Source of the DNA: Lysobacter sp. M2-1
GTDB lineage: Bacteria > Pseudomonadota > Gammaproteobacteria > Xanthomonadales > Xanthomonadaceae
DNA: 64,000 bases
Reading direction: 5' to 3'
Assembly: GCF_022662495.1 (NCBI RefSeq)
Contig: NZ_JAKPBU010000011.1
Location: 186,001-250,000, forward strand
Each line of letters opens with the position of its first letter. Positions within the stretch are counted from its first letter, which is position 1. Made by a program: the position numbers and the translations under genes. The notes beneath the pieces were generated by a model. It ran no database searches and was not told the DNA's origin. It saw nothing but the letters and a program-made list of their open reading frames with translations. Positions 1-64,000 of this stretch are shown in pieces.

Positions 1-107
1 CCTACGAGGGGCTGACGGCAGCCGAGGTCGACCGTCTGATCCTGGAAATCGGCGGCATGGGCGACCGCCTGGAACGCGCACTCTCCGCAGGCGGCGACCT
101 GCTCTAG
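1..107 (+). CDS. C-terminal fragment of unidentified protein
   Basis: A + strand frame is open from the left edge and stops with TAG at 105-107, giving 34 residues that end in SAGGDLL. The segment (TAAEVDRLILEIGGMGDRL within it) looks like an amphipathic helix. Nothing in so short a tail identifies the protein. It is convergent with the phosphate transporter gene that begins its stop codon at 247, and the space between them holds only short repeats. The upstream part of the gene lies outside the window. Confidence 0.55.
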   Translation, partial: YEGLTAAEVDRLILEIGGMGDRLERALSAGGDLL

Positions 108-113
108 GGAGGG

Positions 114-180
114 CTCAAGCCCGCCATCCCGGCCCGCGAGCCGGCGATCTCCCGCATGGCGGTCTCAAGCCCGTCATCCC
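114..180. repeat. 17-bp direct repeat, two copies
   Basis: The sequence CTCAAGCCCGCCATCCC at 114-130 recurs at 164-180 with one mismatch (CTCAAGCCCGTCATCCC), the copies starting 50 bp apart. They lie in the space between two convergent genes. No hairpin with a U-tract is evident, so a terminator role is not supported. Confidence 0.6.
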
Positions 181-186
181 AATAAT

Positions 187-231
187 CGGTTCGGCCGGTT
201 CGGCCGGTTCGGCCGGTTCGGCCTGTTCGGC
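187..231. repeat. 9-bp tandem repeat, five units
   Basis: Five consecutive 9-bp units of CGGTTCGGC occupy 187-195, 196-204, 205-213, 214-222 and 223-231. The first four are identical and the last has CTG for CGG. The array lies 15 bp beyond the stop codon of the phosphate transporter. Such a homogeneous short array is likely to vary in copy number by slippage. Confidence 0.85.
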
Positions 232-246
232 GGGCCTGGGCCCGCC

Positions 247-1368
247 CTACGTCCAGCCGATCACATCGAACAGCTCGAACAGTCCGTAAGCCACGCCGCC
301 GGCAGCGGGGATCGTCAGGATCCAGGCCCAGATGATGCGTTCGATCACGCCCAGCTTGAGCGCGCGCGGGTTCTTGGCGAAGCCGACGCCCATGATCGCG
401 GTGGAGATGCTGTGGGTGGTGGACACCGGCATGCCGAAATGCGCCGCGGTGACCAGGATCGTGGCCGAGGCGGTTTCCGCGGCGAAGCCATCGATGGGAT
501 GCAGCTTCACCATCTTGTGACCGAGGGTCTTGATGATCTTCCAGCCACCTGCCGCGGTACCGGCCGCCATTACCAGCGCGCAAGTCGCGATCACCCAGCT
601 GTCGATGCCATCCTTGCCTCCATCCGGATGCAGGAACTGCAGCCATGGCGGCAACGCGTCAAGGGTGCCGGCCGACTGCGCGCCGAAGATCGCCAGGGCG
701 ATGATGCCCATGGTCTTCTGCGCGTCCTGGCGCCCGTGCGCGAACCCCATGTAGGCCGCCGACATCAACTGGGCCTTGCCGAAGAACGCGTTGACCCAGC
801 GCGGGCGCGCCATGCGCGCCAGCGGGCCGCCTGCCCGGGTCAGCCCCGCGATCAGGATGTACAGCAGGGTAATGATCAGCACGCCCAGGATGAACCCGGC
901 GATCGGCGAGCTGACCATCGGCACCACCACCTTCCACAGCAGGCCCTTGTTCTCGGTCCACCCGCCGCCGCTGGCCTTGGACCAGATCAGCGCGGCCCAA
1001 TCGTTGTTGGCGGCCGCCAGTGCGGCGCCGCACAGACCGCCGATCAGCGCATGCGACGAGGAGGACGGCAGCCCGCGCCACCAGGTGATCAGGTTCCAGA
1101 TGATCGCACCCGAGAGCGCGCAGATCAGCACCTGCGAGGTGACCACGACCACGTCGGTGTCAACCAGGCCCGAGGCGATGGTCTTGGCCACGGCGGTGCC
1201 CATGAACGCACCGATCAGGTTGGTGACGGCGGCCAGGATGATCGCCTGCCCCGGGGTGAGTACCTTGGTCGCCACCACGGTGGCGATGGAGTTGGCCGTG
1301 TCGTGAAAGCCGTTTATGAACTCGAACAGCAGCGCGGTGAGGATCACCACCAGCAGCAGGGTGAGCAT
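247..1368 (-). CDS. pit: Inorganic phosphate transporter, PiT family
   Basis: This 373-residue integral membrane protein belongs to the PiT family, which imports inorganic phosphate (often as metal-phosphate) by ion symport. The family signature near the N-terminus is clear (FEFINGFHDTANSIATVV, residues about 16-33), and a second copy of the inverted-repeat motif occurs late in the protein (VTAAHFGMPVSTTHSIS). About ten hydrophobic segments are visible. The start ATG follows the upstream DUF47 gene by 10 bp, so the two are almost certainly one transcription unit, the usual DUF47-pit pair. Length is normal for short bacterial PiT members. Substrate is inferred from family and context. Confidence 0.95.
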   Translation of the reverse strand: MLTLLLVVILTALLFEFINGFHDTANSIATVVATKVLTPGQAIILAAVTNLIGAFMGTAVAKTIASGLVDTDVVVVTSQVLICALSGAIIWNLITWWRGLPSSSSHALIGGLCGAALAAANNDWAALIWSKASGGGWTENKGLLWKVVVPMVSSPIAGFILGVLIITLLYILIAGLTRAGGPLARMARPRWVNAFFGKAQLMSAAYMGFAHGRQDAQKTMGIIALAIFGAQSAGTLDALPPWLQFLHPDGGKDGIDSWVIATCALVMAAGTAAGGWKIIKTLGHKMVKLHPIDGFAAETASATILVTAAHFGMPVSTTHSISTAIMGVGFAKNPRALKLGVIERIIWAWILTIPAAGGVAYGLFELFDVIGWT

Positions 1369-1378
1369 GGCGGGCGCC

Positions 1379-2005
1379 TTACGAGTTCTTCAGCACGATC
1401 TGGTAGGCGACCACGCCCGCCTCGCGGCAGCGGTCGATCGCCTTCTCCAGGATCTCGAAGAATTCCTTGAGCAGGAACATCTGCTGGCTGTCGAGCTTGC
1501 CCGAGTAGATGTCGCGGTACAGTTCCAGCATCAGCCGGTCGGCTTCGTTCTCGATCGCGCGCAACTTCTCGTTGAGCTTGGTCATGCGGTCGATATCGAG
1601 CCTCGACAGGTCGTGGACCATTTCCTGGACCACGGCGGAGGCCTGTTCCAGCATCGCCGAGCGCGGAGCGAAATCGATGCCCTCCAGATGCTGCACCGCC
1701 AGCGAATAGCGGTCGGCGAACTTTTCGATCTGCTTGGGAATCTTGTACAGCGCCGAACCGAGCGCCTCGATATCCTCGCGCTCGATCGGGGTGATGAAGC
1801 TGTCGACTAGGGCCTTGCCGATCTTGTCGGAGGTGGCGCGCTCGCGCTGCCGGGCGAGCTTGAACGCGTCCAGCGCAGGCTCCCGGTCGGGTTCCCGCAT
1901 CATCATGTGCAGGGCCTTTGCGGCGTCGTGAGCCGCGTCCGCGGCCTCGTCCAGGAGTGCGTAGAACTGTTTGCCGGAACCGAAGATCGTCTGCAGCGAG
2001 AACAT
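1379..2005 (-). CDS. DUF47 family (PhoU-like) Pit accessory protein
   Basis: A 208-residue, soluble, mostly helical protein of the TIGR00153/DUF47 family, distant relatives of PhoU that are encoded next to PiT transporters and are thought to modulate them. Charged heptad-like helices run through the protein (for example REDIEALGSALYKIPKQIE and the Asp/Glu-rich IENEADRLMLELYRDIY), matching the metal-binding bundle of the family. The start MFSLQTIFGSGKQ at 2005 is preferred because it fits the family N-terminus; an upstream in-frame ATG at 2038 would add 11 unlikely residues. It leads an operon with pit. Confidence 0.9.
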   Translation of the reverse strand: MFSLQTIFGSGKQFYALLDEAADAAHDAAKALHMMMREPDREPALDAFKLARQRERATSDKIGKALVDSFITPIEREDIEALGSALYKIPKQIEKFADRYSLAVQHLEGIDFAPRSAMLEQASAVVQEMVHDLSRLDIDRMTKLNEKLRAIENEADRLMLELYRDIYSGKLDSQQMFLLKEFFEILEKAIDRCREAGVVAYQIVLKNS

Positions 2006-2160
2006 ACCGAGGCCCTGAAGGTTGCAATCGGGTGACAACCCTATGTCGGGATTATGACGGTTTCGTGACTTGGGCTGAGGAAAAGTGCCCCAACCTGCCC
2101 TGATATCATCCCCCGGCGCCTGCGGCGCACCCTATGGACGACGACTCCCGACCTCCGCCC

Positions 2161-2238
2161 GCCCGCCCTGCATCGCCGACGGCATCCCGGGCGGGCCTGT
2201 GCGGTTTCGAGCCGCTCCGGTGCTTCCCCCGGAGCGGC
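2161..2238 (+). promoter_or_regulatory. Structured mRNA leader masking the ribosome site
   Basis: Two hairpins stand just before the CorC/HlyC-type gene. The first pairs GCCCGCCC (2161-2168) with GGGCGGGC (2189-2196). The second pairs GCCGCTCCGG (2211-2220) with CCGGAGCGGC (2229-2238), a perfect 10-bp stem with an 8-nt loop. The second stem contains the GGAG Shine-Dalgarno (2231-2234) and ends one base before the ATG at 2240, so in the folded state the ribosome site is buried. Whether this is a ligand- or temperature-responsive element is not shown by the sequence. Confidence 0.55.
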
Positions 2239-2239
2239 C

Positions 2240-3568
2240 ATGATTGAGCTGTTCGTCGTCATCGCCCTGATCCTGCTCAACGGGTTTTTCGCGCTGTCGG
2301 AAATGTCGGTGATGACCTCGCGCAAGCTGCGGCTCAAGCAGATGGCCGAGGATCCATTGCGTCCCAGCCGGGGGGCCGGCAAGGCGCTGGCGCTGGCCGA
2401 ACATCCTGACAACCTGCTGTCGACCGTGCAGATCGGCATCACCCTGATTGGCGTGCTGACCGGCGTGTTCGGCGGAGAGGCGATCGGCCTGCAGATCGCC
2501 GACTGGCTGGACAATGTGCTCCCGGCCGCGCGCGAATACGCAAGGCCCATCGGCATCGGTACCGCCGTGACCCTGATCACGGCCGGCTCGGTGATTTTCG
2601 GCGAGCTGATCCCCAAGCGCCTGGCGCTGACGAATCCGGAGGGAATCGCGGCCGTCGTTGCCATTCCGCTGCACATGCTGGCGCGGGCGGCCAAGCCGGC
2701 CGTGTTCGTCCTGGGCGCGATCAACCGCCTGGTGCTGCGGGTGCTCGGCATCCGCGACGATGCCCGCAACGCCATTACCGAGGAGGAAATCCGCCTGCTG
2801 GTGAGCGAAGGCCACGAGCAGGGCGTGATCGACGACGACGAACGCAACATGATGCACCGGGTGATGCGCCTGGGCGATCGCACGGCGGAAAGCCTGATGA
2901 CGCCACGCACCCGGATCATCTGGCTGGACGCCGCTGCGAGCTTCGAGGAAAACCTCGCCGAAATGCGCGAAACGCCCTATTCGCGCTATCCGGTGTATCG
3001 CGGCAGCGACGCCGACGTGCTCGGCGTGCTCGAGGTGAAATCGCTGCTGGATCGCCTCGACCAGTTGGCGCCGGACCTGTTCAAGGAACTGCGCCCGGCG
3101 GTCTTCGTGTCCGAGTCCACCCACGCGCTCAAGCTGCTGGAAATCTTCCGCGAGGAGCAGCAGTCGCTGGCGCTGGTGGTCGACGAATACGGCGACGTCA
3201 CCGGCATGGTCACCCTGAACGACCTGATGGGTGCGGTGCTGGGGCGGATCCAGTCGGGCGAAAGCGCCGACGCCGAGGCGCTGGTGATCGCCCGCGACGA
3301 CGGCTCGCTGCTGGTCGACGGCAGCCTGCCGGTGGACGAATTTCGCGACCTGATCGGCGGCGGCAGGCTGCCCGACGAGGACGAGCACGACTACCACACC
3401 GCGGCGGGCATGATCATCGCCCGCTTCGGCCGCATCCCAAATCCGGGCGAACACTTCGACTGGGCCGGATGGCGGATCGAGGTGATCGACCTGGACGGGC
3501 CGCGGATCGACAAGCTGCTGCTGCAGCGGATGGCCGAGTCGCCAGCGGAACACGACGATGACGCCTGA
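2240..3568 (+). CDS. CNNM/CBS-domain transporter-like protein, HlyC/CorC family
   Basis: A 442-residue inner-membrane protein with the order DUF21/CNNM membrane domain (residues about 1-190, starting with a hydrophobic IELFVVIALILLNGFFALSE), a CBS-domain pair (about 200-330), and a CorC_HlyC C-terminal domain (about 345-430). Family members are linked to Mg2+/Co2+ efflux or resistance. The motif MTPRTRIIWLD marks the start of the first CBS domain. ATG at 2240 follows GGAG at 2231-2234, which is inside a stem-loop. The stop overlaps the start of the ExoD-like gene by 11 bp, implying translational coupling. The transported ion cannot be read from sequence. Confidence 0.92.
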   Translation: MIELFVVIALILLNGFFALSEMSVMTSRKLRLKQMAEDPLRPSRGAGKALALAEHPDNLLSTVQIGITLIGVLTGVFGGEAIGLQIADWLDNVLPAAREYARPIGIGTAVTLITAGSVIFGELIPKRLALTNPEGIAAVVAIPLHMLARAAKPAVFVLGAINRLVLRVLGIRDDARNAITEEEIRLLVSEGHEQGVIDDDERNMMHRVMRLGDRTAESLMTPRTRIIWLDAAASFEENLAEMRETPYSRYPVYRGSDADVLGVLEVKSLLDRLDQLAPDLFKELRPAVFVSESTHALKLLEIFREEQQSLALVVDEYGDVTGMVTLNDLMGAVLGRIQSGESADAEALVIARDDGSLLVDGSLPVDEFRDLIGGGRLPDEDEHDYHTAAGMIIARFGRIPNPGEHFDWAGWRIEVIDLDGPRIDKLLLQRMAESPAEHDDDA

Positions 3569-4238
3569 GCCGCGCGAACCGGCCGAACCGGGCGATCCGG
3601 GATCAAGGCGCCGACGCTGGCGCAGCTGGCGGCGCGCGGCCGAGCGCGGCACCCGCGCCCTGCTCGACCAGCTGGCCGAAGGCGATCCGGACGATCAGCT
3701 CAAGCTCGGCGACCTGCTCACCGGCCTGGGCCGGCGCGCCTTCGGCGTGCTGCTGTTCCTGGCCATTCCCCCGTCCTTCATTCCCGGCGTGGCCGGTGTC
3801 ATCAGCAGTCCGATCGTGGTGCTGGTGGGCGTGCAGCTGATGGGCGGCCTGCGCCGGCCGTGGCTGCCCAAGTGGTTGGCGGCGCGCGGCCCGCACCGGA
3901 GCGTGCTGATCAAGTTCGACCGCTGGTTTGCGCCGTGGCTGGCCAGGCTGGAAAGGGTGATCAAACCGCGCATGACCGCTTTGCTCGACCACCGCATGGC
4001 CAGCATCGTGAGCGGCGTGATCCTGGTGCTGCTGGGACTGCTGCTGGCGCTGCCGATTCCGCTGACCAACGGGATCTTCGGCGTACTGCTGCTTCTGTTC
4101 GCGCTTGCGCTACTGGAACGCGACGGCGCGCTCATGATCGTCGCCTGGGTCGCTGGAGCGGTATCGATCGCGGTGTTCGGCGTGCTCTCGGGCAATCTCG
4201 CGGCCATGGCGGCGCGGTGGATCGATTTGCTGGTGTGA
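3558..4238 (+). CDS. ExoD family exopolysaccharide-related membrane protein
   Basis: A 226-residue protein matching the ExoD family (named from Rhizobium exopolysaccharide mutants; biochemical role unresolved). An Arg/Pro-rich cytoplasmic N-terminus (about 45 residues) is followed by a soluble segment with LGDLLTGLGRRAFGVLLFLA and PGVAGVISSPIVVLVGVQLM, the conserved part of the family, and then by three or four membrane segments ending at WIDLLV. It starts inside the preceding gene (11 bp overlap), so it is co-translated with the CorC/HlyC-type protein. Function in polysaccharide export is family inference only. Confidence 0.85.
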   Translation: MTPEPREPAEPGDPGSRRRRWRSWRRAAERGTRALLDQLAEGDPDDQLKLGDLLTGLGRRAFGVLLFLAIPPSFIPGVAGVISSPIVVLVGVQLMGGLRRPWLPKWLAARGPHRSVLIKFDRWFAPWLARLERVIKPRMTALLDHRMASIVSGVILVLLGLLLALPIPLTNGIFGVLLLLFALALLERDGALMIVAWVAGAVSIAVFGVLSGNLAAMAARWIDLLV

Positions 4239-4407
4239 GCGCGGCGGCGGGGCGCAGCCCAGGAGTGAAAGCGCGATGCCGTCATGCCCGCGAAGAGCCT
4301 GCCCCGTAAAGGCGGGGCGGTAAACCAAGGGCGTTACTTTTTGCGCTCTGTTGAACTGGCGCGCCGAAGAAGTCACTTCATGCCGAACCCGCGGCGGCGG
4401 TAAAGCA
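4239..4407. other. Intergenic spacer left of repeat element
   Basis: Non-coding spacer between the ExoD-like gene and the repeat element. It holds a short GC hairpin (CCCCGTAAAGGCGGGG within about 4311-4328) without a clear U-tract, and no recognisable gene or RNA. Confidence 0.4.
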
Positions 4408-4965
4408 AGAGCTTTCGCCTGAAGGCGAGTTACTTTCTTTGCTGGTGCAAAGAAAGTAACCAAAGAAAGCACCTCAGTGGATCCAGATCGCTCAAGGCAT
4501 GTGAGTGACGAAGGAATTTTCGGACTCGGCATCCTGCCTCGATCCGAAAACGGCGGCCATCCATGGCCGCCGCCCCTTTGGGGTTTGCGGGTGCTGGTTG
4601 CTACTGCGGGACCAGGAAAGTCAAAGGCGTGGGCCGCCGGCGCCAGCCCGCGCCCGCTCCTGGCTGCCTGGACCTTTAGCCTTTGATCTTCTCGAGGCTT
4701 CTCGTGCGACGCGTATCCGGACACCCGGAGGGCGGCCGGCATGGATGCCGGCCGTTTTCGGAGCGGACAGGGACGTCCGCTGCGAAAATGGCGACGACAC
4801 CGCACATCCCATGAGCGGGTTTGACGTCACGAGGAAGGTGCTTTCTTTTGGTTACTTTTCTTTACTCGCACCTGCGGTGCTCGCCCTTCGGGCCGGCTTC
4901 GCCGTTCGCGCCTCCGGCGCAGTGCACCAGCAAAGAAAAGTAACTCGCCGGCAGGCGAAAGCTCT
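4408..4965 (+). repeat. ~0.56-kb element with hairpin terminal inverted repeats, copy 1
   Basis: The element begins with AGAGCTTTCGCCTG and ends with its inverted counterpart (CAGGCGAAAGCTCT). Both ends contain a hairpin: at the left GTTACTTTCTTTGC (4429-4442) pairs perfectly with 4447-4460 around TGGT. The body also carries two inner palindromic blocks (GGCGGCCATCCATGGCCGCC near 4552-4571 and CGGCCGGCATGGATGCCGGCCG near 4734-4755). It is about 97 percent identical over a 60-bp sample to copy 2 at 10076-10577 in the opposite orientation. The right terminal hairpin carries a ~59-bp insertion (4864-4922). No credible protein is encoded; related sequences are, from memory, common in Xanthomonadaceae. 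Confidence 0.85.
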
Positions 4966-5024
4966 GCTCTTAAAGAGGTTACCCCCGACGCTACCAACCC
5001 AGCGGCACGTCCTTGGGTCTCGCA

Positions 5025-7154
5025 TCAAGCGATCAGCTTGGCGAACTCACGCGCCGCTACCGGGCGGCCGAACCAGTAGCCCTGCCCCAGGTCGCAATTG
5101 CGCTGCTTGAGCAAGGCATATTGCTGCTCGTCCTCGATCCCCTCGGCCACAACGATGATTCCGAGCGAATGGGCCATGGCGATGATCGCCGTGGTCAGCG
5201 CCAGATCGTCCGGATCGCGGGTCACGTCGGACACGAAACTGCGGTCGATCTTGACCCCGTCGACAGGCACCCGGCGCAAGTGGCTGAGGCCCGAGAAGCC
5301 GGTGCCGAAATCGTCCAGCCATACCCGCACTCCCTCGCCGCGCAGCTTCGACAGCATCGCGCTCGCCTGTTTCTCGTCGCTGATGATCGTGGTCTCGGTC
5401 AGCTCCAGGTGCAGCGCATGCGGGGCCAGGCCGGACTCCTGCAGCGCCCGGGTCACGTGCCGCGGCAGATCGCCGCTGCGCAGCTGTCGCGGCGACACGT
5501 TCACCGATACGAACAGCGCCTCGCCATTGGCGGCACTCCATGACGCCGCATCGCGGCAGGCTGCGCGCAGCACTTCCGGCCCGATCCGTTCGATCAATCC
5601 GCTCTGTTCGGCGACATCTATGAAGGCCGACGGCGCGATCGCGCCCTGCTCCTCGTGCTGCCAGCGCAGCAGCGCCTCGGCGCCCACCAGCCGGCGGTCG
5701 GAGAGCCGGTACACCGGTTGGTAGGCCAGGGAGAGCTCGCCCCGTTCCCAGGCGCCGCGCAGGTCGGTCTCCATGCGGATGCGGCGCGCCACCGCCTGGT
5801 CCATCGCGCGGCTGAAGAAACGGAAGCAGTTCTTGCCCGCGACCTTGGCCTGGTACATCGCGATGTCGCCGTTCTTCATCAGCGTCGCTGCCTCGCGCGC
5901 GTCATCGGGGAACAGCGTGATGCCGATCGACGTGCCCAGGAACACCTGCCGCTCCTGCACCCGGATCGGCCGGCTCAGCTCCGACACCAGGTTCTCGGCG
6001 ACGCTGCTGGCGAGCGCACGCATATCCGCGCCGTGGCGTTCGTCGGCCTGCAGCAGCACCACGAACTCGTCGCCACCGAAGCGGGCCAGCATCGCATCGC
6101 TGCCCCCGTAGCGGCTCACGGCTTCGCGGATCCTGTTGGCGAACTGCACCAGCACCTCGTCGCCGGCGTCGTGGCCAAGGCTGTCGTTCACGCGCTTGAA
6201 ATCGTCGATGTCCGCGAACAGCAGCGCCATTTCCCGACCGGCGCCCTGCAGCTGGACCACGCGCCGGTCCAGGTTTTCGCGAAATGCCAGCCGGTTGGCC
6301 AGCCCGGTCAGTGGATCGGTATAGGCCATGCGCCGGATGTCGCGATCGTGCCGGCCGATGCTTTCGCTCATGCGTCCGAACGCGCGCAGCAGGTCGCCGA
6401 CCTCGTCCTGGCGCCGGCTGTCCGGGATCTCGGCGGCGAAGTTGCCCGCCTCGATCTCGCGCGCCGCGCCGGCCAGCTGCCGGATCGGCCGCACCAACGC
6501 GCGCTGCAGGGCGTAACTCACCAGCACCGCCAATCCGACCAGCGACAACAGCAGCACCACGATCCATTGCAGATGGCGCTTGCCGATTTCGTTGAGGCGC
6601 TGGGACATGCGCGCGGAAGCCTGCTCCTCGTCGGCCCGCGCCGAGGTCAGGGAAAACCCGATCCTCACCCCGCCCAGGCGCTGCTCGCCCACGCTGATCG
6701 GAGCCGACACGTCGAGCACGCCAGCGGTCAATTGGGTGTGCTCGCCGCGCGCCGAAACCACCTCGTAGGCGAGCGGATCGTTCATCGCCTGGCCGTAGGT
6801 GGGGATGTCGCCCGATCCGTCGTGGATGATGTCGCCATTGGTGTCGTAGACCAGGACATAGGCCACATCCGGCTGCCGCATCACGTCCCGGGCGATGCCG
6901 CCAATCGAATCCAGGTCGAAGTAGTACAGCGGGTTGACCAGCGAGTCGGCGACCTGGCCGATGGTCGCCTCGCCCCGCTTGCGCAGCCGCGACATGATCA
7001 GCGTGCGCATCGCGTCGCCGCCGACCCTGACCACCTCCGCCTGCATCGCATGCTGCCGCTGCAGCATCAGCAGCACGACTCCCAGCAGCACCACCAGCGC
7101 GATCGCGATCAGCGCGCCGAACTTGGCCGATAGCCCCATCCGCCAGGTCATCAT
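5025..7154 (-). CDS. Membrane GGDEF-EAL protein (cyclic di-GMP enzyme)
   Basis: A 709-residue inner-membrane signalling protein. Order: TM helix (12-31), periplasmic sensor domain (about 32-195), TM helix (197-217), HAMP linker (218-270), GGDEF domain with intact RFGGDEF (GGDEF at 360-364), and EAL domain (about 460-705). EAL catalytic residues are all visible: E493 (EAL), N552 (VNVSPRQL), E584, D614-D615 (DDFGTG), K635 and E671. So both synthesis and breakdown of c-di-GMP are possible; no RxxD inhibitory site is obvious before GGDEF. Its ATG overlaps the stop of the upstream binding-protein gene by 4 bp (ATGA), which suggests the binding protein feeds its periplasmic domain. Confidence 0.93.
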   Translation of the reverse strand: MMTWRMGLSAKFGALIAIALVVLLGVVLLMLQRQHAMQAEVVRVGGDAMRTLIMSRLRKRGEATIGQVADSLVNPLYYFDLDSIGGIARDVMRQPDVAYVLVYDTNGDIIHDGSGDIPTYGQAMNDPLAYEVVSARGEHTQLTAGVLDVSAPISVGEQRLGGVRIGFSLTSARADEEQASARMSQRLNEIGKRHLQWIVVLLLSLVGLAVLVSYALQRALVRPIRQLAGAAREIEAGNFAAEIPDSRRQDEVGDLLRAFGRMSESIGRHDRDIRRMAYTDPLTGLANRLAFRENLDRRVVQLQGAGREMALLFADIDDFKRVNDSLGHDAGDEVLVQFANRIREAVSRYGGSDAMLARFGGDEFVVLLQADERHGADMRALASSVAENLVSELSRPIRVQERQVFLGTSIGITLFPDDAREAATLMKNGDIAMYQAKVAGKNCFRFFSRAMDQAVARRIRMETDLRGAWERGELSLAYQPVYRLSDRRLVGAEALLRWQHEEQGAIAPSAFIDVAEQSGLIERIGPEVLRAACRDAASWSAANGEALFVSVNVSPRQLRSGDLPRHVTRALQESGLAPHALHLELTETTIISDEKQASAMLSKLRGEGVRVWLDDFGTGFSGLSHLRRVPVDGVKIDRSFVSDVTRDPDDLALTTAIIAMAHSLGIIVVAEGIEDEQQYALLKQRNCDLGQGYWFGRPVAAREFAKLIA

Positions 7155-8080
7155 TCGACTTCCGCCCGGACCCGGCCGACGCCGGCGCCGACCTTCTGCA
7201 GCGCCTGCATCGATGGCGGGTCGATCGGCAGGAAGCGTGTGGTCTTGAAGAAGCGCAGCAGGGCCTCGCGCGCATCGGGATCGTCCGCGGCCTGGCTCAG
7301 GACCTGATACAGGCGTGCCTGCACCTTCGGATCAAGATCGCCACGCACCATTTCAAGCGCGCGCGGATACGGGTCCGTTTCATGGAAGATCACCAGATCG
7401 CGCCGGTAGCTCGGCGGCACCCTGGCGGGGTTATCCCAATCGAGGTTGCTCATTGCGCCTGCGTCGGCCAGGCGCTTGTGCACCCAGGTCGACACGTTGA
7501 GCTCGGAGCGGGCGAACACATAACCCACCGCATCGGGATCGGGCCGGTCGTGCGGGGACAGCAGCAGGGTCAGTGGCAGGCCGCGCTCGAGCAGCGCAGC
7601 CGCGGGCACGAAATAGGAACTGGTCGATTCGGCGGCCTGGAACGCGATGCTCCGGCCCCGCAGCGCCTCGATGCTGCGGATACCGCTGTCGCGGCGCGCC
7701 ACGAACAGGGTCCGGTATCGGCTGACCCCGTCGCGCTCGGTCAGCAGCAGCGGTTTGGCACCCGCGCGCTGCGCCAGCTGCATGCCGGTGCCGCTGGTCT
7801 CGGTGACCCAGTCGACCCGGCCGCGGCGCAGATAGCTGGCCATCTGCTGCGGATCGCGCGCCATCAGGATCCGGCCTTCGCGGATGCCCACATCGGCCAT
7901 GCGCGGTACCACGTAGTCCAGCAGCGGCTTGAGCTGCTCGTAGTGCGCCTTGGGGTCGTCGCTGATCCGGCCCAGCACCAGCACCTGACCGTCCCCATCC
8001 GCCGCCTGCGGTGCGCGCGGCAGCAGCAGGGCCGAGAGCAAGGCAACGGCCATCCACAGCGAGCGCAGGCGCGAGGTCAC
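7151..8080 (-). CDS. PhnD-like periplasmic substrate-binding protein
   Basis: A 309-residue secreted protein of the phosphate/phosphonate-binding (PhnD-like, type 2 periplasmic binding fold) group. A signal peptide with hydrophobic core (LWMAVALLSALLLP) and cleavage near APQAA-DG is present. The mature part has family features such as VDWVTETSGTGMQL and IEALRGRSIAFQ near the hinge. No ABC permease or ATPase lies nearby; instead it is translationally coupled (4-bp overlap) to a GGDEF-EAL receptor. This arrangement favours a ligand sensor over a transporter component. The ligand is unknown. Confidence 0.85.
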   Translation of the reverse strand: MTSRLRSLWMAVALLSALLLPRAPQAADGDGQVLVLGRISDDPKAHYEQLKPLLDYVVPRMADVGIREGRILMARDPQQMASYLRRGRVDWVTETSGTGMQLAQRAGAKPLLLTERDGVSRYRTLFVARRDSGIRSIEALRGRSIAFQAAESTSSYFVPAAALLERGLPLTLLLSPHDRPDPDAVGYVFARSELNVSTWVHKRLADAGAMSNLDWDNPARVPPSYRRDLVIFHETDPYPRALEMVRGDLDPKVQARLYQVLSQAADDPDAREALLRFFKTTRFLPIDPPSMQALQKVGAGVGRVRAEVE

Positions 8081-8116
8081 GTGGTTCGAAGGCCGGTGAT
8101 TGAAGGCCCGGCGAGC

Positions 8117-8920
8117 CTAGCCCAAACCCCCCGGCGGCGACAGGGGGGGCGTTGGCCCTGCTTCGCCGGCCAGCCGCGCCATGCGCTGCGCGTCGGCCAG
8201 CACACCGCGCAGCAACCGGACCTCGCGCTCGTCCAGGCTCGCGCGCAGGAACAACCTGCGCAGCTTGCGCATCGCCGACTCTGGTGCGCGGCCCTTGTGG
8301 AAATCGATGTCATCCAGGGTCTGGGCCAGCTGTGCGAACAGCCCTTCCAGCTGCGCATGGCTGGCGGGCGGATCGTGCGGTGCGGGCAGCCGCGCTGCCG
8401 CACCCTGCAGCAGCGCCAGGCGCAGTTCGTAGGCCAGCACTTGCACTGCCATCGCCAGGTTCAGCGAGCTGTAGTCGGCGTTGGCCGGGATGTGGATCGC
8501 AGCATGGCAAAGCTGCAGCTCTTCGTTCTCCAGCCCGGTGCGCTCGCGCCCAAACAGCAGCGCGATCTCGCCGCCGTCGCGCGCAGCGGCGACGACCTGC
8601 GCCGCCGCCTCGCGCGGCGTCCACTGGGGTAGTGCGATGCGCCGATCGCGCGCGGTGCAGCCGAGTACCAGCCGGCAGTCGGATACCGCATCGGCCAGGG
8701 AATCGGCCACGTGCGCACGCGCGAGCACGTCATCGGCGCCGGCCGCCAGCGCGTCCGCCTCGCTGTGGGGAAAGCGTTCGGGCTGCACCAGCACCAGGCG
8801 CGACAGGCCCATAGTCTTGAGGGCGCGCGCGGCTGAACCGATGTTGCCCGGATGCTGGGTACCCACCAGGACGATGCGGATGCGCGCGGCGGCCTGGGCG
8901 TCGAAGTCTCCGGTGTTCAT
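8117..8920 (-). CDS. trmJ: tRNA (cytidine/uridine-32-2'-O)-methyltransferase TrmJ
   Basis: A 267-residue SPOUT-fold (SpoU/TrmH class) methyltransferase that uses S-adenosylmethionine to modify position 32 of tRNA. Characteristic motifs are LVGTQHPGNIGSAARALK (motif 1), ALLFGRERTGLENEEL (motif 2) and ANADYSSLNLAMAVQ (motif 3), followed by a helical C-terminal extension typical of TrmJ. The start MNTGDFDAQ at 8920 is chosen since the open frame upstream of it (to 8998) has no family similarity and would run into the suhB leader. It is divergent from suhB with about 130 bp between them, a familiar arrangement in Xanthomonadaceae. Confidence 0.92.
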   Translation of the reverse strand: MNTGDFDAQAAARIRIVLVGTQHPGNIGSAARALKTMGLSRLVLVQPERFPHSEADALAAGADDVLARAHVADSLADAVSDCRLVLGCTARDRRIALPQWTPREAAAQVVAAARDGGEIALLFGRERTGLENEELQLCHAAIHIPANADYSSLNLAMAVQVLAYELRLALLQGAAARLPAPHDPPASHAQLEGLFAQLAQTLDDIDFHKGRAPESAMRKLRRLFLRASLDEREVRLLRGVLADAQRMARLAGEAGPTPPLSPPGGLG

Positions 8921-9052
8921 CGGGTCGGATGTTAAACTGCGCCGCCGGCCCTGCGCCGGGATGTTCTTTTCCGCCGCCCCTTCGATCCGCCCGGCCACGC
9001 GCGCAGCCGCCGCACGCCCGGCAGACGCCTCGACCCGCCATGGAGCCCGCCG

Positions 9053-9871
9053 ATGCTACAGCCCGCCGTCAACATCATGGTCAAGGCGGCCCGCGCGGGT
9101 GGCAACGTCCTCCTGCGGCACATGCACCGGCTCGACGCGCTCAACGTGGTCGAGAAGCAGCGCATGGACTATGCCAGCGAAGTCGACGGCCTGGCCGAGG
9201 CGGAGATCGTCAAGGAGCTGCGACGCTTCCATCCCGCCTACGCGTTTCTGGGCGAAGAAGGCGGAGCCCAGGGCAAGCACCGCTACACCTGGGTGATCGA
9301 CCCGCTCGACGGCACCAGCAACTACCTGCACGGCATGCCGCACTGGTGCGTATCGATCGCGCTGGTGGAGAACGGCGAACCTCTGCACGGGGTGATCTTC
9401 GACCCGCTGCGCAACGAGCTGTTCATCGCCACGCGTGGCAAGGGCGCGGTGCTCAACGACAAGAAGATCCGCGTGGCCGAACGTCGGGACATCGCCGGCG
9501 CCATGCTGATCACCGGCTTCCCGCCGCGCGAGCGCAGCCGCCTGGGGCCACATCTGGATTGCGTGAAAGCGCTGATGGCCGAAGCCGAGGACCTGCGTCG
9601 CACCGGCTCGGCGGCCTTGGACCTGGCCTGGGTCGCCGCCGGTCGCGCCGATGCTTATTTCGAAGCCGGTGTGCAGCCCTGGGACATCGCCGCCGGCGCC
9701 CTGCTCGTGCGCGAGGCCGGCGGACGTCTGTGCGACTACCGCGGGCGTGCGCCGGGGCGGATGGATGTGGCGATGGCCAGCGGCACCCAGATCATCGCCG
9801 GCAACGTGAAGCTGGTCGAGCCGTTGCAGCAGTTGGTGGTCAGTTCTGGCTATGCGAAGGCGTTCGATTAG
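9053..9871 (+). CDS. suhB: Inositol-1-monophosphatase SuhB
   Basis: A 272-residue member of the inositol monophosphatase family, Mg2+-dependent and Li+-sensitive; in enterobacteria SuhB also joins rRNA antitermination complexes. Metal-binding motifs are intact: GEEGG (first loop), DPLDGTSNY (IMPase motif 1) and [15 protein letters not shown] (motif 2). Length is normal. The start [16 protein letters not shown] matches the family. It is read away from trmJ and ends shortly before the second repeat element, so no gene follows in the operon. Confidence 0.95.
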
Positions 9872-9872
9872 G

Positions 9873-10070
9873 GGTGTTGGCTGACGGCGACGGCGAATCG
9901 CGCGCGAGAATCGGTTCCTGCGAGTCGAGCTTGAACCCGAGGCTGTGATCCAAGAGCGTGCTGTTTCGCTCCTCCCAGATCAACGACATCTGCAGGTCAA
10001 ACAAGAGCTCCGTCTGTCGAAAGCCTGCCGATACCTGGTAGTTCGACACTTGCTCGTACGCGCACAATAG
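9873..10070 (-). pseudogene. Possible remnant of a lost coding sequence
   Basis: Between the suhB stop and repeat copy 2, the minus frame gives about 60 residues with protein-like composition (for example YEQVSNYQVSAGFRQTELLF and MSLIWEERNSTLLDHSLGFK), unlike the Arg/Ala-rich frames produced by GC bias. There is no start codon with a ribosome site; the frame simply runs into the repeat element, which looks as if it cut off the upstream part. Base composition is lower in G+C than that of neighbours. The original protein cannot be named, and chance cannot be excluded. Confidence 0.3.
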
Positions 10071-10075
10071 AAGCA

Positions 10076-10577
10076 GAGCTTTCGCCTGAAGGCGAGTTAC
10101 TTTCTTTGCTGGTGCAAAGAAAGTAACCAAAGAAAGCACCTGCTCGTGAAGTCAACACCGCTCAGGGCATGTGTGGTGCGCTCGCCATTTTCGGACTCGC
10201 CATCCATGGCTCGGTCCGAAAACGGCCGGCATCCATGCCGGCCGCCCTCCGGGTGTCTGGATGTTGGCCGCGTGCGCGGCGTTGGGAAGGTCAAAGGCCT
10301 GGTCGAGCCATGAGCCGCAGGCGCGTTCTGGTGATTGGGTCGTTGCAGCTTCTCAGCGTTTGACCTTCTTGCTCCACCAGCAGCCACCAGCGATCGGAAA
10401 CCCCGGAGGGGCGGCGGCCATGGATGGCCGCCGTTTTCGGACCGAGGCAGGAGGCCGAGTCCGAAAATTCCTTCGTCACTCACACGCCTTGAGCGATCTG
10501 TCGAGGAAGGTGCTTTCTTTTGGTTACTTTTCTTTGCACCAGCAAAGAAAAGTAACTCGCCGGCAGGCGAAAGCTCT
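10076..10577 (-). repeat. ~0.5-kb element with hairpin terminal inverted repeats, copy 2
   Basis: Second copy of the element at 4408-4965, in inverted orientation: the reverse complement of 10441-10500 matches 4484-4543 with about two differences in 60. Left end AGAGCTTTCGCCTG (10077 on) and right end to 10577 are inverted repeats. Terminal hairpins are perfect: GTTACTTTCTTTGC at 10096-10109 with 10114-10127, and GTTACTTTTCTTTGC at 10523-10537 with 10542-10556. Unlike copy 1, its ends are uninterrupted. It carries no convincing gene. Confidence 0.85.
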
Positions 10578-10675
10578 GCTCCTAACGGCTGTAATTCCGG
10601 ACCCACGGATCGTTGGCTCTTCGCCTTCGCGGAGATGACAAAACGAGCACTGCGGCGCCAAATTCCGCGCGCCCC

Positions 10676-10704
10676 AAAAAACCAAGGGCCGCATAAGCGG
10701 CCCC
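10676..10704 (-). terminator. Intrinsic terminator of the queA-secF operon
   Basis: GGGCCGC (10686-10692) pairs with GCGGCCC (10697-10703) around a 4-nt ATAA loop; six A residues at 10676-10681 become a U-run on the minus strand. It lies 24 bp past the secF stop and would end the minus-strand transcript. Confidence 0.85.
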
Positions 10705-10727
10705 TGGCTAGAACTTGACAGGAAAAG

Positions 10728-11681
10728 TCAGGGCCTGCGCGCCAACGCCGCCTCGTCGCGCGCCTTCGGCATCAGGTCCTGCTTGCTCACACCCAGCCAC
10801 AGCAGGATCGGGCAGGCCACGAAGATCGAGGACAGGGTGCCGATGATGATGCCGATCATCTGCGATTCGGCCATGCCCTTGAGCGAGCCGCCGCCATACA
10901 GATACAGCGCCAGCACGGTCAGGAACGCCACGAACGAGGTGATCACCGTACGCGACAGGGTCTGGTTGATCGACTTGTTCAGCACCGCGCGCGGTTCCAC
11001 GCGCATCGACTTGAAGTTCTCGCGCACGCGGTCGAACACGACGATGGTGTCGTTGATCGAGTACCCCATCACCGACAGCACGCCGGCGAGCACGGTCAGG
11101 TCGAATTCGTGGCCGGTCAGTGCGAACCAGCCGGCGACGACGACCACGTCGTGCAGGGTGGTGATGATCGCGGCGACCGCGAACTTCCATTCGAACCGGA
11201 ACGAGATGTAGACCAGGAACCCGATCACCACGAACAGCAGCGCGTACAGGCCGTTGAGCGCCAGTTCCTTGCCCACCTGCGGACCGACATAGCCGCTGCT
11301 CAGGCGCTGGGCCGGGTTGTCGGGCGTCGAGGCCGCCTGCACCACCAGGTCGGCGGTCTGGCTGGTGTCGTCGCGTCCGGCGCCCTCGCGCGGCTGCAAC
11401 CGCACCAGCAGGTCGCTGCCGGTTCCGTAAGCCTGGACCTGGGCATGGTCGAACCCGGCCGAAGCCAGGCGCGCGCGCAGGTCGTCGACGTCCGCCGGCT
11501 TGGCGAAGCGCAGCTCCACCGCGGTGCCGCCGGTGAAGTCCAGCGCGAAGTTGAAGCCCTTGGTGAACATGGCGCCGATGCCGACGAACATGATCAGCGC
11601 CGCGATCACCAGCGACACCCAACGCAGGCGCATGAAGTTGAAGTTGCTGTCGTGCGGAAACACATTGAACTGCTTGATCAT
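10728..11681 (-). CDS. secF: Protein translocase subunit SecF
   Basis: A 317-residue RND-fold membrane protein that, with SecD and YajC, uses the proton gradient to aid late steps of Sec translocation. The first membrane helix is followed by the family motif FALDFTGGT, and the C-terminal half contains the conserved membrane block with GYSINDTIVVFDRVREN. Six membrane helices are expected and visible. It starts 12 bp after the secD stop; the operon ends here at a terminator. The start codon at 11681 gives MIKQFNVFPHD. Confidence 0.97.
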   Translation of the reverse strand: MIKQFNVFPHDSNFNFMRLRWVSLVIAALIMFVGIGAMFTKGFNFALDFTGGTAVELRFAKPADVDDLRARLASAGFDHAQVQAYGTGSDLLVRLQPREGAGRDDTSQTADLVVQAASTPDNPAQRLSSGYVGPQVGKELALNGLYALLFVVIGFLVYISFRFEWKFAVAAIITTLHDVVVVAGWFALTGHEFDLTVLAGVLSVMGYSINDTIVVFDRVRENFKSMRVEPRAVLNKSINQTLSRTVITSFVAFLTVLALYLYGGGSLKGMAESQMIGIIIGTLSSIFVACPILLWLGVSKQDLMPKARDEAALARRP

Positions 11682-11693
11682 GGTCGTGCTCCG

Positions 11694-13616
11694 TCAGATC
11701 GCGACCGACTTCAGCTTGCGCCGACGTCCGTAAATCAGGGTGGCGATACCGCGCGAGACCGACACCGCGGTATACATCGAGGTGGCGATACCGACGATCA
11801 GCGACACCGCGAAGCCCTTCACCGGGCCGGTACCGAAGGCGAACAGCGCGATACCCGCGAGCATGGCCGTGATGTTGGCGTCCGCGATCGTGCCCGAGGC
11901 CTTGTCGTAACCGCTGGCGATGGCGGTCTGCGGCGGCACCCCGGCGCGCAGTTCCTCACGTATGCGTTCGTTGATCAGCACGTTCGCGTCCACCGACATG
12001 CCCACGGTCAGGGCAATGCCCGCCAAGCCAGGCAGGGTCAGGGTGGCCTCCAGGAACGACATCACCGCGACCACCATCAGCAGATTGATCAGCAGCGCCA
12101 CGCAGGTGATCACGCCGAACATGCGGTAATAGATCAGGAAGAACGCCAGCGCGAAGGCGAACGAGTACAGCACCGCGCGCAGGCCGCGCTCCACGTTCTC
12201 CTTGCCCAGGCTAGGACCGACCACGCGCTGCTCGACGAAGTCCATCGGCGCGGCCAGCGAGCCCGCACGCAGCAGCAGGGCCAAGTCCGCCGCTTCCTTC
12301 GGGCTTTCCAGGCCCGAAGTCTGGAACGTCTTGCCCAGCGGTTCGCGGATGTTGGCGACCGAGATGACGCGCTCGTTGATCCGCGAGCTGCGCACTTCCT
12401 TGCCGTCGACCATCCGCACTTCGGGAATCCGGTCGATGAACACCACCGCGAGCCCCTTGTTCACGTTCTCGCTCGAGTAGTCGAACATGCGCTGGCCGCC
12501 GATCCCGTTGAGGTTGATCGTGACCGCGGGCGAGCCGTCGTCCGGAGCGCGGCCGGAAGTCGCGCCGACCAGCTGCTCGCCCGACACGATGACCCGCTTC
12601 TTCAGCAGGATCGGAATCGGCTTGCCATCCGGTCCGAGTTCCTGGCGGTAATACAGCTTCGCATCGGGCGGCACGTTGCCGGTGGTCACCGCATCGAGGA
12701 TGTCGCCGCCCTCGTACACGCCGTGGAATTCCAGCGTCGCCGTGGCACCGAGGATGCGCTTGGCCTGCGCGGTGTCCTGCACGCCGGGCAGCTGCACGAC
12801 CACCCGCTCTGCGCCCTGGCGCTGGATCACCGGCTCGGCCACGCCCAGCTCGTTGATGCGGTTGCGCAACGTGCCGACGTTCTGCTCGATCGCGCCAGCG
12901 GTGATCTGCTGCAGGTCCTGCTCGGCCGGCCTGATCACCAGCTGGTTGGTTCCGGCCGGCTCGACTTCGACCATCGGCACGCCGCTGGCGAGCACGCCCG
13001 AGCCGGAGGCGCCACTGCTGACCGTGGCCAGGTCGGTCTGGATCGCGGTACGTGCGGCATCGCGGTCGCCGGGTTTGGCCAGGGTGATCAGGAACGTGTT
13101 GTCCGGGCGGCGTTCGACCGACTGGTAGGTCAGACGCTTGTCCCGCAGCAGCACACGCAGGTCTTCGGCGTAGGCGTCCATGCGCTTGTCCAGCGCCGCC
13201 TTGCGGTCGACTTCCATCAGGAAGTGCACGCCGCCCTGCAGATCCAGGCCCATGAGCATGCGCCGGGCACCGATCGCGTCGAGCCACGCGGGCGCGGTCG
13301 AGGCCAGGTTCAGCGCGGAGACGTAGCTGCCGCCCAGCGTGTCCTGCAGCAGATCGGAGGTCCGGCCCTGCTGCTCGGCGCTGGCCAGGCGCACCACCAG
13401 GTTGTCGCCCTCGATCGCCACCGCCTTGGGTGCGATGCCGACCTTCTTCAGATCCGCTTCGACCCGCTGCGTCAGCGCAGCGTCGATCTTGGCACCGCGG
13501 TTGGCGGTGATCTGCACGGCCGGATCCGGCGGGAACAGATTGGGGACCGCGTACAGCGCGCTGAGCGCCAGCACGAACGCGATGATGAAGTACTTGACGC
13601 GTGAATATTCGAGCAT
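11694..13616 (-). CDS. secD: Protein translocase subunit SecD
   Basis: A 640-residue inner-membrane protein with N-terminal helix (YFIIAFVLALSALYA), a large periplasmic P1 region containing DLQGGVHFLMEVD, and a C-terminal RND membrane block (VGPSLGKENVERGL through GMSVDANVLINERIREEL). It forms the SecDF complex with SecF. The length is in the normal range. Gene order yajC-secD-secF with spacings of 54 and 12 bp supports co-transcription with tgt and queA. Confidence 0.97.
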   Translation of the reverse strand: MLEYSRVKYFIIAFVLALSALYAVPNLFPPDPAVQITANRGAKIDAALTQRVEADLKKVGIAPKAVAIEGDNLVVRLASAEQQGRTSDLLQDTLGGSYVSALNLASTAPAWLDAIGARRMLMGLDLQGGVHFLMEVDRKAALDKRMDAYAEDLRVLLRDKRLTYQSVERRPDNTFLITLAKPGDRDAARTAIQTDLATVSSGASGSGVLASGVPMVEVEPAGTNQLVIRPAEQDLQQITAGAIEQNVGTLRNRINELGVAEPVIQRQGAERVVVQLPGVQDTAQAKRILGATATLEFHGVYEGGDILDAVTTGNVPPDAKLYYRQELGPDGKPIPILLKKRVIVSGEQLVGATSGRAPDDGSPAVTINLNGIGGQRMFDYSSENVNKGLAVVFIDRIPEVRMVDGKEVRSSRINERVISVANIREPLGKTFQTSGLESPKEAADLALLLRAGSLAAPMDFVEQRVVGPSLGKENVERGLRAVLYSFAFALAFFLIYYRMFGVITCVALLINLLMVVAVMSFLEATLTLPGLAGIALTVGMSVDANVLINERIREELRAGVPPQTAIASGYDKASGTIADANITAMLAGIALFAFGTGPVKGFAVSLIVGIATSMYTAVSVSRGIATLIYGRRRKLKSVAI

Positions 13617-13670
13617 GGACAGGTCCAGGACGCGGCCCCGGGGCCGCGCCGGTCATGGAACGACGACGGG

Positions 13671-14012
13671 TCAGGCGGCCTTGAGGGTGCCCTTGGGCAG
13701 GACGTTGGCCACCGCGCCCTTCTGCACACGAAGTTCCACACCGCTTGCGACCTCGACGTGGATGAAACTCTCGCCGATCGTGCGCACGGTGCCCGCGATG
13801 CCGCCGTTGGTGATCACCTCATCGCCCACCGACAGTTTCTCGAGCATGGCGCGGTGTTCCTTGGCGCGCTTCATCTGCGGACGGATCATGAGGAAGTACA
13901 TGATCGCGATCAGCACGATCGGGAACAGGAGCGAGCCCATCATGCCGCCGGCACCAGCGGAAGGGGTGGCCTGTGCGTAGGCAGGGGCGATCAGCAGGTC
14001 GAGCAGGTTCAT
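13671..14012 (-). CDS. yajC: Preprotein translocase subunit YajC
   Basis: A 113-residue small membrane protein with a short N-terminus, one membrane helix (LLFPIVLIAIMYFLMIRPQ) ending in the family hallmark MIRPQMKR, and a cytoplasmic domain with VGDEVITNGGIAGTV. It accompanies SecDF. The start MNLLDLL at 14012 is favoured over an in-frame ATG 18 codons upstream, which lies beyond a -10-like hexamer (CATAAT on the minus strand at 14044-14049). Confidence 0.93.
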   Translation of the reverse strand: MNLLDLLIAPAYAQATPSAGAGGMMGSLLFPIVLIAIMYFLMIRPQMKRAKEHRAMLEKLSVGDEVITNGGIAGTVRTIGESFIHVEVASGVELRVQKGAVANVLPKGTLKAA

Positions 14013-14043
14013 CGGGCGGATTTCCACGGAAAAATAGCGGGCG

Positions 14044-14049
14044 ATTATG
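14044..14049 (-). promoter_or_regulatory. Possible -10 element before yajC
   Basis: On the minus strand CATAAT stands about 32 bp upstream of the yajC start. No good -35 hexamer is found 16-18 bp before it, so an internal operon promoter is only a suggestion. Confidence 0.3.
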
Positions 14050-14141
14050 CCATGCGGCATGGCCACCGATGCCCGTGCGGACGCGTCCGACCCGGCGCCG
14101 GCGGCGTCCCCAGGCCGCCGAAGTGCCCGAGCGGGCGGGTT

Positions 14142-16383
<2,242 letters not shown>

Positions 16384-16440
16384 GACGGAAAAGAGGTGGA
16401 TGCAGACGCGCGCGGGCCGACAATTGTAGGCGGGCGCACC

Positions 16441-16466
16441 GTGGGAGCGGCCTTGGCCGCTCCCAC
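16441..16466. repeat. REP-type palindrome
   Basis: Perfect 26-bp palindrome: GTGGGAGCGGCC, TT, GGCCGCTCCCAC. It lies 9 bp beyond the stop of the Lrp/AsnC gene and upstream of queA. The same half-site recurs at 43211-43230, and relatives occur at 29712, 51375, 51724 and 60972. As RNA it would fold into a strong hairpin and may protect or end the regulator transcript. Confidence 0.85.
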
Positions 16467-16475
16467 GGTCATGCG

Positions 16476-16907
16476 CTACCGCGCGAACTTGGTCGACAGC
16501 ACGATCGAGGACGTGGTGCGTTCGACACCGTCGATCGCCCCGATCCGGTCGGTCAGCTCGTCCATTTCGCCCACGTTGCGCACCACGCCGACCGCGATCA
16601 GGTCCCAGCCGCCGCTGACCGATTGCAGGGTGCGGATCTCGGGCATCGCGCGCAGCTCGCGCACCACCTCGGCCATGCGCTTGGGCAGCACCATGATCAT
16701 GATGTGGGCACGGATCAGGCCCTGCTCGAGATCGTCGGCGACGCGTACGGTATAGCCCTGGATCACGCCCTCGCGTTCCAGCCGGTCGATCCGGCTCTGC
16801 ACCGTGGTCCGCGAGAGCCCCAGACGGCGTGCGATCTCGGCAGTCGGGGCGCGCGCATCCTCGCGCAGCAGCGAGAGCAGTGCCTCATCGGCGGGTGTGG
16901 GCTTCAT
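16476..16907 (-). CDS. Lrp/AsnC family transcriptional regulator
   Basis: A 143-residue regulator with N-terminal winged helix-turn-helix ([19 protein letters not shown], about residues 22-40) and a C-terminal RAM/ASNC ligand domain ([17 protein letters not shown] and [15 protein letters not shown]). Family members respond to amino acids and often control a divergent gene. Here it faces a class III aminotransferase across 138 bp holding a 15-bp palindrome, a likely operator. The start [11 protein letters not shown] at 16907 gives a normal length; the frame continues upstream without family similarity. Confidence 0.9.
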
Positions 16908-16921
16908 TTGGACGAGAATAA

Positions 16922-16936
16922 TCGTCGAATCGACGA
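16922..16936. promoter_or_regulatory. Palindromic candidate operator for the Lrp/AsnC regulator
   Basis: TCGTCGA-A-TCGACGA is a perfect 7+1+7 inverted repeat, the 15-bp format common for Lrp/AsnC binding sites. It lies 15 bp upstream of the regulator ATG and about 110 bp before the aminotransferase ATG, so it suits autoregulation plus control of the divergent gene. Confidence 0.55.
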
Positions 16937-17045
16937 AATTCCAGGCAAATCCGCACAAATCGGACCTACCAAACGCCGACAGATTCCCGATAATGGCTGG
17001 ATGACCAATTGATCGCCGCGTGCCAGCACGCGCCGGGGAGCCACG

Positions 17046-18542
17046 ATGACCGTTACCGAGAAACTCGCACCGCTACGCGCCCACGCGGGCCAGCGCCGCA
17101 CCCAGGGCCTGGCCGACGCCGTCGTCGAGCGTTTCGCCGCCAGCCACCCCGACCTGGTCGACGCCATCGACGCGGCCGTGGCCGAGTACGCGCGCATCCG
17201 AGGCGAGTTCGCCGATCTGCTGGACCTGGATGAGGACGCGCAGGTGCGCGCGGTGCAGGCCGGCTACATCAATTTCTACCCCGAGGACGCGGTGAATCCG
17301 TACGTGGCCCTGGCCGCGCGCGGCCCCTGGCTGGTCACGCTCAAGGGCGCCGTGCAGTACGACACCGGCGGCTACGGCATGCTCGGTTTCGGCCACACGC
17401 CCGCGGCGGTGCTGGAGGCGATGGCGCGGCCGCAGGCCATGGCCAACATCATGACCCCCAACTTGTCGCAGCTGCGCTTCGAGCGCGCACTGCGCAGGGA
17501 AATCGGCCATGCACGCGCTACCGGCTGCCCCTACGTGAAGTTCATGTGCCTCAACTCCGGCTCCGAGTCGGTGTCGCTGGCCGCGCGCATCGCCGACGTC
17601 AACACCAAGCTGATGACCGACCCGGGCGGTCGCCACGCCGGACGCACGGTGAAGCGGCTGGTGGTCAAGGGCGCCTTCCACGGGCGCACCGAACGGCCCG
17701 CGCTGTATTCGGATTCCTCGCGCAAGACCTATCTGCAGCACCTGGCCAGCTATCGCGGCGAGGACAGCCTGCTCACCGTGGCGCCGTACGACATCGAGGC
17801 GCTGCGCCAGGTCTTCGCCGATGCCGACCGCAACGGCTGGTTCATCGAGGCGATGTTCCTCGAGCCGGTGATGGGCGAAGGCGATCCGGGCCGCAGCGTG
17901 CCGGTGGAGTTCTACGCCGCGGCGCGCGAACTCACCAGGGAGCACGGCGCGCTGTTCCTGGTGGATTCGATCCAGGCCGGCCTGCGCGCGAACGGCGTGC
18001 TGTCGATCGTCGACTATCCGGGTTTCGAGGGCCAGGAAGCGCCGGACATGGAGACCTATTCCAAGGCGCTCAATGCCGCCCAGTTCCCGCTGTCGGTGCT
18101 GGCCGTGGGCGAACTGGCCGCGGGCCTGTACCGCAAGGGCACCTACGGCAACACCATGACCAGCAATCCGCGCGCACTCGACGTGGCCTGCGCCACGCTG
18201 GCGCTGCTCACGCCGGAACTGCGCACCAATATCCGCGAACGCGGCAAGGAAGCCATTGCCAAGCTCGAGGCGCTGCGGGCCGAGACCGGCCTGATCACCA
18301 AGGTCCAGGGCACCGGCCTGCTGTTCTCGTGCGAACTGACCCGCGATTTCAAGGGCTATGGCGCCGGATCGACCGAGGAATGGCTGCGCGAACGCGGCTT
18401 GGGCGTCATCCACGGCGGCGAGAATTCGCTGCGCTTCACCCCGCACTTCGCCGTGACCAGCGCGGAGCTGGACCTGGTCTTCGACCTGGTCAAGCGCGCA
18501 CTGCTCGAGGGCCCGCGCCAGCGGCAGGCCGCCGCCGCGTAG
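17046..18542 (+). CDS. Class III PLP-dependent aminotransferase
   Basis: A 498-residue pyridoxal-phosphate aminotransferase of class III (the ornithine/lysine/GABA-type fold). The N-terminal 70 residues are a helical extension; the core has DTGGYGMLGFGHTPAAVLEA, the PLP-phosphate segment NSGSESVSLAAR, VDSIQAGLRANG (Asp that contacts the PLP nitrogen) and the Schiff-base Lys at about residue 340 in ETYSKALNAAQ. GGGGAG precedes the ATG at 17046. It is divergent from an Lrp/AsnC gene and likely its target. Amino-acid substrate is not determinable; lysine, ornithine or a diamine are plausible. Confidence 0.88.
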   Translation: MTVTEKLAPLRAHAGQRRTQGLADAVVERFAASHPDLVDAIDAAVAEYARIRGEFADLLDLDEDAQVRAVQAGYINFYPEDAVNPYVALAARGPWLVTLKGAVQYDTGGYGMLGFGHTPAAVLEAMARPQAMANIMTPNLSQLRFERALRREIGHARATGCPYVKFMCLNSGSESVSLAARIADVNTKLMTDPGGRHAGRTVKRLVVKGAFHGRTERPALYSDSSRKTYLQHLASYRGEDSLLTVAPYDIEALRQVFADADRNGWFIEAMFLEPVMGEGDPGRSVPVEFYAAARELTREHGALFLVDSIQAGLRANGVLSIVDYPGFEGQEAPDMETYSKALNAAQFPLSVLAVGELAAGLYRKGTYGNTMTSNPRALDVACATLALLTPELRTNIRERGKEAIAKLEALRAETGLITKVQGTGLLFSCELTRDFKGYGAGSTEEWLRERGLGVIHGGENSLRFTPHFAVTSAELDLVFDLVKRALLEGPRQRQAAAA

Positions 18543-18627
18543 TGGGACCCGCGCGCGGCGCGCGCCTCGCCTCATTCGCGCGTAGTGGAAATCGCCGCGT
18601 GTCCGCACGGGGCGGTAAAGTCGCGGC

Positions 18628-19260
18628 ATGAAAGTCGTCGAGTGCCGTCACCCGCTGCTGCAGCACAAGCTCGGCCTGATGCGCCGCGCCGACAGCAGCA
18701 CCAAGACCTTCCGTGAGTTGGCGGCGGAAGTGGCGATGCTGCTCACCTTCGAGGCGACCGCAGATCTCGCGCTGGAAGACGGCGAGGAAGCCGGCTGGGC
18801 CGGTCCGGTGCCGGTACGCCGCATCCACGGACGCAAGCTGACCCTGGTGCCGATCCTGCGCGCGGGCCTGGGCCTGCTGCCCGGTGTCCTGCAGATGATC
18901 CCCGCGGCCAAGGTGAGCGTGGTCGGCATGCGCCGCAACGAGCGCACGCTGACGCCGGAGCCCTATTACGACAACTTCGTCGGCAGCCTCGCCGACCGCA
19001 CCGCACTGGTCCTGGACCCGATGCTGGCCACCGGCGGCACCCTGATCGCGACGCTCGACCTGCTCAAGTCCTCCGGCTGCACCCGCATCAAGGCCCTGTG
19101 CCTTGTGGCCGCGCCCGAAGGCCTGCGCGCGCTGGAAGCCGCGCATCCCGAGGTCGAGGTCTATACCGCCGCTGTCGATGAGCGGCTGGACGAACGTGGC
19201 TACATCCTGCCCGGGCTGGGCGACGCGGGCGACCGCATCTTCGGCACCCGGCCCGGCTAG
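18628..19260 (+). CDS. upp: Uracil phosphoribosyltransferase
   Basis: A 210-residue enzyme of pyrimidine salvage converting uracil and PRPP to UMP. The N-terminus [18 protein letters not shown], the RRNERT segment and the PRPP loop [18 protein letters not shown] are diagnostic, as is the C-terminal uracil-binding [14 protein letters not shown] -10-like TAAAGT lies at 18616-18621, so the mRNA may start at or very near the ATG. Single gene between two convergently or separately read units. Confidence 0.96.
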
Positions 19261-19282
19261 GGCCCAGGACTCGGCCATCGCC

Positions 19283-19996
19283 TCAGTGCCGGCGCCTGGT
19301 CCCGCGCCGCCGCCGGATCAGGGCGAGCAGCGCGAACACGAGCAGTGCACCGGCCCCGACCGGGAGCAGATAGCGGTGCGCGGTTTCCCGCCCCGCCAAC
19401 GCCGGATCCCGAGCGGGCGCGGCACCGGCATCCGCGACGGCGGCACCGGGTTTCAGCACCCAGACCGCATTGCGCAGCGCAACCCGGCCCGCCAGGGGCG
19501 GCAGCGTCATTTCATGCCAGGTAATGCGCAGGTCCCCGATCTGCGGATCCAGCGGGTTTTCGGCGCTACCCAAGCCATCGCCCTCGGGCTGGAACGTGGC
19601 CGAAAGGTTTCCGGGCAGGGCCGAGAATCCCGGCCTGAAGCCGCGCCACTGCCCCAGCGCCTTGAGCACGTCCTCGTCCACCGGCCTGCCATCCACGGTG
19701 ACACGCGGGGCGATCCAGTAGCGGGTTTCAATCGGGAACCCGCCCGGGTTCGCATGCCGGGCATCGAATCCCGATGAATCGACCGGCTCCGATGTCCAGA
19801 CCCTGGCGTAGCCGGCGCCCTGCCTGCGCCACTGCAACATCTCGACCCGGCGCTGCAGGCCGAACTGGCGGGTGGAAACGCCGAATTCCGCGTCGCGCAG
19901 CCGCTCCGCCGCGACCGGTTCGCCCTGCGGTACCGGTTCCTGGGCCGCGGCGATGCCTGCGAAGGCAAGCAACCCGGCCGCGAGGCCCGCCCTCAT
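19283..19996 (-). CDS. TMEM43-like membrane-anchored protein
   Basis: A 237-residue protein with a signal peptide ([19 protein letters not shown]), a periplasmic domain of about 185 residues, and a C-terminal membrane helix ([18 protein letters not shown]) followed by an Arg-rich tail. The motif [13 protein letters not shown] and the preceding [14 protein letters not shown] segment resemble the TMEM43/LUMA family, although that family usually has more membrane helices. Its ATG overlaps the stop of the MBL-fold gene by 4 bp. Function is unknown. Confidence 0.7.
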
Positions 19997-20883
19997 GCGG
20001 CCAGCGGCCTGGCGTGCAGCGCGGGCACCTCGTGCGCGGTGCCGAAGCGGCCCTTCGCATCGCGCGTGACCTGCGCCAGCGCGCAGCCCGGGTCGTGGGT
20101 GAAGAACAGATGCACGTTGCGCGCCTGCTTGTCTTCCAGGAACTCGCGCTTCTCGTCGATCAACAGCTCTGCGTTGCGGTCGTAGCCCATCGTGATAGGC
20201 ACGTGCACCCACGGTCGTCCGGGGATCAGGTCGGCGCAGAACACCACTCCGCCATGCGATTCGCCGTTCACGCGCTCGGGCCCCACGATCTCCGACAGCA
20301 TCAGCCCTGGGGTGTGCCCGTCGCTGAAATGGAAGCGCACCGCCTCGCCGAGCGCCTCCGAGTGGGTGCTGTCGACGATTTCCAGCCGCCCGCTCGCCTT
20401 GAGCAGCGCCGGCAGTTCCGGAATGAAGCTGGCGCGGTCGCGCGGATGCGGCGCGCACGCGCGATCCCAGGCGGCGGCGCTCACCACGAACGTGGCATTG
20501 GGAAACAGCAGCTGCGGCGCCGCACCCTCGCGCCATGGCGCGAGCAATCCGCCGGCATGGTCGAAATGCAGATGCGATAGCACCACCACGTCGATGTCCT
20601 CGTGCGAGAAGCCCGCTTGGGCCAGCGAGTCCAGCAGGACGTGGCGATCCTCGACCACCCCGTAGCGCTGGCGCAGGTCCGGCGGGAAGAACGCACCGAT
20701 CCCGGTTTCGAACAGCACCGTCTTGCCGTTCAGCGGACTCGCCAGCAGCGCGCGGCAGGCCAGGTCGATGCGATTGGCATCGTCCGCGGGAGACCATTTC
20801 GACCACATCGCCCTGGGTGCGTTGCCGTACATGGCGCCACCGTCGAGCTTCTGCGAGTTGCCGAGAATGGACCAGAGCTTCAT
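19993..20883 (-). CDS. MBL-fold metallo-hydrolase
   Basis: A 296-residue metallo-beta-lactamase-fold hydrolase. The metal motif HLHFDHAGG is intact ([15 protein letters not shown], near residues 107-121), with later His/Asp ligands in [10 protein letters not shown] and ADLIPG. The sequence starts [20 protein letters not shown], the N-terminus usual for the quorum-quenching-lactonase-like group, and contains an Arg/Lys-rich [13 protein letters not shown] region. No signal peptide. Coupled to the downstream TMEM43-like gene. Natural substrate unknown; lactone or ester hydrolysis is family inference. Confidence 0.88.
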
Positions 20884-20983
20884 GCGCCGATTCTACGCCC
20901 GACGACCGCTGCGGGGCCGCTCCGGGACCACGCGGAGACGCACGTTCTTCCATCGGGGCCCTGTTGCGCTCCGACGACCGGAT

Positions 20984-21316
20984 TCACCAGGACCAGACGG
21001 CCACCGCAACCGCCAGAAGGAGGGACATCGCGCAACGGGTGATGTCCCCACGGCGCAGTTTGCGTGTCGGGCCCTCGCAGAGCCGGGTGGATGCGGATTC
21101 CCGGCGTCCCACGTTGTAGACGTACCGGACATTCGCCGAATGCAGCAACTCGCCGCCTTCGTCGTCGCTGCCGTCGTCGTCCACGAATGCGCACGATCCG
21201 GCCTCTGGCAACCCACTCGCGCGAGGCAGGCCGAGACGGATGCTCCGCAACTGCAACAGCGCAAGTCCGGTGAGGATCAGCGCCACAACGAAGCAAACGA
21301 TCGCGGTCCTGGTCAT
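20984..21316 (-). CDS. Small membrane protein, possibly DUF3592-like
   Basis: A 110-residue frame with an N-terminal membrane helix (AIVCFVVALILTGLALLQL), an acidic linker (FVDDDGSDDEGG) and a C-terminal hydrophobic stretch (MSLLLAVAVAVW). The middle part NVRYVYNVGRRESASTRL resembles the core of DUF3592 domains, but the protein is shorter than usual. It lies 26 bp after the 246-residue membrane protein gene. No clear ribosome site precedes the ATG. Confidence 0.5.
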   Translation of the reverse strand: MTRTAIVCFVVALILTGLALLQLRSIRLGLPRASGLPEAGSCAFVDDDGSDDEGGELLHSANVRYVYNVGRRESASTRLCEGPTRKLRRGDITRCAMSLLLAVAVAVWSW

Positions 21317-21342
21317 GCCGACGACCAGACGCCGATTACGGA

Positions 21343-22083
21343 TTACTGTTGATCCGCCGAAACATAAAACACGAATGCACCGCCCGAAATCTCGGGCGCC
21401 GCGACCCGGATCGCCACTTCCGCGCCATCGGTCGGCAGGACGCCCTCACCTACCGCGTCCGGCTGGCCTTGCAAGCGCAAACGGCTCAGTCGCCAGCCCT
21501 TGATGGCCAGCCGCGCCGGCCTGTCCGGCGGTAGTCGCAGCCGCGCGTCCAGATCTTTCGGTCGGACGACGTTGCGGCCGCCGGCGTCGTCCAGATCGTC
21601 CTGCTCGAAGGCCAGCAGCGGCTGGCCGTCGGCCTCCACCGTGAAGCGCCAGTCGGTGGTGCCGGGCGAGCCGTCGTCCTGGACCGCGATCCGGTCCAGC
21701 ACGACGCGCAGGCGCACCGGCCCGCTGGGAGTCGCCGATGGCGCCGGCGCGCTGGCGGTGCCTGTCGTTTCGGAGCCCGCCGATTCGGAGCCGGCCGATG
21801 CGGAGGACGCCGGCGTCGGCGCGACCGTCGGCAGCACATCGCGGCCTTTTTCGCGCAGCTCCAGCAGATTGCCCAGCAGCGTGGTCAGGGCCACCAGGAA
21901 CACGACTCCACCGGCCAGTTTGGCCGGAAGCTGCTGGAACCAGGGCTTGTGCTCTTCGCGCTGCGCTGGACGCTGGTGCAGGCGATCGGCGCGATCGCGC
22001 GCGGCGCTGCGCCAGGCCTCGGCGGAGCGATCGGCTGGTGGCTCGCCTTCGCCAGGTGGTTTGGAAGGGGGATCGGGGTTCAT
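21343..22083 (-). CDS. Membrane-anchored protein of unknown function
   Basis: A 246-residue protein that I do not recognise. It has a charged, Pro-rich cytoplasmic N-terminus (about 50 residues), one membrane helix (LAGGVVFLVALTTLLGNLL, about 53-71), a low-complexity linker of Ala/Ser/Thr/Pro/Glu, and a C-terminal domain of about 120 residues that looks all-beta (RLRVVLDRIAVQDDG to GGAFVFYVSADQQ). The start MNPDPPSKPPGEG at 22083 is chosen as the open frame above it is Arg-rich shadow. It may form an operon with the small protein that follows. Confidence 0.65.
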   Translation of the reverse strand: MNPDPPSKPPGEGEPPADRSAEAWRSAARDRADRLHQRPAQREEHKPWFQQLPAKLAGGVVFLVALTTLLGNLLELREKGRDVLPTVAPTPASSASAGSESAGSETTGTASAPAPSATPSGPVRLRVVLDRIAVQDDGSPGTTDWRFTVEADGQPLLAFEQDDLDDAGGRNVVRPKDLDARLRLPPDRPARLAIKGWRLSRLRLQGQPDAVGEGVLPTDGAEVAIRVAAPEISGGAFVFYVSADQQ

Positions 22084-22177
22084 CGTCGTTCCTGCGGTCG
22101 GGCGCGGACACGTTCGGCCCGCCTGTCGCCGCGCCCGGATGTTGCCAGAAGCCGCGTTTACCCGGCGACGCGATGGT

Positions 22178-23956
22178 CTATCGGGGCGGCGCCAGCACCG
22201 CCGCCTTGCCCACGCTGTTGCGCGGGTCGCTGCCGCCCTGCAGGGTGTTGTTCGTCCGGTCCCATTCCACCGTCTGCAGATTGCCCCAGACGTGACTGGA
22301 GCCGCGGCCGCCTTCGGCCTCCTCCGGTGGGAGCTTGAGCGCATGCCCCATGGCCTGCAGCGCCTGCGCCACCTCGGCGGTGAACGTGCCCGATTCCGCC
22401 TCGATCACGTCCGGCAGCCACTGGTGGTGGTAGCGCGGCAATGCGGCCACCTCCTGCGCGCTGAGCCCCGCGTCGTAGCCGAGGATGCCGAGCAGGACCA
22501 TGGTGATGATGCGGCTGCCGCCGGGTGTGCCAAGCACCGCGACCTTGTCCTTCGATTCCATGAAGGTCGGGGTCATCGAGCTGAGCATCCGCTTGCCCGG
22601 CTTTGGCGCATTGGCCTCGAAGCCCATCACGCCGAAGGCGTTGGGCGTACCCGGTTTGAGCGCGAAGTCGTCCATCTCGTCGTTGAGCAGGACACCGGTG
22701 CCGGGCGGGATCAGACCCGAACCGAACAGCAGGTTCACCGTCTGCGTGCCCGCGACGCGATTGCCCTCGGCGTCGATGATCGAGAAATGCGTGGTCTCCT
22801 CGTCCTCCAGCGGCGTCGGCGTGCCGGCAAGCAGATCGCTTGGCGTCGCCTTCTCCGGATGGATGGTGGCGCGCAGCCCGGCCGCATAGTCCGCGCTGGT
22901 CAGCAGCCGCTGCGGCACCTCGACGAAGTCGGGATCGCCCAGGTAGAAGGTGCGGTCGTGGAAGGCGCGGCGCATCGCTTCGACCACCAGATGGGTGCGG
23001 TGTGCGGCATCGAGCTTGTGCAGGTCCCATGGTTCCAGGACCTGCAACATCTGCGAAAGCGCGATCCCGCCCGACGAGGACGGCGGTGCCGTGGTGACGT
23101 TCCAGCCGCGGTACTCGAAACGGACCGGTTCGCGCTCGCGCACCTGGTACCCGGCCAGTTCGCCCGGGGTCCATTCGCCGCCCTGCGCGTTGACGCCGGC
23201 CACCAGCTTCTCCGCGACATCGCCCTTGTAGAAGCCATCGAAGCCGCGCTCCGCGAGCAGTTCCAGCGTGCGCGCCAGGTCGGGCTGCCTGAATACATCG
23301 CCTTCCGTTGGCGCCGCACCGTTGGCCAGAAATACCGCGCGCGTGCCGGGATAACGCTCCATCACCTTGCGCTTGGCCGCATAGCCGCGTGCGAATCGCG
23401 CGTACACCGGGAAGCCGTCGCGGGCGATGCGGATCGCCGGCGCCAGCGTCTGCTCGAGCCTCAGCCGGCCATACCTGGTTTGCAAATGAACCAGCCCGGC
23501 CGGCAGCCCCGGGATGCCGGCCGACCACGGGCCGTTCTGGGCGCGGTCCTCGTCCAGTTCGCCATCCGCGGTCAGGTACTTTTCCGGCGTTGCCGCCTTG
23601 GGCGCGATTTCGCGGGCGTCGACGAAGACATCTTTCCCGGACTTCGCGTCGTGCAGCAGGAAAAACCCGCCGCCTCCCAGGCCGGAGCTGATCGGTTCCA
23701 CCACGGACAGCACCGACGACACCGTGACCGCGGCGTCGAAGGCGTTGCCGCCGGCGCGCAGGGTCTCGAGACCGGCGTCGGTGGCGAGCGCGTGCGCGGA
23801 GGCGATCGCGGCACCGGGCGGCCTGGCCGATGGAGGAGATGCAGAAGCCTGCGCCGGACGCGTATCGCGAGCGCTCGCTAGCGTCGGCAACAGCAGCGCC
23901 ACGAGCAGGATGGCGAGGACCCGGGCGCATCCGGCCGTGCGCGTTGACTGGCTCAT
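22178..23956 (-). CDS. ggt: Gamma-glutamyltranspeptidase
   Basis: A 592-residue secreted N-terminal-nucleophile hydrolase that cleaves or transfers the gamma-glutamyl group of glutathione. A signal peptide (VLAILLVALLLPTLASA) is followed by the large-subunit sequence. The self-cleavage site is DEE/TTHFS, with nucleophile Thr about residue 388; oxyanion Gly-Gly is in LGTPGGSRIIT. The start MSQSTRTAGCARVL at 23956 overlaps the stop of the ferredoxin gene by 4 bp, giving coupling of two functionally unrelated genes. Confidence 0.95.
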   Translation of the reverse strand: MSQSTRTAGCARVLAILLVALLLPTLASARDTRPAQASASPPSARPPGAAIASAHALATDAGLETLRAGGNAFDAAVTVSSVLSVVEPISSGLGGGGFFLLHDAKSGKDVFVDAREIAPKAATPEKYLTADGELDEDRAQNGPWSAGIPGLPAGLVHLQTRYGRLRLEQTLAPAIRIARDGFPVYARFARGYAAKRKVMERYPGTRAVFLANGAAPTEGDVFRQPDLARTLELLAERGFDGFYKGDVAEKLVAGVNAQGGEWTPGELAGYQVREREPVRFEYRGWNVTTAPPSSSGGIALSQMLQVLEPWDLHKLDAAHRTHLVVEAMRRAFHDRTFYLGDPDFVEVPQRLLTSADYAAGLRATIHPEKATPSDLLAGTPTPLEDEETTHFSIIDAEGNRVAGTQTVNLLFGSGLIPPGTGVLLNDEMDDFALKPGTPNAFGVMGFEANAPKPGKRMLSSMTPTFMESKDKVAVLGTPGGSRIITMVLLGILGYDAGLSAQEVAALPRYHHQWLPDVIEAESGTFTAEVAQALQAMGHALKLPPEEAEGGRGSSHVWGNLQTVEWDRTNNTLQGGSDPRNSVGKAAVLAPPR

Positions 23957-24207
23957 GCAGCGTTCTCCTGCAGCCGCTGCAGCTTGGCCAGCAGCGCTTC
24001 CTGCGATTCGGGATGCTCGGGATCCGGATCGATGCATTCCACCGGACACACCGCCACGCACTGCGGTTCGTCGTAATGGCCGACGCATTCGGTGCACAGC
24101 GCCGGATCGATCACGTAGATGGTTTCGCCCTGCGTGATCGCCTTGTTCGGGCAGACCGGCTCGCAGACGTCACAGTTGACGCAGAGTTCGTTGATCCGGA
24201 GCGACAT
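23953..24207 (-). CDS. YfhL-type 2[4Fe-4S] ferredoxin
   Basis: An 84-residue ferredoxin with two cluster motifs: CVNCDVCEPVCP near residues 9-20 and CTECVGHYDEPQCVAVCP near 38-55, the second having the enlarged loop typical of the YfhL/Alvin group. A short helical C-terminal tail (QEALLAKLQRLQENAA) follows. It carries electrons in the cytoplasm; partners are unknown. The stop overlaps the ggt start (ATGA). In many proteobacteria this gene lies near coaD, as it does here. Confidence 0.95.
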   Translation of the reverse strand: MSLRINELCVNCDVCEPVCPNKAITQGETIYVIDPALCTECVGHYDEPQCVAVCPVECIDPDPEHPESQEALLAKLQRLQENAA

Positions 24208-24323
24208 GCGCCCATTGTAGAGCCTGCCCCGGATTCGATCCGATTGCCTGGGGCGCGACCGTTGTGGGGCGGTCGCGCCCGGATCCCGCCGCTGGCGGAA
24301 GAAACGATACGCGTACCCGCGTC

Positions 24324-24812
24324 TTACTTGGCCTCGACGAACACGTAGTCCACGCCAGCCGGCGTGACCGCGGCCTTGACCCGCTCGTTGTCGGCGGCAC
24401 TGCCGATGAACAGCACTTTGACGCCCTTCATGCTGTTGGGCTCGACGGTCTTGAACGATTCCACCACCAGGTCCGCGACTTTCGTCGAGGAATGTCCGCC
24501 ATAGGCCAGCAGGTTGCCGGAGATGATGCCGCGGGCCACATCCATCCTGGCCTTCTCGAGCAGGCGCTCGTACTGGTCGGCGAAGTCCGGCAGCGATTCG
24601 GACGGCACCATGTACACGAAGGGCTGGTTCTGGATCCCGTCCATGTTGCGCCCGACCACGTCCTGCAGGTAGTTGAGCCAGGCCTGGCGATCGTCGGTCG
24701 TGGGTGCGCTCATCGGCGCCTTCACGGTCTCCTTGGGCGCCTCCTCCTTCTTGCACGCCGCGAACGGCAGTGCCAGACAGGCGATCAGCATGAAGCGGTT
24801 GAGGATGTTCAT
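24324..24812 (-). CDS. Lipoprotein of unknown function
   Basis: A 162-residue predicted lipoprotein: hydrophobic signal and lipobox LPFAAC with Cys at residue 20, followed by a short Lys/Glu/Pro linker and a compact alpha/beta domain ending DYVFVEAK. Segments such as RQAWLNYLQDVVGRNMDG and VKVLFIGSAADNERVKAAV suggest a small Rossmann-like or thioredoxin-size fold. It sits between coaD and the ferredoxin gene and has its own short spacers (42 bp and 116 bp). The domain is not one I can name. Confidence 0.8.
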   Translation of the reverse strand: MNILNRFMLIACLALPFAACKKEEAPKETVKAPMSAPTTDDRQAWLNYLQDVVGRNMDGIQNQPFVYMVPSESLPDFADQYERLLEKARMDVARGIISGNLLAYGGHSSTKVADLVVESFKTVEPNSMKGVKVLFIGSAADNERVKAAVTPAGVDYVFVEAK

Positions 24813-24854
24813 TGCGGGCTCCCGGTGGGTGCGAAAAGGTGACGACTGGGCTGG

Positions 24855-25999
<1,145 letters not shown>

Positions 26000-26057
26000 T
26001 CTGGGCGCTCGTACCACGGTGATACCATGCGGTCCATTCTCCATCATCGTCCGGCGC

Positions 26058-27155
26058 ATGGTCAGCTGGTTCCGACGCAAGAAGCCCGACGCCGCCGCGC
26101 CCGCCCCTTCCGCAGAACGTCCCGCAAGCGATGCCCCCAGCGGTATCGATGCGCAGGACACCGGATCCGATGCGACCGCGCTGGCGTCCGATGCTCCACC
26201 TGCCGCGGCTGCGGCAGCGCCCGGACGTCAGGGCTGGCGCGAGCGCCTGCGCGGCAGCCTGTTCGCGCGCAGTTTCGGCGGCGTGTTCTCCGGCAATCCG
26301 CGCCTCGACGACGCCCTGCTCGACGAGATCGAAACCTCGCTGCTCACCGCCGATGTGGGCGTGACCGCGTCGACCGCGATCGTCGAGGACCTGCGCAAGC
26401 GGATGAAGGCGCGCGAGTTCAGCGACGCCGCCGCATTGCTGGGCGCGCTGCGCGCCGATCTGATCGACATGCTGCGACCGGTCGCCGTGCCGCTGCGCTT
26501 TCCGGCGGACGTGAAGCCGTTCGTGCTGCTCACCGTTGGCGTGAACGGCGTGGGCAAGACCACCACCATCGGCAAGCTGGCGCGTCGCTACCGCGACGAA
26601 GGCCGCAGCCTGATGCTGGCGGCTGGCGACACGTTCCGCGCCGCGGCGGTGGCACAGCTGCAGGCCTGGGGCGCGCGCCATCAGGTGCCGGTGATCGCCC
26701 AGGGCCAAAACGCCGACGCGGCATCGGTCGCCTACGACGCGCTGCAGGCCGCCCAGGCCCGCGGCGTGGAGGTGCTCATCGCCGACACCGCCGGGCGTCT
26801 GCATACCCAACAGGGACTGATGGCCGAACTTGGCAAGATCCGCCGGGTGCTCGCCAAGCTCGATCCCGCCGCGCCCCACGAAGTGCTGCTCGTGGTCGAT
26901 GGCACCACCGGTCAGAACGCGGTTTCGCAGCTGCGCCAGTTCCATGCGGCGGTCGGCGTCACCGGACTGGTGGTCACCAAGCTCGACGGCACCGCCAAGG
27001 GCGGTGTGGTGTTCGCGCTGGCGCGCGAATTCGGCATTCCGATCCGCTATGCCGGCATCGGCGAGCAGCCCGAAGACCTGCGCGAATTCGATCCGGTCGC
27101 CTTCGTCGATGCGCTGCTGCCGCCCCGCGAGAGCTTCGGCAACGGGAATGCGTAG
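26058..27155 (+). CDS. ftsY: Signal recognition particle receptor FtsY
   Basis: A 365-residue SRP GTPase that docks ribosome-SRP complexes at the membrane. An Ala/Pro/Asp-rich A-domain (about residues 10-60) precedes the NG domain. Motifs are the P-loop GVNGVGKTTTIGKLA (about 159-173), AAGDTFRAAAVAQLQ, ADTAGRLHTQ, TKLDGTAKGG and GIGEQPEDLREFD near the end. The start MVSWFRRKKP at 26058 fits the family; the open frame to its left is the antisense of rsmD. Confidence 0.96.
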   Translation: MVSWFRRKKPDAAAPAPSAERPASDAPSGIDAQDTGSDATALASDAPPAAAAAAPGRQGWRERLRGSLFARSFGGVFSGNPRLDDALLDEIETSLLTADVGVTASTAIVEDLRKRMKAREFSDAAALLGALRADLIDMLRPVAVPLRFPADVKPFVLLTVGVNGVGKTTTIGKLARRYRDEGRSLMLAAGDTFRAAAVAQLQAWGARHQVPVIAQGQNADAASVAYDALQAAQARGVEVLIADTAGRLHTQQGLMAELGKIRRVLAKLDPAAPHEVLLVVDGTTGQNAVSQLRQFHAAVGVTGLVVTKLDGTAKGGVVFALAREFGIPIRYAGIGEQPEDLREFDPVAFVDALLPPRESFGNGNA

Positions 27156-27209
27156 CGCGGCAGCACATCGCGCCCGCAGACGTCTTCCTGCATTCGCGAT
27201 CCCGACGCC

Positions 27210-28514
27210 ATGAACGTGCCTGCCGCCGCGGCGCGAAGGAAGCACAGGCTGACCCTCGGGCTGGGCGCGCTGGCCATACTGGCCTTGCTGCTCGCGCTCT
27301 CGCTGCGGGTGATGCTGCGGCCCGAGAACGTCACCCGCCTGATCCTGCAACAGGTCGGCACCGCGCTCGGGCTGGAGATCACCGCAACCGGGATCGGCGA
27401 ATACCGGCTGCGTGGCACGCCGCAGCTGATCGTGCGCGATGTCGTCGCGCGCTCGTCTGGCGCGAAGACCGCACTGCTCCGCGCCGAGCGCATCGCCATC
27501 GCGGTGCCGTGGGCGACGCTCCGCTCGCGCGGCGCACTGCTGGAGGTCTCGCGTGTCGAACTCGATGCACCGGTGCTCGACCTGCGCGCACTGCAGGACT
27601 GGATGGCGACACGTCCGCCCGGCAAGACCAGGATTCCCACCCTGACCGATGGCCTGGCCGTCACCCGCGGCCGGGTCGACGGCGATGGCTGGCGTATCGA
27701 CGGAGTCGAAGTCGACCTGCCGCGGCTGCACCCGGAGCAGCCGGTCAATGCCCGCGTGGCCGGCCGCTATCTGGATCCGCCGACGTCGATCGCCTTCGAT
27801 CTCGACGTGGCGCTGACCCGACCGACCAACCACGTCGGCGCGGCGGCGATCGGCGCGATTACGTTCGCGCGCGACGACTGGCGACTTCCCGCACGCGTCA
27901 GGCTGTCCGGCCCCATGCACCTGGGCGGCGAACTCGCTGGCGGCAGAAAACAGGTGCTGCGCATCACCCCGGTCCGCCTGGCCATGTCGGCGGTCTACGA
28001 ATCCGGTACGTCCGCCGCATCCGACCGGCTGCCATTTGTGCTCGGCGTACACGGGCCCCTGCGCTTCGATGGAGCCACCTGGACGCTGGCACCGGTCGGT
28101 GTCGCGCTGCGTGGCGAGGGTGTATTGCCGACGCTGGATGCGCGTGGTGCGATCGCATCCGGTCGCCGGCTGGTCATCCGGCTCGCCGGGCAGCTGCCCG
28201 GATGGAAGGACGCCTGGCCGGCGCTGCCGCCGCCGATCGGACAGTCCGCTTCGCCGCTGCCGTTCCGGCTCGGCTACGTCGGCAAGGCCGATGCCAGCGA
28301 TATCACGACCCTGCGCCTGCTCCGCGACGACACCCGATTCGACGGACGGTTCCGCCTGTCCCAAGTGTTGGCCTGGATGAAGGCTGCGCGCGCCGGCTCG
28401 CCGATCCCGCCGCTCGACGGCACCATCACGGCGCCACGCCTTGAGATCTCCGGCGCGCAGCTGGACGGCGTGGAAGTGGAGATCGACGATCCGGACGTCG
28501 AGGGATCGCCGTGA
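27210..28514 (+). CDS. AsmA-like membrane-anchored protein
   Basis: A 434-residue protein with one N-terminal membrane helix (LTLGLGALAILALLLALSL, about 14-32) and a long beta-rich periplasmic part. Segments such as GLEITATGIGEYRLRGTPQLIV and VRGRVDG-type repeats (amphipathic beta strands) are characteristic of AsmA/YhdP-like proteins that are thought to bridge the periplasm in lipid transport or outer-membrane assembly. No catalytic motif is visible. Located between ftsY and mutY; assignment to the AsmA group rests on overall pattern, so it remains tentative. Confidence 0.65.
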   Translation: MNVPAAAARRKHRLTLGLGALAILALLLALSLRVMLRPENVTRLILQQVGTALGLEITATGIGEYRLRGTPQLIVRDVVARSSGAKTALLRAERIAIAVPWATLRSRGALLEVSRVELDAPVLDLRALQDWMATRPPGKTRIPTLTDGLAVTRGRVDGDGWRIDGVEVDLPRLHPEQPVNARVAGRYLDPPTSIAFDLDVALTRPTNHVGAAAIGAITFARDDWRLPARVRLSGPMHLGGELAGGRKQVLRITPVRLAMSAVYESGTSAASDRLPFVLGVHGPLRFDGATWTLAPVGVALRGEGVLPTLDARGAIASGRRLVIRLAGQLPGWKDAWPALPPPIGQSASPLPFRLGYVGKADASDITTLRLLRDDTRFDGRFRLSQVLAWMKAARAGSPIPPLDGTITAPRLEISGAQLDGVEVEIDDPDVEGSP

Positions 28515-28593
28515 CCCGTTGGCCGCAGTATTCGGATACGCCTCGCGATCGCCCGCGCCTTCGTCCGCAGCATCGCCGCCGACATCGCCTCCG

Positions 28594-29715
28594 ATGAGCA
28601 AACCGCGCAAAACCGGCGCAAAGCCTTCGACTTCCGTTCGGGATGCATCGACCGGGGCTGCACCCGACGAAACATCAAGCGGTTTCGCCGCGAAGCTCCT
28701 CACCTGGTTCGACATCCACGGCCGTCACGACCTGCCCTGGCAACATCCGCGCACGCCATATCGGGTGTGGCTGTCGGAAATCATGCTGCAGCAGACCCAG
28801 GTGCGGGTGGTGATCCCCTACTTCGAACGCTTCGTCGCCACGCTGGCCGACGTGCGCGCGCTCGCCACCGCGCCGCTCGACGAGGTGCTCGCGCTGTGGT
28901 CGGGCCTGGGCTACTACGCGCGCGCCCGAAACCTGCATGCGGCTGCGAAATTGTGCGTGGAACGCCATGGTGGCGAGCTGCCGCGCGATCTCGATGCGCT
29001 GATGCGCCTGCCCGGCATCGGCCGCAGCACCGCAGGCGCGATCCTGTCGCAAGCCTGGGGCGACTCCTTCCCGATTCTCGACGGCAACGTCAAACGCGTG
29101 CTGAGCCGTGTGTTCGGCGTGGACGGCTGGCCGGGAACCCCGGCGATCGAGAAGCGCTTGTGGACGATCGCCGGATCGCTGCTGCCCGATGCGCGCCTGG
29201 CCGACTACGCCCAGGCACAGATGGATTTCGGCGCGACCCTGTGCACGCGCCATGAACCGGATTGCGTCCTGTGTCCACTGCAGGACGACTGCGTGGCGTT
29301 GCGCGAGGGTCGCGTGGCCGAACTGCCCACGCCCAGGCCCGGAAAGCCACTGCCGCAACGTCATGCGATCGTGCTGCTGCTGCGCGACGCACACGGACGG
29401 ATGCTGCTGCAACGCCGCCCACCCACCGGCATCTGGGCCGCGTTGTGGTCGCTGCCGGAGGCGGAAGATGCCGCGAGCGCCCGCGCCTGGTTCGAAGCCC
29501 GCGTCGACGCCGACTACGACTCGATCGCCGCGCTCGAACCGATCGCGCACGGCTTCACCCACTATCGCCTGCAACTGCAGCCGCTGGCGCTCGCCGGCGT
29601 CGGGCTGCGCGCGCGGATCGCCGACGACGACAGCCTGCGCTGGTTCGCCCCTGCGGATCTGTCCTCACTGGGCATTCCCGCCCCGATTCGCAAGCTGCTG
29701 CAGGCCACGCTGTAG
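28594..29715 (+). CDS. mutY: A/G-specific adenine DNA glycosylase
   Basis: A 373-residue base-excision repair enzyme removing adenine opposite 8-oxoguanine. The HhH-GPD domain has E62 (SEIMLQQTQV), the hairpin LPGIGRSTAGAI and catalytic D163 (ILDGNVKRV). The [4Fe-4S] ligands are C217, C224, C227 and C233 with the exact MutY spacing. The C-terminal Nudix-like domain reads 8-oxoG. The start MSKPRKTGAK at 28594 is favoured; the N-terminal 30 residues are low complexity. Its TAG stop lies within a REP half-site. Confidence 0.96.
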   Translation: MSKPRKTGAKPSTSVRDASTGAAPDETSSGFAAKLLTWFDIHGRHDLPWQHPRTPYRVWLSEIMLQQTQVRVVIPYFERFVATLADVRALATAPLDEVLALWSGLGYYARARNLHAAAKLCVERHGGELPRDLDALMRLPGIGRSTAGAILSQAWGDSFPILDGNVKRVLSRVFGVDGWPGTPAIEKRLWTIAGSLLPDARLADYAQAQMDFGATLCTRHEPDCVLCPLQDDCVALREGRVAELPTPRPGKPLPQRHAIVLLLRDAHGRMLLQRRPPTGIWAALWSLPEAEDAASARAWFEARVDADYDSIAALEPIAHGFTHYRLQLQPLALAGVGLRARIADDDSLRWFAPADLSSLGIPAPIRKLLQATL

Positions 29716-29820
29716 GAGCGCCGCGTCGGCGCGACGGGCACGATCGGGCCGCAACCCTCGTGCGACCCATACCCGGCGCATCCCGCATGCAGAATCCGCC
29801 ACCCGAAGCGGCGCTCCTAC
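29712..29820. repeat. Inverted REP half-sites between mutY and yggX
   Basis: GTAGGAGCGCCGC at 29712-29724 and its exact inverse GCGGCGCTCCTAC at 29808-29820 bracket about 83 bp of spacer. The left copy supplies the mutY stop codon. The right-hand motif recurs at 60972-60984 and the left-hand motif (GTAGGAGCG) at 41924-41932. Transcribed, the pair would form a long-range hairpin. Confidence 0.75.
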
Positions 29821-29850
29821 AATAGGCGTTTCCGGATCCGAGGCACGCAC

Positions 29851-30120
29851 ATGTCCCGCCAGGTGTTCTGCGAGTACGAACAACGCGATACCGAAGGATT
29901 GGACTTCGTCCCCTGGCCCGGCGAGCTGGGCAAGCGCGTGTTCGCACACATCGGCAAGGCCGCGTGGGCGGCCTGGCTGGCCCATCAGACCATGCTGATC
30001 AACGAAAACCGGCTGTCGCCGCTCGATCCCAAGCACCGCGCCTTCCTCGAAGGCGAGATGGAGAAGTTCCTGTTCGCCGGCGGCGCCGACAAGCCTGCCG
30101 GCTACGTGCCCGAAGCCTGA
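29851..30120 (+). CDS. yggX: Fe(2+)-trafficking / oxidative damage protection protein YggX
   Basis: An 89-residue member of the YggX family, small proteins linked to iron handling and protection of Fe-S enzymes from oxidation. The conserved Cys is at residue 7 ([17 protein letters not shown]), and the family block [15 protein letters not shown] is present. It follows mutY, itself an Fe-S enzyme, the same adjacency known from enterobacteria. The 3' end overlaps that of the convergent DUF6491-type gene by 19 bp. Confidence 0.96.
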
Positions 30121-30542
30121 GCCGCGCTGCGGGCGGTGCGTTCGGCCTGCTTGATCGCCTTGATGTCGAGCGGGCGGATCCGGGCGATATGGCAGGGCAC
30201 GTTGACCGCGCTGCGGCTGTACACGATCACCTTGTCGAACGGCACGCTGACCTGGCCGAAGGTGTTGGTGATGCTGATCGCCGGGGTGAACTCGATTTCG
30301 GGACAGGGGCCGGTCAGATCCAGCAGATAGGCCTCGTTCGGACGCGTCCAGACCGCGATCGCCTCGTCGCCGAGCGGCGTCCAGCCGTTGATGCTCCCGA
30401 AGTAACGGAACTTGTTGACCGGAGCGCCCGCATGGGCGTTGTACAAGGCCAGCTTGTCGGCATCGCGCTGGGCCCGGTCGGTGGCGCAGGCGGACAGACT
30501 GGCCAGGGCCGCGGCTGCGAACAGCACAATGGAGTGACGCAT
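30102..30542 (-). CDS. DUF6491-type lipoprotein
   Basis: A 146-residue secreted protein with hydrophobic signal and lipobox-like LSAC (Cys 19). The mature part ([47 protein letters not shown]) fits the DUF6491 family common in Xanthomonadaceae; function unknown. The ATG at 30542 has a strong AGGAGGA ribosome site, and the frame upstream to 30779 is only the antisense of the tRNA-Phe region. The last 19 bp overlap the convergent yggX gene. Confidence 0.82.
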
Positions 30543-30635
30543 GGCATCCTCCTCATGGAGCCGTGTAACGTGATGATGCGCCTGCCTGGCGGCGACTCCA
30601 CATGGCTCCGTCCCAGCATTCAGCGGCCATGCGGG

Positions 30636-30664
30636 TTGCCGCGAAGGGCCCGCGTCCGTATCAT
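30636..30664 (+). promoter_or_regulatory. Promoter of tRNA-Phe
   Basis: TTGCCG (30636-30641), a 17-bp spacer and TATCAT (30659-30664) form a good sigma-70-type promoter 25 bp before the tRNA. A GC-rich discriminator (CGCGCCC) follows, as in stringently controlled stable RNA promoters. Confidence 0.65.
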
Positions 30665-30689
30665 CGCGCCCTCGGTTTGACCGGCCCGT

Positions 30690-30765
30690 GGCCGGGTAGC
30701 TCAGTTGGTAGAGCAGGGGATTGAAAATCCCCGTGTCGGGGGTTCGATTCCCTCCCCGGCCACCA
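30690..30765 (+). tRNA. tRNA-Phe (GAA)
   Basis: A 76-nt cloverleaf: acceptor GGCCGGG pairs with CCCGGCC (30755-30761), D-arm GCTCAGTTGGTAGAGC, anticodon stem GGGGA/TCCCC enclosing TTGAAAA with anticodon GAA at 30723-30725, T-arm with GGTTCGATTCC, and an encoded CCA end. It stands alone with its own promoter. Confidence 0.97.
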
Positions 30766-30898
30766 TTTCGTTCGGACAAATCGTCATCATCGCAAGAGGC
30801 CGCGCGCGAGCGCGGCCTTTCTGTTTGCCGGACGCCGTGCGCCGTCGCGATTCAGGCCAAGTAGTATTCTCCGACTTCCGCGGACACTGGGGACCGGC

Positions 30899-31375
30899 AT
30901 GGGTTGGAAGCGCGCGATCGGATCGGGAATGGCCATGTGCCTGCTGCTTGCCGCCTGCGCCGGCGGGCCCCCGCGCCGCGTCTCGGAGCCGGCTGCGGGC
31001 ATCCAGCAACTCAGCGTGCGTGCCAACGGCAGCTGGTCGGTGGACCTGCGGATCGAAAACTTCAGCAGCATTCCGATGCGGTTCGATGCGATCAGCCTGC
31101 CGCTGACGCTTGCCGGCCAACCCGCAGGCACGCTGCAGGGCAACGCCGGGATCAGCATCGGCCCCGAATCCGCGGACGTCGTCACCCTGGCCCATATCCC
31201 CGGATCCGATGCCAAGATCGCATTGGCCGACGCCCTCGCCGACAACCGTGGTGTCTCCTACAGCTTCGAAGGCACGATCCAGGCCACGCCCGAGGACGGC
31301 AAACCCCGCAGCTTCGAGCTCAAGCGCAACAGCTCGTTGAACCCGGTGCCGGGGCTGCCGGGCGTGCTGCGCTGA
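30899..31375 (+). CDS. LEA2/WHy-domain lipoprotein
   Basis: A 158-residue lipoprotein with lipobox LLAAC (Cys 20). The mature domain has the pattern of the LEA type 2/WHy fold: SVDLRIENFSSIPMRFDAIS, LPLTLAGQPAG and SYSFEGTIQATP. Such proteins are linked to desiccation or stress protection in plants and some bacteria; in Xanthomonadaceae the role is unknown. Between tRNA-Phe and the acyl-CoA dehydrogenase gene (109-bp gap). Confidence 0.75.
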   Translation: MGWKRAIGSGMAMCLLLAACAGGPPRRVSEPAAGIQQLSVRANGSWSVDLRIENFSSIPMRFDAISLPLTLAGQPAGTLQGNAGISIGPESADVVTLAHIPGSDAKIALADALADNRGVSYSFEGTIQATPEDGKPRSFELKRNSSLNPVPGLPGVLR

Positions 31376-31484
31376 CGTCCGCCGGCCGACCCGCGCTGCG
31401 CGAACTCGCGATCGCGCCATATTCGAGTAAATATCCTCGCCCGCCGGCCCATGCTTGCGGCATCGTTTCTGGTGAGAGCTAGGC

Positions 31485-33281
31485 ATGAACACCTACAAGG
31501 CCCCGCTGGCCGATATCCGCTTCGCGCTGTACGACGTCCTGCAGGCAGAAGCGCTGTTCGAGCGCCTCGGGTTCACCGACGCCACGCGCGACATCGTGGA
31601 TGCCGTGCTGGAGGAAGGCGCGCGTTTCAACGAAACCGTGCTGGCCCCGCTCAACCGCATCGGCGACGAAGTCGGCTGCAGCTACGACAAGGCTACCGGT
31701 GCGGTGACCACGCCGCCCGGTTTCAGCCAGGCCTACCGGCAATACGTGGAGGGCGGCTGGCCCGGCCTGGTTTCGCCCGCGGAGTTCGGCGGCCAGGGCC
31801 TGCCGCACAGCGTCGGCGTGCCGATCAAGGAAATGATCGACGCCGCCAACCTGTCCTGGGGCAACTTCCCTCTGCTCTCGCATGGCGCCACCGAGGCGCT
31901 GCTGCACTTCGGCGACGCCTGGCAGAAGGAGGTTTTCCTCAAGCGCCTGGTATCGGGCGAATGGACCGGCACCATGTGCCTGACCGAGCCCCACTGCGGC
32001 ACCGACCTGGGCCTGCTCAAGACCCGCGCCGTGCCGAACGACGACGGCAGCTACGCGATCAGCGGCACCAAGATCTTCATCACCGCCGGTGAGCACGACT
32101 TCACCGACAACATCGTGCACCTGGTGCTGGCGCGCTTGCCGGACGCGCCGTCCGGCAGCAAGGGCATCAGCATGTTCATCGTGCCCAAGCTGCGGGTCGT
32201 TCGACAGGACGATGGGCAGATCGAACTGGGCGAACGCAACGGCGTGCGTTGCGGCGCGATCGAACACAAGATGGGCATCCACGGCTCGGCCACCTGCGTG
32301 CTGAACCTGGACGATGCGCAAGGATGGCTGATCGGCGCGCCGCACAAGGGCCTGGTGGCGATGTTCGTGATGATGAACACCGCACGCCTGGCGGTGGGCC
32401 TGCAGGGCCTGGGGCTGTCCGACCGCGCCTACCAGAACGCACTCGCCTACGCGCGCGAACGCCTTCAGATGCGCTCGCTCTCCGGCGCGAAGTTCCCCGA
32501 CAAGCCGGCCGATCCGATCATCGTGCATCCGGACGTGCGCCGCATGCTGCTGACCCAGAAGGCGCTGGTGGAAGGCGGACGCCTGCTCGGCTACCACGCC
32601 GCATCGCTGGTCGATGTCGTCGGGCATTCGAACGATGAGCAGGAAAAGGCGCAGGCCGATGCGCTGCTTGGTTTCCTCACCCCCATCGTCAAGGCCTGCC
32701 TCACCGAATGGGGCGTGGAATGCACCTATCACGCCCTGCAGTGCTTCGGCGGCCACGGCTACATCGCCGAGCACGGCATGGAACAGCTTGCCCGCGATGC
32801 GCGTATCACCACGTTGTACGAAGGCACAACCGGCATCCAGGCACTGGACCTGATGGGGCGCAAGACCATCCAGGGGCAGGCGGCGGGATTGCGCGTGTTC
32901 CTCGGCATGATCGAGGAGTTCTGCAAGGCCAACGAGGGTGATGCGGCGCTCGCGGAGTTCATCGCGCCGCTGCGCGAAAAGGCCGGCGAGTGGCAACAGC
33001 TCACGCTCGAGATCGGCAAGCGTGCGATGGCCAACGCGGACGAGATCGGCGCGGCGGCCTGGGACTACCTGTTCTATTCGGGCTATGTCGCGCTGGCCTA
33101 CTGGTGGGCGCGCAGCGTCGCGGCGACCGATGCTTCCGCGCAATCGCAGGCGTTCCGGGACACCAAGCGCGAAACCGCCCGCTTCTACTTCGCGCGCATC
33201 CTGCCGCGCACGCTGGCCCATGCGGCGAGCATCCGTTCCGGCGCGGCGCCGTTGATGACAGCCGAGGCAGACGCCCTGTAG
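31485..33281 (+). CDS. Acyl-CoA dehydrogenase (long, DmdC/AcdA type)
   Basis: A 598-residue FAD-dependent acyl-CoA dehydrogenase of the long class with an extra C-terminal domain, seen in fatty acid or short-acyl catabolism and in DmdC. Motifs: GTMCLTEPHCGTDLGLLKT (FAD-binding middle domain), GTKIFITAGEHD, the catalytic-base region with YHALQCFGGHGYI and ITTLYEGTTGIQALDLMGRK. A variable helical region follows. SD is weak (GAGAGC). The acyl chain length cannot be judged from sequence. Confidence 0.93.
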   Translation: MNTYKAPLADIRFALYDVLQAEALFERLGFTDATRDIVDAVLEEGARFNETVLAPLNRIGDEVGCSYDKATGAVTTPPGFSQAYRQYVEGGWPGLVSPAEFGGQGLPHSVGVPIKEMIDAANLSWGNFPLLSHGATEALLHFGDAWQKEVFLKRLVSGEWTGTMCLTEPHCGTDLGLLKTRAVPNDDGSYAISGTKIFITAGEHDFTDNIVHLVLARLPDAPSGSKGISMFIVPKLRVVRQDDGQIELGERNGVRCGAIEHKMGIHGSATCVLNLDDAQGWLIGAPHKGLVAMFVMMNTARLAVGLQGLGLSDRAYQNALAYARERLQMRSLSGAKFPDKPADPIIVHPDVRRMLLTQKALVEGGRLLGYHAASLVDVVGHSNDEQEKAQADALLGFLTPIVKACLTEWGVECTYHALQCFGGHGYIAEHGMEQLARDARITTLYEGTTGIQALDLMGRKTIQGQAAGLRVFLGMIEEFCKANEGDAALAEFIAPLREKAGEWQQLTLEIGKRAMANADEIGAAAWDYLFYSGYVALAYWWARSVAATDASAQSQAFRDTKRETARFYFARILPRTLAHAASIRSGAAPLMTAEADAL

Positions 33282-33438
33282 CGACCCCGGGCCCTCACCT
33301 CGCCCCGGGGTGCGGGCGGCGTCGCCAACCCGGCGTCGAGCAGCAGCCGGAAGCACCCCGCCACTGGTCCGCGCCCGCAGAGGAACGCGGGGACAACCGA
33401 GGCCCTTTGCCGACCTACACAAAAAGTAAACAAAGGCG

Positions 33439-33444
33439 TATAAG
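33439..33444 (+). promoter_or_regulatory. -10 element before the HNH gene
   Basis: TATAAG lies 11 bp before the ATG of the HNH gene, which would place transcription start within about 5 nt of the start codon. No good -35 box is found, and no Shine-Dalgarno precedes the ATG. Confidence 0.4.
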
Positions 33445-33455
33445 CTGTTGCTCCC

Positions 33456-34127
33456 ATGGAGACCGACAGAGCGAAGCTTCGCCTGATCCGTTCCGGGGCC
33501 ACCGCCGGGATCATCGACAATTCCGGCGACCTCGTATCCCCCCTCGTCCTTCCGGCCCGTCTCGACGCGGTGCGCCTGCTCTCGCTCGACGCCCACGGCC
33601 GCGTGCTCGACTGGATGAGCTGGCAGGATGCCGCTTGCCTGTATGCGCGCGAGGCGGTCGCCTGGACGCTGGGCGATCCGTGCCTGACCGTGCATGGCGG
33701 CACTTGCCGCCAGACCGGCGAGCGCAGCTTCATGCAACTGCATCCGATCATCGCCGCGCGCGGCCATGTGCGCCCGCAGTCGTTCGATCCGACACCGGCG
33801 CTGACCAACGCCGCCCTGTTTGCACGCGACCAGTCGCTATGTCTGTACTGCGGGCGCGAATTCCACCGCCAGCAGCTCACCCGCGACCATGTCATGCCGC
33901 TCTCCAAGGGCGGGCGCGACACCTGGGAGAACGTGGTCGCCGCCTGCTTCCACTGCAATTCGCGCAAGGGTGGGCGCACGCCGCAACAGGCGTCGATGCC
34001 GCTGCTTGCGGTGCCCTACCGGCCGAGTTGGGTGGAACACCTGATCCTGTCGAACCGCAACATCCTGGCCGACCAGATGGCGTTCCTGAAGAACCATCTG
34101 CCCAAGCGCAAACCCCGCTTCAACTGA
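33456..34127 (+). CDS. HNH endonuclease family protein
   Basis: A 223-residue protein with a C-terminal HNH domain: zinc Cys pair CLYCG (C129, C132), catalytic D144-H145 in LTRDHVMPLSKGG, N159 in WENVVAAC, and second Cys pair CFHC (C164, C167). The N-terminal 110 residues are of unknown fold. Single-domain HNH proteins of this type are widespread housekeeping-like genes in Xanthomonadaceae; no toxin, phage or restriction partner is adjacent. Probably leaderless (see the -10 at 33439). DNA target unknown. Confidence 0.88.
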   Translation: METDRAKLRLIRSGATAGIIDNSGDLVSPLVLPARLDAVRLLSLDAHGRVLDWMSWQDAACLYAREAVAWTLGDPCLTVHGGTCRQTGERSFMQLHPIIAARGHVRPQSFDPTPALTNAALFARDQSLCLYCGREFHRQQLTRDHVMPLSKGGRDTWENVVAACFHCNSRKGGRTPQQASMPLLAVPYRPSWVEHLILSNRNILADQMAFLKNHLPKRKPRFN

Positions 34128-34312
34128 CTCGACCGCAGGTCGGCCGGATGCCCGGCCAGTCCAAGCACGGGCGTTCGGTGCGGGACGGGCGTCCCGCGCA
34201 CCAGAGGTAACGAATCTGGGATGTGCTGGCGGGCCCGGAACGCACATTGTTTCGCAGTCCGTCGATCCGCAAGCCGCTAGACTGCCGCCTTTGGTCCGCA
34301 GGGGAGGACAGG

Positions 34313-35401
34313 ATGGTTCGCAAGCTCGGCATCACCGGCATGGATTCGACCACCGAGGCCGATCTGCGCGCTGCCTTCCAGCAGGCGCGGTCAGCCCTGG
34401 GTGATCGCTGGGAGCTGACGGGCGAAGCCGAAGCGGACGCCGTCATCGTCGACATGGACAGCATGTACGGTCCGATGAGTTGGATCCGCCTGCATGCCGC
34501 CGGAAAGCAGGTGGTCGGACTGACGAGCTCGCCGAGAACCCAGGCCGATCATCGGCTCGAGCGGCCGTTCAACGGCCGCACGCTGGGCAGGCTACTGGCG
34601 GAAATCGATGCGCATGCGCCGGCGGACGTCACGCCTGCGGCGCCAGGGATCCCCGAGCCGCATGCCGAGGCCCCACCCTCCTCCTCCACGCCGGCCCCCG
34701 CTCCGGCGGACCTGCTGCCGGAAGAACAACCCATCGCGACGGACGAAGAGGCCATGGCACCGGCGGAACCGGCCGCGGCGCTCGAGCCCGTCGCTGCCGC
34801 GTCGGTCGCAGAACCCGAACCTGCCCCGGCGCCACCGCGCGATCCGACGCTTGCCGACTGGTTCGCGCCCGGGGCCCTGGCCGGCCGCTGGCGCTATGAG
34901 CGTGACGGCATCGGCATCGTGTTCGACGCCGATGCACGGCTCTATCACGGCCCGGGCGGGCTCAAGCCGCTCGCCGGGCTGTTCGACGCCGTCGTCCGCC
35001 AGGCCGATCTTCAGCAGCTCGACCAGGCCGCCTGGACTTCCGCCACCGCCGGGATGGGCGCGGCACAGACACTCGCACGCTTGCAGTGGTATGCCGGGCT
35101 GCTCGCCGGGCACGGCGCGCTGCTCCCCGGCAACGATCCGGACGGCAGGTACCGGCTGGCGAAATGGCCGCAGACCGAACGCGAATTCCCGAAGCATTTC
35201 CGCATCGCCACAGCGATGATGAAAGGCCCTGCGACCGTGGCCGAGATCGCCGCGGGCAGCGGAGTTCCTGCCGAGGAAGTGGCGGACTTCATCAACGCGA
35301 ACCTGCGCACCGGCTATGCCGAGCTGGTGGCCCCCACCCCGCCCGAGTCTGGCGAATCCCCCAAGGCCGCCGGCCTGTTCGGGCGTCTGCGCGGCCGCTG
35401 A
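34313..35401 (+). CDS. Unknown protein with degenerate receiver-like start
   Basis: A 362-residue protein I cannot name. Residues 1-105 look like a degenerate response-regulator receiver: [11 protein letters not shown] in the place of the phospho-Asp strand, [10 protein letters not shown] like the Thr/Ser switch, and [17 protein letters not shown] like the K-P strand, with Arg replacing Lys. A Pro/Ala/Glu linker follows (about 105-180), then a domain of about 180 residues ending in a helix-turn-helix-like [19 protein letters not shown]. The start has GGGGAGGACAGG upstream. It precedes dxs by 118 bp. Confidence 0.7.
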
Positions 35402-35519
35402 GTCCACCACGGGCACGGCCTGCGGCGGGGCCGCGGTCGCAACCGCTCCCACCGGCGCGGGCCTGAACACGCAGGCCGCCGTGCCGACCGTCCCCCGCGC
35501 GCGGATTTACAATGCACGG

Positions 35520-37433
35520 ATGATCGACTCCACCCGCTATCCCCGGCTGTCGCGTATCGACAGCCCCGCCGACCTGCGCACCTTCGACGAGGCCGAATTG
35601 CCGGCGGTCGCCGAAGAACTGCGTGCGTATCTGATCGAGTCGGTCGGAAAGTCGGGTGGTCATTTCGGTGCCGGGCTGGGTGTGATCGAACTCACCACTG
35701 CCCTGCACTACCTGTACCGCACGCCGGAGGATCGCATCGTCTGGGATGTCGGCCATCAATGCTATCCGCACAAGATCCTGACCGGTCGCCGCGACAGCAT
35801 CCACACGGTCAAGCAGAAGGACGGGGTGGCGCCGTTCCCGAAGCGCGAGGAAAGCGATTACGACACCTTCGGCGTGGGCCACTCATCGACCTCGATTTCG
35901 GCGGCATTGGGCATGGCCATCGCCAACGCGCGCGCAGGCAACGACCGCCGCGTGGTCGCGGTGATCGGTGATGGTGCGATGACCGCCGGCATGGCCTATG
36001 AGGCGCTCAACCACGCCGGCGGCATGGATCCCGAACCCAGCCTGCTGGTGATCCTCAACGACAACCGCATGTCGATCAGCGAGAACGTCGGCGGCATGAC
36101 CCGGATGCTCGGGCGCGTGACCGGCAGCCGCACCCTTAACGCGCTGCGCGAGGGCGGCAAGAAGATCCTCGGGGACAAGCGCAGCAGCGGCACTGCGCGC
36201 TTCGTGCGCCGCTGGGAGGAGCACTGGAAGGGCATGTTCGTGCCCTCCACCCTGTTCGAGGAGATGGGCTTCCACTACACCGGGCCGATCGACGGGCACG
36301 ACGTCCACGCGCTGGTGGCCACGCTCAAGACCCTGCAGAAGCTCAAGGGTCCGCAGCTGCTGCACGTGATCACCACCAAGGGCAAGGGATACGAGCTCGC
36401 CGAAGACGACCAGATCGGCTATCACGCCGTGTCCCCGTTCGATCCGTCGCAGGGCGTCGTGGCGAAGGCGGGCGCGAAGAAACCGACCTATACCGACGTG
36501 TTCGGGGACTGGCTCTGCGACATGGCCGCAGCCGACGACAGACTGCTCGGCATCACCCCGGCGATGCGCGAAGGCTCCGGGCTGGTGCGCTTCAGCAGGG
36601 AATATCCGGATCGCTATTTCGACGTCGCCATCGCCGAACAACATGCGGTCACGCTCGCCGCCGGCATGGCCTGCGAAGGCGCCAAGCCGGTGGTCGCGAT
36701 CTATTCGACGTTCCTGCAACGTGGCTACGACCAGCTGGTCCACGACGTTGCGATCCAGAAACTGGACGTGCTGTTCGCGATCGACCGTGGTGGCGTCGTC
36801 GGCCCGGATGGCGCCACCCACGCCGGCAACCTCGACCTGTCCTATCTGCGCTGCGTGCCGAACATGGTCGTGATGGCGCCCGCGGACGAGAACGAATGCC
36901 GGCAGATGCTCAGCACCGGCTTCGCGCATGCCGGTCCGGCCGCGGTGCGCTATCCACGCGGCACCGGCCCGGGTGTTGCCGTGCGGGCCGATCTGGACAC
37001 GCTGCCCATCGGCCAGGCGGAGCTTCGCCGCCGCGGTTCGCGCATCGCGCTGCTCGCGTTCGGCGCGATCGTGCCGGCCGCCGAACAGGTGGGCGAGGAA
37101 TTTGGCCTGACCGTCGTCAACATGCGCTTCGTCAAGCCGTTGGACCGCGCGCTGATCCTGGAACTGGCGCAGAGCCACGAAGGCTTCGTCACCCTTGAAG
37201 ACAATGTCGTGATGGGCGGCGCCGGTTCCGCGGTGGCGGAACTGTTGGCTGCGGAGAACATCTCCATGCCGATCCTGCACCTGGGGCTGCCAGACGAATT
37301 TCAGCACCATGCGAGCCGCGAGGACCTGCTCAGCGAAGCCGGACTCGACACCGACGGCATCCGCGCCGCGGTACAGGCTCGCTGGCCGGACCTGCTGGCG
37401 CCGCGGACGCCCCTTTCAGCCGCTGCGGGATAA
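35520..37433 (+). CDS. dxs: 1-deoxy-D-xylulose-5-phosphate synthase
   Basis: A 637-residue thiamin-diphosphate enzyme for the first step of the MEP isoprenoid pathway (pyruvate + glyceraldehyde-3-phosphate to DXP). Motifs: [32 protein letters not shown], the ThDP/Mg motif [18 protein letters not shown] with NDNRMSIS, and [15 protein letters not shown] with catalytic Glu. The ATG at 35520 gives the usual N-terminus [13 protein letters not shown]. No ribosome site is obvious. Confidence 0.97.
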
Positions 37434-37453
37434 ACGGCCGCGTCGCAGGGACC

Positions 37454-38125
37454 ATGTTCCAGCGCATCGCCAACGGACGGACCGATCTGGTCTTCGACCA
37501 CGTCGCACACGGTGGCCTCGCCACCGCCGCGGATGCGGATGGGGTATCGCTGATCCGCTGGTGCGCCTACTACGGCGACGTGTCCGCGATCCGGCACCTG
37601 CTCGAACATGGCGAGTCGCTGGCCTCGCTCGGGGACAACCACGACCTCAACGGCGCGGCGTTCCACGGCCACTGGCAGCTATGCCAGTTCCTTCTGGAGC
37701 ACGGTGCCGACCCCAACCGGCCCTTGCCCGATACCGGCGAGACGCCGTTGCATGCGGTGTTGGCGAACGACGACCGCGTCCGCTACGACCTGGCGATGGA
37801 GGTGCTGCTGGCCCATGGCGCCGATTCCAATCGGGCGACCCGGCCACATGCCGAAACCGGTGCTTTCATGCGTGATTGCCGCACCCGTGGCGAAACGCCG
37901 TTGCATCGCGCTGCTGCGTTCGGTGGCGAGCGCACCATCCGCCTGCTGCTCGACGCAGGCGCGGCGCTGGACGCGAAGGATGCATACGGAGACTCGCCGC
38001 TGGCGTGGGCCAGCTGGCATCGCCGCCCACGCGCGATCCTGCGGCTGCTTTGCTACGGCACCTTCCGCATTCCCGGCCACGACGCCGACCTGCGCGCGCA
38101 CCTGCTGGGCAAGCCTCACGACTGA
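37454..38125 (+). CDS. Ankyrin-repeat protein
   Basis: A 223-residue protein of about five ankyrin repeats: GVSLIRWCAYYGDVSAIRHL, NGAAFHGHWQLCQFLLEHGA, GETPLHAVLANDDRV, GETPLHRAAAFGGERTIRLL and GDSPLAWASWHRRPRAILRL. The GADPN/GADSN turns are canonical. No signal peptide; a cytoplasmic protein-binding adaptor. It starts 20 bp after the dxs stop, so it is probably co-transcribed with dxs, but no link in function is evident. Confidence 0.92.
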   Translation: MFQRIANGRTDLVFDHVAHGGLATAADADGVSLIRWCAYYGDVSAIRHLLEHGESLASLGDNHDLNGAAFHGHWQLCQFLLEHGADPNRPLPDTGETPLHAVLANDDRVRYDLAMEVLLAHGADSNRATRPHAETGAFMRDCRTRGETPLHRAAAFGGERTIRLLLDAGAALDAKDAYGDSPLAWASWHRRPRAILRLLCYGTFRIPGHDADLRAHLLGKPHD

Positions 38126-38197
38126 GGTCTCCAGCCTGGCGACGCCGGGGTCTCGGCACGAGCCACCGGACTCGTCAGACCCGGGGTGCGGGCGGTG

Positions 38198-38227
38198 CTG
38201 ATATCGCAAGATCGCCTTCGCTATAGT
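38198..38227 (+). promoter_or_regulatory. Promoter of the hydroxylase-ketosynthase operon
   Basis: CTGATA (38198-38203), an 18-bp spacer and TATAGT (38222-38227) resemble a sigma-70 promoter. A nested hairpin (CCGGGGTCT near 38146 with AGACCCGGG near 38178) before it may end the dxs/ankyrin transcript. Confidence 0.5.
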
Positions 38228-38259
38228 GCGTGCGACCGCAAACGAGCAGGGAACGTCAG

Positions 38260-38994
38260 GTGGGCGAGTGGTTCGTCTCGCGCAACGCATGGCAGGTCAT
38301 GACGTCAGGAACCGCCTACTTCGCCGTGCTGTATTTCGCGACGGCACTGGCGGCCCTGTGGCTGACGCGCGTGGCGCTGCCGCGCATCGGCTTCGGGCGG
38401 ACACTCGATCCGCGTGAGCTGCCCGCGGACCAGTACCGCCGCGAGATTGCACAGGCATGCGTTTCGATCTTGATCTTCGGTGCCGGGGTGGTGTTCCCCT
38501 GGGCCATCCTGAAGCTGGGCTGGGCGAGTCTGACGCCGGATCCGTCGGCGGTGCGGGTCGCTGCCGAGGTCGCGGCACTGTTCCTCTGGAACGAGCTGCA
38601 CTTCTATGCCTGCCACCGCCTGCTCCACACACGGGTACTGCGACGGTTCCATGCCGATCACCACCGCTCGCACGTTCCCACGCCGTTCTCGACCTACGCC
38701 TTCCATCCGGTCGAGGCGCTGCTGCTCGGCAGCGTGCCGCTGGTGCCGATGCTGCTGCACGATTTCAGCTTCGAGGCGCTGCTGTGCCTCCCGGTGCTGA
38801 GCATCCTGCTCAACGTCCTGGGTCACGCCAACTACGAGCTCAGCCGCAGCGCGCCCGCGCGCGGGCTGCTCGGCGCCAGCCGCCGCCATGCCCTGCACCA
38901 CGCGCGCTACCACGGCAACTACGGGTTCCTGCTGCCGGTGTTCGACCGGCTTTCGGGCACTCAAATCGACGGCGACGCGGCGCCGCATCGCTGA
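38260..38994 (+). CDS. Fatty acid hydroxylase superfamily (sterol desaturase-like) protein
   Basis: A 244-residue integral membrane protein of the diiron fatty acid hydroxylase/sterol desaturase superfamily. Three to four membrane helices are visible. The His clusters are intact: HFYACH (H114, H119), HADHH (H131, H134, H135) with H138, and HALHH (H210, H213, H214) plus H218. They would bind two irons for O2-dependent hydroxylation or desaturation of a lipid. GTG at 38260 is preferred as it follows AGCAGGGAA; an in-frame GTG at 38230 is the alternative. Thirty-six bp separate it from the ketosynthase fusion gene. Confidence 0.87.
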   Translation: MGEWFVSRNAWQVMTSGTAYFAVLYFATALAALWLTRVALPRIGFGRTLDPRELPADQYRREIAQACVSILIFGAGVVFPWAILKLGWASLTPDPSAVRVAAEVAALFLWNELHFYACHRLLHTRVLRRFHADHHRSHVPTPFSTYAFHPVEALLLGSVPLVPMLLHDFSFEALLCLPVLSILLNVLGHANYELSRSAPARGLLGASRRHALHHARYHGNYGFLLPVFDRLSGTQIDGDAAPHR

Positions 38995-39030
38995 CGCCGG
39001 CTCGACCCCTTCCCCCTCGCAGGACGCTGC

Positions 39031-40938
39031 ATGCCACTCCGCTTCGAACGCACCTGGATCCAGGGCACCGGCCGATTCCTGCCCGGCCCGCCCGTCGACA
39101 ACGACGGCATGGATGCCTACATCGCCCCGTTGACGCGTCTTTCCGGTCGCATCAAGCGCCGGATCCTGGCGGAAAACGGGATCCGCGCACGCCATTACGC
39201 GATCGATCCCGAAGGCCGCACCGTGCATGCCTGCTCCGCCATGGCCGCCAACGCCATCGCCGACTGCCTGGCCGATGCCCGCCTTCGTATCGACGAGATC
39301 GGCCTGCTCGCCTGCGGCACTTCGGGCGGCGATGCGCTGATGCCCGGCTTCGCCAGCATGGTGCTCGGGCAGATGTCGGCGCCGCCGATGCAGACCTTCT
39401 CCAGCCACGGGATCTGCGCCTCCGGCGTCGGCGCCTGGGAAGCGGCCGCGGCGTCGGTCGAACTGGGTTCGCATGCGCATGCGCTGGTGGCCGCGGCGGA
39501 GATGCCTTCGCGCCTGTTCAAGCGCTCGCGCTACGCGGCACGCGGCTACGATGCCGATTTCGATGCGCACTTCCTGCGCTGGATGCTGTCCGACGGCGCC
39601 GGTTCGCTGCTGCTGACGTCCTCGCCGCAGTCGCGCGCCGGGGTGCGGCTGCGCCTGCGTTTCATGCACCAGCGCTCGTTCTCCGGCGACTACCCCGTGT
39701 GCATGCAGCTGGGGCTGACGCCGGACCGTTCGCGCTCGCATCTGGACTACGCATCGTGGCAGGAAGCGGAGGCCGACGGCGCGCTGTTCCTGCGCCAGGA
39801 CATCCGTCTGCTGCCGCACCTGTTCGATGTCGGGATCCATGAGTACGCGCAGCTGGCGAAGGATGGATGGCTGGAGCCGGAGCGGGTCGATCATTTCCTC
39901 TGCCATTACTCGTCCGAAAAGTTCGCACCGGTGGTCGACGAGCTGATGCACAAAGCCGGGCTGTCGATCCCCCGCGAGCGCTGGTACAGCAACCTCACCA
40001 CACGCGGCAACACGGGTGCGGCTTCGATCTTCATCATGCTCGACGAGTTCCTGCGCACTCGCCAGGTGGCACCAGGCCAGCAGATCCTGTGCTTCATCCC
40101 GGAATCGGGACGGTTCACCGTGGCGTTTGCACTGATCGAAGTGGAAGCAGCGGATGTCCCCGGCGAATCCTTCTCCTTCCGTCCTGCCGGGATTCCGATG
40201 CCGGCTGCTGACGACGATGTCATCGCGCCGCCGCACGACCCCGCCGATGCTCCCGAAGCGCTCCGTCATCTGCTCGCGGAGCTGGCCGCGGTATGGCATT
40301 CCTACCGGTCCCGCGCCTGGCGTACGCCGCTGATCCGCAAGCTGCGCGAGCGGCGCTTCGATCAGGCGGACTATGTACGATGGATGGGGCACTGGATCCC
40401 GCAGGTGCGCGAGGGCAGCAAGTGGATGCGCGAAGGCGCGGCGTCTGTCCTTCCGCCCTACGACGCCCTGCGCGCGCTGATCGAAACCCATGCCGGCGAC
40501 GAGCAGGACGATTACATGATCCTGTTCGAGGATTACCGGAAAGCCGGCGGATGCGTCGCGGACATCGACCTGCTGCGCCGCAATCCCGGCGGCGAAGCGC
40601 TGAACAGCTACCTGCACGCGCTGGCGGCCACCCCGAACCCGCTCGGCCTGCTCGGCGCCATCTACATCATCGAGGGGACCGGCCAGCGCATCATCCCTGC
40701 CCTGCTGCCGCTGATGAAGGTCAGCCTGACCGGCGCTGCAGATGGCCTGCCCGCGGATGCGTTCCGCTTTCTCGAGTACCACGGCGCCAACGACGAGCAC
40801 CACCTGCTGCGCTGGCTGCGGGCGGTCGAGATCGTGCTGGACCACGATGCCGACGGCGCAGGCGCGCGTGCGATCATCGACACCGCCCGGCGCACCGCGG
40901 AGCTCTACCTGATGCAGTTCGAACACATCACCCCATGA
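39031..40938 (+). CDS. FabH-like ketosynthase III fused to heme-oxygenase-like diiron domain
   Basis: A 635-residue fusion. Residues 1-375 are a 3-oxoacyl-ACP synthase III-like thiolase fold with an intact Cys-His-Asn triad: C129 (SSHGICASGVG), H292 (HFLCHYSSEKF) and N327 (TTRGNTGAASIF); LSDGAGSLLL matches the FabH DGAG loop. Residues about 405-635 are all-helical and resemble heme-oxygenase-like diiron oxidases (HDO): E548 (IYIIEGTG) and the H584-x3-D588-x2-H591 motif, which equals the pattern of CADD; E491/D494 may be further ligands. It probably condenses an acyl thioester and couples that to an O2-dependent step. Product unknown. Confidence 0.8.
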   Translation: MPLRFERTWIQGTGRFLPGPPVDNDGMDAYIAPLTRLSGRIKRRILAENGIRARHYAIDPEGRTVHACSAMAANAIADCLADARLRIDEIGLLACGTSGGDALMPGFASMVLGQMSAPPMQTFSSHGICASGVGAWEAAAASVELGSHAHALVAAAEMPSRLFKRSRYAARGYDADFDAHFLRWMLSDGAGSLLLTSSPQSRAGVRLRLRFMHQRSFSGDYPVCMQLGLTPDRSRSHLDYASWQEAEADGALFLRQDIRLLPHLFDVGIHEYAQLAKDGWLEPERVDHFLCHYSSEKFAPVVDELMHKAGLSIPRERWYSNLTTRGNTGAASIFIMLDEFLRTRQVAPGQQILCFIPESGRFTVAFALIEVEAADVPGESFSFRPAGIPMPAADDDVIAPPHDPADAPEALRHLLAELAAVWHSYRSRAWRTPLIRKLRERRFDQADYVRWMGHWIPQVREGSKWMREGAASVLPPYDALRALIETHAGDEQDDYMILFEDYRKAGGCVADIDLLRRNPGGEALNSYLHALAATPNPLGLLGAIYIIEGTGQRIIPALLPLMKVSLTGAADGLPADAFRFLEYHGANDEHHLLRWLRAVEIVLDHDADGAGARAIIDTARRTAELYLMQFEHITP

Positions 40939-41045
40939 CGCCCGGCCGCCTTGCAAGGCGCCGCACATCGGAACGTGCCTGCGCCAGGCCGAGCCGGGTG
41001 CCCCGATGCCGTCGCGACCTCACGGTCGAATCCTGACAGCCCGCC

Positions 41046-41927
41046 ATGAAACATACGCCCGACTTCCTCGAACAGGCCTACGACCCGCGCGATCCCAGCC
41101 CCTGGCTTGCGCTCTACCTCGACCGGAGCACGCCGCTGGACGAGGAGGTGAAGCGTGCCTGGCTGGCGGATTCCAGCTCGCGCTCGCGCCAGTTCGTGCT
41201 GCCGTTCGTGCGCCCGTTCGCGCGCACGCTGATCGTGCTGTTCCAGGTGGTCAAGACGTTCACGCCGCGCCGCTGGGCGTTCTCGCGCCAGCTGCACCGA
41301 CTGCTGGCCTGGGGCATGGAGAACTTCATCCGGCCCGAAGCGAACTGGCTGATCCTGCGCCACTTCCATCTGGGCTCGCAGGTGCTCGCATTCATCGCCC
41401 GCAACTCCGGCACCGACACCGCGACCAATCCGCTCAAGCCGCTCAGGATCGAAGACGTGCGCGAGGACATGTTCCTGGTCCACGACCTCAACCTCTACAA
41501 CTTCGTTATCCGCCTCAACCAGAACCTGCGCGAATCCGGGCGCAGCCTGGAGCACGTGCCCGCGCCGGACCTGTCGATGATCGTGCGCCCATCACTGGAA
41601 CTCGCCGACATGCCGCGGCGCCGGCGCAATTTCCTCGATCTGCAAAGCTCGATCGAGCTGTTCACCCCGATCTACCAGCTGCTGCTGACCGACAGCGATT
41701 TCTGGCGGGCGACCAATTCGCTGCAGCTGGACGAAACCATCGGCCTGTACTCGGCCACCATCCTCGACGCGCGCGAGCATCTGATCCTGCTCAACAACCG
41801 GCATCCGCTCGTGCCCATGTCCACCCTGCGCGCCGGTTTTCGCCTGACCCTGCATGGCCTGTCGACCGAGATGCTGCATGCCTTCCTGATGGGCAAGAAG
41901 GCGGCGATGCAGGTCTCCGCGCCGTAG
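41046..41927 (+). CDS. Unknown protein encoded with ketosynthase fusion
   Basis: A 293-residue helical protein that I do not recognise beyond a conserved-looking Xanthomonadaceae hypothetical. No signal peptide; one hydrophobic segment (VRPFARTLIVLFQVVKTF, about 55-72) suggests membrane association. Pattern-rich parts include ANWLILRHFHLGSQVLAFIA (His pair at about 106-108), EDMFLVHDLNLYNFVIRL and QLDETIGLYSATILDAREHL, so an additional His/Glu metal site is possible but unproven. It follows the fusion gene by 107 bp on the same strand; its TAG lies in a GTAGGAGCG REP-like motif. Confidence 0.75.
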   Translation: MKHTPDFLEQAYDPRDPSPWLALYLDRSTPLDEEVKRAWLADSSSRSRQFVLPFVRPFARTLIVLFQVVKTFTPRRWAFSRQLHRLLAWGMENFIRPEANWLILRHFHLGSQVLAFIARNSGTDTATNPLKPLRIEDVREDMFLVHDLNLYNFVIRLNQNLRESGRSLEHVPAPDLSMIVRPSLELADMPRRRRNFLDLQSSIELFTPIYQLLLTDSDFWRATNSLQLDETIGLYSATILDAREHLILLNNRHPLVPMSTLRAGFRLTLHGLSTEMLHAFLMGKKAAMQVSAP

Positions 41928-41939
41928 GAGCGCTGCTGG

Positions 41940-43001
41940 TCAGGGCGCTTCGACCGTATAACCCTTGGCCTCGAGCCGGGCGAGATAGCCATCGCTCTTC
42001 AGCAGCTCGGCGATCGGCAGCGTGGCGAAGGTCGTGTGATTGCGCATCAGCGCGGACTCCGCCGCCGCGAGCCATTTGTTCTGCATCTGTCCGGCCATGT
42101 CGGCCACGCCATGCTTGCGTGCGAGCGCGGCGCTGCTGAAGGCCGCCGAACAGGTCGTGAACTGGTTGCCGTAAGGCAGTTCGCGCAGGGTCTGGATGTC
42201 GCCGATGGCCCAGGCGTTGGCGCGCGCGACCATGGTGCCCAGGTCCGTTTCTATCCGGTCCATGGTCTTGCCGAAACAGTCCAGGTCTTCGAGCGACGTG
42301 TTCGCGAATTCCTTCAGCGCCTGCCTGGGCTGACTGATGGTGATCATGAGTTTGGGGTTGCTGACCTTCACACCGTGGCGCTTCGCGAGCTTCGTGACCG
42401 TCGGCCCGATCAGTCCACGCGCACTCATGCCCGACTTGCGAATCGCCTTGTCGTACAACTCCAACGCCGCGAACACCGGCCGCCATTGCTCGATGCCGCG
42501 ATCGCCGCCGATGTACCTGGCCTTGAGCACCTGCCAGCGGGCGTACTGCTCCGGGGTGACCACGTCCTGCAGGCGCTTGCCGTCCGGATTGCGCCGCGCC
42601 TTGAGCGCACTCGGGAGCAGAACGAGGTTGCCGAAGAAACCGCGATCGGTCTTGATCTCGACCGAAGGCGAGAACAGCACTTCCTGCGATTGCGAAATCG
42701 CCTTCTCGATCGCGCCAGAGTCCCACTGCATTCCGCGCGGCAGCGGCGAGAGCGTGCCGAGCACCCACATCACATGGCCGCCCTTGCTGACCCGCCACAG
42801 CCCGGGACCGGGCTGCACGCCGGTGACAACGACGGCCTCCAGGTCACGGATCGGAATTTCGGGCGCGCCTGCGGTCGGGGTCGCTATCGGCGGTGCGGCG
42901 GGCGCGGGTGCCGGGTCCTGCGCGGAGGCGGTCGCGGCGATCCCGAGCGCAAGGACGAGCAGCAGCAGCAAGGGACGGCGTAGGGCCATGGCATTCAACA
43001 C
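41940..43001 (-). CDS. TraB/GumN family protein with altered motif
   Basis: A 353-residue secreted protein of the TraB/GumN (TIKI-like) family. A signal peptide (PLLLLLVLALGIAATASAQ) is followed by a Pro-rich linker. The family signature normally reads G-T/S-I/L-H; here it is VMWVLGTLSPLPRGM, with Ser in place of the metal-binding His. The rest (RYIGGDRGIEQWRPVFAAL, ANTSLEDLDCFGKTMDRIE) fits the family. It may thus be catalytically inactive or use another ligand. The start is 43001 or the Met at 42989. Confidence 0.85.
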   Translation of the reverse strand: MLNAMALRRPLLLLLVLALGIAATASAQDPAPAPAAPPIATPTAGAPEIPIRDLEAVVVTGVQPGPGLWRVSKGGHVMWVLGTLSPLPRGMQWDSGAIEKAISQSQEVLFSPSVEIKTDRGFFGNLVLLPSALKARRNPDGKRLQDVVTPEQYARWQVLKARYIGGDRGIEQWRPVFAALELYDKAIRKSGMSARGLIGPTVTKLAKRHGVKVSNPKLMITISQPRQALKEFANTSLEDLDCFGKTMDRIETDLGTMVARANAWAIGDIQTLRELPYGNQFTTCSAAFSSAALARKHGVADMAGQMQNKWLAAAESALMRNHTTFATLPIAELLKSDGYLARLEAKGYTVEAP

Positions 43002-43042
43002 GGAAGATTGCGGACCGCGGGCATCCTGCCATCGGCGCTCCC

Positions 43043-43070
43043 AAACAAAACGCCCGGCGAGCCGGGCGTT
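43043..43070 (-). terminator. Intrinsic terminator after tRNA-Pro
   Basis: AACGCCCGGC (43049-43058) pairs with GCCGGGCGTT (43061-43070); the minus-strand transcript then reads UUUUGUUUGG. It lies about 43 nt past the tRNA end and would terminate the tRNA-Pro transcript. Confidence 0.85.
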
Positions 43071-43112
43071 GCGGAGCGCTTCATGAAAACAGGTTTCATG
43101 GATCGCTTGAAT

Positions 43113-43189
43113 TGGTCGGGGTAGCCGGATTTGAACCGACGACCACTTGTCCCCCAGACAAGTGCGCTACCAGGCTGCGCTATACCCCG
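43113..43189 (-). tRNA. tRNA-Pro (GGG)
   Basis: A 77-nt cloverleaf with acceptor CGGGGTA paired to TACCCCG, discriminator A and encoded CCA; D-arm GCGCAGCCTGGTAGCGC; anticodon stem CTTGT/ACAAG with loop CTGGGGG and anticodon GGG; T-arm with GGTTCAAATCC. The CAGCCTGG D-loop is typical of tRNA-Pro. Confidence 0.96.
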
Positions 43190-43198
43190 GTGGGCAGG

Positions 43199-43230
43199 AT
43201 TATAGCGTCTGTGGGAGCGGCCTTGGCCGC
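43199..43230 (-). promoter_or_regulatory. tRNA-Pro promoter with REP at the -35 region
   Basis: On the minus strand a perfect TATAAT (43199-43204) stands 9 nt before the tRNA. The region where -35 should be (about 43222-43227) is taken by a REP half-site, GTGGGAGCGGCCTTGGCCGC (43211-43230), and no TTGACA-like hexamer is seen. Confidence 0.6.
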
Positions 43231-43302
43231 GATTCCTGTTCCCCGGCCGGATTTTGCGTAGAACGGCAATCGCGGCAATGGCCCCGCGCACCCAGGGGCG
43301 GT

Positions 43303-43659
43303 TCAGCGCCGCAGCAGCTGCAGGATCTCTTCCAGTTCCTGCCGCACCTGCTTCACGATCTGCGAGCTGAGCGCGGATTCCTCCTTCGCTCCGTCGCCTT
43401 CCAGGCGCAGGCGCGCGCCGCCGATGGTGTAGCCCTGCTCGTACAGCAGGCCGCGGATCTGGCGCACCATCAGCACGTCGTGGCGCTGGTAGTAGCGGCG
43501 GTTGCCGCGCCGCTTGACCGGCTTGAGGCTGGGGAATTCGGTCTCCCAGTAGCGCAGCACGTGCGGTTTCACATCGCACAGCTCGCTGACTTCGCCGATG
43601 GTGAAGTAGCGCTTGGCCGGGATCGGCGGCAGTTCGCGATTGCTGCCCGGATCAAGCAT
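43303..43659 (-). CDS. MerR family transcriptional regulator
   Basis: A 118-residue regulator of the group encoded next to ihfA in gammaproteobacteria. The N-terminal MerR helix-turn-helix and wing are clear ([51 protein letters not shown]), followed by a coiled-coil-like C-terminus ([18 protein letters not shown]). No effector-binding Cys are visible. The start at 43659 overlaps the ihfA stop by 8 bp. Confidence 0.93.
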
Positions 43660-43957
43660 GCGGCACCCCGCTGGAGTACGCCTCGACCCGGTCCTTGAGC
43701 TTCTGCCCAGGACGGAAGGTGACCACGGTGCGCGCGGAAATCGGGATTTCTTCGCCGGTCTTGGGATTGCGGCCGGGTCGCTGGTTCTTGCGGCGCAGGT
43801 CGAAATTGCCGAAGCCCGAAAGCTTGACCTGGCGCCCACGCTCGAGCGATTCGCGCAGCGCGTCGAAGAAGGCGTCGACGAATTCCTTCGCCTCGCGCTT
43901 GTTCAGCCCGACTTCGTCGAACAGCCGCTCCGCCATTTCCGCCTTGGTCAACGCCAT
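43652..43957 (-). CDS. ihfA: Integration host factor subunit alpha
   Basis: A 101-residue HU/IHF-fold DNA-bending protein, forming the IHF heterodimer with Ihf[21 protein letters not shown], the body [20 protein letters not shown] and the arm with [18 protein letters not shown] are diagnostic. It follows pheT by 14 bp, the usual order, suggesting co-expression with the phenylalanyl-tRNA synthetase. Nothing unusual. Confidence 0.97.
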
Positions 43958-43971
43958 CTTCGCCTTCCCCG

Positions 43972-46359
43972 TCAGCCGCGGATCGCCGCGGCATGGTCGC
44001 GTTGCAGGGCAGCCATAACCGCGGCCACCACCCCGTCTACATCGCGGTCGGTCAGGGTGCGGGAATCTTCCTGCAGAATCAAGCCTATAGCGAGACTCTT
44101 GAAACCGGGTTCGACCCCCTTGCCGAGATAGCGGTCGAACAGCCGCAGCTCCCGCAAAACCGGGCCCGCGGCCGCTTTCACCGTTTCCGAGACCGACGCC
44201 CATGGCACGGCGTCCGGAACGACGAACGCGAGGTCGCGGCGGACGGACGGATAACGCGACAGCGCGGCCGCACGGGCAATCCGGCGCCGCAGCAACGGCT
44301 CGAGGTCCAGCTCGAAGGCGACCGCCTCTGTGTCGATATCCAGCGCACGCTGCAGCCGCGGATGCAGCTGGCCGATCCAGCCGATCGCATGCCCATCGCG
44401 GAACACGTCGGCGGACCGGCCCGGGTGGCCATGCGGTGCCTGCGATGGCCGGTACTCCAGCGTGGCACCAGCCAAGGCCGCCAGGCTCTCCAGATCGCCG
44501 CTCAGGTCGTGGAAATCCACGCCGCGCGCCGCTACGCCCCACTGTTCGCGCCGCGCATCGCCGCAGGCGACCGCGGCGATCCGCAAGGTTTCGCGCGGCG
44601 GATTGCCCGGATCGTCGGCGAAGACCTTGCCGATCTCGAACAACCGGACCTGCGGCTGCTGGCGCGCGACATTGCGTGCCAGCGCGTCCACCAGCCCGGG
44701 CAGCAGCTGCGTGCGCATCACCGCCAGCTCCGCGCTCAGCGGATTGGCCAGCGGCACTACACCGGCATCGGCGCGCCATTTGCCGAGCAGCGCACTGTCG
44801 ACGAAGGCGTAGTTCACCGCTTCCAGATAGTCGCGCGCGGCCAGCTGGCGACGCACCGCCGCTTCATCGATCCGGGTTTCGGTGCCTGCGGCAATCTGCA
44901 CCGACCCGCCTGGAAGCGTCGCGGGGATCGCGTCGTAACCGTGGATGCGTGCGATTTCCTCGACCAGGTCTTCCTCGATGGCCAGGTCGAAACGGCGGGT
45001 CGGCGCCGTGACGTCCCAGCCATCGGCATTCGCGGCGACCTCCAGGCCGAGCGCGCGCAGGATCCGCTCGACCTCGGCGTCGCCGATTGCGGTGCCGAGC
45101 AGACGCGCCAGGCGCGCGCGACGCAGTCCGATGCGGCGCGGCTGCGGCAGCACATCGGCACGCACCGCTTCGGTGACCGGGCCGGGCGCACCGCCTGCGA
45201 TCTCCACGATCAGGCGCGTCGCCACCTCGATCGCGTGGCGCGGCAGTTCCGGGTCGACCCCGCGTTCGAAGCGATGACCGGCATCGGTATGCAGGCCGAG
45301 CTTGCGGCCGCGGCCGATGATCGCCGACGGAATCCAGTGCGCGGCTTCCAGGAACACGTTCCGGGTGGCGTCGGCGACACGGGTGTCGTAGCCGCCCATG
45401 ATGCCGCCCAACGCGACAGCGCGTGCCCCATGGCCGCCCTGGCTGTCGGCGACGACCAGGAAATCTTCGTCCACTGCCACCGTGCGGCCGTCGAGCAACC
45501 TGACCTGCTCGCCCGCGCGGGCCGCGCGCACCACGATCGGCTGCGCCAGCGTATCGAGGTCGAAGGCATGCATGGGCTGGCCGAGTTCAAGCATCACATA
45601 CTGGGTCACGTCGACCAGGAAGCTGATCGGCCGCACGCCACTACGGCGCAGGCGTTCGCCCATCCACACCGGCGTCCGTGCGTTGGCATTCACGCCCTCG
45701 ATCGCGCGGCCGACGAACCGCGGCACCCTGGGCCCGGCGTCCAGTTCGACCACCAGCGTCCTGTCGTTCAAGGCCGGCATCGGCGTGGCGTCGAATACAA
45801 CCACTTCGCTGCCGCTCGCCGCGGCCACGTCATAGGCGATACCGCGAACGCTGAAGCAGTCGGCGCGGTTCGGCGTGAGCTTGAGCTCGAAGCTGGCGTC
45901 GGGCAGGCCGAGATATTCGGCCAGCGGGCTGCCGACCGGCGCGTCGTCGGGAAGTTCGAGCAGGCCGGAGGCATCGGTGTCGAGGCCCAGCTCTTTCGCT
46001 GAGCAGAGCATGCCGTTCGACTCCACGCCGCGCAGCGTGGCCGCCTTGATCGTGAGCTCGCCCACTTGCGCACCGATCGTGGCGAGCGGCGCCTTCAGGC
46101 CCACGCGCGCGTTCGGTGCGCCGCATACGATCTGCAAGGGAGCGCCCTGCCCCGCGTCGACGCTGCACACCTGCAGCCTGTCGGCCTCCGGATGGGGCTC
46201 GGCGCCGAGAATCTGCGCCACGACCACGCCATCAAGACCTTCGCCCAGCGGCGTGAGCTCTTCGACTTCCAGACCGATCGCGGTCAGCGTCGCGGCCAGT
46301 TCGTCGCGGCTCGCGTCGGTCTGTACGTGCTGGCGCAGCCAGTTTTCTGAAAATTTCAT
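43972..46359 (-). CDS. pheT: Phenylalanine-tRNA ligase beta subunit
   Basis: A 795-residue beta subunit of the heterotetrameric PheRS. Domains in order: B1/tRNA-binding EMAP-like domain (about 39-150), B3/B4 editing domain, B5, catalytic-like B6/B7, and C-terminal ferredoxin-like anticodon-binding (FDX-ACB) domain ending in [18 protein letters not shown]. The start [19 protein letters not shown] is standard. A 95-bp spacer with degenerate repeats separates it from pheS. Confidence 0.97.
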
Positions 46360-46368
46360 TCTGAAATT

Positions 46369-46450
46369 TGGGGATTCGGGATTCTGGATTCTGGATTGGA
46401 GATCAGGAGCCGGGGTCGCCGCCTTGACGAACCCCCAATCCCCAATCCCC
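46369..46450. repeat. Short GGGATTCTGG-type repeats between pheS and pheT
   Basis: Left side carries GGGGATTCGGGATTCTGG and GATTCTGGATTGG units; the right side carries the inverse, ACCCCCAATCCCCAATCCCC (46431-46450). As RNA the two sides would pair partly. It lies in the middle of an operon, so it is transcribed. Confidence 0.55.
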
Positions 46451-46454
46451 GCCT

Positions 46455-47549
<1,095 letters not shown>

Positions 47550-47606
47550 TCAGGACACTGGACCCCTGCCCTCTCGGGGGCAGGCTGCACCGGGATGACG
47601 ACGATG

Positions 47607-47641
47607 AAAACAAAATGGGGAAGGACCTGCGCCCTTCCCCA
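47607..47641 (-). terminator. Intrinsic terminator/attenuator between rplT and pheS
   Basis: TGGGGAAGG (47616-47624) pairs perfectly with CCTTCCCCA (47633-47641) around ACCTGCGC; on the minus strand UUUUGUUUU follows. It ends infC-rpmI-rplT transcription or attenuates entry into pheST. No short leader peptide rich in Phe codons is visible downstream. Confidence 0.88.
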
Positions 47642-47670
47642 CTGGTGACGACTCGCGGGGAGACCGCGCC

Positions 47671-48180
47671 TTACGCTGCGGCCTGGCCGTCCTGCGCCTT
47701 GTCGCCCTTGGCGGCAGTCTTCCTGGCCGGCGCCTTCTTCTTCGAAGCAGCGCCCGACGTGGCCTCGGCCTTGGCCGGGACCTCGCGCACGAAGCGCGGC
47801 AGGCTGACCGGCTTCTTGACTTCGAGGTTCAGCGCCTTGCCGGCCGCTTCGGCCAGCGTGCCGAAACCGGCGAGGTCATGCACCGCGATGTCGGCCAGGA
47901 CCTTGCGGTCCAGGGTGATGCCGGCCTTCTGCAGGCCGTTCATGAAGCGGCTGTAGCTCAGGCCGTACATGCGCGAAGCGGCATTGATGCGCGCGATCCA
48001 CAGACTGCGGAACTGGCGCTTCTTCAGCTTGCGACCGATGTAGGCGTACTGCAGTGCCTTGGTGACCGCCTGCTTGGCGACGCGGAAAACCTTGCGGCGG
48101 GCGTTGTAATAACCCTTGGCCTGGCGAATGACTTTCTTGTGACGGCGGCGCGCCGTGACACCACGCTTGACTCGTGCCAT
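47671..48180 (-). CDS. rplT: Large ribosomal subunit protein bL20, extended
   Basis: A 169-residue bL20. Residues 1-118 are standard ([20 protein letters not shown] to the [19 protein letters not shown] region). The remaining ~50 residues are an added tail that ends in Lys/Ala/Pro-rich [16 protein letters not shown], whereas the E. coli protein is only ~118 residues. The tail is probably disordered and basic and could bind rRNA. Second gene of the rpmI-rplT pair (11-bp gap); bL20 commonly represses its own operon by binding the mRNA leader. Confidence 0.96.
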
Positions 48181-48191
48181 GTCTTATCTCC

Positions 48192-48389
48192 TCACAAATA
48201 CGGCAGCATGCGGTCCAGACGGCCGGCGTCTTCCGGGCGGACGTGGTTCGTCTGCCGCAGGTTGCGCTTCCGCTTGGTCGCTTTCTTGGTGAGGATGTGG
48301 CTTCTGTTGGCGTGGCCGCATTTGTACTTGCCGGAAGCGGTCTTCCGGAAGCGCTTGGCCGCCGCCCGATTGGTCTTGATCTTGGGCAT
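48192..48389 (-). CDS. rpmI: Large ribosomal subunit protein bL35
   Basis: A 65-residue basic ribosomal protein: [20 protein letters not shown], then [18 protein letters not shown] and the C-terminal RLDRMLPYL. Length is exactly as expected. It follows infC after an unusually long 483-bp space holding its own promoter. Confidence 0.97.
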
Positions 48390-48601
48390 GAGAGATGTCC
48401 TTGCGAAATCGATGACTGGCCTGGGCGCCAGCTCCCGGTGCGTTGCGACTGGGTCGCGGCCCTGCAAAGGCCTTGCTCCGAAAGCCGGGCTTTCCGTCCT
48501 GCCCGTGCCGGTTGGTAAGTCGTTGATCCCAAAGGCCGAGGCGTTCGGAAGACGACGGGTCCACACGCATGGCCAGAGCATACCGGCACAGCGAGCCGCG
48601 C
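48390..48601 (-). promoter_or_regulatory. Leader region of rpmI-rplT
   Basis: About 205 nt of untranslated sequence lie between the predicted start of transcription (near 48594) and the rpmI ATG. No ORF of note is present. In other bacteria the rpmI-rplT leader folds to mimic the bL20 rRNA site for autoregulation; the same role is suggested here by position, not by a recognised motif. Confidence 0.4.
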
Positions 48602-48630
48602 ATTATGCAGGGTAGCGGTTTTCCTTGCAA
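48602..48630 (-). promoter_or_regulatory. Promoter of rpmI-rplT
   Basis: On the minus strand TTGCAA (48625-48630), a 17-bp spacer and CATAAT (48602-48607) form a good sigma-70-type promoter within the infC-rpmI gap. Confidence 0.7.
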
Positions 48631-48640
48631 ATCAGGCCTG

Positions 48641-48810
48641 TAGGGCGGGCCCTGGCCCGCCATCCGGATAAAAATCCGGACCGCGCATGGCGGAGCGTCT
48701 TCGAAGCGGCGACGCCGCCAAGCCGGGGATCCCTGGATCCAAAGAACACTGCACCAGGACCCACTTTACGTTGCTGGATCTTGGGGAAGGCGGGCCAGGG
48801 CCCGCCCTGC
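48641..48810. repeat. Pair of GGCGGGCC palindromes in the infC-rpmI gap
   Basis: TAGGGCGGGCCCTGGCCCGC (from 48641) and AGGCGGGCCAGGGCCCGCCC (48789-48808) are near-inverse copies of a REP-like palindrome about 145 bp apart. Between them are a small TCCGGATAAAAATCCGGA hairpin (48663-48680) and nothing coding. The block fills the space between the infC stop and the rpmI promoter. Confidence 0.7.
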
Positions 48811-48872
48811 GGCTGCGCGCTCTCGTCAGGGGGAGTGCAGCGGCCGGCATCGCCACCCGCAGGTGGCGGGAT

Positions 48873-49394
48873 TCATTTCTTCTTCGGCGCGATCATCATC
48901 ACCATCTGCCGCCCTTCCAGGCGCGGGCGCGATTCGATCACGATGTCATCGCCCAGGTCGGCTTCGATCCGCGCCGCCATCTCGCGGCCGAGTTCCTGAT
49001 GGCTCATCTCGCGGCCACGGAAGCGGATGTTGACCTTGATCTTGTCGCCCTCTTCCAGGAAGCGGCGCATGTTGCGCAGCTTGATCTGGTAGTCGCCCTC
49101 GTCGGTGACCGGGCGGAACTTCATTTCCTTGATCTCGACCTGCTTGGTCTTTTTCTTGGCCTCGTTGGCCTTCTTCTGCAGCTCGAACTTGAACTTGCCG
49201 AAGTCCATGATCTTGCAGACCGGCGGGTCCGCGTTGGGCTGGATCTCCACGAGATCCAACGCCTCTTCCTCGGCCATGGCCAGCGCCTCGTCGCGCGACA
49301 ACACGCCGATCATCTCGCCGTCGCTGCCGATCACGCGCACGCGTGGGACGCGGATCTCCTGGTTACGGCGGTTCTGCTTTTCCGGTGTACTGAT
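48873..49394 (-). CDS. infC: Translation initiation factor IF-3
   Basis: A 173-residue IF-3 that prevents subunit joining and proofreads start codons. [40 protein letters not shown] and the C-terminal [18 protein letters not shown] are diagnostic. No ATG, GTG or TTG suits the N-terminus; ATC at 49392-49394 (followed by [10 protein letters not shown]) stands 8 nt after GGAG (49403-49406) and gives the normal length. Non-standard infC starts (ATT in E. coli) underlie IF-3 autoregulation, so ATC is plausible. It follows thrS by 71 bp. Confidence 0.95.
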
Positions 49395-49465
49395 GTTGCA
49401 ATCTCCAAAATGGAACGTTCCGACCGCACGATCGTTGCGGACGGGCTCGGCTTGCGCCGCAGATG

Positions 49466-51364
49466 CTACAGCGCTTCGGTACGCAAGCGTTGTGCGAAGT
49501 CGGCCACGGACATGGTTCCCAGGTCTTCCCCGCCGCGCGTGCGCACGGCCACTGCCCCGCTTTCCTTCTCGCGGTCCCCCACCACGAGCAGGTACGGCAC
49601 GCGCTGCAGCGTGTGCTCGCGGATCTTATAGCCGATCTTCTCGTTGCGCAAATCAGCTTCGACCCTGAACCCTTGATTTGCAAGGGTTTTTCTCACCTCC
49701 TCGACCCAGTCCGCCTGGGCATCGGTGATATTGGCCACCACCGCCTGGATCGGGGCCAGCCAGGCCGGGAAGCTGCCGGCGTGGTGCTCGATCAGGATGC
49801 CGATGAAGCGCTCCATCGACCCGACGATGGCCCGGTGCAGCATCACCGGGGTCTGGCGCTGGCTGTGCTCGTCCACGTATTCAGCGCCCAGGCGACCCGG
49901 CATCATGAAATCGACCTGCATCGTGCCCAGCTGCCAGGTCCGGCCGATGGCGTCCTTGAGGTGGTATTCGATCTTCGGGCCGTAGAAGGCGCCCTCCCCC
50001 GGCAGCTCCTGCCAGTCCACCCCGGCGGCCCGCAGGGCGTTGCGCAGCGCCGCCTCGGCACGGTCCCAGGTCGCATCGTCGCCCAGCCGCGGCTCGGGGC
50101 GCAGGGCGATCTTGAGCTGGACGTCGGTGAAGCCGAAGTCCGCGTAGACCTGCATCGCCTGGCGGTGGAAGGCGGTCACCTCGGACTCGATCTGCGCCTC
50201 GGTGCAGAACACATGGCCGTCGTCCTGGGTGAAGCCGCGCACGCGCAGGATGCCGTGCAGGGCGCCCGAGGGCTCGTTGCGGTGGCAGGCGCCGAACTCG
50301 CCGTAGCGGATCGGCAGGTCGCGGTAGCTGTGCAGGCCCTGGTTGAAAACCTGCACATGGCCGGGGCAGTTCATGGGCTTCACCGCATAGGTCCGCTTCT
50401 CGGACTCGGTGAAGAACATGTTGTCCTTGTAATTGTCCCAGTGGCCGGACTTCTGCCACAGCGACACGTCCAGGATCTGCGGGCAGCGCACCTCGCCATA
50501 GCCGGTCTCGCGGTAGACGCGGCGCATGTACTGCTCGACCACCTGCCAGATGCTCCAGCCCTTGGGGTGCCAGAACACCAGGCCGGGCGCTTCTTCCTGC
50601 AGGTGGAACAGGTCCTGCTGCTTGCCGATCCGGCGGTGGTCGCGCTTCTCGGCTTCCTCCAGCTGGGTCAGGTAGGCCCTGAGGTCCTTGTCGTTGAGCC
50701 AGGCGGTGCCGTAGATGCGGCTGAGCATCGCGTTGTTGTGGTCGCCGCGCCAGTAGGCGCCGGCCACCTTCATCAGCTTGAAGCTGCGCAGCTTGTCGGT
50801 GGACGGTACGTGCGGGCCGCGGCACAGGTCGGTGAATTCGCCCTGCGCGTACAGCGAGAGCTCCTCGTCGGCGGGGATCGCCTCGATGATCTGCGCCTTG
50901 TACTCCTCGCCCATGTCGCGGAAGAACTTGGTGGCCTCGTTTCGCGACATCACACGACGCGAGACGGGCTGCGCTTCCTTCACGATCTTCTGCATCTCGG
51001 CTTCGATCGCCGGCAGATCCTCGGGCGTGAACGGACGCTCGTAGGCGAAGTCGTAGTAGAAGCCGTTCTCGATGACCGGGCCGATGGTGACCTGCGCGCC
51101 CGGGTGCAGGCGCTGCACCGCCTGCGCCAGCAGGTGCGCGGTGGAGTGGCGCAGCACGTCAAGCGCATCGGGATGCTTGTCGGTGACGATCTCGAGCGCC
51201 GCGTCGTGGTTGATGCGATGGCTGGTATCGACCAGCCTGCCGTCGACCTTGCCGGCAAGCGCGGCCTTGGCCAGGCCGGGGCCGATGGATGCGGCGACGT
51301 CCGCGACCGAGACCGGGGTGTCGAACTCACGGCGGCTGCCGTCGGGAAGGGTGATCGTGACCAT
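49466..51364 (-). CDS. thrS: Threonine-tRNA ligase
   Basis: A 632-residue class II synthetase. Order: TGS domain (1-60), editing domain ([16 protein letters not shown] with the H-x3-H start), catalytic core with zinc ligands (Cys in [10 protein letters not shown], later His), and anticodon-binding C-terminus ([12 protein letters not shown] on). The start [15 protein letters not shown] at 51364 is standard; the open frame above it runs through a REP. A leader with an 8-codon peptide containing two Thr codons plus a terminator hairpin lies upstream. Confidence 0.97.
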
Positions 51365-51374
51365 GATGATCTTT

Positions 51375-51436
51375 GTAGGAGCGACGTCAGTCGCGATTCT
51401 GGGACTTGCGGGAGCTCGCGACTGACGTCGCTCCCG
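51375..51436. repeat. REP hairpin in the thrS leader
   Basis: GTAGGAGCGACGTCAGTCGC (from 51375) is the near-perfect inverse of TCGCGACTGACGTCGCTCCC (51415-51434), a stem of about 22 bp with a 19-nt loop. It lies 10 bp upstream of the thrS ATG and so becomes part of the 5' untranslated region. Confidence 0.85.
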
Positions 51437-51462
51437 CAAGCAGGCCGGAAAGCTCCGGAAAC

Positions 51463-51484
51463 AAAAAAAGCGCCCGGGGGCGCC
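51463..51484 (-). terminator. Attenuator/terminator before thrS
   Basis: GCGCC (51470-51474) pairs with GGCGC (51479-51483); on the minus strand seven U residues (A-run 51463-51469) follow. It lies about 100 bp after tRNA-Val and 28 bp after the leader peptide stop. It can end the tRNA transcript or act as the Thr attenuator of thrS. Confidence 0.75.
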
Positions 51485-51511
51485 TTCCGCTGGAACTGGG
51501 CCTCGGGTGCG

Positions 51512-51538
51512 TTAGCGCTGGAGCACGGTAGTCCTCAT
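51512..51538 (-). CDS. Putative thrS leader peptide MRTTVLQR
   Basis: Eight codons, ATG AGG ACT ACC GTG CTC CAG CGC then TAA, include two adjacent Thr codons. GAGG stands 6 nt before the ATG. A GGTGCG block (51541-51546) before the ATG can pair with CGCACC (51506-51511) after the stop. The terminator follows. Short Thr-containing leader before a threonyl-tRNA synthetase gene fits ribosome-mediated attenuation; an antiterminator pairing was not established. Confidence 0.5.
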   Translation of the reverse strand: MRTTVLQR

Positions 51539-51585
51539 GTCGCACCTCGTTGCATTGCCGGAATTACCGGGAACCACGCATCGCG

Positions 51586-51660
51586 TGGTGGGCGGTACAG
51601 GGTTCGAACCTGTGACCCCTACCATGTCAAGGTAGTGCTCTACCGCTGAGCTAACCGCCC
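51586..51660 (-). tRNA. tRNA-Val (GAC)
   Basis: A 75-nt cloverleaf: acceptor GGGCGGT/ACCGCCC, encoded CCA, D-arm GCTCAGCGGTAGAGC, anticodon stem CTACC/GGTAG with loop TTGACAT and anticodon GAC, T-arm CAGGTTCGAACCCTG. A small hairpin (CCACGC/GCGTGG, 51574-51588) overlaps the 3' end. Confidence 0.96.
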
Positions 51661-51683
51661 GGAAAACCCCGCAAGGGGCGCGA

Positions 51684-51713
51684 ATTCTAGCCCGGCGGGC
51701 GGTTGCCGGACAA
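51684..51713 (-). promoter_or_regulatory. Promoter of tRNA-Val (and perhaps thrS)
   Basis: On the minus strand TTGTCC (51708-51713), an 18-bp spacer and TAGAAT (51684-51689) lie 24 bp before the tRNA. Since only 39 bp separate tRNA-Val from the thrS leader peptide region, this promoter may also drive thrS. Confidence 0.6.
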
Positions 51714-51723
51714 CCTTCGGGCC

Positions 51724-51809
51724 CGGCTGTGGGAACGAGCTCGCTTGCGATTGCCTTCCACTGCGGCCCGGGTCAAAAGCAATCGCGGCCAAGGCCGCTT
51801 CCACAGCCG
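51724..51809. repeat. REP-like inverted repeat after uvrB
   Basis: CGGCTGTGGGAA at 51724-51735 is inverted at 51799-51809 (TTCCACAGCCG); GCAATCGCGGCCAAGGCCGC (51779-51798) forms an inner arm. It fills the space between uvrB and the tRNA-Val promoter. Confidence 0.7.
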
Positions 51810-51819
51810 TAGGCTCGAC

Positions 51820-53871
51820 CTACCCCAGGCTGGCATCTTTCAGCCGGCGCAGCTGGTCGCGCACGCGGGCGGCGTCCTCGAATTCCAGGTCGCGGGCATG
51901 CTGGTACATCTTCTGCTCGAGCGCCTTGATCCGGCTGGCGATCTGCGATGGCGAAAGCGTCGCGTAGTCCTCCGCCTCTTCGGCCACCTTGCGGCCCCGG
52001 CCGCGCCCGCGCTGGACCTCGCCCGGCTCGGCACGCGCGCCCTCCATCACGTCCATGATCGCGCGCACCACGCTCGCGGGGGTGATGCCGTGCGCGGCGT
52101 TGTACTCCACCTGCTTCTGCCGGCGCCGGTCGGTTTCGTCGATCGCCGCACGCATCGATTTGGTCACCGAATCCGCATACAGGATCGCCTTGCCGCGCAG
52201 GTTGCGCGCGGCGCGGCCGATGGTCTGGATCAGCGAGCCGCTCGAACGCAGGAAGCCTTCCTTGTCGGCGTCCAGGATCGCCACCAGCGACACCTCGGGC
52301 ATGTCCAGGCCTTCGCGCAGCAGGTTGATGCCCACCAGCACATCGAACTTGCCCAGGCGCAGGTCGCGGATGATCTCCACCCGCTCCACCGTTTCCACGT
52401 CCGAATGCAGGTAGCGCACGCGCACGTTGTGCTCGGACAAGTACTCGGTCAGGTTCTCGGCCATGCGCTTGGTGAGCGTGGTGACCAGCACGCGGTCGCC
52501 CATCGCCACGCGCTCGTTGATTTCCGACAGCAGGTCGTCGACCTGGGTCGCGACCGGCCGGATCTCGACCTGCGGGTCGACCAGCCCGGTGGGGCGCACC
52601 ACCAGTTCGGTGATCTCGCCTTCGGTTTCGCGCAGCTCGTACGGACCCGGCGTGGCCGAGACGTAGATGCTGCGCGGCGAGCGCAGCTCCCATTCCTCGA
52701 ACTTCAGCGGGCGGTTGTCCAGCGCCGACGGCAGCCGGAATCCGAACTCCACCAGCGTCTCCTTGCGCGAACGGTCGCCCTTGTACATGGCGCCGATCTG
52801 CGGAATGGTCACGTGCGATTCGTCTACCACCAGCAGCGCGTCCGGCGGCAGGTAGTCGAACAGGCACGGCGGCGGCTCGCCGGGCGCGTGCCCGGTGAGG
52901 TGCCGCGAGTAGTTCTCGATCCCGTTGCAGTAACCGACCTCGGCCATCATCTCCAGATCGAACTGGGTGCGCTGGGCCAGGCGCTGCGCCTCGACCAGCT
53001 TGTTCTGCGCGTACAGCTGTTCCAGCCGCTCCTTCAACTCGGCCTTGATCGTCTCCACCGCGTTGAGCGTGCGGTCGCGGGTCGTGGCGTAGTGGGTCTT
53101 AGGATAGACCGTGTAGCGCGGCACCACCCGAATCGCCGCGCCGGTCAGCGGGTCGAACAGCGACAGCTTCTCCACCTCGCCATCGAACAGCTCGATGCGC
53201 AGCGCCTCGGCGTCCTCCTCGGCCGGATGCACGTCGATGGTTTCGCCGCGCACGCGATAGGTGCCGCGGGTGAGTTCGGTTTCGTTGCGAGTGTACTGCA
53301 GCATGGTCAGATGGCGGATCAGCTCGCGCTGATCGATGCGCTCGCCGCGCGACAGGATCAGCCGCAGCGAGAGGTAGTCCTCCGGCGCGCCCAGGCCATA
53401 GATCGCCGAAACCGTTGCCACCACGATCGTGTCGCGGCGCGACAGCAGCGCCTTGGTCGCGGACAGCCGCATCTGTTCGACATGCTCGTTGATCGAGCTG
53501 TCCTTCTCTATGTAGGTGTCCGAGGAGGGCACGTAGGCCTCGGGCTGGTAGTAGTCGTAGTAGCTGACGAAGTACTCCACCGCGTTGTGCGGGAAGAACG
53601 CCTTGAACTCGCCGTACAGCTGCGCGGCCAGAGTCTTGTTCGGCGCCATGACCAGGGTCGGCTTCTGGATCGCCTGGACCACGTTGGCGATGGTGTAGGT
53701 CTTGCCCGACCCGGTCACGCCGAGCAGGGTCTGCTTGGCCAGCCCGGACTCGAAGCCGGCGATCAGCTTCTCGATCGCCTGCGGCTGGTCGCCGGCCGGG
53801 CCGAACGGGGACACCAGCTGAAAGCCGGAAGAAGCGTCGATGGGGGCGATTCGGGCGTTCATCGGGGGCAT
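51820..53871 (-). CDS. uvrB: UvrABC system protein B
   Basis: A 683-residue helicase-like damage-verification subunit of nucleotide excision repair. Walker [16 protein letters not shown], the beta-hairpin region [24 protein letters not shown]-type [12 protein letters not shown], helicase motif [14 protein letters not shown] and the C-terminal UVR motif ([20 protein letters not shown]) are all present. Starts at 53871 or 53862 (MNARIAP) are both possible; neither has a clear ribosome site. Length is normal. Confidence 0.97.
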
Positions 53872-54213
53872 ATGGGGGCGGTCGTCCAGTTTATCGCCTC
53901 GCCCGGGGGCGGCCGGAGCCGATCACGAGCGGTGACGCCGAGCCCTGCAGGATATGGACCGTGGCGTGCGGCAGGTCGACGGGGACATCCGGAACCTCGA
54001 CGGGGACATCCGGAACCTCGACGGGGCGCTCGGAACCTCGGCGGGGGCGTTCGGAACGCCCCTTTGCTGGCTCGCCGGGGAGCTGGAGCCCTGCAGACGC
54101 CCGGGCGCACCTGACCCCGATGCGGCAAATTCCTAGGCCCCGCTGCGCCTTGCGCCGATGGGCTGGCCAAGGCGTCTTCGCGATCCTGCGCCCTCCCCAC
54201 ATGGAGCGTGGAC
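53872..54213. repeat. Non-coding gap with 21-bp tandem repeats upstream of uvrB
   Basis: Four ~21-bp units occupy 53978-54061; the first two (GACGGGGACATCCGGAACCT plus C) are identical, the third and fourth diverge. The + frame would read DGDIRNL-DGDIRNL-DGALGTS-AGAFGT, and the minus frame VEVPDVP repeats, but neither frame has a good start or length. The remaining gap (53872-53977 and 54062-54213) shows no gene. Confidence 0.75.
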
Positions 54214-54750
54214 ATGCGGCGCAATCGCGGATTTACCCTGCTCGAAGCCCTGATCGTGCTGGCCGTGGCCAGCATCCTCGCGTGCATCGCCGTCCCGGCG
54301 CTGCGCAACGCCAACGCGGAGGTGCACACCGCCACGGCGAAGGCGGCCTTCCTCGACACTTGGCTCGCGGCGGTCAACCATGCCGTCCTCACCGGAGCCG
54401 AGGTCGTGGCCTGCCCCGGCACGGCGGCCGGTTGCACGGGCGGCACCGACTGGAGCCACGGCTGGATCGCCTACGCCGACCTGGACGGCGATCGCGTGCG
54501 AGACCCCACCGACACGCTGCTGCGGACCGTGCAAGCCTTGGGCGGCGGCGTCCGCATGCGCAGCACCGCCGGCCGCACCCGCCTGGTGTTCCAGCCCCAT
54601 GGCGGCAACGCCGGCTCCAACGTCACCTTCACCCTGTGCGACGGGCGCGGCCCGTCCAGGGCCACGACCCTGGTGATGTCGAACGGCGGTCGGCTGCGCC
54701 AGGGCACGCCGACCGCGGATGCAGCGAATAACTGCGTTTATGCGCCCTGA
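54214..54750 (+). CDS. GspH/FimT-type pseudopilin
   Basis: A 178-residue prepilin. The class III signal is RRNRG/FTLLEALIVLAVA, with Gly -1 and Glu +5, followed by the hydrophobic helix and a GspH-like globular domain (LAAVNHAVLTGAEVVACPGT, SHGWIAYADLDGDR, FQPHGGNAGSNVTFTLCDGR) with two to four Cys. ATG at 54214 follows GGAG (54203-54206). It is isolated from the main pilin cluster by tRNA-Asn and faces it. Probably a second FimT/FimU-type minor pilin. Confidence 0.88.
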   Translation: MRRNRGFTLLEALIVLAVASILACIAVPALRNANAEVHTATAKAAFLDTWLAAVNHAVLTGAEVVACPGTAAGCTGGTDWSHGWIAYADLDGDRVRDPTDTLLRTVQALGGGVRMRSTAGRTRLVFQPHGGNAGSNVTFTLCDGRGPSRATTLVMSNGGRLRQGTPTADAANNCVYAP

Positions 54751-54808
54751 TCTCTGACACGACCCAATGCTGGGGGCTCCTCCCACGCACGCGAGCGGAC
54801 CCGGAAAG

Positions 54809-54839
54809 CAGAAGGCCAGCCTGTACGGCTGGCCTTCTG
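54809..54839 (-). terminator. Hairpin terminator after tRNA-Asn
   Basis: CAGAAGGCCAGCC (54809-54821) pairs perfectly with GGCTGGCCTTCTG (54827-54839), loop TGTAC. On the minus strand GCUUUCC follows, only a weak U-tract. It separates convergent pseudopilin and tRNA-Asn transcripts and may act in both directions. Confidence 0.65.
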
Positions 54840-54847
54840 GAGGTGTC

Positions 54848-54924
54848 TGGCGCCCGAAGTTGGACTCGAACCAACGACCCCCTGATTAACAGTCAAGTGC
54901 TCTAACCGGCTGAGCTATTCGGGC
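54848..54924 (-). tRNA. tRNA-Asn (GTT)
   Basis: A 77-nt cloverleaf with acceptor GCCCGAA/TTCGGGC, discriminator G and encoded CCA; D-arm AGCTCAGCCGGTTAGAGC; anticodon stem CTTGA/TCAGG with loop CTGTTAA and anticodon GTT; T-arm GTTGGTTCGAGTCCAAC. Confidence 0.96.
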
Positions 54925-54934
54925 GGGGCCGCAT

Positions 54935-54963
54935 ATTTTGCGGCCGCCTGTCGATGACGTCAA
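54935..54963 (-). promoter_or_regulatory. Promoter of tRNA-Asn
   Basis: On the minus strand TTGACG (54958-54963), a 17-bp spacer and CAAAAT (54935-54940) fit a sigma-70 promoter in the 42 bp between the large pilin stop and the tRNA. A GCGGCCGC/GCGGCC palindrome overlaps the -10. Confidence 0.6.
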
Positions 54964-54966
54964 CGT

Positions 54967-57372
54967 TCACGACCTGCATCCGCTGAGCGGATTGCCCGCG
55001 ACAATTGGGCACCAAGGCTTGTTCCAAAGCACGTTCTGGATCTTGTTGTGGCCGCCGTTGGTGGTGCAGCTCGAGATCGTGGCGCTGGTCGGGCTGCCGG
55101 TCTGTTCGGCGAGCGTGAGTTGCACCACGTTGTTGGCCGCGATCGCGCCGAAAGCGATGTCCGTGTACTCGGCCATGGTGTTGTCATCGACCGGGGGCGA
55201 GATCGTGCCGTTGGTGGCGCCTATTGTTGCCGTCGTGACCGCGTAGTTACGGAATGTCGGCACTGCGATCGTATCGGTTGCATTGGTGCCGTCGCACACG
55301 GCCGTGGTCACGCTTTGCGATGTCGTTGCCTCGGTCCAGTAGTGCGAAACGCGGACCGTTCCGGCCTGCGGCAGCACGGTGCCGTTCGCGGTCACGCAAC
55401 GGTGGTCGCCGCTCGCGGGCTTGGTGCACTCGACATTGAGATCCGTCCCCAGCGTGAAGAACACGAACGGGTTGGTGCCACCGCCCGTCACCCGCACGTT
55501 GAATGTCGGACCTGCGTTGACGGTGCCGCCGACCTCGAACTCCTGCGCATCGGAGGATTCGCCGCTGGCGTCCAGCGGGTCGACCCCGCCCTCCACCACT
55601 TCGCTGAAGGCGACCCCTGAGTTCGAATTGCGCGCCGAACCGGTATTGTTGGCCGTGCCCACGGATGTGCCGACGGTTCGGCCGCCCGACGGCTGAGCCG
55701 GATCGGTCGCCAGCAGGTTGCCGCTATTGACCGTCAGGACGTTCACGTCGCTGGCCAGCCACGTCGCGATCTCGGTCATGTTGATCGTGGTGAAGGGAAG
55801 ATACGGCAGGATGCATTCGGACACGTCGGAAACCGCGTTCGGCCCTCCCGTCGGACAGGCCCCGGTATCGCCGGTATCGGCAAGAATGTCGACGATCCGC
55901 TGCCGTGCATCCTCTTCGAGATAGTCGATGTAGAGTCCGCGTGCATGGACATAGCGATAGTCGCTATTGCTCGGCGCGGCGATCGGCACGGTCGTGGCAT
56001 TCAGGCCGCGACCGGTTTCGTCGAACAGCGCCTGCGCACCGGCGGGGGCATTGCCACTGCTCGCGGTCGTCGTCTGGTAGCCGCGCACGTAGTCCTTGAT
56101 GAACTGGGTGTAGGCGGTTGTCGCAGCCGTCGTCGGCAGGCCGGACTTGGCCCTCACCGAACTGACGGGCTGGGTTTCGAGCAAACCGAACTGGCGCGAA
56201 TACATGTCCGCCGCGGTACGCCAGAAGCCATCCACCCGGATCAGCCTGCAGGAATTGATGTAAGTCCCGTTGGTGGTGTTCGCCAGGACAAGCGTGCCGC
56301 TGCCATTGGGGTTGTACTTCTCGCGTCCGTTGCTCTCCCCACTGGTGCTGACCCGCTCCGGATCGAACTTCGCCACCCCGGTCGCAGAGGTGTCGTGGTG
56401 GTCGCGACAGCATTCCTGGCAAAGCTCACTCTGCTCGACACCACTCGCGGGCCCGGCGGGCGCCGCCAGCGTCTGGCCTGGAGCATCCGCCGACGAGTCC
56501 GGATCGTAGACGTCGTAGCGTTCGCCCGTCCATATCGCGGGCCATTGCGGCGTGCGATAGATCTCCGGCAGGTTGTTGCCGCCTGCCCCGTACTGGCAGG
56601 TGCACTTGATGATGTCGTTTTCGAACCGCTTCTGGATCCTGGCGGCGTCGCCTGTTTCCGGCGTGTAGGTCAGCACGTTGAAGCGGGTGCCGACGATGGT
56701 CTGATTGTTGTTTCTGCCGACCAGTTCAGGTTTCGGGTTCGAGGACGCGCTGGAGTCTCCGTTGCCCAACGCGACTGGAATCACGCCAGCCGTAGCCGGG
56801 CTGTCCTGACGCACGATCGGGTTGCTGCCGCCGGACTCCGAGTCATCGGGTTGCTGCACCAGCGATGTCACCAGGCTCAGGGCGCTGACATCGGTGCGGG
56901 TTGTGAGGGTATGTCCGCTGTTGGCCGCATCGGTCCAGTTCGCTGTCAGGGTAATGCGCCTGAACTGGGCCATGTCGGGATCGGTCGTGGTCGTGGCGGT
57001 GAACGTGCCGCTGCCGGACCACGTCGTCACGTTCTGGTTGACCGTCAGCGATCCGAGGTTTGCTTCCGCGCGCGTGCAGTCGAGCCAATCGGTCGTGTCG
57101 CCATCACCGCATGGATCCGTGGTGCTCGTCTCCTCCGGTGCATCGCCTTCAGTCAATCCCCCACTTTGCAACCGCAGATCTTCCATGCGCGCGGTCAGCA
57201 TCGCGGCCACTCGACCACGCGCCTTGGCGTCGGCGGAAGCACGCGAGAGGCTCCCCTGCAGCGCGGCCAGGGCCAGCAACCCGGTCGCAAGAATGACGAC
57301 CGCGACCATCACCTCGATCAGGCTGAAGCCCCGCATCGGACGAAGGACAGTGCCGCTGTTGGTTGTACTCAT
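54967..57372 (-). CDS. Very large PilV-like minor pilin
   Basis: An 801-residue protein with a class III prepilin start: PMRG/FSLIEVMVAVVILATGL, cleavage after Gly 15, Glu at +5, then a PilV-type helix (SADAKARGRVAAMLTARMED). Ordinary PilV proteins have ~150-200 residues; here about 730 more follow, rich in Thr/Ser/Asn/Gly with Cys clusters (CTCQYG, ELCQECCRDHHD) and beta-sandwich-like parts (NPFVFFTLGTDLNVECTK). It is the last gene of the fimT-pilW-pilX operon, where a PilY1 tip adhesin might be expected but is missing. It may be a tip pilin/adhesin. Confidence 0.85.
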   Translation of the reverse strand: MSTTNSGTVLRPMRGFSLIEVMVAVVILATGLLALAALQGSLSRASADAKARGRVAAMLTARMEDLRLQSGGLTEGDAPEETSTTDPCGDGDTTDWLDCTRAEANLGSLTVNQNVTTWSGSGTFTATTTTDPDMAQFRRITLTANWTDAANSGHTLTTRTDVSALSLVTSLVQQPDDSESGGSNPIVRQDSPATAGVIPVALGNGDSSASSNPKPELVGRNNNQTIVGTRFNVLTYTPETGDAARIQKRFENDIIKCTCQYGAGGNNLPEIYRTPQWPAIWTGERYDVYDPDSSADAPGQTLAAPAGPASGVEQSELCQECCRDHHDTSATGVAKFDPERVSTSGESNGREKYNPNGSGTLVLANTTNGTYINSCRLIRVDGFWRTAADMYSRQFGLLETQPVSSVRAKSGLPTTAATTAYTQFIKDYVRGYQTTTASSGNAPAGAQALFDETGRGLNATTVPIAAPSNSDYRYVHARGLYIDYLEEDARQRIVDILADTGDTGACPTGGPNAVSDVSECILPYLPFTTINMTEIATWLASDVNVLTVNSGNLLATDPAQPSGGRTVGTSVGTANNTGSARNSNSGVAFSEVVEGGVDPLDASGESSDAQEFEVGGTVNAGPTFNVRVTGGGTNPFVFFTLGTDLNVECTKPASGDHRCVTANGTVLPQAGTVRVSHYWTEATTSQSVTTAVCDGTNATDTIAVPTFRNYAVTTATIGATNGTISPPVDDNTMAEYTDIAFGAIAANNVVQLTLAEQTGSPTSATISSCTTNGGHNKIQNVLWNKPWCPIVAGNPLSGCRS

Positions 57373-57390
57373 GTCTCGCGCTCCGGTCCG

Positions 57391-59124
57391 TCAGTACGAA
57401 CGCTGGTCGTTCCAGGCACCCGGCAGGGTTGCCGGCGTAGTGCCTTCGTTCTCGGCGATGGTGCGAAGCACCGTGGCGTCGTGGATGACCGCCGATGTAC
57501 CGTTGACGTTCATCTGTCCCTGCAGCACCAGCGCTCCGTAAATCGCCGCACCAGCGTTCATCTGTAGTGAGCAGTTACTGGGACAGGCGCCGGTCCCACT
57601 GCTGCCTGTAGCAGGGTTCATCGTCGTACCCGTCTCACGGATGAAGATCATGCCGAATACGACGCCCTGGATGCGCACCGATCCGGTCCCCGGGCGGTCC
57701 AGCACCAGGATCACCGGTGCTTCCGGTGTCCCAACCTGGACGTTGGAGCCGATATCGCAGTTCGCCTGGCACCAGATCAGGCCCGCTGTCGCGGATGAGG
57801 AAAGCAGCGCCGCGGTTCCAAGCTGGCTGGCGCGGATCAACGGGCTGGGATTCGACGGATCGGCCGGGATGATCTTGTCGGCATTGGCATACAGGTGCGC
57901 TTCGTCCGGACCGACGCTGCCGGTCGCACCGCTGTCCGGATTCTGGTAGACGACGTTGGCGAGTTTGGTTTCGCCGAAACAGTCGTTGTTGGTGTCATTC
58001 CAGGCCCTGACGCCGAAGACGAAGCGGAACAGATCCGGCGGGAACTCGCAGGTCGGGTACGAGTACTGGTCGCTCCTGACGTTGTAGTTGGTCCCCGTAC
58101 CGCGATCTCTGGAGTCGCCTTCCACGTCCAGGATGTCGATGCCCTCTGCCTGCAGATTGCCGCTGTTGTCGTAACTAAGCGTGGCCGGCGCGCCGTTGGC
58201 ATCGCATCGGCAATCGTCGCAGCGTATCGTCCCCTGGTAGGGCACCGGATTGGCGCTGCCCTGCGTGTAGCGGAAGAACTCGTCTGCGTAGCAGGTGTTG
58301 GTGGTACCGGTTTTGGTGATATTCAGGCGGTTCCAGACCGACACCGGCACGCCCGGACCGCCCGCGTTGGGATTGGTCACGATCTGCAGCGTACCGGTGA
58401 CACCGGCGCTGCCCGAAGCGGTGATGGGCGGCTTGCCCATCGGGTCGTTGAGCGTCGGATACTCGCCCAGCGTCTGCACCAGGGTGGCGCTCGCCGATTC
58501 TCCCGGGATCTTGGCCACGCTCACGAAGGTCACCGCCTTCAGGTCTGTCACGCCGCTGGCGCCCGGCGCGCCGCACTGGATCGGCAGGTTGGCCACTGAC
58601 GTCGCGGGGCGCGCCATGAAGCAGACGACCGGTGCCACGCCGTAGGAAACGCTTGCTCCGTTTGCCGCGGTGTCGATCTTCGACGTCTCCTCAAGCTCGA
58701 GCATGTAGTTGGCAAGCGCATTGTCCAGGCCGGGGATGGTGTGGCTGGTCGCGTGCAGGCGATACATCGTTGCCCTGCGCGCCGTATCGGCCGTTCCGTC
58801 CCCATCGGTGTCGATCGGCGCAGCTGAAATCGCACCGCACGGAAACGAAATATCCGTCGCAGTGCACTTCTGCCATAGGCTAGCGTCCTCCAGCAATTCG
58901 GAGTGTTGGCGCATCAGGTACTCGAAGCCTTGCGCGAGGCCGGCTTCGGCGACTTCATTGACCGCCTTGGCCCGCAGATCGTTGCCGGTGCTGCGCTGTT
59001 CGAACAAGCCGACGTTCATTGCGAACACGGTCATCACGCCCGCAAGCAGCAGCAACAGCACCGCCACCAGCAGGACGGCGCCGGACTGGCGCCCCGGATG
59101 ATCGAAATTAGGATTGACGCGCAT
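57391..59124 (-). CDS. pilX: PilX-like pilus assembly protein, enlarged
   Basis: A 577-residue protein with PilX_N start: RQSGAVLLVAVLLLLLAGVM and AMNVGLFEQRSTGNDLRAKA, lacking the GF cleavage site, as typical of PilX. Usual PilX proteins are ~200 residues; the extra part is Cys-containing and Gly/Thr/Asn-rich (CDDCRCDANG, GACPSNCSLQM) and ends with a repeat-like beta segment (AAIYGALVLQGQMNVNG, resembling the DUF7305/PilX C-terminal fold). It lies between pilW and the giant pilin, 16 and 18 bp from each. Confidence 0.82.
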   Translation of the reverse strand: MRVNPNFDHPGRQSGAVLLVAVLLLLLAGVMTVFAMNVGLFEQRSTGNDLRAKAVNEVAEAGLAQGFEYLMRQHSELLEDASLWQKCTATDISFPCGAISAAPIDTDGDGTADTARRATMYRLHATSHTIPGLDNALANYMLELEETSKIDTAANGASVSYGVAPVVCFMARPATSVANLPIQCGAPGASGVTDLKAVTFVSVAKIPGESASATLVQTLGEYPTLNDPMGKPPITASGSAGVTGTLQIVTNPNAGGPGVPVSVWNRLNITKTGTTNTCYADEFFRYTQGSANPVPYQGTIRCDDCRCDANGAPATLSYDNSGNLQAEGIDILDVEGDSRDRGTGTNYNVRSDQYSYPTCEFPPDLFRFVFGVRAWNDTNNDCFGETKLANVVYQNPDSGATGSVGPDEAHLYANADKIIPADPSNPSPLIRASQLGTAALLSSSATAGLIWCQANCDIGSNVQVGTPEAPVILVLDRPGTGSVRIQGVVFGMIFIRETGTTMNPATGSSGTGACPSNCSLQMNAGAAIYGALVLQGQMNVNGTSAVIHDATVLRTIAENEGTTPATLPGAWNDQRSY

Positions 59125-59140
59125 GGTCGTTTCCTGGTCG

Positions 59141-59752
59141 TTAGGTGCCGTCGCCGATGGAACGGATGAAGACCGTCTGGCGCATGGTCCGGGTAATCCC
59201 GGAAAGTTCGGTATCCGGGTCGTTGAGGCGGCCGGTGATCGTGATGTCGTACCTGCGCGCGGTGGCGCTCGACACGGCGGGCTGGATATCGAAAGCGGTG
59301 ATGAGGACCTGGTCGGACCCGAGTTCAGTCCCGGTTGTCGCGCACGTCGCGTTGCCCTGTGCGGACCCGGCCGAGAGCACGAGGCGCTGGTTCGTCGTGT
59401 CACGCCGGATGCTGCGCCAGTCGCCGCCAGGCCCACCGGAGTATGCATAACGAACACAACCTGCGGTCGAGGAGTCGACCACCTCATACGGGTTGCCGCC
59501 TGCTGCGGTTGCGATGGTGAACGGGTCTTCGACGCTGCGCGCACGCTTGATATCGTTGGCGATGACGGCAAGCGTCGCCCGCAGTTCCTGGTTAAGCCGG
59601 GTCGCTTGCAGGGTCTGCCGGTTGGAACGCATCATCGACAGAACGAGCGCCGTTACTGCCCCAATCACGATCAGGCCGATCACGCTGCCGACCATCAGCT
59701 CGACCAGCGAGAAGCCAGCCATCGCGGCGCGGCTAGGACGAGACTTGATCAT
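59141..59752 (-). CDS. pilW: PilW-like minor pilin
   Basis: A 203-residue minor pilin: AMAG/FSLVELMVGSVIGLIVIG with Glu +5, then RSNRQTLQATRLNQELRATL and VIANDIKRARSVEDP, the PilW-type pattern. The start MIKSRPSRAAMAG at 59752 overlaps the fimT stop by 4 bp (ATGA), better than an in-frame Met two codons earlier. Second gene of the operon. Confidence 0.88.
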   Translation of the reverse strand: MIKSRPSRAAMAGFSLVELMVGSVIGLIVIGAVTALVLSMMRSNRQTLQATRLNQELRATLAVIANDIKRARSVEDPFTIATAAGGNPYEVVDSSTAGCVRYAYSGGPGGDWRSIRRDTTNQRLVLSAGSAQGNATCATTGTELGSDQVLITAFDIQPAVSSATARRYDITITGRLNDPDTELSGITRTMRQTVFIRSIGDGT

Positions 59753-60330
59753 GAGCATACCGGGATCCCCGCCATCGTCGGCTCTCCGCTGGGGGTGCAA
59801 AGACGCGCCTGCCCAAGAGCGTTTACCGCAACGTCCACGTCGTAGCGGCCACTCGGCGATGTAAGGGTGACGCCATAGTCGTCATCCAGCGGCACCACCG
59901 TGCCGAGCTTGCTGTCGAAGCCAAACGAGCTCATGGACGTCGTGAGAGTCACTCCGCTGAAGGCACTGCCATCAACGACTTGCCTCTGGCCGGACACCAT
60001 GCATTGGGCCGTATTCGTGCAGTCGCACTCGCCAGCCGTGCCTGCCGGCTGGCCTCCGCTGGGCGGGCTCGCGGCATTCGCCCCGGCACACCACGTGCTG
60101 CCGCTGCCGGTGAAGTTGATATTGACGTCCAGATCGGTCTTGACCGCTTCCGCTCGAGCATTGCTGATCAGGCTGACGACCGCCTCGCCTGCCCCGCGCA
60201 GACGGTAGCGGTCGAAGAAGTCGCGCAACGACGGCTGCGCCGCCATCGCCAGAATCACCAGCACAACCATCGTGACGACCAGCTCTATGAGCGTGAAACC
60301 GCCGGCCTTGCGGGCGTGGCCGAGTTGCAT
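59749..60330 (-). CDS. fimT: FimT/GspH-type pseudopilin
   Basis: A 193-residue minor pilin with class III signal ARKAGG/FTLIELVVTMVVLVILA, then QPSLRDFFDRYRLRGAGEAV and LISNARAEAVK, the FimT/GspH pattern; four Cys are in the middle part (CDCTNTAQC). First gene of the minus-strand pilin operon. It is divergent from pilE, 172 bp between starts. Confidence 0.9.
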   Translation of the reverse strand: MQLGHARKAGGFTLIELVVTMVVLVILAMAAQPSLRDFFDRYRLRGAGEAVVSLISNARAEAVKTDLDVNINFTGSGSTWCAGANAASPPSGGQPAGTAGECDCTNTAQCMVSGQRQVVDGSAFSGVTLTTSMSSFGFDSKLGTVVPLDDDYGVTLTSPSGRYDVDVAVNALGQARLCTPSGEPTMAGIPVCS

Positions 60331-60457
60331 GCAGATACCCCAGGATGTCCCCAGCGCAATCTAGGACGACGCGGCCCGCCGGGCAAGGCACCGGGGGATG
60401 GGCGGTCGAACAGGATGGATGGACGCGCCAACGGGCGCCGCAACACCGCAGGTGCGA

Positions 60458-60466
60458 TGCTAGTAT
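60458..60466 (+). promoter_or_regulatory. Extended -10 of pilE
   Basis: TGCTAGTAT gives an extended -10 (TGn followed by TAGTAT at 60461-60466) 37 bp before the pilE ATG. No good -35 is seen, as expected for this promoter type. No sigma-54 site was seen. Confidence 0.5.
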
Positions 60467-60502
60467 CGTTGGCGAATCCGGGGGGACACTGGGGATAAGG
60501 TT

Positions 60503-60907
60503 ATGAACAGCCGGCGCGCACGGGGCTTCACGCTGATCGAACTGATGGTGGTGGTGATGGTGGTCGCAATTCTGGCTGCGATTGCCATCCCGAGCTACCT
60601 GGAACAGTCGCGCAAGGGGCGGCGATCGGAAGCAATGAGCGCGGTCGGTGAGCTGCAGCTCCGCCAGGAACGTTGGCGTGCGGAGAATCCCAGCTACGCG
60701 GACTCGACCGAGCTGGCGACGATGGGTGCCATTCCTACGCTGCCGTACTACACCATTACCGCGAGCGGCGAATCGGAAACGGCATATACGATTACAGCCA
60801 CGCCAACGGGCAAGCAGACAGGCGATCGTTGCGGCAATCTTGTGCTGAGCTGGACAGCGGGCAGCGGCAAACCCCTCTGGTCCGGCGACGCCGACTGCAA
60901 CAACTGA
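60503..60907 (+). CDS. pilE: Type IV pilin PilE
   Basis: A 134-residue pilin: RRARG/FTLIELMVVVMVVAILA, Glu +5, IPSYLEQSRKGRRSEAMSAV, and a globular domain closed by a Cys pair (GDRCGNLVLS ... GDADCNN). This is the short PilE class encoded beside minor pilins, not the main PilA. GGGGAT-type sequence precedes the ATG. A REP half-site follows downstream (60972-60984). Confidence 0.93.
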   Translation: MNSRRARGFTLIELMVVVMVVAILAAIAIPSYLEQSRKGRRSEAMSAVGELQLRQERWRAENPSYADSTELATMGAIPTLPYYTITASGESETAYTITATPTGKQTGDRCGNLVLSWTAGSGKPLWSGDADCNN

Positions 60908-60971
60908 CCGAGCCATCGCGTCGGCTGCGTCAAATCAACGGGAATACATCGGAGATCCCGGTCGCGCCGAA

Positions 60972-60984
60972 GCGGCGCTCCTAC
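60972..60984. repeat. Single REP half-site
   Basis: GCGGCGCTCCTAC is identical to the right arm at 29808-29820. It lies 10 bp beyond the ppnN stop, between convergent pilE and ppnN. Confidence 0.6.
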
Positions 60985-60994
60985 AACACCCGTA

Positions 60995-62404
60995 TCAGGC
61001 CACGATCTCGTAGCACGGCCGGTACTCACCGGCGATCTTCATCCGGCGTTGCTTCACGAACGCGCGCAGCAGCGCGTCAAGCGCCTGCATCATGGCGGGG
61101 TTGCCGTGGATGCGATACGGACCGAACTGCTCGACCCTGCGCAGCCCCTCTTCCTTGACGTTGCCGGCGACGATCCCCGAGAAAGCGCGTCGCAGGTCCG
61201 CGGCCAGGGCGTGCGCCTTGCGGCCCTGGTGCAGATCCAGCGTGGCCATGGCCTCGTGGGTCGGCACGAACGGCTGCTGGAAATCGAACGGAATGTCGAG
61301 CGCCCAGTTGAAATAGAACGAATCCTTGTGCGCGATGCGGTAGTCGCGCACCTTCTTGATCCCGGCGACCATCTGCCTGGCGACCTGGTCCGGATCGTCG
61401 ATGATGATCTCGTAGCGCGAGGCCGCCGCCTCGCCCAGGGTCAGGCGGATGAACTGGTCGATCTGTTCGAAGTACGGCGCCGACGCGGTCGGGCCGGTGA
61501 ACACCAGCGGGAACGGCAGCTGCGCGTTCTCCTCGCGCAGCAGCAGGCCGAGCAGGTATAGGATCTCCTCCGCGGTGCCCACGCCACCGGGGAACACGAT
61601 GATGCCGTGACCCATACGCACGAAGGCCTCGAGCCGCTTCTCGATGTCCGGCATGATCACCAGGTGATTCACGATCGGGTTCGGTGACTCTGCGGCGATG
61701 ATGCCTGGTTCGGTGATCCCGATGTAGCGAGTGTGGCGCCGCCGCTGCTTGGCGTGGGCGATGTTGGCGCCCTTCATCGGTCCCTTCATCGCGCCCGGGC
61801 CGCAGCCGGTGCAGATATCCAGCCCGCGCAGGCCGAGCTGGTAGCCGACGTGCTTGGTGTACTCGTATTCGTCGCGGTTGATCGAATGCCCGCCCCAGCA
61901 CACCACCAGGTTGGGTTCGGCCGGCTGCAGCAGGCGCGCATTGCGCAGCAGGCGGAACACCGCGTCTGTGACGCCGGCCGAGGTCTCCAGGTCGGCCGCG
62001 AATTCCGGCGCCAGTTCGATCGCCGTATAGGCCAGGTCCCGCACCACCGCAAACAGCAGTTCGGCGACGCCGCGGATGATCACCCCATCGACGAATGCCA
62101 TCGCCGGTGCGTTGGCCAGTTCGATCCGGATGCCGCGGTCCTGCTGCAGCACGTGGATGTCGAAATCCGGATACAGCTCCTGGGCCGCGCGCGGATCGTC
62201 GCTGTGGCTGCCGCTGGTCAGCACCGCTAGCGCGCAGCGGCGCAGCAGGTCACTCATCCCGGTGGAGGCGTCGCGCAGGCGCGCCACTTCTTCGCGCGAC
62301 AGGATGTCCAGCCCACCGCGCGGATAGATGTGCGCATCGACGGTGGGAAGGCCGATGTCGATATGGCCCTTGGGAGAGGTTACGGATGCGTTGGTCTTGT
62401 TCAT
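60995..62404 (-). CDS. ppnN: Pyrimidine/purine nucleotide 5'-monophosphate nucleosidase
   Basis: A 469-residue PpnN (YgdH) that cleaves nucleoside monophosphates to base and ribose-5-phosphate; in E. coli it binds (p)ppGpp. Motifs: GLDICTGCGPGAMKGPMKGA (Rossmann-like loop of LOG/lysine decarboxylase-fold enzymes) and IIVFPGGVGTAEEILYLLG with catalytic Glu. The N-terminal regulatory segment is also present (PTVDAHIYPRGGLDILSREE), so the full-length form. A terminator lies upstream between it and the TonB receptor gene. Confidence 0.95.
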   Translation of the reverse strand: MNKTNASVTSPKGHIDIGLPTVDAHIYPRGGLDILSREEVARLRDASTGMSDLLRRCALAVLTSGSHSDDPRAAQELYPDFDIHVLQQDRGIRIELANAPAMAFVDGVIIRGVAELLFAVVRDLAYTAIELAPEFAADLETSAGVTDAVFRLLRNARLLQPAEPNLVVCWGGHSINRDEYEYTKHVGYQLGLRGLDICTGCGPGAMKGPMKGANIAHAKQRRRHTRYIGITEPGIIAAESPNPIVNHLVIMPDIEKRLEAFVRMGHGIIVFPGGVGTAEEILYLLGLLLREENAQLPFPLVFTGPTASAPYFEQIDQFIRLTLGEAAASRYEIIIDDPDQVARQMVAGIKKVRDYRIAHKDSFYFNWALDIPFDFQQPFVPTHEAMATLDLHQGRKAHALAADLRRAFSGIVAGNVKEEGLRRVEQFGPYRIHGNPAMMQALDALLRAFVKQRRMKIAGEYRPCYEIVA

Positions 62405-62442
62405 CGGACAGGGACTCTAACCCACGCGGGACCGGAAACGGA

Positions 62443-62466
62443 AACGGCCGGGAATACCCGGCCGTT
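62443..62466. terminator. Terminator of the TonB-dependent receptor gene
   Basis: AACGGCCGGG (62443-62452) pairs with CCCGGCCGTT (62457-62466), loop AATA. On the minus strand UUCCGUUUCC follows; on the plus strand CCTTTTG. It lies 27 bp beyond the receptor stop. Confidence 0.75.
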
Positions 62467-62492
62467 CCTTTTGAGCCACGGGAAAGATCGGA

Positions 62493-64000
62493 TCAGAACT
62501 CGTACCGCAGGGTCAGCATCGCCGACCAGCGCGAGACGACGCGCGGGACCCGCCCCTCGTACTCACGCAGGTCCTGCCACGAAGGATTGTCGGGGCTGCC
62601 AAGGTCGTACACGTAGGTGCCATCGGCATTGATGCCACCCAGACGGGCCAGGTAGCGGGTATCGAATCCGCCGATTTCCTCGGTCACGCCCCAGTCGTTG
62701 TTGAGCATGTTAAGGAAGTTGTAGATGTCCAGACGAACGACCGACTTGTGTTCCTTCATGAAGCCGGGAAGCTCCTGCTGGATGCCTACGTCGAGCTGAT
62801 TGACCCAGGGAAGCTGGTCGGCATTCCGGCTCGCGATCTTGCCGCGGTTCTTCGACAGATACGAGTCGCTGTTGATGAACTCGTTGAACGCGGCGATCTG
62901 GTCGGCGGTCGCCGATCCGTAGCTGACGTTCGGATCGTTGAGCATCGGAATGTAAGCCGGATCCTGGAAGATGCCATCGCCGTTGGCATCGCCATTGATC
63001 AGCCAGGTGTACGGCAGCCCGCTGCGTCCGTTGTAGAAGGCGGAGAAGCTCGTCTTGTAGTCGCCGAAGAAGGCATGCTCCCAACCGATCGAAGCCTTCA
63101 CGGAGTGCTCGATCTCGCGGCTGGCGGTGCGCGCGACTTCCTCGTTCGGGTTGAGACGCGACACGTACTGATAACTGGACCATGCCTGCGAGCTTGCGTC
63201 CGAACCCACTTCCGTCGCGTGGGTGGCGGTGTAGCTGAGGTTGGCGTACCAGCCATCGGCCATGGGCTTGTCGAGGGCAAAGGTCACCGACGTCGACCCG
63301 CCCTTGTCCGTGTTGCGCATGACGGTGGAAATGGCGCTGAAATCGGGGTTACGACCGCAGTTCTTGTTGGAGCTCGACAGGCTGCCGAGCTCGCAGTAGT
63401 AGTAGTTGCGGCCGTCCGCCAGCGTACCCTGCACTTCGCCGATGTTGAGGGCCTGATAGAGGACCGCGTCCTTCGCCTTGATCGCCTGCAGTTCGACGGT
63501 GCCAATCAGGCCGTACCACGGCAATTCGGCGTCGACGCCCAGGCTGGCCTTCCATACGGTAGGCAACTTGAAGTCCGGGTCGATGGTGTCGATCTGGTTC
63601 GACGGGCTACCGACCGTCGGGACGTTCTGGTTGTACGGATCGGGACTGAACGGCGCATCGGCCGGATCGAAGCTGCGGTAGGACAGCGCCGTGACACCAC
63701 CATTGTTCTGGTACGGATTGGCCAGCCACACGAACGGAGGCACGCTCTGGAACGCGCCGAATCCACCGCGCACCTGGGCGAACAGGTCGCTGTCGAACTG
63801 GTAGTTGAACGAGATGCGCGGCAGGACGACCTTGTTGTCTGAGCCCAGCTTGAAGTCGTTCGGGTAACCGAACGCTTCCTCGAAGCCCGGTGCGCGCTCC
63901 GGAGCCTTGTTGACCTTCGGGACGTTGACGCGCACGCCGTAGGTCAGCGACAGGTTGTCGGTAACCTGCCAGGTGTCTTGCAGATACGGACTGACCTGGC
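62493..64000 (-). CDS. Oar-like TonB-dependent receptor, C-terminal part
   Basis: At least 502 residues of a beta-barrel outer-membrane protein; the frame is open to the right edge, so the N-terminal plug and signal lie outside the window. The fragment begins VSPYLQDTWQVTDNLSL (barrel strand) and ends LTLRYEF with C-terminal Phe, the outer-membrane insertion signal. Segments such as LPRISFNYQFDSDLFAQVRG, VWKASLGVDAELPWYGL and QLDVGIQQELPGF fit the Oar/carboxypeptidase-regulatory-like receptor group common in Xanthomonadaceae. Substrate unknown. Confidence 0.88.
   Translation of the reverse strand, partial: QVSPYLQDTWQVTDNLSLTYGVRVNVPKVNKAPERAPGFEEAFGYPNDFKLGSDNKVVLPRISFNYQFDSDLFAQVRGGFGAFQSVPPFVWLANPYQNNGGVTALSYRSFDPADAPFSPDPYNQNVPTVGSPSNQIDTIDPDFKLPTVWKASLGVDAELPWYGLIGTVELQAIKAKDAVLYQALNIGEVQGTLADGRNYYYCELGSLSSSNKNCGRNPDFSAISTVMRNTDKGGSTSVTFALDKPMADGWYANLSYTATHATEVGSDASSQAWSSYQYVSRLNPNEEVARTASREIEHSVKASIGWEHAFFGDYKTSFSAFYNGRSGLPYTWLINGDANGDGIFQDPAYIPMLNDPNVSYGSATADQIAAFNEFINSDSYLSKNRGKIASRNADQLPWVNQLDVGIQQELPGFMKEHKSVVRLDIYNFLNMLNNDWGVTEEIGGFDTRYLARLGGINADGTYVYDLGSPDNPSWQDLREYEGRVPRVVSRWSAMLTLRYEF

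Follow-up and report, generated by a model that had tools for sequence, protein, structure and literature searches.

StlD and DarB, the condensing enzymes of the stilbene and dialkylresorcinol pathways, use two acyl chains to build 1,3-cyclohexanediones. The annotation of a published dialkylresorcinol cluster names darB the DAR-cyclase and darA the DAR-aromatase (PMC3949708), and cyclohexanediones are intermediates of the dialkylresorcinol pathway (PMC4414361). A second group related to our locus is that of the heme-oxygenase-like (HDO) oxidases, among them UndA, CADD, SznF, AetD and BesC. About 85% of the analyzed HDO groups have the ligand order E-H-X-H-D/E-H (PMC11363339), and the ligands of AetD are D76-x2-H79, E140 and H172-x3-E176-x2-H179 (PMC10654658). 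The third group comprises the PF04116 hydroxylases (e.g., OlsE) and PF00487 desaturases, membrane diiron enzymes with His boxes that act on lipids.

We analyzed a 64,000-nucleotide stretch of Lysobacter sp. M2-1 DNA (hereafter the window) and found three genes on the plus strand behind one promoter-like site: a gene of the membrane fatty-acid-hydroxylase superfamily (HYD; 244 aa, 38260..38994), a gene fusing a ketosynthase (KS) to an HDO domain (635 aa, ATG 39031..40938) and a gene for a DUF6999 protein (293 aa, ATG 41046..41927). The open reading frames bear out the layout proposed in an earlier sequence-only reading, with gaps of 36 bp between the hydroxylase and KS-HDO genes and 107 bp between the KS-HDO and DUF6999 genes. 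The latter gap is a local feature: several relatives have the two genes overlapping by 4 bp. The promoter-like site, a consensus match to a sigma-70-like CTGATA-18-TATAGT on the plus strand (38198..38227), is the sole one within 37400-42000, against 0.3 expected from shuffles. It begins at 38198, the same position as the interval given by the earlier reading. The window operon contains no ACP, aromatase or ligase genes. A role in anti-phage defense was ruled out by the lack of a PADLOC match.

The KS domain (residues 1-372, plus strand, 39031..40146) is StlD/DarB-like in fold, phmmer and NCBIfam comparisons and in its catalytic triad of Cys129, His292 and Asn327. StlD is its closest match (phmmer 2e-62; fold comparison Z 44.4 over 360 aligned residues at 33% identity), and the fusion carries the KS C-terminal domain PF08541 (1.9e-9). 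The triad is invariant in all 99 distinct fusions, and the catalytic His aligns with StlD H302, which carries the mutation in 5GK2. With the NCBIfam StlD/DarB model PRK06816, the KS scores 315 bits, below the curated cut-off of 450, and it is therefore not filed as a StlD/DarB member and may catalyze a different reaction; unfused relatives also stay below the cut-off (322, 398 and 414 bits), while a DarB control reaches 586. A tree built from 52 KS domains, including 15 from KSs without an HDO, places the fused KSs on one side of a branch with support 100 and separates the fused and unfused HDO-associated KSs from the 15 HDO-less ones with support 99.9; long branches were flagged in this tree, making the exact position of the unfused KSs unsure. 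By these sequence comparisons, the KS is a sister lineage of StlD/DarB and not FabH. The "FabH-like" label of the sequence-only reading thus has to be replaced, since NCBIfam, phmmer and fold all group the KS with StlD/DarB; together with the tree, the same evidence rules out a FabH-type housekeeping function. The KS shares with StlD/DarB the fold, the Cys-His-Asn triad, about 33-39% identity and the single ketosynthase III (KSIII)-type domain predicted to condense fatty-acid-derived thioesters; unlike them, it lies on the other side of the tree and has an HDO fused or adjacent.

A variable, low-confidence linker (residues 373-400, plus strand, 40147..40230; gappy alignment columns, mean pLDDT 30 for residues 381-390 and 44 for 391-400) joins the KS to the HDO domain (residues 401-635, plus strand, 40231..40938), which is helical and well predicted in the model of the fusion. 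The window HDO matches PF14518 with 25.1 bits (E 1.8e-5), below the gathering cut-off of 28.9, whereas three unfused orthologues exceed it (33.7-41.2 bits) and one Pseudoalteromonas orthologue gives no match to the model. A profile of 12 HDO sequences matches 3DDE, a structure with the HO-like fold, at E 1.3e-12, which suggests a possible likeness in fold to UndA, CADD, SznF, AetD and BesC. Seven residues, H487, E491, D494, E548, H584, D588 and H591, are invariant in 99 of 99 distinct fusions and also in three unfused orthologues that are 30-37% identical. The last four of them supply the expected E on alpha2 (E548) and H-x3-D/E-x2-H on alpha3 (H584, D588, H591), as in AetD with its E140 and H172-x3-E176-x2-H179. 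The first ligand pair, a Glu/Asp followed by a His on alpha1, is absent. In its place is H487-x3-E491-x2-D494: in contrast to D76-x2-H79 of AetD, E491-x2-D494 of the window's family is preceded by H487 at a distance of one turn, and an Asp of the window HDO occupies the position where 3DDE has a His. The KS-HDO family thus appears, judged by its alignment, to lie outside the order E-H-X-H-D/E-H. A dimetal site may form in the domain, although metal binding is not assured because the first ligand pair is noncanonical (H-x3-E-x2-D instead of D/E-x2-H). A further difference from the five known oxidases is the fusion to a ketosynthase, whose product would be the substrate.

The downstream protein, described as unknown in the sequence-only reading, is indeed uncharacterized but belongs to a named family, matching DUF6999 (PF22523) with 418 bits against a gathering cut-off of 27. 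Its predicted model is all-helical (mean pLDDT 80.9) and has no confident match in the PDB: the best Foldseek E value is 0.47 and the best VIA-align Z 4.5, both within the range of unrelated helical bundles, and a profile search of the PDB gave no sequence relative of known structure. A disguised HDO was rejected by profile comparison with the HDO alignment (probability 0.2%). Among 22 diverse members of the family, the polar residues D26, R48, R105, H106, N120, H146, D147, D198, N224, D229, H270 and E275 are invariant; with three His and several acidic residues placed on different helices, the sequence might provide a metal site, which is a guess. One borderline hydrophobic segment (residues 51-69) would permit membrane contact.

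The first gene matches PF04116 at E 1.1e-25, and its product contains hydrophobic segments and the His boxes HRLLH, HADHH and HALHH, confirming the His clusters noticed earlier. It likely starts at GTG 38260, with CAGGGAA ahead; this start is preferred over the upstream GTG at 38230, which is too close to the promoter-like site, transcription being expected to begin at or after that GTG. Hydroxylation of the OlsE type, acting on ornithine lipids, was ruled out with the NCBIfam OlsE model (38.8 bits against a cut-off of 475). Unlike OlsE, the window hydroxylase is accessory to the KS-HDO core and not to ornithine lipid genes, and it retains its position upstream of KS-HDO in relatives. Most betaproteobacteria have a fatty-acid desaturase gene (DES) between HYD and KS; we found no DES match anywhere in the window genome.

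In the window's family, 34 of 395 genomes have KS-HDO and 34 of 390 have DUF6999; the listed genomes are identical and spread over 13 of 54 genera. Chance would match the two sets with a negligible probability, 10^-49 under the assumption of independent genomes, although relatives are not independent. Outside the family, almost all loci that were read place DUF6999 beside KS-HDO or beside a KS and an HDO encoded separately. Six alpha- and gammaproteobacterial genomes have KS, HDO and DUF6999 as three neighboring single genes in that order, and an annotated Pseudoalteromonas likewise has them as separate neighbors; at three alphaproteobacterial loci, the KS gene is adjacent to DUF6999 and the simple gene finder did not call the HDO between them. 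The exceptions are two Variovorax genomes that retain all parts, but in two places, as PLD-HYD-DUF6999 and as DES-KS-HDO.

Among 80 named loci, 66 have all of HYD, DES, KS-HDO and DUF6999, and 7 resemble the window in having no DES. Three loci consist of KS-HDO and DUF6999 only (one of them on a 3 kb contig, with HYD possibly cut off), two have no HYD, and the remaining two are the split Variovorax cases. The conserved trio is KS, HDO and DUF6999, with the hydroxylase as an accessory that is missing from a number of loci; the objection foreseen by the sequence-only reading, a lack of co-conservation in relatives, does not apply to KS, HDO and DUF6999. The absence of HYD from several loci also indicates that the hydroxylase is dispensable for the core reaction. 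As the flanking genes vary from genus to genus, the linkage of the unit is more than an inherited neighborhood, and the retention of all its parts across Alpha-, Beta- and Gammaproteobacteria shows that the operon is no chance arrangement. In Variovorax, a PLD-family gene precedes HYD at a distance of about 10 bp, and in one alphaproteobacterium DUF6999 is followed after 22 bp by an acyltransferase/AMP-ligase gene; the neighboring 185-aa and 634-aa proteins of Pseudoalteromonas have no confident Pfam family.

Unlike the StlD/DarB pathways, KS-HDO always travels with DUF6999 and is without a DarA aromatase in the tested genomes. A DarA-like query taken from a DarB locus found matches in two DarB control genomes and none in the window genome or six other KS-HDO genomes. 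Given the match in both DarB genomes and in none of the seven KS-HDO genomes, the HDO acting as a postcondensation oxidase is the simplest reading. From what we observed, that is, the parts, their conservation, the lineage of the KS and the absence of DarA from these genomes, we infer a substrate, a type of condensation, a reaction for the HDO and a role for DUF6999. The KS would load one acyl thioester on Cys129; condensation with another, derived from fatty acids and probably a beta-keto thioester, would yield a two-chain product of the cyclohexanedione or beta-keto type. The tethered HDO would then oxidize this product using O2 and a putative dimetal site, most likely taking over the job of the flavodoxin-like aromatase DarA. 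DUF6999 would be the obligatory third component: its partnership is observed, and as a probably membrane-associated helical protein it may act on or handle an intermediate. Judged by their families and positions, the hydroxylase and, in relatives, the desaturase would tailor the lipid-like product. We give this scheme of DarB-like condensation, O2-dependent oxidation by the fused HDO, obligatory DUF6999 and tailoring membrane enzymes about an even chance of being correct. A lipid context is supported by HYD, DES, the PLD-family gene and the acyltransferase/AMP-ligase gene. The oxidized fatty-acid-derived product foreseen by the sequence-only reading is in line with the coupling of an O2-dependent-type metal enzyme to a KSIII-type enzyme with intact catalytic residues, usually accompanied by further fatty-acid-type membrane diiron enzymes; the lipid head group named as its other option found no support, and a product of two condensed acyl chains better suits the KS lineage.

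The strongest competitor to the DarB-like scheme is an OleA-like reaction, in which the KS would join two acyl-CoAs head to head into a beta-keto acid and the HDO would decarboxylate it oxidatively, in the manner of UndA, yielding a ketone, an alkene or a hydrocarbon of related type. By structure, the KS matches OleA next best (Z about 35), and UndA, itself an HDO, decarboxylates fatty acids (PMC13108848, PMC11363339). StlD is far closer, however (Z 44.4 vs. 35.9, 33% vs. about 20% identity), no OleB/C/D-type genes were recognized among the genes beside the operon, and the requirement for DUF6999 and membrane hydroxylases would be left unexplained. We consider this reaction unlikely.

Less likely still is acyl transfer by a noncondensing KS, in which a small molecule or an amino acid would receive the acyl chain and then be oxidized by the HDO. 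Some KSIII-fold enzymes do have transferase activity, and the characterized HDOs mostly take amino acids and small acids (PMC13108848, PMC13185094), but all 99 fusions retain the condensing triad C129-H292-N327, and by fold and tree the KS belongs with the condensing StlD/DarB. A protective system, with the HDO and its partners serving in oxidative or desiccation stress instead of metabolite synthesis, has a precedent in Acinetobacter DtpC, an HDO-domain protein needed together with KatE for desiccation tolerance (PMC13232832), but is very improbable here given the operon without a catalase, the intact condensing enzyme fused to the HDO and a patchy genome distribution as for an optional metabolite pathway.

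The pathway is widespread and apparently has no assigned product. As the earlier reading had suspected, the literature that we searched contained no pathway with such a gene set, and no relevant publication on DUF6999 or on the set of KS, HDO and DUF6999 was found in that literature, which covers few subscription journals. The set combines an StlD/DarB-like condensing enzyme, probable later oxidation by the attached HDO and an obligatory DUF6999; for DUF6999, the locus is the first context that hints at a function, and a new kind of oxidation after DarB-type condensation is suggested. A bolder proposal, which we think rather improbable, would be a new pathway class, for a lipid or a secondary metabolite, in which a single polypeptide holds a DarB-like enzyme and its O2-dependent oxidase, the HDO stands in for the flavin aromatase, DUF6999 is a new helical metalloenzyme and nearly every step is catalyzed by a metal-dependent oxidase.

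A KSIII and an HDO oxidase form a stable unit, as adjacent genes and later as one fusion. Fused or not, the parts keep the order KS, HDO, DUF6999, suggesting a single fusion of neighboring KS and HDO genes. A genome scan detected 527 stretches encoding a DUF6999 relative, and the best 80 of these 527 come from Lysobacter-type gammaproteobacteria and common environmental and host-associated betaproteobacteria. The window's family has two subtypes (about 57% and 70-82% identity), both of which are found in the same genera, suggesting horizontal transfer.

In two Variovorax genomes, the unit was found at two separate sites, with the PLD-family gene, the membrane hydroxylase gene and the DUF6999 gene together at one (loci L103 and L104) and the fatty-acid desaturase and the ketosynthase–heme-oxygenase-like (KS-HDO) genes at the other (L174 and L175). 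No part of the unit was lost in either genome.

At two loci where KS and HDO are separate adjacent genes, the position of the hydroxylase was occupied by a membrane protein of 185 to 188 aa, encoded directly upstream of the KS and containing conserved His, Asp and Glu residues (Pseudoalteromonas sp. THAF3, L194:5436-5993; a gammaproteobacterium, L160:12441-13007). No Pfam family was found for this protein. In Verticiella sp. GG226, the matches to the KS domain were spread over two reading frames with a junction near residue 248 (L156:8002-9122), reflecting either a frameshift or a sequencing error.

Within the window, the 107-bp gap between KS-HDO and the DUF6999 gene holds a perfect 14-bp palindrome, CGCCTTGCAAGGCG (40947-40960), and a search of the plus strand of the gap found no terminator-like site. 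A DUF6999 gene was also present in Caulobacter vibrioides, a laboratory species amenable to genetics, among the control genomes of the genome search. In an alphaproteobacterium, a gene for a 1133-aa MFS-acyltransferase-AMP-ligase protein starts 22 bp past the DUF6999 gene (L159:5697-9098).
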